Virus record (IMG/VR): IMGVR_UViG_3300010354_000783
Span: 1 to 21,843 of that record
Source: a virus
Reading direction: 5' to 3' (one strand)
Length of the DNA: 21,843 bases
Shown: one piece after another, positions 1-21,843 of the stretch
Layout: every line of letters begins with the position of its first letter
Numbering within the stretch: the first letter of the stretch is position 1
Position numbers and translations under genes: made by a program
The notes under the pieces: model-generated
Told to the model about the DNA's origin: nothing
Databases searched by the model: none
The model's input: only the letters and a program-made list of their open reading frames with translations

Positions 1-192
1 ATCGGCCAGGTTATCGGCGGCTTCGCGGATAGCCCAGGCCGATTTTGTTCGTTCCAGCTGGTGGAGCGTGTTCAGGACAAGGGCGGCTTCGAGGAGGCCG
101 CGATAGTCCTGTTTGTTGAACAGGTTGACTAGCCACTGGTCGGTTGCAGCTTTGTGGAAGCTGGACTCAGCGGAGTGTTCGATGGGGCGCAT
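1..192 (-). CDS. Small helical phage protein, C-terminus cut by window edge
   Basis: An open frame starts with ATG at 192, three bases after the endolysin stop codon region (TGA, two bases, ATG), and stays open to base 1, giving 64 visible residues beginning MRPIEHSAESSFHKAATDQW. It is rich in Ala, Leu, Glu and Gln and looks wholly alpha-helical, with no signal peptide or membrane segment. The close spacing implies it is co-translated with the endolysin as the next gene of the late/lysis operon. I do not recognise a function; small proteins of this kind occur next to lysis genes in cyanophages. The frame is short, but its position, start and codon use argue that it is real. Confidence 0.6.
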   Translation of the reverse strand, partial: MRPIEHSAESSFHKAATDQWLVNLFNKQDYRGLLEAALVLNTLHQLERTKSAWAIREAADNLAD

Positions 193-194
193 GG

Positions 195-1322
195 TCACCT
201 CGGGCGGATTCGGAAGAACCAGCCGGTGTCGTTGCCTTCGATGAGCCAGCGAGGCAGCCAGTTCTTGCGGGAGTACGCGATACCCGCGCCTCCCTTGTTA
301 CTGACGTAGCCGCCAGCAGCTAGGTTTGCCTCGCCGAAGGGATCATTGTGGATGAAGTGGGTTGGCGTATACCCGATCACTACGCTCCAGTGGCCTGTAC
401 CGCTTGGGTTGGATACGGGTCCTTTGTGTAGCCAGCCAACTGGAACTGGGTGGCCGTGAGTGATTTCGTTCTCCAAGTCCTCGACTGTGCCATCCATCTC
501 GAATGTGGCGTTCAGTCCCAGTGATTTCAACGCCGCGATTTGTGCTTTGGGGTCGGTTGTGTCGCCAAAGCGGGCGCGGATTTTGTTGTATTCGTAGTCG
601 CCGGAGATCTTTCCGTAGTAGCGGGCCACCATGGCGCAGCTGGAGCTGAAGCATTGGCGCCAGCCGGTGGGGCCGTCGTCAGATCCAAGCTGATATTCGT
701 AGGCGACTTTGAGGATTTTTTCTTTTGCTGGAACCAGTGGTTTCGTGCCAGCGTGCTGATCCATCAGTTGGATCAGTTTGCCTGGATAGTTGGGGTCACT
801 TGCGTAACCTTCCTTGTGCAACCACTTTGCGGCTTCTTCTCGGGTGGCGGCGTTATTGCACCCCTTGTAGTTTTTGTAATCCTTGTACCAGTGATCGACG
901 AGGTACATCACGCATGACAGCAGATCGGGGAAGTCGATGAAGCTGTCGGTAATTGTGATCCACTGACCGTTAATAAATTCCTGCGTTTTTTTGTCGCTAC
1001 CTTCGCCTTTTAGGCCGAAAAAGTTATTGCGACCTGAGACAAGTTTTCCGTAATTTGATTCCAGTGCCCACTGGGCAGCCACCAGTTCTGGAAATTTTGC
1101 TCCAGCAACTCGGGCGGCTTCGAGTATGCCTTCCCAGCTGTTTGCAAAGTTGGTTTGTTTACCCGCGACGCTCCAGGTTTTGAACCAGCCTTGGTCGCGG
1201 CCCAAGATGTGGGGGTTGGCCTTGTTGATGGCTGCCTCCAGTTCCGTGATGGCGGCCATCTGGTGGGGCAGCGCCTTGTAGAACCGGAATAGGTCGTTAA
1301 GGCGGATCTTGTTTGAGGGCAT
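195..1322 (-). CDS. Bifunctional endolysin: glucosaminidase domain plus C39-like cysteine peptidase domain
   Basis: The 375-aa product has two lytic domains. Residues about 60-193 resemble FlgJ/GH73-type N-acetylglucosaminidases: AAQWALESNYGK carries the likely catalytic Glu88, followed by NNFFGLKG. Residues about 200-375 resemble the C39-like (Peptidase_C39_2) papain fold: Cys224 in GWRQCFSSSCAMVARYYG is the candidate nucleophile, with His311 in GTGHWSVVIGY and Asp327 in HNDPFG. It would therefore cut both glycan strands and peptide stems of the host wall. No signal peptide or membrane anchor is seen, so export should depend on a holin. The start ATG at 1322 overlaps the preceding frame by 26 bases, and no Shine-Dalgarno is evident, so coupling is likely. 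The two-domain architecture is familiar from cyanophages; catalytic residues are inferred from motif position. Confidence 0.88.
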   Translation of the reverse strand: MPSNKIRLNDLFRFYKALPHQMAAITELEAAINKANPHILGRDQGWFKTWSVAGKQTNFANSWEGILEAARVAGAKFPELVAAQWALESNYGKLVSGRNNFFGLKGEGSDKKTQEFINGQWITITDSFIDFPDLLSCVMYLVDHWYKDYKNYKGCNNAATREEAAKWLHKEGYASDPNYPGKLIQLMDQHAGTKPLVPAKEKILKVAYEYQLGSDDGPTGWRQCFSSSCAMVARYYGKISGDYEYNKIRARFGDTTDPKAQIAALKSLGLNATFEMDGTVEDLENEITHGHPVPVGWLHKGPVSNPSGTGHWSVVIGYTPTHFIHNDPFGEANLAAGGYVSNKGGAGIAYSRKNWLPRWLIEGNDTGWFFRIRPR

Positions 1323-1578
1323 CGGACCAGGGGGCGTGGATACTCATGGCGCCACCCAGAAGGCGGCTTTCGCCGGTTTGTAGTTCGTCATTCGGTGGTT
1401 CGTGAACCACAACGGGTTTTGGTTCTTCTGGTTGATCCGCGTGCCAGTCTTCGATGGCGCGATCCAGGCGGGGTTTTAGCGTGGCGTGGAATTTGTGGTT
1501 CTGCGCTGCTTTGCGTAGGTGATTACGCCAGCCCTTATCGCCGAATCGCGCCAGCCAAACTGTGTCGGATCTCAGCGC
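1297..1578 (-). CDS. Frameshift-encoded C-terminal extension of the 45-aa holin-like protein
   Basis: This frame encodes 93 residues beginning ALRSDTVWLARFGDKGWRNH and ends with TAA at 1297-1299. Codon use looks clearly coding, and the product is hydrophilic and charged, with a Pro/Glu-rich segment (EEPKPVVVHEPP). Between an in-frame TGA at 1657-1659 and the middle of the frame there is no ATG, GTG or TTG. The frame lies at -1 relative to the holin-like gene, whose end carries the slippery heptamer C CCA AAG at 1578-1584. A -1 slip would fuse 44 holin residues to these 93, giving a 137-aa protein. Alternatives are initiation at CTG (1575, overlapping the holin stop as CTGA) or an indel error in the assembly. 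The extension overlaps the endolysin start by 26 bases. I do not recognise its fold. Confidence 0.7.
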   Translation of the reverse strand, partial: ALRSDTVWLARFGDKGWRNHLRKAAQNHKFHATLKPRLDRAIEDWHADQPEEPKPVVVHEPPNDELQTGESRLLGGAMSIHAPWSDALKQDPP

Positions 1579-1709
1579 TTTGGGAAGACCACCTTCAGGG
1601 CTTTGACAATCAGCTGGACCCAGCTGTTCTCTTTGATGGGAAGGATGGCGATAACCTCAGAGCCGGCGGCAACCAGAATTGCGATCACGGCTGCGGTGGT
1701 GGGATCCAT
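1572..1709 (-). CDS. 45-aa one-segment membrane protein, probable holin
   Basis: ATG at 1709 opens a 45-residue protein, MDPTTAAVIAILVAAGSEVI followed by a short tail ending VVFPKR. Residues about 6-24 form one hydrophobic segment; the tail is amphipathic and basic. Small proteins of this pattern (MDPxT start, one membrane helix, a PIKxNSWVQL-like stretch) are familiar from cyanophages next to the endolysin and are usually taken as holin candidates. It lies one gene upstream of the endolysin, which would need a membrane hole or lesion to leave the cytoplasm. The gene ends AAG CGC TGA directly after a slippery heptamer, so it may yield both the short protein and a 137-aa extended form. Holin function is inferred from size, topology and position only. 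Confidence 0.72.
   Translation of the reverse strand: MDPTTAAVIAILVAAGSEVIAILPIKENSWVQLIVKALKVVFPKR
1578..1584 (-). other. Canonical -1 slippery heptamer C CCA AAG
   Basis: On the minus strand the holin-like codons TTC CCA AAG CGC TGA contain CCCAAAG in the X XXY YYZ phase needed for tandem -1 slippage (CCA AAG to CCC AAA). The zero-frame stop follows one codon later. A purine-rich AAGGTGG lies four bases upstream (1589-1595), closer than stimulatory internal Shine-Dalgarno sites for -1 shifting usually are. I could not identify a convincing downstream stem-loop or pseudoknot by eye. Confidence 0.65.
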
Positions 1710-1724
1710 AGCAAATAAGGATTC

Positions 1725-1752
1725 TTGCCAAAGTTTAGCTGTACTAGATAAG
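1725..1752 (+). promoter_or_regulatory. Possible sigma-70-type promoter for the plus-strand HNH gene
   Basis: TTGCCA (1725-1730, 5/6 to TTGACA) is followed after 16 bases by GATAAG (1747-1752, 4/6 to TATAAT). It lies in the AT-rich gap between the divergent holin-like gene and the HNH gene, about 55 bases before the HNH ATG. The match is modest and was found by eye. Confidence 0.3.
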
Positions 1753-1808
1753 AGAACCAGGGCACGTAATAGTTTCTACCGCTACATTCTGTGGAGCCAC
1801 TGCTGGGT

Positions 1809-2126
1809 ATGGACCATCGCATCGAAGATGGCGAATACTTAAACAAAAAAGAAGCAAAGGCGCGTTTTCGGCAATCAATCCTTAATCATTGGCACAACAA
1901 GTGCGCCTACTGCGCTGCGGATCTGGGACGCTCTGCGACGCTAGATCACGTACACCCCAAAATTCGCGGGGGTCATACGCACCAGCAAAACCTTGTGGCC
2001 TGCTGCTTCGGATGCAATATCTCGAAGTCGGCAGAGGACTGGATTGAGTGGTACAGGAACCAGTCGTTTTGGGAGCCGCATCGGGAGGATGCGATTGTGC
2101 AGTGGATTACTGGGGGTCTGCTTTAG
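1809..2126 (+). CDS. HNH endonuclease, antisense to the late operon
   Basis: The 105-aa product carries a compact zinc-binding HNH (His-Me finger) domain: Cys32 and Cys35 in NKCAYCAADLG, Asp46-His47 in TLDHVHP, Asn61 in QQNLVACC, and Cys66, Cys69 and Asn70 in CFGCNISK. This is the usual ββα-metal arrangement for a DNA-nicking or cleaving enzyme. ATG at 1809 is chosen; an in-frame GTG at 1791 would add six residues. It is one of two plus-strand genes in the window. It is convergent with the 60-aa gene, overlapping its 3' end by 20 bases, and divergent from the holin-like gene. Its position suggests a free-standing homing-type endonuclease inserted in the lysis region, though phage HNH proteins can also assist packaging; that is less likely this far from a terminase. 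Confidence 0.85.
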   Translation: MDHRIEDGEYLNKKEAKARFRQSILNHWHNKCAYCAADLGRSATLDHVHPKIRGGHTHQQNLVACCFGCNISKSAEDWIEWYRNQSFWEPHREDAIVQWITGGLL

Positions 2127-2289
2127 GGTCCCAGCCCATGCCTTCTAGGTACATCATTGCGATGTAGTGGTCTTCGGCATAGCGGCAGATGCTTCCCTTG
2201 CAAGCGCGGTAGTACAGCTCGCCGCGTTCGTTTTCCAGTTGGTCCAGGACGTAGCCGTTGCCGTAGTCAGTGGTGTGGACGACGCTCAT
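2107..2289 (-). CDS. 60-aa hypothetical protein
   Basis: Starts with ATG at 2289, overlapping the stop of the 83-aa membrane protein gene by four bases (ATGA). The 60 residues, beginning MSVVHTTDYGNGYVLDQLEN, are soluble and rich in Tyr and Gly, with two Cys (CKGSIC-type spacing at about residues 30-35) and a YYRACKGSICRYAEDHYIAM core. No membrane helix or signal is seen. The end overlaps the convergent HNH gene by 20 bases. I do not recognise the family; the ATGA coupling is the best evidence that it is translated. Confidence 0.6.
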   Translation of the reverse strand: MSVVHTTDYGNGYVLDQLENERGELYYRACKGSICRYAEDHYIAMMYLEGMGWDPKADPQ

Positions 2290-2537
2290 TTCTTAGTACC
2301 GACGGTCATTTCAATATGGCGTACACGGCTTTCGAGATCGCTAAGCCTTTCTTTTGAGTCGTTTTTGAGTTCTTGGATGTCGGCGGCCACGGTGCTGACG
2401 GATTGATCTAGCTTGGCGACTTGCATAAAAAGGCCGGCTAGACCCACGACTGCAGCAGTCAGCAGGGCTGGCACGACCTGATTAAACGGGTTATCGGGCG
2501 GTTTGGCAGTAATCAGTGCCTCGTCGTGATGCTCCAT
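2286..2537 (-). CDS. 83-aa membrane protein with coiled coil, candidate holin or holin-associated protein
   Basis: Residues about 21-40 form one hydrophobic helix (VVPALLTAAVVGLAGLFMQV), preceded by a short polar N-terminus and followed by a heptad-rich coiled coil at about 42-78 (LDQSVSTVAADIQELKND and onward), ending in a basic GTKK. One helix plus a coiled coil next to lysis genes recalls XhlA-like haemolysin/holin partners, although in XhlA the helix comes last. It could be a holin, an antiholin, or a membrane tether for the lysis complex. ATG at 2537 lies 31 bases after the preceding stop and 21 bases after a promoter-like motif (2559-2577), so it may begin a separate lysis transcript. 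Function is inferred from topology and neighbours. Confidence 0.65.
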   Translation of the reverse strand: MEHHDEALITAKPPDNPFNQVVPALLTAAVVGLAGLFMQVAKLDQSVSTVAADIQELKNDSKERLSDLESRVRHIEMTVGTKK

Positions 2538-2558
2538 TGCAAGGCGAACTACTGACCT

Positions 2559-2577
2559 TTTTTATAGGTTAGCGCCC
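2559..2577 (-). promoter_or_regulatory. Promoter-like motif, copy A
   Basis: On the minus strand this reads GGGCGCTAACCTATAAAAA. It is identical at 16 of 19 positions, including 12 in a row, to 18468-18486 upstream of the major tail tube gene. It ends in an AT-rich -10-like block and lies 21 bases before the 83-aa membrane protein gene. Its first nine bases also encode the end of the preceding 45-aa gene. Confidence 0.4.
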
Positions 2578-2706
2578 TTGGCCAACTAGCTTTTTCTTGC
2601 CACGCCGTCGTGGACGCGAGTGTTGCCCGTAACCCTGTGATGTTGTTTTAGGGCGACCCGCTTTGTGATCTACACGCCCCAGCGCGGTTTTAGATTTAAC
2701 GGCCAT
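2569..2706 (-). CDS. 45-aa highly basic protein, cyanophage-type conserved small protein
   Basis: A 45-codon frame from ATG at 2706 to TAA at 2569-2571 encodes MAVKSKTALGRVDHKAGRPK followed by a Gly/Arg/Lys-rich tail with PRRRGKKK near the end. The ATG shares one base with the stop of the preceding gene (TGATG), which strongly supports the start. About a third of the residues are Lys, Arg or His and there is no hydrophobic core, so it probably binds nucleic acid or is disordered. Proteins beginning M-A-x-K-S-K-T-x-L-G-R-V, with a GRPK patch, are familiar small proteins of unknown role in cyanophages. I infer it is a real, conserved late gene; its function is unknown. Confidence 0.72.
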   Translation of the reverse strand: MAVKSKTALGRVDHKAGRPKTTSQGYGQHSRPRRRGKKKLVGQGR

Positions 2707-3230
2707 CAGAATCCTGTAGTGACGCCATTACCAGAAAACTCCAGCCCATCAGCAGGAGTATCAGTAACAGGAGTGTAGGGATCACTAGGCCAGACGGGGT
2801 ATTGCGTGCCGGTAATGTAGGCAGCCAGATCAGCAGTGGAAACAGTTGCTTCGATTGCGGTGATTTTCTCGCCAGCAGCAAAACGCACGTCTTGACGCCA
2901 GACCTTGAGCAGCGGATCTGCTGCTTTGCCGTTGTCAGCTTCGCGGATGATCACCCAGTCAGTGGGCTGTAGCAGGGTGTTGGCAGTGGTGCGGGTTTGC
3001 TGGGTCCACTGCTCCACCAGTTGGGCGTGGTCCTTAGGAATCAGTTGGTTGTTTTGGTCGTAGCCCCAATAAAAACGCTGATCGTATGGGGCTGGATCCG
3101 GCACTTCGGTGATGCCGATAGCGGCACGTTCCTCTGGGGTAGCGAGACGGAGCCAGTTGGCAGGGTATTGGATGCCGTTTGCCGTGAACGCCACGTCTGG
3201 GCTCAGTGGCTTGCCGTCAAGGAGAAACAT
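2706..3230 (-). CDS. Tail fibre assembly-like protein (chaperone or accessory)
   Basis: The 174-aa product begins MFLLDGKPLSPDVAFTANGI and has the profile common in genes placed after phage fibres. There is a short N-terminal segment naming the host-facing 'ANGIQYPANWLRLATPEE' region, a Trp/Tyr-rich middle (YDQRFYWGYDQNNQLIP), then a helical domain (LVEQWTQQTRTTANTLLQPTDW). The last part resembles the helical domain of tail fibre assembly proteins and DUF4376-type proteins. It follows the receptor-binding protein gene by 52 bases and overlaps the next gene by one base. It is likely to help fold or attach the fibres encoded upstream. It lacks a membrane segment or enzyme motif. The family call is by pattern, and a minor structural role is possible. 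Confidence 0.55.
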   Translation of the reverse strand: MFLLDGKPLSPDVAFTANGIQYPANWLRLATPEERAAIGITEVPDPAPYDQRFYWGYDQNNQLIPKDHAQLVEQWTQQTRTTANTLLQPTDWVIIREADNGKAADPLLKVWRQDVRFAAGEKITAIEATVSTADLAAYITGTQYPVWPSDPYTPVTDTPADGLEFSGNGVTTGF

Positions 3231-3282
3231 GGTCGTGGCGCGTTGGTACTACTTTAGGCGGGGTGCGTAGTCGTGTTCACTA

Positions 3283-5649
3283 CTAGCGGGCGCGGGCATA
3301 AGCGAAGGGGTTTTCTGCAAAGGCGGCGTAGATGTAGGTGCCGCTGTTGGCATTAACGGCACCATCTGAGCTTCTAATCTTGAAACCGTTAGAGCAAAAA
3401 TCGGTATCGACAAATCCGCTCGCCTCTGCATTGGAACTCTGCGCGAGCAAATAAATCGAGGCGACGTTATAGGTAGATCTTGCCGTATCAAGAATAAACC
3501 AGCCCTGTCCTCCGACATTTGTTTGCTTGAAGACTATCCACCTCGGCCTAAACCCGGTATAAACAAACGGACCATCTGTGCTGCCATTGCCGGTGTAGCT
3601 GCCGAAAGAAGAGTACCCGGCTACTGGGGCCCAGAAATATCCGACATAGTTTGCAGCTTCATTCCCATAAGTTCCTATTGTCGCAACAGTAGATGTTGGG
3701 GCAGTGTTATTCCAGTATCCCGCATCAGTACCAGATTGTGCTGTTGTCAGGTTCAGTTGCATTCCGCGAGTTGCACCCATGCCAACGTGGTACACAAGCC
3801 AGTTGCGTGCGTTGCTTCGATCTTTGACAATGAAAAATTGAGGAGCAACACCAAGTCCGTGCCCCACAGTGACACTGCCGCTACCCGTACCAGACCAAGT
3901 GGCCACGGAAAAACCGCTTGAAGGTGATGCTCTCAGACTCGTAGTGATGGAGCCTGATCCGTTGGATGATGTTGTTGTGCCGGCGTCCCAGGCCCACCCT
4001 GCGTAGGTAGCCGAGTTGGTGTTGACCTGCGCCAGCGTGCCAAGACTGAAGCCATCACTGTTGAACGCAGTGACGCCGCCATCGCTGGTCACCTCTGCGT
4101 CGGTGGTGTTTGATTCCAGTCGCGCTTGAGCGCCACGCACCACGTCATACAAAGCGTGATCAGTAGCGCCGGAACGCCCTTTAATCCAAACAAGATCCGG
4201 GTTGAAACCCAGTCCGGTGATGCTGCGGGCTGAACCATTCCCCGTCCACAGGGCAACATCCATCACCGTGGAAGGCTTGGCAATGGTGGGCAACGGCAAG
4301 TTCTGATCGCACAGCGCCTTGAAGCCGCTGGGGGCGGTGTAGGCGAAGGGGCGTTGGCCGAAGTTGGCTGAATAAGAAACCGAATTAAATGGACCGTTAA
4401 AAAACGTAAGCGAATCGTTGTTAAGCGTGATGCTTGAGATTGTTGGATTCGTATTGCCAGCAGGATTTCCGCTGCCTACCCACGTTCCGTTTTTGGCAAT
4501 CCACACCCGTCCAGCGTCAACATCAAGGGCGACGCCAATCACATCCCCGGAAGATGCGCCAAGGGAGTTTCCTAGATCGTAGGTAAATGTGGAGGATGTG
4601 GCGTTTGTCCTAATGACACCTACGTTCAGATTTGGGTTTGCGCCGACATTGGTAGACAGAGTGAACTCGTAATACCACTTGCCGGAAGTGACCCCGATGG
4701 TTCCTCTTGCTGCCGTCGAACCGGAAACGTCAAGGTTGCCATTGGCAAGCGTGGCACCACTTGCTAACGGGTTCCAAGTGCAGTAGTTCCCCCTCACACT
4801 TCCCCCCAGCCCGTCATCGGTGCCGTAAGAAGTCGGGGTGTCTACGAGGGAATCGTTGCCTGCACCAGCGGTGACACTGAGGTTATTCGGCGTCCAGTTG
4901 TTGGAATTCCCGCTGTAATCCTTGCCAAGGGTGGTGGCAGTGGCGGCTGAGTTATCGGAGAATTTCAGCCAGAAACCGTTTGTACCGAAACTGCCGGTGT
5001 AAGCCTTAGGAACGAGCTGCCCAGTAGTGGCATCGACTTTTGTGAAGCTGGATGGTGTTAGGGCTTGGCCGTCGATGAAGTGGATGTCGGCGAGGTAGCC
5101 GGAGAAATAGTCAAATAATGTAGCTGAGTCATTACCAACACCCACTCCAATAGTGTGTATGTTAGTGCTATTGACATAGTGATCAGAGTTTTGAGTTGGG
5201 TATGTAGTCGCGTCAAAAGCCGTAACCTGTGTGCCATTTATGTAGATCTTGACCCTGTCAGATGCTGTAGCTTGAGTTGTGTCAAAAGCAACTACTAGGT
5301 GAAACCAGGCGCTGACATCACGAAACACCTGGGATGTAGCCAGGTACATCGTGTGACTGCCAATGTAAGTTTCGAGGTAAAGCCTGTTTCCACCTTGGAA
5401 GCTGAAATGTGTTCCCCAGTCCTGACCAGCAGACGCCCCTGATCCAGACCATCCACAGAAAAAACGATAATCGCCCAATGCAGAGCGTTTCAACCATCCC
5501 GCCCAGGTCCACGTCTTCCTGTTGCCCGCAGAAGCAGGCGTTCTGGACAAGTAGGCACTGTCACTACTGTTGAAGCGGAGGCTTCTCTCGATCTGGTAGC
5601 CAGTGGCGGCGCTACGAAGTAGCAGGGGATTGGCGCTTCCGGGAATCAT
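3283..5649 (-). CDS. Receptor-binding/fibre protein with LamG-like, SPRY-like and three C-terminal repeats
   Basis: ATG at 5649 shares a base with the fibre stop (TGATG), giving 788 aa; a start at 5715 would add 22 residues overlapping the fibre gene. Residues about 23-195 form a LamG/concanavalin-like jelly roll: SLRFNSSDSAYLSRTP, KTWTWAGWLKRS, WFHLVVAFD, VKIYINGTQV. Residues about 315-435 look like a SPRY/B30.2 domain: SGKWYYEFTLS, NVGVIR, DVIGVALDVDAGRVWIAKNG. About 467-782 are three diverged repeats of roughly 95 residues (LGFNPDLVWIKGRS, LGVAPQFFIVKDRS, GFRPRWIVFKQTN). LamG and SPRY folds bind sugars or proteins, so this is the best candidate for contact with the host surface. It is exposed-domain modular DNA of the kind phages exchange readily. 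Confidence 0.78.
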   Translation of the reverse strand: MIPGSANPLLLRSAATGYQIERSLRFNSSDSAYLSRTPASAGNRKTWTWAGWLKRSALGDYRFFCGWSGSGASAGQDWGTHFSFQGGNRLYLETYIGSHTMYLATSQVFRDVSAWFHLVVAFDTTQATASDRVKIYINGTQVTAFDATTYPTQNSDHYVNSTNIHTIGVGVGNDSATLFDYFSGYLADIHFIDGQALTPSSFTKVDATTGQLVPKAYTGSFGTNGFWLKFSDNSAATATTLGKDYSGNSNNWTPNNLSVTAGAGNDSLVDTPTSYGTDDGLGGSVRGNYCTWNPLASGATLANGNLDVSGSTAARGTIGVTSGKWYYEFTLSTNVGANPNLNVGVIRTNATSSTFTYDLGNSLGASSGDVIGVALDVDAGRVWIAKNGTWVGSGNPAGNTNPTISSITLNNDSLTFFNGPFNSVSYSANFGQRPFAYTAPSGFKALCDQNLPLPTIAKPSTVMDVALWTGNGSARSITGLGFNPDLVWIKGRSGATDHALYDVVRGAQARLESNTTDAEVTSDGGVTAFNSDGFSLGTLAQVNTNSATYAGWAWDAGTTTSSNGSGSITTSLRASPSSGFSVATWSGTGSGSVTVGHGLGVAPQFFIVKDRSNARNWLVYHVGMGATRGMQLNLTTAQSGTDAGYWNNTAPTSTVATIGTYGNEAANYVGYFWAPVAGYSSFGSYTGNGSTDGPFVYTGFRPRWIVFKQTNVGGQGWFILDTARSTYNVASIYLLAQSSNAEASGFVDTDFCSNGFKIRSSDGAVNANSGTYIYAAFAENPFAYARAR
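3304..4251 (-). repeat. Three diverged tandem protein repeats in the receptor-binding protein
   Basis: Protein-level repeats at about residues 467-555, 580-675 and 680-782 share the order: GNGS or GTGS start, a G(L/F)GxxP(D/Q)(L/F)xxxK(G/D)RS core strand, a variable His/Trp-containing turn, an N/T-rich stretch, a GF-S or GF-I strand, and an aromatic close (YAGWAWDAG, YVGYFWAP, YIYAAFAENPF). Identity is low, so these are old duplications rather than DNA repeats. Confidence 0.6.
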
Positions 5650-7988
5650 CAGCTCAGGTTGGTAATCAGGGTTGCAGTGATCTGAGTCGTGGATTGCACC
5701 GAGTACACCAGGCAATCGCGGGCACTAGCCGTTGTCGTCAATGTCGGTGCCGTACCACCGGTGAAATCCCAGTAGCTGCCATAAGCCAAGGTGCGTGATC
5801 CAGTGCCATCTTGTGTGATCCAGATACAACCGGATTGACCTGCCACGAGATTACTTGGGTTGGCCAATGTGCGGTTACCACCGAGTGTCACGCTGAAATT
5901 GTTGGAGTCAGCAAAATCGGGTGTGATCGTTGCCCCATCCGTCAGGGCTGTAATCTCACCGCGCTGTCCTTTGGTCCACGTTGCTGCGGTATCAAGTGCG
6001 CCGTAGCCGCTAATTGTTTGACCGGCAGCGAAGGTGATCGTGCCAGTCATCGTGCCGCCGGACTTTGGCAGCGCAGCGTTGGCTAGGTCATACGCCGACT
6101 TCACCGCATTAGGTGTGGCAGCCGTTGTAGTGCTAGTGCTGCTGGTGGAATCCGTGAGCTGAACTGCACCAGCGTTACTGGTGGTGGCGGCTTGGATTTT
6201 GCTGCCGGCAATCGCTGCGCTGGCATTTACGTCGGCATCAACGATCGTGCCGTTGGCGATCATCGTGCTGGTGACGCTTCCGGTATCACCCGTAGTAACG
6301 ACGGTGCCGGTTACATCAGGCAGCGTGATAGTGCGGTCAGCAGTCGGGTCAGCAACAGCGAGGGTGGTTTCAAAGGCGTTGTCAGTTGAGCCCTCAAACA
6401 CCAAGCTGCCAGTGTTACCAATCAGAACTTCGCCTGTAACGGTGCCGCCGGCAAGTGCCAGTTTTTCGGTGTCCAGCTCATCCAAAGCTGCTTGGACGTT
6501 GGTGGCAGAGATGTTGCCGCTAGGCGTGTTACTGACTTGGTTGGCGCTGACGCTGGTGATGGTCTGCGAAACGTCAACCTCGGTCCATTGGTTGCCGTTG
6601 GACAGCACAATGTCCGGCGGATTCAACTGCACATTGGGTGCGTTGCCGCTGGTGATCGTGCCAGCCTCGCTAACCACGAGGTAGTACCGGTTGTTGGCTG
6701 CAGCGGCGGCGGGTAATGCCTGTCCAACGACAAGACCGATAGCTGTGCCTTCATCCGTCACCGACGCAACGAGACCGGTGCCCCCGCCAGATGATGCGTC
6801 AAATGTGCCAGCAAAAATAATCTCACCCACCGAGATGCCGATGGGCTGGAACACGTTGCCGTCCCAGAGGAACAGGTCGCGCGTCAGCGGGTTAAAGAAG
6901 AACTGACCGATTTGGTCGGCGGTTGGCTGCGTGTCACCGATTTTGGTGATTGCGTAGTTGGCAAGCTTGGGACCCGTAAGCGTGTTGTCAGCAATACGGG
7001 CAACGTCGAGCGTGCCAGTCGTGATCTTGGTGGCGGGCAGGTTGGGAATATCAGCCTCAACCAAAGGCACCGCGTTGGTGATGTGCCCTTCGGTGTCGTA
7101 GCTGATGCCGCTAACCGTATTGCTGGCAAGCGTATTGGTGTGGTTCAGAACGCCAGCGCCGTCAACCGCCAAACCCGTACCAGGCTGGACAGCACCGGTG
7201 GTACTAGAAGTGGCAATCGGAAGATCAGCGCCAGCAACCGAGGAGCTGCTGGTGATTAGACCTTGGGTGTTGTAGGCAATCTTGTGGAAGACCGGGCTGG
7301 CTTGTGCTGTAACCGCGTTGTCGATCTCGATAACGCCAGCATCCATCGTCAGACCATTGCCGTTGACGATCACCGCACCACGCAACGAGGTGTTGGCTAC
7401 CGGTAGGTCGCTGGGATCAATGGTCCGGTAGGCGGCTGCACCAGCAGCGTTGGTTGGACCAGCGAGGAATTGATTAGCGGCGCTGGTGTTATCCAGCGAT
7501 GTGGTCAGCGCAATCGTGTCACCGTTGGCGGTAGCCGTCAGGTTGACGATGCCTGCGGTGTCACCAGTAACCGTGTTGACGGAACCCTTGGCTTTGAGAT
7601 CCAGCCAAGTGCTGCCGTTCCAGTAGGAGCTTTTGTTATCGGTGGTATTGACGAAGATCTGACCGGTGTAATCGCCGGCGGCAGGCAGCGACGTTCCGGT
7701 AACAACAGCAGAATCGTTAGCAAGCTTGGCGCCAGTTACGGCGGCGTCTTGAATTTTGACGGTTGTTACTGCGTCAGTAGCAAGAGAGGCAGCAACAATC
7801 GAGCCGGCGGCAAAATTAACCTTTGAACTTGGGATCGTGGCGGGATCCATGTCATCGACGCCACCTTCCAGCAGGTTCTTGACCGTAACCTTGCGGGTCT
7901 CGGAAAGGTGGACAATCGGTAACTCGTCCCCAGCATCGACGCTACCGCCGGGCAGGGACGTTAGCTGAGAAATTTTGAGGTCTGCCAC
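5649..7988 (-). CDS. Phage tail fibre protein
   Basis: The 779-aa product starts at GTG (7988), with an AGG-containing leader (TTTAGGTGCC) just before it. The N-terminus MADLKISQLTSLPGG is of the type that anchors fibres in marine and cyanobacterial phages. It is Thr/Ser/Ala/Gly-rich and low in charge, typical of trimeric beta-structured fibres. Residues 195-317 hold two tandem units of about 60 aa. The segment at about 605-650 (GAVQLTDSTSSTSTTTAATP then ALPKSGGTMTGTI) matches the classical phage tail-fibre repeat. The C-terminus (about 670-779) is a compact beta domain with GGNRTLANPSNLVAGQSG. It is placed between the tip/tube-like genes and the LamG protein and probably forms the shaft that carries, or acts beside, that protein. 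No enzymatic motif is seen. Confidence 0.8.
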   Translation of the reverse strand: MADLKISQLTSLPGGSVDAGDELPIVHLSETRKVTVKNLLEGGVDDMDPATIPSSKVNFAAGSIVAASLATDAVTTVKIQDAAVTGAKLANDSAVVTGTSLPAAGDYTGQIFVNTTDNKSSYWNGSTWLDLKAKGSVNTVTGDTAGIVNLTATANGDTIALTTSLDNTSAANQFLAGPTNAAGAAAYRTIDPSDLPVANTSLRGAVIVNGNGLTMDAGVIEIDNAVTAQASPVFHKIAYNTQGLITSSSSVAGADLPIATSSTTGAVQPGTGLAVDGAGVLNHTNTLASNTVSGISYDTEGHITNAVPLVEADIPNLPATKITTGTLDVARIADNTLTGPKLANYAITKIGDTQPTADQIGQFFFNPLTRDLFLWDGNVFQPIGISVGEIIFAGTFDASSGGGTGLVASVTDEGTAIGLVVGQALPAAAAANNRYYLVVSEAGTITSGNAPNVQLNPPDIVLSNGNQWTEVDVSQTITSVSANQVSNTPSGNISATNVQAALDELDTEKLALAGGTVTGEVLIGNTGSLVFEGSTDNAFETTLAVADPTADRTITLPDVTGTVVTTGDTGSVTSTMIANGTIVDADVNASAAIAGSKIQAATTSNAGAVQLTDSTSSTSTTTAATPNAVKSAYDLANAALPKSGGTMTGTITFAAGQTISGYGALDTAATWTKGQRGEITALTDGATITPDFADSNNFSVTLGGNRTLANPSNLVAGQSGCIWITQDGTGSRTLAYGSYWDFTGGTAPTLTTTASARDCLVYSVQSTTQITATLITNLS
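7038..7406 (-). repeat. Two tandem units of about 60 aa inside the tail fibre
   Basis: Residues about 195-257 (DLPVANTSLRGAVIVNGNGL and onward) and 255-317 (DLPIATSSTTGAVQPGTGLA and onward) share a DLP(V/I)A start, a GAV strand, an NG-or-TGL turn, then I(A/S)Y(N/D)T(Q/E)G(L/H)IT and an AD(L/I)P end. They are diverged at DNA level. Confidence 0.55.
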
Positions 7989-8014
7989 GGCACCTAAAGC
8001 CCTTGGTTGTCAGT

Positions 8015-8905
8015 CTACTGAGAGGACTCCAGCAGAATTGAGCCGCCTGCGACGGCGGGCAGCGTATCAAGCAGCAGACGAGAATCGTTTTCTTGCAGTA
8101 GCTCGTCGTAACTCAAAGTACGAACCTTGAGGCGGATGGGACCGGTCGTTACGAAGTCGGCGTTGACTTGCACTACTGAATCAGGCGAGAAGGCGATGCC
8201 AGCCTGGGTGATAACACCAGAAACCTCGTAGAAAATCTCGTCGTCCGTCGCATCAACACCCATCTCGGGGTTGTAGTTAGCGGTCTTGAGGAAGAACTGC
8301 GCGTCAAACTCGCTCCCAATCTCGGTGCGAAGCGCCAGTTGCAGCAGATAGTTGGCTTGCTCGCCAGCGTTCTGGTAGCTCCACTGGGCTTGGATGTTGC
8401 CCGAGCCGGACATGAGCGCACCAAACTGCGAGCGGAAGCTGTCGCTCAAAGCTGTGGTGTCGATTGCCTCGCGCTGGGTGCTCAGCTCGTAGCTGGTGAC
8501 TTTGCCCAGCGTCAGGAAGTTGCTGTTTTTGATGCTGATGTTGATGCTCAGGTCAGCCGCTGGCGTCAAAAGGTCCACCGCATCAGCAGCGTTGCCGGTG
8601 ACTGCCTTGGCGTAGGTCGTAAAAAGGCGGATGCCGCCGAGGTCATCCACGTTGACGTACCAGTTGCCGTCCCGGTGCTGTTGATTATCCTGCCAGCCAC
8701 TGGCGGCTATGAAGTCGAGGACTTGGTTGGCGTTGTTTTGGATGTAGAGCAGGTCGCCGGTGACGATTGCGTTGTTGTCGACTTGCAGCGCAAAGCGGTC
8801 CGCACCAGCGTTTACATCACCGACGCGAAGCAAGACCTGCAGCGTTTGACCGCCGGATTTACGGCGAAGCGCGACGTAACCGTAAGTGCCGAGGTAGACG
8901 CTCAT
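8015..8905 (-). CDS. Tail-tube-like structural protein with N-terminal insertion domain
   Basis: The ATG at 8905 shares one base with the previous stop (TAATG). The 296-aa product has an N-terminal beta-rich region (about 37-115, with VTGDLLYIQ and GGIRLFTTYAKAVTG) and then a segment at about 134-176, KVTSYELSTQREAIDTTALS followed by SGSGNIQAQWSY. The latter closely parallels the tube motif of the major tail protein and of the 143-aa neighbour; a final VSGVITQAGIAFSPDS-type strand and TTG end also match. I infer a tail-tube or tail-tip ring fold. Its place after the gpJ-like gene suggests a distal tail or fibre-docking component rather than the main tube. I do not know a named family for it. 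Confidence 0.6.
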   Translation of the reverse strand: MSVYLGTYGYVALRRKSGGQTLQVLLRVGDVNAGADRFALQVDNNAIVTGDLLYIQNNANQVLDFIAASGWQDNQQHRDGNWYVNVDDLGGIRLFTTYAKAVTGNAADAVDLLTPAADLSINISIKNSNFLTLGKVTSYELSTQREAIDTTALSDSFRSQFGALMSGSGNIQAQWSYQNAGEQANYLLQLALRTEIGSEFDAQFFLKTANYNPEMGVDATDDEIFYEVSGVITQAGIAFSPDSVVQVNADFVTTGPIRLKVRTLSYDELLQENDSRLLLDTLPAVAGGSILLESSQ

Positions 8906-9336
8906 TACAAGGTCGCGGTGACGAGGGCGCCAGTTGCCTGGAAGCTGATCTGCGCCGAGGAAACTTCGCCGACCGAAGCACCGATGCTGGCGCTGGTGAT
9001 GTAAGCGTCAAACGTGGCGTCACTGTTGACTGCGCCATCGGTCAGCCGCAGCGTCAAGCGCAATGGAGCTGTAACCGCTCCGGTTTTGATGATCTGTTTC
9101 AGCAGTTCGCTGGCATCGTTGTTGGTGCCGTCGTTGTAGTACAGCAGCGTTGCGCTACCGCTAAAGGATTGGACTCCCGGCGTGTAATTACGTTGGGTGT
9201 CGCCGAGGCTGGTGGTCTCCAGCGTTTCAAGGTCTGCTTGGAGTGTCCAGTTGGTGACCTTGCCGTATTCGACGGCGGCAGCAGCACCGCGAGGTCCGAG
9301 CAGTTTGCCGTCGCGGCCCGTGTAAACCTTGCTCAT
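8905..9336 (-). CDS. Small tail-tube-like protein
   Basis: The 143-aa product starts at ATG 9336, overlapping the previous gene by four bases. Its core (residues about 26-66), KVTNWTLQADLETLETTSLG then QSFSGSATLLYY, has the pattern of lambda-gpV/HK97-type tail tube proteins: an aromatic start strand, an E-x-(L/I)-(D/E)-x-T turn, a Ser/Gly-rich hinge and a hydrophobic strand. The C-terminal ITSASIGASVGEVSSAQISF strand also fits. It is roughly a minimal tube monomer in size. Because the canonical tube gene is at 17652-18425, this one may form a terminal ring or the docking platform for the fibres encoded next. Fold inferred from motif resemblance only. Confidence 0.6.
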   Translation of the reverse strand: MSKVYTGRDGKLLGPRGAAAAVEYGKVTNWTLQADLETLETTSLGDTQRNYTPGVQSFSGSATLLYYNDGTNNDASELLKQIIKTGAVTAPLRLTLRLTDGAVNSDATFDAYITSASIGASVGEVSSAQISFQATGALVTATL

Positions 9337-9713
9337 CGGAGGACACTCACTAGGCGAACGGTAACAGTGCTACGCCCAGGTCTCACGCTAGTAATTTGCG
9401 GTGCGTCGGCATAGCGATAAAGGCTGGCAGTAGGCGAATCAAAAGGCGTCGTACCACCCAAGCCCCAGCCAGCTCGGGTGTTGGGCTCAATCGTAAATGT
9501 GTCGTATGTACCTTTAGACGAGTTGTAATGCCCTACAAACTCGTTGGCATTGGTGTCGGAAATGTTTTCGTAGGTCAGCTCCAGCTCTTGCCCGGTGCGC
9601 TTGTCGCCATAGATGACACGATATTCCTTACCGTTCTGTGCCCGAAAAGATTTAACCGGCCAGTCCCCAAGGCGTACCGAACGAGCTGTGGGTTTTAGGT
9701 CCGGGAAAGCCAT
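9333..9713 (-). CDS. Small minor tail protein, gpM-like
   Basis: The 126-aa product begins MAFPDLKPTARSVRLGDWPV and contains YGDKRTGQELELTYENISD and an EFVGHYNSSKGTYDTF segment, then a C-terminal RPGRSTVTVRLVSVL strand. The order of a conserved Pro/Arg start, an 'L.L.Y.NI' strand, an aromatic 'HY..SKGT...F' loop and a final beta strand matches the Phage_min_tail (lambda gpM) family in general outline. Such proteins sit between the tube end and the tip complex. It begins four bases after the gpJ-like stop and overlaps the next gene by four bases, so all are probably co-translated. In lambda, M precedes L, K and J; here the order is changed, which makes the assignment moderate. Confidence 0.5.
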   Translation of the reverse strand: MAFPDLKPTARSVRLGDWPVKSFRAQNGKEYRVIYGDKRTGQELELTYENISDTNANEFVGHYNSSKGTYDTFTIEPNTRAGWGLGGTTPFDSPTASLYRYADAPQITSVRPGRSTVTVRLVSVLR

Positions 9714-9717
9714 CGGA

Positions 9718-12700
9718 TCAGACCATCGTTTCTATTGTAAAGGGGGCATCTACCGTTACCTGCTCAGCGATCTGGCTCTTGTTGCCGCTGATTACTGGGA
9801 AGTGACTGGCAACGATTTGCACCAGTCCGTCCTCGTCAATCTGCAGGGATTCCACAACGTAGGTCTGGTTGCTGGTGGTGGAGTTGCGGACAGCGAAGAT
9901 GGCATCTTGCTTGCTGAAAGCTTTGCCGTCTAAATCAACAAAAATTGATGTTTCGTTGACGCTGCCGTTTTGGCGCTCCCACAGGTAAACGTCGTGATTC
10001 TGGTTTAGCGCCAATGGTTCGATGGCTACCACCGTGCCATCACCAAGGATGATGCCGTTGTTGTAGGTGGCGTTGTAAATGTTTTGTTGGGTGATTACGC
10101 GGATGTAGTCGCCGGGCGCCAGCGAGATGCCGTAGGGGGTGGTCTTAAAGCTGATGGTATGAGTGACGTACCGGCGGATTGCGAGGAAATAGCGGGCAAC
10201 TGTAATGGCGTGGTCGTAGCTGGTGATGTGGGTGTAGTTGAACTCTTCCAGTGGTGCGTTGCTCCACTCGGGTGCGTTGTTGTAGCTGACAACGACGGTG
10301 CGCTCTTCAGGGAAGCGGTCTGGGTACTCACTGCGGTAACGCAGAGCAACCTTCATCGGCTTACGTTCTTCTGCGTTGAGGTAGCGCAGCTCAAAACTGT
10401 CTTCGATGATGTTGCCTTCAGTAAAAATCGCCTTGATTGGTACGTCTGCCAGAACCGGGTTACGCAGTGAGCCGTCGGGGTGGTGAGGCAAGGCAGGCTC
10501 CAAGCTGAACTTACCGTTGCGTGTCACCATGTTGCACAGCAGAGACGGTGCAATGCTGGCGATAAAATCTCGAATGTTCGCTGGCTCGGTAATTACATCG
10601 TCGTAGTAGAGGCGGTTGGTTTCGAGGAATCGAGCGGTGTAGCGAAGACGGGTTTCATCCAGTAGGTCCTCTGCAAAAATGCTGCCAAGCCCTGCTTGTT
10701 TATTCAGCAGTAGGTAACGCACCAGGTCGGTGAACAGGTTGGATGGACCCACGCCCAAGTTTCGCTGGGTGCGTCCGTCTACATCGACGATGTAACGCTG
10801 CACTTGGATGCCGTTCTTTTGGTAGATGTGCAGTTGCTCCAGTGAGGTGAGGTTGCGCGAGCTGCGAATTTTGATGCCTGCCATGGCGCAGCCCTCGTAG
10901 CTAGCGGGCTTGCCGGGGTCGATGCTTTCGTTGACGTAAACGATTTCGTGCTCTGCGTTGTTGTCGCAACTGCGAGTGATCAGGCCGCCATAGTGCGAGA
11001 CTTCCGAGATGGCAGAGTTGGCTTCAAAAATACGATCAGCGTCGTTGACGTTTACCTGCTGATTTTGCTTTTTGATGTTTAGGCGGAAGGTATAAACAAT
11101 ATCCCTGCCGTCAAACAGTTGCTTTTTAATTTGGAAAGTTTCACCATCGTTCCATTGCTTGTTTGATTTAGCCGGCGAAATGTCAATCGGCTCGATGCTG
11201 ACGATGCGCCACCACCATTCGCGGTTGTTGTTATAGGGTCCCGGTAACTTTTGAGATTGAAGCGTCATTTTTAGCTTCATCTCTTTGGTCCCGTTCGTGA
11301 CCTTAAACAGCGCAGCTTCGGCGTCGGTAAATACGTAAGTACCACCTTCAGGTGTCTGAGATCGCCAAGGTACGTTTGGATTGGAACCCTCACTTGCATC
11401 ACGATCTGGATCGTTGTTGATTGCTTTTGCAATACCATTGCTAACTTCTTTGTCGTTAGCGGTGACACCGTTGACCTCAGCTTTAACCAGAATGACGTTG
11501 AAGTCGTATGTTGTGGCGTCCGTTGGATCGTTGCGTCTGCCGTTTACCATCTCTGCGTTTACAGCGATGTCGGCAATGCGCTCTTCAATGCCCTTGGTGT
11601 ACAGCGTGAAGACTTGTTGCTGAACGTTGGTAGTGATCTGAATAAAGTTTTCGCTGGTATCTAGCCGCACAAACAATGCGTCACGCCCCACTACCTGCAC
11701 CAGCTCGCCGGATGTCAGCGGACGTAGGCGAAATTCCCACTGCCCCAGTGGATGCCCAATACGCAGATAGTTAAATAGGTCGCGTGGTGCGTTGCCTTTG
11801 ATAGCAAGGGGTTTGTCGTTTAAGCGGATCCAACTATCCGTAGGTGCTGCGGTGGCAGAGCGGATATAAATTGAGAAAAAGCTGTAACGTGTGGCGTAAC
11901 TTTGGATTGTGCCGCCACGTACTTGGATATTGCGGTCGTCAAGGTCAGAAAGTTTTTCAGGACCTGGAATTGAGATGAAGTTAGTGAGCCCGTTAAATCG
12001 CAGCCATACTTGGGAACGGATACCGATTTCCGTGTAAGCGCATTGGCGCACGTTTTGGAACGTAGCAATATCTTGTTGGCAAATTGGATACCAAGCCTGT
12101 CCAATGTCTACACGAGGACCGTTGGCGTTTTCAGGGAATGCTTTATCCGCAAAAACATAAGTTTCGTTGACAAGGCCAACACTTCCTTTGTTGTTAGGAA
12201 TGTAACCATCGCGGAATACCTCTTCGCACTCCAGCGTGACGGTTACTTTTATTTTTTTATTGGAACGAGCGAAGGTGTCTGCTGGTGTTCGTTCGGTTAC
12301 TCGGTACTGACAGTTACCGATGACAAACCGCTCGCCAACCTGCATCGTATCGTCAATTTTTTCTAGTTCTGAAATGATCTCGGAAATAACGCTCTCATTG
12401 TCGACGCTGCCTTGCCGGAAACGACTGGGATCGTGAATATATCCACCAACTGACTGCAAGTCTCGTCTATCAAGAATTACGCCGCCAAATGTCAGCTCCA
12501 GCTTGTCGCCGTCTTCGACAATATCAACTCTTTTACCGTTGTTGCCTACTTCTGCAATAGCGGTCTGAGGGTTCCCGGAAACCGGAACAAATCGTGTAAT
12601 ACCTATAAACCGAGGATAATTTCTACCGGTTCCTTCCATCTTGAAGTTGCCAGCAATTTGTAAACGCCTTGCGTTGGCATCTCTCTTGGCATCGTCTTCA

Positions 12701-13605
12701 TAATCAGCAAGACGTGAGACGACCTCCCAGTTCAGGCGCAGTGGCGTGCCGTTGGGGATGGCGTTATACGCGCCAAAGCGCAGTTGGTTGTTGGGTGAGT
12801 AGCTGTGAGAAAAAGCGTCGCTATCGCCGCCGGCAAAGGTCGGTGCGTAAAAAGCGTTGGTGTTTGGTCCGAAGTCTTGACCAAGTTTGCCGTAACGATC
12901 ATTTGAACCAACTAGCCGGCTGTCGCTGCTGTAACCGATGCCGTTGGCGTTAGGTTCGCCGCCTTGGTAATAGAACCAGCGGTAATCGTTTTCGTTAAAG
13001 GTATCGAGCGGGGTCTGTCCGATGTAGATGCCGGCGCGGTCGGCTGCAATTTCAGCCGGTGTGCTGTAGGGTCCGCGACCCATGCGACCTTGACCGACAA
13101 GGAATACCAGATCGGCGGATTGGTAAGTGCCCCAGCTAAACAGACGAGACCAGACCAGCTTGGGGCTGACCATCACGCCGCCGTAATACTCGTTGGCACG
13201 ACTGCCGGGAACCTGCTTGGTAAAGACGATTGGGATTGCTTCGCCGTAGCGGCTTATGTCCTGTCCAGACTGGAAACCGTAGGTTGGGGCAAAGCGATCG
13301 CGGCCAACAATGTTGTCGAGCTGGCGGTTGCGGATTTTTGCTTGCTGTGGCTGTTGAGGCTTTGGTGTAAGGAGATAGCTCGCGGCGCTAGACAGTACGC
13401 CAACGACAAGACTAATAATCGAAATTGTTAGTGCATCTGCCTGGACATCAGGCACATTTGCGTAGGCTGCCGGGCGCACGCGACTGCGCCACATCACCTC
13501 ACGCCGGAATTCGTTGTACTCGGCAGCCGTAATGCCGAGCTGATCAATTAGATCTTTCTCGAACGGTAACAGCGGCATTTTGAGGCTGCGCTCAAAGGGC
13601 ACCAT
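9718..13605 (-). CDS. Large central tail tip protein, gpJ-like (tail hub / host specificity)
   Basis: A 1295-aa protein is read from ATG 13605, which has AGAAGGTGGC directly before it as a good ribosome site. In-frame ATGs at 13653 and 13578 are alternatives; all overlap the NlpC/P60 gene. Residues about 58-79 (ALTISIISLVVGVLSSAASY) form one hydrophobic helix, then KPQQPQQAKIRNRQLDNIVG and a hub-like region with RYGEAIPIVF. The C-terminal third (TEPANIRDFIASIAPSLLCN, YRSEYPDRFPEERTV, PGDYIRVITQQN) has the profile of gpJ tip-attachment and gp27/hub-type domains. It should form the trimeric cap of the tail tip, contact the tape measure and help trigger DNA release. Size, order after NlpC/P60 and the N-terminal helix agree with lambda gpI/gpJ-like fusions. 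Receptor specificity may be shared with the downstream fibres. Confidence 0.82.
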   Translation of the reverse strand: MVPFERSLKMPLLPFEKDLIDQLGITAAEYNEFRREVMWRSRVRPAAYANVPDVQADALTISIISLVVGVLSSAASYLLTPKPQQPQQAKIRNRQLDNIVGRDRFAPTYGFQSGQDISRYGEAIPIVFTKQVPGSRANEYYGGVMVSPKLVWSRLFSWGTYQSADLVFLVGQGRMGRGPYSTPAEIAADRAGIYIGQTPLDTFNENDYRWFYYQGGEPNANGIGYSSDSRLVGSNDRYGKLGQDFGPNTNAFYAPTFAGGDSDAFSHSYSPNNQLRFGAYNAIPNGTPLRLNWEVVSRLADYEDDAKRDANARRLQIAGNFKMEGTGRNYPRFIGITRFVPVSGNPQTAIAEVGNNGKRVDIVEDGDKLELTFGGVILDRRDLQSVGGYIHDPSRFRQGSVDNESVISEIISELEKIDDTMQVGERFVIGNCQYRVTERTPADTFARSNKKIKVTVTLECEEVFRDGYIPNNKGSVGLVNETYVFADKAFPENANGPRVDIGQAWYPICQQDIATFQNVRQCAYTEIGIRSQVWLRFNGLTNFISIPGPEKLSDLDDRNIQVRGGTIQSYATRYSFFSIYIRSATAAPTDSWIRLNDKPLAIKGNAPRDLFNYLRIGHPLGQWEFRLRPLTSGELVQVVGRDALFVRLDTSENFIQITTNVQQQVFTLYTKGIEERIADIAVNAEMVNGRRNDPTDATTYDFNVILVKAEVNGVTANDKEVSNGIAKAINNDPDRDASEGSNPNVPWRSQTPEGGTYVFTDAEAALFKVTNGTKEMKLKMTLQSQKLPGPYNNNREWWWRIVSIEPIDISPAKSNKQWNDGETFQIKKQLFDGRDIVYTFRLNIKKQNQQVNVNDADRIFEANSAISEVSHYGGLITRSCDNNAEHEIVYVNESIDPGKPASYEGCAMAGIKIRSSRNLTSLEQLHIYQKNGIQVQRYIVDVDGRTQRNLGVGPSNLFTDLVRYLLLNKQAGLGSIFAEDLLDETRLRYTARFLETNRLYYDDVITEPANIRDFIASIAPSLLCNMVTRNGKFSLEPALPHHPDGSLRNPVLADVPIKAIFTEGNIIEDSFELRYLNAEERKPMKVALRYRSEYPDRFPEERTVVVSYNNAPEWSNAPLEEFNYTHITSYDHAITVARYFLAIRRYVTHTISFKTTPYGISLAPGDYIRVITQQNIYNATYNNGIILGDGTVVAIEPLALNQNHDVYLWERQNGSVNETSIFVDLDGKAFSKQDAIFAVRNSTTSNQTYVVESLQIDEDGLVQIVASHFPVISGNKSQIAEQVTVDAPFTIETMV

Positions 13606-13916
13606 GCCACCTTCTGCAGATCCCTGTTGACGTAAAGGATTCCGCTCTGCCACGTCACTCCGAACGCCCAGTGGTCGTGGGCAAGCATTACCACGTCACC
13701 ATCGTACTCAGGCTGTGCAACACGATTGCCCCAATCTCTGATGGCGCGGATGATGGTTTTTAGATCCGAGTTGTACCAGTCAGAGTTGAACGCGGGCGTC
13801 GGGATTCCGAGGCGTTCCAGCACTGTGTAAACGAGGTGGATGCAGTCGATTTCGGTGCCTGTTCCGTCTGCTCCGAGGTGATACGGGCGCCCGATCAGAT
13901 CACTGCAGTCGCACAT
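13548..13916 (-). CDS. NlpC/P60 family tail peptidase (gpK-like)
   Basis: ATG at 13916 gives 122 aa; the open frame reaches 14030, but the upstream part would run through the preceding gene and has no family features. The domain begins MCDCSDLIGRPYHLGADGTG; Cys25 in EIDCIHLVYTVLERLG is the expected nucleophile and His82 in HDHWAFGV the expected base. This is a short NlpC/P60 fold that cleaves peptidoglycan stem peptides, either during tail assembly or wall penetration. It overlaps the preceding minor tail gene by 17 bases and the gpJ-like gene by about 58. The order minor tail, NlpC/P60, gpJ is the usual one in lambda-like tails, where the gpK role is played by such a domain. Confidence 0.85.
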   Translation of the reverse strand: MCDCSDLIGRPYHLGADGTGTEIDCIHLVYTVLERLGIPTPAFNSDWYNSDLKTIIRAIRDWGNRVAQPEYDGDVVMLAHDHWAFGVTWQSGILYVNRDLQKVAWCPLSAASKCRCYRSRKI

Positions 13917-14397
13917 TGGCGGTTGTCGGGATTGGACCGAACAAGTCCTCGGTGATGCGGCGCCTAGGTACGTCCGCGCCAACAGCGTCAAGGATGCTTC
14001 CGATCTCAACTTCAATCGTGGGTCCGGCATGGCTGCCGCTAACGATCATGCCTACGTACTCGGTCAGGATGCGGTAGTCCAGGCGGTTGTCCGGGTTCAG
14101 CAGCGCGGTTTCAACCTTGGCGAGCCACTGCGATGTGCCGTTGAAAATGTTGCTGACAATGGTTTGGACGAGGGCGTTGTTTGGGAAGATCAGGCGGGTG
14201 GACTCGTTGTCGCCGTTGCGGTTGACCGTGACGCCGCTCCAGCCAAAAGGGGCGAAACCGTAAACGCCGCCATTGTGGTCAATGTTGTCGTTCGAGAAAA
14301 AATTCTGCAGCGTGTAACGAGGTCCAGCGCCTTTTTCGGAGATGCTGAGCAGGCAGCCGTAGGCGATGTTGTCGTCAAACTCAAATCCGGTGCTCAT
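13900..14397 (-). CDS. Minor tail protein in the gpL position (DUF1833/2163-like)
   Basis: The 165-aa product begins MSTGFEFDDNIAYGCLLSIS and ends GPIPTTANVRLQ. ATG at 14397 shares a base with the tape measure stop (TAATG). It is placed between the tape measure and NlpC/P60 genes, where distal tail or gpL-like proteins are found. The middle segment (VVNRNGDNE-type loop, NNALVQTIVSNIFNGTSQW, RLDYRILTEYVGMIVSG) reads like two beta-layers around a helix, and the end (GADVPRRRITEDLFG) recalls DUF1833-like phage proteins. Only one Cys is present, so the Cys-bound iron-sulphur cluster known for lambda gpL cannot be formed. A ring or hub role joining tube to tip is likely; the exact family is uncertain. 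Confidence 0.55.
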   Translation of the reverse strand: MSTGFEFDDNIAYGCLLSISEKGAGPRYTLQNFFSNDNIDHNGGVYGFAPFGWSGVTVNRNGDNESTRLIFPNNALVQTIVSNIFNGTSQWLAKVETALLNPDNRLDYRILTEYVGMIVSGSHAGPTIEVEIGSILDAVGADVPRRRITEDLFGPIPTTANVRLQ

Positions 14398-17018
14398 TAG
14401 CTGATACCTAGGCGGCTACGAGTGGAGCGGGACTGTTGCAGGCGGCGAATGGTGGCTTGCTCACCGCGAGCGGCACCTTGTGCGGCAGCCTGCTGCATAC
14501 CAGCGCGGAATTGGTCGGCGGTGACGTAATCCACCGAGTTGATGCGTTCCACGGTGTAGCGAACGTCGATAGCTGCTGGCGCCATTGTGGCGGTTCCGCC
14601 GGACATGTCACCGCCTTCACCACCTGCGGGGATGACACTGGAACCACGAGCGCCTGAGGCGTAGCGAGACATGGCGCCACGCATCTTGCTGGCGGGGATG
14701 ACGTATTCGGGTTCGCCGCCTTCGCCAACCATTGCGCGGGTAGGTCCGGTAACGAAACCGCCTTCTGCAAAGGGCGTAAACCCCGGTCCCTCAAGCATTG
14801 GATACGCTTTAAACCCTGAGACGTCTAAGTCGCCACCGCTATTTCCACCGGAAAGACCTGCGAAAGCGCGTGCAATTCCTATAGCGACGTACGCAGCGAT
14901 CATTTGAGCGGCGGCATCCAATAATGCACTACCAACACTCTGTAGAAAATCAGCGAATACCTGTTGTGCAGTTTTGGTGCCGTTAATTAGCTCTGCTATG
15001 CCGGTTGTCATAGCAGTTCCAAATGCTTGACCGATTGCAAGTACAGAGCCCTCTAGTGCTTGAGCTTGGACTTGTGCAAGCTGTAATTGTTGAGTTAGTT
15101 CGGCTATTTGAGTAGCACGCTCTGTAGATTTACCTGCAGCTAATTGCTGCTCAAAGGCGGCTCCCGCCGGTCCAATAAAACCTGCTTGTAATCCAGCGCC
15201 GGTAGCTGATATCTGTCTCTGCAGATTTACTACTTCTTCGGCATCTTTTCTTTGATTAGCTAGTTCAAGTAGCTCTCTGTACTTTTCAACATCCGCGCTC
15301 GTCAAGTATGCCTGCTCACGTTTTAAGTCAGCAATTTTTTGTTCTATCACTACTTGTTTTTCTGTTCCGTCGATGCGTGCGTCAGTAAGCTGTATTTCAT
15401 ATTCCACAGCCCGCAGTACGGAAGCAAATTTTTCGGTACGGTCTCTTTCTATTTGACGAATCTGGTCAGCAGCTTTACGCTCTTCGTTTGTAACCCTCGC
15501 TCTTGCTATCTGGTTAATTGTTGAACGTTCTGTTTCATAATTGGCCCTTTCCAGCTGTTTAATACGATCACGTTCTATGTCTGCTAAAGCTTTTGTAAGC
15601 TCGACGTCGGCTACAAGTAAATCACGACCGTCAAAACGTAGATCTCTAATAAGATCTTCAGCGTTTCCGATTTCAATAATTGCTTGCAGATCTGCCTGTA
15701 GAGATGCAGTTCTGTCCTCTGGCGGTTTTGGTCCTTTGCGCTTTCTTGTTTCTGCGGAGAATTGCTCGTTAAGCCGAGCAACTTCGGACAAAAATTTTCG
15801 GGTGTCTTGTAAAGCTTGATCTTGCGCTTTTTTGCGTTCCGCAGCTCCTTGGCGTATCTCATTTGCACGTTCTTTACCGAAGATAGACGGGTCTATGAAC
15901 TGACCTTGTGCACCTAGTGCAGCAGCTGCTGCAAGAATCCTATCCATTAAAGTTACTTCTTCTGCAACCTTGATAAGTTTTTGTTCTTGTAACTGAATAA
16001 GACGTTCCTGTAGAAAAGCGTTTGCAGCTGCGGAACCGTTAAGTTCCAGCTGTTTTAACGCCTCTTTTGCTTGTGTGTCGGTAATAGTATCGCGCAGTTT
16101 TACAATAGCTTCTAGTGTAGATTTATTATCTATAGCAGCAGCTAACGCATTGAAAGCCTCTTCACCCCCCACTGCACCGAAGCTTGCTGCTAGTGCTTCA
16201 CGAACATCTGCAGAACCGAACTCTGCGAAAGCACTTACCAGTTTGAGTGCCTCATCCTTAGCGATACCTAACTGCGAAGCTAGTTGAGAAATGTCAGTCG
16301 CAGTAGTACGTGATGTACTGCCGGTCGCAGACAAATTAATATTCAGAGAATTTATTTCAGTATTTAATTTTTGTGCATCATCAATAGCTTGTCCGATAGC
16401 TGTACCAACCAAGGAAAGACCGAAACCTAGTGTTCCTCCGAAGGCGCCACCGACCGCTCCACCAAGACCACCACCAACAGCCGCACCTGCTCCCTGACCG
16501 AACAACAACGGAAACGCGCCGCCGATAACAGCGTTACTTGCGGCGCTTCCCACTCGGCTGCGCAGTGCTGCAGCAGCTTGCTTTTGTTGCTCTGCCGTTA
16601 TTTTTTGTTCTGCAGCGAGTTCTTGTTGTTTTGCTTGTAACCGTTTGTTGATTACTCCGCTTATGTAGTTTTCAGCTATTGCCCTGTCTTTTACTGCTTT
16701 TAGTTGTGCTTGTGCGTCATCGCGTCGTATCTGGCTGACACGTCGTTCAACAGCCAGTGCAGCTGCTTGTGCGCTAGCACTTGTTACACCGCTTCCGCCA
16801 GGTCCCATGGGAACTGCCGAAGCTGCTCCTGCGATAGTGCGACGAATTACTACTTGCTGTTTGTTTACCTGCTCAATAGTTTTTGATACTTGTGTGAGTT
16901 TATTTTGCAGTTCATCTAAATACCGTACACCTCTTACGCCGATTTCAATATCAGCTCTGTAAGCGTCCACGGCTTGCGTCACACTCTGGTACTTCAGTTT
17001 ACGCGACAAAAAAGCCAC
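14397..17018 (-). CDS. Tail tape measure protein
   Basis: GTG at 17018 is chosen (873 aa), four bases after the chaperone extension stop; the TTG at 17099 would add 27 Arg/Lys/Ser-rich residues that only mirror the chaperone frame. The protein has a helical Gln-rich N-terminus (AKQQELAAEQKITAEQQKQA), a Gly-rich hydrophobic hairpin at about 161-213 (VIGGAFPLLFGQGAGAAVGG and onward), long coiled-coil regions, a second hydrophobic region (LLDAAAQMIAAYVAIGIARA), and the tape-measure signature FAEGGFVTGPTRAMVGEGGE from about residue 750. It sets tail length and is ejected or spans the membrane at infection; 873 residues imply a tail of roughly 130 nm if the usual 0.15 nm per residue applies. Much of 14900-17000 is visibly AT-richer than its neighbours. 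Confidence 0.9.
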   Translation of the reverse strand: MAFLSRKLKYQSVTQAVDAYRADIEIGVRGVRYLDELQNKLTQVSKTIEQVNKQQVVIRRTIAGAASAVPMGPGGSGVTSASAQAAALAVERRVSQIRRDDAQAQLKAVKDRAIAENYISGVINKRLQAKQQELAAEQKITAEQQKQAAAALRSRVGSAASNAVIGGAFPLLFGQGAGAAVGGGLGGAVGGAFGGTLGFGLSLVGTAIGQAIDDAQKLNTEINSLNINLSATGSTSRTTATDISQLASQLGIAKDEALKLVSAFAEFGSADVREALAASFGAVGGEEAFNALAAAIDNKSTLEAIVKLRDTITDTQAKEALKQLELNGSAAANAFLQERLIQLQEQKLIKVAEEVTLMDRILAAAAALGAQGQFIDPSIFGKERANEIRQGAAERKKAQDQALQDTRKFLSEVARLNEQFSAETRKRKGPKPPEDRTASLQADLQAIIEIGNAEDLIRDLRFDGRDLLVADVELTKALADIERDRIKQLERANYETERSTINQIARARVTNEERKAADQIRQIERDRTEKFASVLRAVEYEIQLTDARIDGTEKQVVIEQKIADLKREQAYLTSADVEKYRELLELANQRKDAEEVVNLQRQISATGAGLQAGFIGPAGAAFEQQLAAGKSTERATQIAELTQQLQLAQVQAQALEGSVLAIGQAFGTAMTTGIAELINGTKTAQQVFADFLQSVGSALLDAAAQMIAAYVAIGIARAFAGLSGGNSGGDLDVSGFKAYPMLEGPGFTPFAEGGFVTGPTRAMVGEGGEPEYVIPASKMRGAMSRYASGARGSSVIPAGGEGGDMSGGTATMAPAAIDVRYTVERINSVDYVTADQFRAGMQQAAAQGAARGEQATIRRLQQSRSTRSRLGIS

Positions 17019-17022
17019 CGGG

Positions 17023-17217
17023 TTAGCGGCGGCGTTTGGCCTTTTCGATTTCCTTTTGTTGGTCCTCGTTGAGGATCTGGAAGTAGGCGCTCCAGCCAAG
17101 GAGTTCTTCGGCGGTCATCATGCTGCGGACTTGGCCGAGGCTTAGTCCCAGCTCTTTGGCGACGCCGAACTGGAGCATGAGCCAGTTGTCCTGGCGAAGC
17201 TCCTTGGCTAGTTCTTG
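17023..17217 (-). CDS. Tail assembly chaperone C-terminal (gpT-like) frameshift extension
   Basis: In the -1 frame relative to the chaperone gene, an open reading frame of 64 codons after the shift point encodes QELAKELRQDNWLMLQFGVA and ends with ...SMMTAEELLGWSAYFQILNE and a Lys/Arg tail. The MTAxExxxWxAYxxI pattern is the hallmark of the gpT part of G-GT chaperones. The frame has a TGA just upstream (17236-17238) and overlaps the zero-frame stop TAG (17208-17210), so only a short window allows the shift. Shifted product: about 177 aa (113 + 64). The GT form binds the tape measure and recruits tube subunits, and is absent from the finished particle. An internal ATG at 17178 could make a shorter separate protein. 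Confidence 0.78.
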   Translation of the reverse strand, partial: QELAKELRQDNWLMLQFGVAKELGLSLGQVRSMMTAEELLGWSAYFQILNEDQQKEIEKAKRRR

Positions 17218-17555
17218 GGGTCGATGGGCTCGGCGTCATCGGTGAGGATCGCCAGCATCAGTGCTTGGAGGTCCTTGTCCTTGACCTCGTTCTTCAGCAC
17301 GTCGATTTCACCAGCGCTGAACAGCTTGGTGCCGTTTTCGTCGAGGGCTTTGGCGATCAGCAGCTGAAGTGCAAAAGCGTTGGCGTCATCCGACTTGGCT
17401 TGCTTTTGGGCGCGTTCACGCTCAGCCATCGTCAGCGGTGCCACCCACATCTCAAAGGTGCTGCCATCAGACAGCTCTACTTGCTTTTTGACCGGCTCTA
17501 GGTTCGCTGCTTTGCGCAGGCGATCAATAGCGCGGACTGGAATTGAGGAAGGCAT
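17208..17555 (-). CDS. Tail assembly chaperone (gpG-like)
   Basis: The 115-aa product begins MPSSIPVRAIDRLRKAANLE and contains VELSDGSTFEMWVAPLTMAE and a helical C-terminal half (ALDENGTKLFSAGEIDVLKN). Position between the tube gene and the tape measure, size, and the presence of an overlapping -1 frame identify it as the G part of the G-GT tail assembly chaperone. It follows a strong terminator behind the tail tube gene, with 43 bases of leader, so it is expected to be made in smaller amount than the tube. The coding end, GAC CCC AAG AAC TAG, holds the probable slip site. Confidence 0.82.
   Translation of the reverse strand: MPSSIPVRAIDRLRKAANLEPVKKQVELSDGSTFEMWVAPLTMAERERAQKQAKSDDANAFALQLLIAKALDENGTKLFSAGEIDVLKNEVKDKDLQALMLAILTDDAEPIDPKN
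17214..17220 (-). other. Probable -1 frameshift site CCCCAAG in the tail chaperone gene
   Basis: On the minus strand the zero-frame codons GAC CCC AAG AAC TAG contain CCCC. A Pro-tRNA on CCC (17217-17219) can re-pair one base back on CCC (17218-17220), after which CAA GAA CTA is read. In-frame limits are a TGA at 17236-17238 and a TAG at 17208-17210, so few other sites are possible. The A-site pairing after slippage would be poor, unlike a full X XXY YYZ site. Confidence 0.55.
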
Positions 17556-17598
17556 GAAGTCCTGTGCTTTCTCGCACTACTGTAGCGGACTAGACATG

Positions 17599-17625
17599 AA
17601 AAACCCCGGCGGTGAGGCCGGGGTT
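17599..17625 (-). terminator. Rho-independent terminator behind the major tail tube gene
   Basis: On the minus strand AACCCCGGC, a six-base loop and GCCGGGGTT form a perfect nine-pair stem followed directly by T-rich sequence (GTTTTTC). It lies 26 bases beyond the tube stop and ahead of the chaperone gene. The free energy was not computed. Confidence 0.82.
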
Positions 17626-17651
17626 GCTGAACCTACTGCACCAGCAGACTA

Positions 17652-18425
17652 TCAGGCAGAGGTGCTGAAGTCGAAGGTGGGGGTGCCGGCAGGACGGAAG
17701 TTGACGGTCACAGACTGAGCATCGTCGGGGTTGATGTTCAGGCTGGCCGAGGTCAGCACTGCATCAAACGAGATCGAGCGGCTGAGGCTTTCGCTCAGGG
17801 TCCCGCCGCTGAATACGCGATCGGTGTACAGCTTGAAGGCGGCGCCGGTTTGCTGGCGCTGCAGCACGTCCTCGATCATGCGGTTGGACAGGGCGGCGTC
17901 CTCGTTGGTCATGTAGACCGTTGCGGTGCCGGTGCCGTCGCCGAAGCCCGAGATGTAGCTGCGGAAAGGAACGTACTGACCAGGGGTTTGACCGATGACT
18001 GTGACATCAATTTCCGCGCGTGAAATTTCGAAGCTCCAGTCCCTGCACTGCCCGACAACGGCGTATTCGGCGTAATACACCTCGAACTCGTTAGGGGCAG
18101 CCACCGTGCCATCGTCGGTGATGGCAAGAATGGTGCCGCCGGCAGAAGTCGAAACGGTGAGGGCACCGGTATTAGCGGTGTAGCTCAGCACGTAGTAGGT
18201 GGTGGCGTCAGAAATGGGGGCAGGCAAAGTGCCGGTGCCGGCGCCGCCGGTTTGGCTGTTCACAACGCGGAACTTCACGGGGTCACCGACCTTGAAGTTC
18301 AGGTAGGGGGCAACGGTGATGGTATCGGTGGTGGTGTTTACACCAGCCTCACCGAAGGTGCCGGTGGTGCCGGCGGGCTTGTAGTAGAGGGCGCCGGACG
18401 TGCCGGACAGAACGGTGGTGGCCAT
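17652..18425 (-). CDS. Major tail tube protein
   Basis: ATG at 18425 gives 257 aa beginning MATTVLSGTSGALYYKPAGT; a TTG at 18437 would add four residues. A beta-rich N-terminal insertion (about 40-110: NFKVGDPVKFRVV, TTYYVLSYTANTGALTVSTS) precedes the tube motif at about 124-171, VGQCRDWSFEISRAEIDVTV, then ISGFGDGTGTATVYM, with the closing VLTSASLNINPDDAQSVTVN strand. Position before the chaperone and tape measure is canonical for the tube subunit. A terminator directly behind it and a promoter-like motif before it suggest high, separately controlled expression. Tens to hundreds of copies form the tail shaft around the tape measure. Confidence 0.85.
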   Translation of the reverse strand: MATTVLSGTSGALYYKPAGTTGTFGEAGVNTTTDTITVAPYLNFKVGDPVKFRVVNSQTGGAGTGTLPAPISDATTYYVLSYTANTGALTVSTSAGGTILAITDDGTVAAPNEFEVYYAEYAVVGQCRDWSFEISRAEIDVTVIGQTPGQYVPFRSYISGFGDGTGTATVYMTNEDAALSNRMIEDVLQRQQTGAAFKLYTDRVFSGGTLSESLSRSISFDAVLTSASLNINPDDAQSVTVNFRPAGTPTFDFSTSA

Positions 18426-18467
18426 AGGGCGTACCAAATGTGGTTTTCTGGGCGGGCACTGCCCGGC

Positions 18468-18486
18468 TTAATACAGGTTAGCGCCC
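18468..18486 (-). promoter_or_regulatory. Promoter-like motif, copy B
   Basis: In the 75-base gap before the tail tube gene the minus strand reads GGGCGCTAACCTGTATTAA, 16/19 identical to copy A at 2559-2577. It ends 42 bases before the tube ATG. The AT-rich end may be a -10 element. A five-pair hairpin (CGGGC AGT GCCCG, 18450-18462) lies just downstream, without a T-tract. Confidence 0.4.
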
Positions 18487-18500
18487 ACAACAAACATTTC

Positions 18501-18932
18501 CTACGACAGCACAGTTGCTACGTAGGAGGTTTCAATTCGTCCCACAAAATGCGGTGATTCTTCTGTCGCAGAAAATGTTGGGCCGGTGATTTCGCCGACT
18601 TTGAAGTAGACGCCTGTTGTGCCCTTAGTGTTGTTGTTAAGTGCTTCGAGCACATTTACGGCAGTAGTCAACAAAGTTTGGTTGCGGGCGGGGCCGCGTC
18701 CTTTCTCTGTAAAAATACGGATGACAATCGCACCACGTGCGTTATCAACGCTTGAAGTGAGGGTGGGCTCGTTGGTAATGCCGAAAGTAACATTGACGCG
18801 AACGTACTCGGTAGTGGTGTTAGGGGGTACGGCTGTGATGTTGTCAAAATAGACAGGCACTGCAGGCACCAGTGCGCTGAAGGCACTAAGCAGCGGATTT
18901 TCGACGGCGGCGCGAATTGCTTGGTAGTTCAT
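18501..18932 (-). CDS. Tail terminator protein (DUF4128/gpU-like)
   Basis: The 143-aa product begins MNYQAIRAAVENPLLSAFSA and has VPVYFDNITAVPPNTTTEYV, then VRVNVTFGITNEPTL and IVIRIFTEKGRGPARNQTLL. This is the alpha-beta pattern of small phage tail-terminator proteins (DUF4128, lambda gpU): an N-terminal helix, a conserved 'xYxDNxxxxPPNxxxYVRV' strand pair, an 'I.IFT..G.G......A' strand and a long helix. It caps the tail tube as a ring and joins it to the head connector. ATG at 18932 overlaps the preceding gene by four bases (ATGA). The gene is followed by the only sizeable gap in this part of the module. Confidence 0.78.
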   Translation of the reverse strand: MNYQAIRAAVENPLLSAFSALVPAVPVYFDNITAVPPNTTTEYVRVNVTFGITNEPTLTSSVDNARGAIVIRIFTEKGRGPARNQTLLTTAVNVLEALNNNTKGTTGVYFKVGEITGPTFSATEESPHFVGRIETSYVATVLS

Positions 18933-19504
18933 CGGGGGTTTCTCAACGCAGCGTCCATTTCTAGTTTTACAGCTCTATTGAGTGCGCCTCCAGCGGCGTA
19001 TGTTGCAAGCCAATCAAGGGGTGCAGTGCGACTAGCGCTGCCGTTTGGGCGGCCTCCGCTTGTTTGTCCGCGATACGTATTACGTAAACGTGTTGTTTCT
19101 TCCTGCTCCCATTTACGAAGACCTAGTTGTGTTTGAGGTCTGGGCGCGTCTTTAGGGCGAATAAAGGTGCTCTGAACTTCGTCAGTTGCCTCTGCAGCAT
19201 AAGTGGAAAAGTTGGATATACGGAAAACAACTTTGTCTTGTCTCAAAAAACTAGCGGTTACTTGACGGCCAGTAACAGCAGGAGTGCTAATAGGTCTTGG
19301 TTCTCCCGGTTGTCCGTCACCTTTCACTGTGTTTGTAGGTGTTTCTATTTGCCAAGAGTTTGAAAACTTACCAGTCCAACTTGGGCCGGCTTGCTGGAGT
19401 TCTCGAACTACGCGTTCAGCAGCAGACTTGGGACCATTAAATAGCGTTGTCGCAAATACCCTGTCTAGTTCCTGCAGAGCTTTAGGTAGTTGGTTACGTG
19501 CCAT
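18929..19504 (-). CDS. Neck / tail completion protein, HK97 gp10-like
   Basis: The 191-aa product begins MARNQLPKALQELDRVFATT and contains PSWTGKFSNSWQIETP, a typical 'P.xTG.L..SW' turn of gp10/minor neck proteins, and VVFRISNFSTYAAEATDEVQ, which parallels the 'V.N...YA...E.G' segment. The tail end is Arg-rich with RTAPLDWLATYAAGGALNRA. It should sit at the neck, where connector and tail join. ATG at 19504 shares a base with the previous stop (TAATG). Codon use here is noticeably more AT-leaning than in the connector genes to its right. The gp10-like call rests on position and these short motifs. Confidence 0.65.
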   Translation of the reverse strand: MARNQLPKALQELDRVFATTLFNGPKSAAERVVRELQQAGPSWTGKFSNSWQIETPTNTVKGDGQPGEPRPISTPAVTGRQVTASFLRQDKVVFRISNFSTYAAEATDEVQSTFIRPKDAPRPQTQLGLRKWEQEETTRLRNTYRGQTSGGRPNGSASRTAPLDWLATYAAGGALNRAVKLEMDAALRNPR

Positions 19505-19881
19505 TACTGGGGCCTCGCAATGAGGGTGTGCATGACGGGATTGTCGCCGCGATAGCTGGTGATGGCGATGATTTTGGCTTCGCGGGTGGCGCCGTCTTGG
19601 GTGTACTGGATGCGGTCGGCTTCAGTGGGGTAGTACGTTCCAAGCTCGCTGGTGCCAATAATCACCTTGAGATCGGTGGTTTGATACAGACCCTCGGATT
19701 CGCGGGGATTTACCCGCGTAATTACGGCTTTTACCGAGACCGTAGTGTCTGCGCCTGTGACCGCTCCAGTTGTTGGGTTGTAGGTGCGGGGAGTGCTGGT
19801 TTTGATGTACGTGATGGCTTGGCCCCAGTCGTTTAGGACGCTGGTGGGAATCGGGGCGAATACGTCGTCGATGAGGCCCAT
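19504..19881 (-). CDS. Head-tail connector (stopper-like) protein
   Basis: The 125-aa product begins MGLIDDVFAPIPTSVLNDWG and is beta-rich, with ITYIKTSTPRTYNPTTGAVT, VSVKAVITRVNPRES and the C-terminal REAKIIAITSYRGDNPVMHT. Position after the DnaT-like adaptor, size and beta-sheet pattern fit the head-closure or stopper ring of siphophage connectors. ATG at 19881 lies one base beyond the preceding stop (TGA T ATG). No enzymatic motif is seen. The stopper role is inferred mostly from gene order. Confidence 0.62.
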   Translation of the reverse strand: MGLIDDVFAPIPTSVLNDWGQAITYIKTSTPRTYNPTTGAVTGADTTVSVKAVITRVNPRESEGLYQTTDLKVIIGTSELGTYYPTEADRIQYTQDGATREAKIIAITSYRGDNPVMHTLIARPQ

Positions 19882-19882
19882 A

Positions 19883-20413
19883 TCACCCTCGGAATAGACG
19901 GACGGCGTAGTTAGCGGCGCCGCCCATGCAGTAAGGGCCTAGGTAGGACTGGAGCCAAGGGTAAACGTCGAAGACGTTGTTGATGACGCCGCTGGTTTGA
20001 CTGGTTTTGTTGTATTTGACCTTGAGTTCGCCCAGTTCCACTTCGTCGTAGATGCCGGTTGTGCCGGTGGTGCCGGTGATGGCGTCAGTGTCGTTGGCGA
20101 GGGCACGTGCCAGCTCGTAGGTGGCGACCTTGATGGGTTCCGGGATCAGGGTGCAGGCAAGGTCGATACCGTCAACCTTGTAGTCCTCGCGGGGCCACTT
20201 CAGGGCTTGGGTTTCGGTACAGCGGTCGCCGTAAAAACTCAGCGCATCGATCCAGCGCGTAGCCGAGATCAAAGCGCGATTCTTCTGGTCGTCGGTCTTG
20301 CTGGTCCAGGTGCTGCTGTCGGGGACGGTCTCGAAATACGTGTTGGCGCCAGCCAGTGTTACGTAGCTGTTCGCCGACGCTCCGCTCAAAGTGGCATCAA
20401 TGACGGCAGCCAC
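19883..20413 (-). CDS. Head-tail adaptor of the DnaT-like (DnaT_2) family
   Basis: The 176-aa product starts at GTG (20413), four bases after the preceding stop region, as MAAVIDATLSGASANSYVTL. The motif order ASANSYVTLAGANTYFETV, then RALISATRWIDAL, then TETQALKWPREDYKVDGIDL and IPEPIKVATYELARAL matches the phage 'DnaT-like ssDNA-binding' family. Despite the name, members sit in head-completion modules and act as adaptor proteins under the portal. Here it is the first of the connector genes. The segment with NNVFDVYPWLQSYLG near the C-terminus is aromatic and probably packs on a neighbouring ring. Confidence 0.78.
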   Translation of the reverse strand: MAAVIDATLSGASANSYVTLAGANTYFETVPDSSTWTSKTDDQKNRALISATRWIDALSFYGDRCTETQALKWPREDYKVDGIDLACTLIPEPIKVATYELARALANDTDAITGTTGTTGIYDEVELGELKVKYNKTSQTSGVINNVFDVYPWLQSYLGPYCMGGAANYAVRLFRG

Positions 20414-20416
20414 GGC

Positions 20417-20611
20417 TTAATACATCCTTTGTTTGAGTCTAGCGCCAGTGCGTGATTTCCTCTGTTTGGCCGTAGGGCGTAGCAATGTGGCGTGGTAAAC
20501 CTCTGCGCCAGCAAGCTCTAGGTCGGCCTGCTTTTCGGTGTGCTCGCCGTATGGAATGTCGAGAAAGAATCGCCGGTTATTGTGTAGTACGAACAGTCGG
20601 ACCAAGTTCAT
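20417..20611 (-). CDS. 64-aa hypothetical protein, start shared with the antisense HTH gene
   Basis: ATG at 20611 gives 64 residues, MNLVRLFVLHNNRRFFLDIP and onward, ending in a strongly basic tail (KQRKSRTGARLKQRMY). The frame extends to 20689, but the extra part would run through the antisense HTH gene. The stop is followed after three bases by the GTG of the adaptor gene, which suggests coupling. The start codon and that of the plus-strand HTH gene share CATG (20609-20612). The first half is hydrophobic but not a membrane segment; two beta strands are plausible. Role unknown; a small decoration or connector accessory protein would fit the location. No promoter could be recognised for it. 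Confidence 0.55.
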   Translation of the reverse strand: MNLVRLFVLHNNRRFFLDIPYGEHTEKQADLELAGAEVYHATLLRPTAKQRKSRTGARLKQRMY

Positions 20612-20879
20612 GTCGCCGCGTCGTGCTTCCGTAGAACCCAGCGTAGATGCGCTGGACGTGCAAGCCCCTGATACGAAAAAGCCCCGCAAGTGGGCTGATG
20701 TAGCAAAACAAATTCAAGGTCTGCGTGAAAAAGGCGCGACAGTTCCGGAGATCTGTGAACAGTTGCAGGTTTCTTATGTGCTGGTGAACCAGCTGATCCT
20801 GCAGTCGTACAAGATGGCGATTGATTCGGAGCAGGTGTTCCAGCGGCAGGAAGAGATGCGGTTGGCTGAGGAAGCCTGA
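20610..20879 (+). CDS. 89-aa helix-turn-helix protein transcribed against the structural operon
   Basis: ATG at 20610 gives 89 residues; a GTG at 20538 and an internal GTG at 20658 are alternatives. After a disordered N-terminus there is KKPRKWADVAKQIQGLREKG and a helix-turn-helix at about 40-66, ATVPEICEQLQVSYVLVNQL, followed by a charged helix ending EEMRLAEEA. This pattern is that of small DNA-binding domains (sigma-region-4 or resolvase-type HTH). The codons are well formed. It is convergent with the capsid gene, sharing a bidirectional terminator, and divergent from the 64-aa gene. A small self-terminated gene placed in reverse between structural genes is typical of a moron or regulator. 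Target and function are unknown. Confidence 0.68.
   Translation: MSPRRASVEPSVDALDVQAPDTKKPRKWADVAKQIQGLREKGATVPEICEQLQVSYVLVNQLILQSYKMAIDSEQVFQRQEEMRLAEEA
20676..20696 (-). terminator. Terminator-like hairpin inside the HTH gene, minus strand
   Basis: On the minus strand AGCCC, a seven-base loop and GGGCT are followed by five T residues (AGCCCACTTGCGGGGCTTTTT). The plus strand here encodes KKPRKWA of the HTH protein. Its orientation would stop transcripts coming from the capsid gene. The stem is only five pairs. Confidence 0.5.
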
Positions 20880-20885
20880 TAAAAG

Positions 20886-20913
20886 AAAAGGCCCCCGAGT
20901 TGGGGGCCTTTTT
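20886..20913. terminator. Bidirectional Rho-independent terminator between the capsid and HTH genes
   Basis: AAAAGGCCCCC, loop GAGTT, GGGGGCCTTTTT forms an eleven-pair stem with an A-tract on one side and a T-tract on the other, so it can end both the plus-strand HTH transcript (TGA at 20877-20879) and the minus-strand capsid transcript (stop at 20931). Confidence 0.9.
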
Positions 20914-20930
20914 GCTGTACGGCTGAAAAA

Positions 20931-21843
20931 TCAGGCGTAGGCAGTTACATCAAGCGGAGTGTTGCAGAGCAGGCGCACGATGGGCACTTGCTTGGTGGTG
21001 CTGTACACCAGGTTCCAGCTGCCGGTGGCGGCCAGGTTGCCCGTGGTGGCGGCGTTGGTGGGGTTGTCGCCAGCGGCGGCCCACTTGGTGCCGGTCACGT
21101 GATAGCCGTAGTGGTAATCCACAGCCACAACGTCCTGCATGGACAGGATGTTGCGGTCGGCAGCGAGGCGCAGATCCTGTTGGATGCCCTCGGAGATCAC
21201 GCCAGACTTGAACATGTAGACCGGATACTTCACCGCGTGGGTGGCAGTACCGCCGGTCAGGTAGGTCAGCTGGTCGTCGATCACGACGCGCAGGCCGGCG
21301 AAGGTAGCGACCTCAGGCTGGGTCACGCCCACACCGCCGCCGCCCCAGACGATGGCGCCGGAGGCAGCCAAGGCAGAGGTGCTGAAGGTCAGCATCCCCA
21401 CCTGCTGGAGGTAGTACGCCACGTTGGAGTGCATTGCGATGGCGTCAAGCTCATCGCCGCGCTCGCCCAGCTTGGCCTTGGCCTTCACAATGTTGGCCAC
21501 GTTCAGGAAGTTGGCCTCGGTCATCGAACCGGGGACACCAGCGAACGAAGCGTCGAACTGGTTGGGGCCGAGCACGCCAGCGCCGGAGATGCCACCGAAC
21601 AGACCCAGCAGTTGGGCCTTCAGGGTGGAGGTCTTCAGCTTGTTGATGGCGGCAGTCAGCTGGTTGCGGACGTGGGCTAGGGGGTCAGCGCCGGAGCCGA
21701 GTTTGCTCAGATCATCTGCTGCGTAGGCGAAGCCACGGTGCAGGATCGTCATGATCTGCTCGTCGGCGGTCGACTTCTGAGGAGTCAGATAGCCAGCGCC
21801 AGAGGTGCCCCAGGCAGCCGAGGAGAGGATTTGCTCTTCGGTG
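20931..21843 (-). CDS. Major capsid protein, N-terminus beyond the right edge
   Basis: The frame stays open to the right edge, giving 303 visible C-terminal residues; the ATG at 21752 is internal, since TEEQILSSAAWGTSGAGYLT and the following residues read on upstream. Features fit an HK97-fold coat protein: LTAAINKLKTSTLKAQLLGL (spine-like helix), an IAMHSNVAYYLQQVGML segment, FAGLRVVIDDQLTYL, KYPVYMFKSGVISEGIQQDL and RNILSMQDVVAVDYHYGYHV. The 'AMHSxVxxxLxxxGML...VIDD.L' and 'VYxFxxGAI' order is typical of the Gp13-like/coat family of siphophages. It is GC-rich with strongly biased codons, as expected for an abundant protein. A terminator lies 17 bases beyond the stop. Scaffold, protease, portal and terminase are presumably to the right of the window. 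Confidence 0.87.
   Translation of the reverse strand, partial: TEEQILSSAAWGTSGAGYLTPQKSTADEQIMTILHRGFAYAADDLSKLGSGADPLAHVRNQLTAAINKLKTSTLKAQLLGLFGGISGAGVLGPNQFDASFAGVPGSMTEANFLNVANIVKAKAKLGERGDELDAIAMHSNVAYYLQQVGMLTFSTSALAASGAIVWGGGGVGVTQPEVATFAGLRVVIDDQLTYLTGGTATHAVKYPVYMFKSGVISEGIQQDLRLAADRNILSMQDVVAVDYHYGYHVTGTKWAAAGDNPTNAATTGNLAATGSWNLVYSTTKQVPIVRLLCNTPLDVTAYA

Follow-up and report, generated by a model that had tools for sequence, protein, structure and literature searches.

Ribosomal -1 frameshifting on heptamers of the X_XXA_AAG type is classical, and to our knowledge most of the conserved cases described in tailed phages concern tail genes. In the lambda tail-assembly chaperone gpG/gpGT, which precedes the tape measure gene, a -1 shift at such a heptamer (G_GGA_AAG), placed close to where the upstream ORF ends, yields a minor product with an extended C terminus. 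The dual-start holin/antiholin genes (lambda S; SPP1 24.1 and 26, PMC6316719) also each encode two forms of a small membrane protein for lysis, which begin at different start codons and so have different N termini. Frameshifting is tied to lysis-gene expression in the RNA phage MS2 as well (cited in the 2016 recoding review PMC5009743); there, frameshifted ribosomes terminate and so permit a separate lysis start. Finally, GeneMark predicted frameshifts in lysis neighborhoods, near holin genes, of Streptomyces cluster BI2 phages, for which the accessible part of the report shows no conserved heptamer (PMC9671017).

Here we describe a gene in a cyanophage lysis cassette that, judged from sequence comparison, very probably undergoes programmed -1 ribosomal frameshifting. 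As in gpG/gpGT, the upstream ORF has its X_XXA_AAG heptamer close to the 3' end, one clade having the identical G_GGA_AAG, and the shift would give a minor C-terminally extended protein; unlike gpG/gpGT, the gene encodes a lysis-cassette membrane protein. The isoforms would differ by a C-terminal extension made by frameshifting rather than by start choice as in the dual-start genes, and unlike in MS2 a fusion would be made; the Streptomyces phages are unrelated to those considered here. A preliminary description of this DNA knew of no frameshift in a phage holin gene of this type, and we likewise found none described in the accessible text of the open-licence literature, the nearest being the prediction near Streptomyces phage holins (PMC9671017); the word "holin" does not occur in the available portion of PMC5009743.

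The candidate frameshift locus in the window

The window (the whole 21,843-nucleotide stretch that was analyzed, from IMG/VR record IMGVR_UViG_3300010354_000783) is a contig whose endolysin gives Synechococcus phages as the closest cultured kin (S-CBS1, 59% identity). The features of its lysis cassette are collected in Table 1.

Table 1. Positions and supporting evidence for the lysis-cassette features of the window
Feature	Position	Strand	Evidence
Endolysin (glucosaminidase + C39-like peptidase)	195..1322	(-)	Pfam PF01832, PF13529; PHROG 10051 endolysin, E 3.6e-143
-1 frame extension, 93 codons + TAA	1297..1578 (open from GCG at 1578 to 1300; TAA 1299-1297)	(-)	dN/dS 0.11; predicted helix 19-50; stand-alone cyanophage homologues
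45-aa membrane protein (probable holin), 0-frame product	1572..1709 including TGA stop (45 codons, 1709-1575; TGA 1574-1572)	(-)	ORF; PHROG 22542; pre-endolysin position
CTG codon overlapping the TGA stop	1573..1575	(-)	Sole near-cognate start at the extension's beginning; not conserved as a start
Slippery heptamer C_CCA_AAG	1578..1584	(-)	Sequence; one of three X_XXA_AAG heptamers in 166/167 loci
Upstream small membrane/coiled-coil-like protein of the cassette	2286..2537	(-)	ORF

The preliminary description had reported that the 45-aa ORF ends TTC CCA AAG CGC TGA, and this was exact to the base: the 3' end reads GTC TTC CCA AAG CGC TGA, with CCCAAAG in the X_XXY_YYZ phase that tandem -1 slippage requires. 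The reported 93-codon open -1 frame and long form were reproduced by the ORF reading (44 + 93 = 137 aa). As had also been claimed, no ATG, GTG or TTG stands near the beginning of the extension, whose earliest such codon is a GTG in a VVV stretch about 58 codons in (the next ATG is codon 80), and the extension ends within the start of the endolysin gene, overlapping it by 26 nt. The extension consists of a predicted long helix followed by a conserved LGGxMxIxAPW module.

Upstream, an HNH endonuclease gene (PHROG 2214, PF01844; 1791-2126, plus strand) splits the cassette in the window between the upstream small membrane protein and holin-like genes; the latter two are adjacent in S-CBS3.

Conservation of the slippery heptamer

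The preliminary description had proposed a comparison of homologous loci, and we searched for relatives with the -1 extension alone as query, using six peptide patterns, none of which covered the heptamer. This search gave 188 relatives on viral contigs, of which 80 were kept; further scans with the extensions of KBS-S-2A, WH11-B and S-EIVl, together with isolate genomes, brought the total to 170 loci. Scans of GTDB contigs gave no bacterial relatives, so the system appears to be phage-borne. In 167 of the 170 loci, which are kin and not independent events, a matching short membrane ORF precedes the extension, which is in the -1 frame relative to it; this was the only relation between the two that our script sought. 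Two of the three loci outside the pattern are truncated at contig ends (L057 and L076). In the third (L126:1860-2010), a one-base difference inside the short ORF brings the two parts into one frame, either as a natural in-frame fusion or through a sequence error.

The heptamer, its phase and the start-less extension were all kept in these relatives. An in-phase heptamer was present in 166 of the 167 loci, as A_AAA_AAG (99), C_CCA_AAG (62) or G_GGA_AAG (5), and it ended 0 or 1 codon ahead of the 0-frame stop. Loss of the heptamer with both frames intact, which had been named as evidence against the claim, was seen only at L073, the lone exception (G_AAA_AAG). In E. coli, the most efficient X_XXZ_ZZN heptamers in the presence of stimulators are C_CC.A_AA.G, G_GG.A_AA.G and A_AA.A_AA.G (Sharma et al. 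2014, PMC4066793); the phage heptamers at the 166 loci are exactly these three, the efficiencies being those from E. coli.

Synonymous change had been predicted to be reduced around the site, and we found none there: TTC, CCA and AAG are each present in 51 of 51 unique C-class loci, the neighboring codons for Lys, Val, Leu and Ala vary, and elsewhere in the same membrane-segment genes CCA accounts for 2% of Pro codons and AAG for 50% of Lys codons. Where one codon separates the A-class heptamer from the stop (59 unique loci), the codon preceding AAA AAG varies in the residue it encodes and always ends in A. Transcriptional slippage, conceivable in the A-rich class, was rejected as an explanation; the C class is without any run longer than 3.

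Stimulators differ among proven cases of -1 frameshifting. RNAalifold and minimum free energy z-scores revealed no conserved downstream structure in either the C or the A class. In one region, folding of the five G-class sequences is better than that of their shuffled versions. Pairing with the anti-Shine-Dalgarno sequence 5-7 nt upstream exceeds that of synonymous shuffles (z ~ -4.8) and is weak in energy.

Identity of the short membrane protein

The 45-aa protein has one hydrophobic segment and falls in PHROG 22542 (E 5.5e-9), a family of no assigned function. From its size, its single hydrophobic segment and the gene order, it is probably a holin. In 145 of 158 loci the endolysin gene immediately follows the short ORF, and in T7-like cyanophages this ORF lies just ahead of the small terminase gene, a slot that we take to be the place of T7 holin gene 17.5. 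The other serious reading keeps the frameshift and makes the short protein some other small cassette membrane protein, such as an anchor that holds the tail to the membrane, or a component of an outer-membrane disruption system. For this speak the lack of a match to any known holin family or Pfam entry in our Pfam and PHROG searches, the length of only 45 aa, and the second small membrane/coiled-coil-like protein upstream, a homologue of which was detected upstream in 112 of 157 loci; the position before the endolysin, or in the 17.5 slot of T7-like phages, speaks against it. We regard a non-holin identity as a real prospect, though the less probable one. Positive charges follow the hydrophobic segment, which suggests a cytoplasmic C terminus.

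The extension as a protein

The preliminary description judged the -1 frame to look coding, and substitution patterns bear this out. Across 400 pairs sharing 80-97% identity, the extension had a median dN/dS of 0.11 in the -1 frame versus 1.2 and 2.2 in the wrong frames, and differences fell mostly at codon position 3 (8293, versus 3139 at position 1 and 1700 at position 2). The extension evolves as a protein in the -1 frame, under purifying selection; dN/dS of the short ORF was 0.15.

By profile comparison (hhalign probability 95%, E 3e-8), the C-terminal part of the extension is related to stand-alone proteins of S-CRM01, S-H34, S-CAM7, S-CBS2, S-CRES1 and S-CRES3. Against PHROG 3316 the window extension scores weakly (E 0.02), a family in which S-CAM7 gp243 scores 5e-55. 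The predicted structure of the extension has a pTM of 0.34, so we used only its helix (19-50) and its Foldseek match to T4-GC 852 of S-PM2 (probability 1.00, E 0.017). The stand-alone PHROG 3316/T4-GC 852 proteins (S-CRM01 g111, S-H34 gp237 and S-CAM7 gp243) have a homologous C-terminal module, ETxLGGxMRLRAPW, and differ in having their own start codon and N-terminal hydrophobic segment, with no frameshift. Most stand-alone members begin at their own ATG or GTG and have an N-terminal hydrophobic segment (by eye), and in S-CRM01, S-H34 and S-CAM7 endolysin or lysin genes are close by.

These data bear on whether slipped ribosomes might serve only to deliver translation to the endolysin start, the extension being a functionless protein. 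The overlap between extension and endolysin start is indeed constant, at 13-28 nt in most loci, as coupling would have it. Against this stand the dN/dS of 0.11 and the retention of the C-terminal module both in stand-alone genes and where no endolysin follows (S-EIVl, WH11-B, S-B28 and 7B11-B), and we consider coupling as the sole function very unlikely.

Two loci have exchanged extension C termini (L161 and L164); that of L161 is the cyanomyovirus-like FTEDQQGETPLGGFMRIQSP motif, which suggests that the tail module has been shuffled between phage groups. In S-CRM01, g112 (L180:593-1345), located between the endolysin gene and the gene for the stand-alone tail module, encodes the motif HGCIRMHN, which by eye resembles L,D-transpeptidases.

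Absence of a conserved start codon

Homology of the extension starts at the heptamer. A -1 stop often lies a few codons upstream of the site (in L155, immediately before AAA AAA), and 112 of the 136 unique loci have no ATG, GTG or TTG between this stop and the 0-frame stop. A normal start in relatives had been named as one finding that would count against frameshifting; we saw no consistent start for the downstream frame among those with this architecture, and only the stand-alone homologues, in other gene arrangements, possess one.

We considered whether ribosomes terminate and reinitiate, so that the extension would be a separate protein begun at the nTG overlapping the TGA stop (CTG 1575 in the window). 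Such a codon is found in 106 of 136 unique loci (CTG 92, TTG 12, GTG 2), and the stand-alone gene of S-CBS2 does begin at a GTG that overlaps the preceding stop codon, again in the -1 relation; S-CBS2 is an initiation-based alternative to frameshifting. The apparent CTG start, however, arises because a TGA stop forces nTG: where the stop is TAA or TAG, the codon is CTA, TTA or GTA (30/136) and the extension is intact. These loci rule out CTG initiation, also raised in the preliminary description. Reinitiation would moreover leave the invariant heptamer unexplained, and we judge it highly improbable.

Cultured phages and negative controls

The arrangement is common to seven cultured Synechococcus phages, both siphoviruses and T7-like podoviruses. 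A_AAA_AAG occurs in S-CBS1, S-CBS3 and KBS-S-2A and in the T7-like WH11-B, 7B11-B and S-B28, and G_GGA_AAG in S-EIVl. The deposited annotations of these isolates leave the extension out or give it an internal start. As a control, we sought the three heptamers in eight isolates with a related short ORF and no frameshift-type extension (S-CRES1, S-CRES3, S-CBS2, S-CBP1, DSL-LC07, S-SRP01, P60 and S-CBS4); they were absent, even where the protein has FPK near its end.

A sequencing indel or decayed gene, which a single contig alone could not exclude and which the one-base difference in L126, with both parts in one frame, might recall, is refuted for the family and has next to no probability, since the arrangement is found in 136 unique loci with purifying selection on both parts, and the seven finished isolate genomes exclude an assembly error or read-level indel (such as one at 1578-1584) as the general cause.

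Proposed mechanism and implications

The comparison strongly supports a dual product and its upkeep by selection. In viruses of marine and freshwater cyanobacteria, one lysis gene appears to give rise to two forms of a very small membrane protein. Under programmed frameshifting, most ribosomes would complete the 45-aa membrane protein; in a minority, the Pro and Lys tRNAs would slip back one base on C_CCA_AAG, and these ribosomes would read 93 more codons to give a 137-aa isoform that shares the membrane segment and adds a hydrophilic tail ending in LGGxMxIxAPW. The long isoform would be the minority product, probably residing in the same membrane with its tail cytoplasmic, and may co-assemble with the short form and time or couple lysis as an antiholin-like modulator or adaptor. 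That it is a membrane-anchored minor isoform modulating or coupling lysis strikes us as at best an even call. More tentatively, with the balance leaning somewhat against it, the locus might be a conserved lysis clock of Synechococcus phages, in which frameshifting fixes the ratio of a short holin to a membrane-tethered tailed isoform that controls timing, and in which podo-, sipho- and myovirus-type cyanophages share a tail module anchored either by frameshifting or by its own N-terminal helix.

With this locus, a lysis-cassette gene would join the conserved phage frameshifts, across Synechococcus siphoviruses and T7-like podoviruses, offering a C-terminal route to two lysis-protein isoforms unlike the dual-start route. 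The work also defines a conserved protein module, which the deposited isolate genomes that we examined lack or show cut short in their annotation, and control of lysis in abundant aquatic phages becomes testable through a single seven-base site.

The locus does not lie between the major tail protein and tape measure genes, the latter being far off at 14397-17099. Ahead of the tape measure gene, the window has a probable lambda G/GT-type tail chaperone pair of its own (17023-17555, minus strand), in which a 115-aa ORF ends GAC CCC AAG AAC TAG with the -1 frame open beyond; its slip site is not a canonical X_XXY_YYZ.
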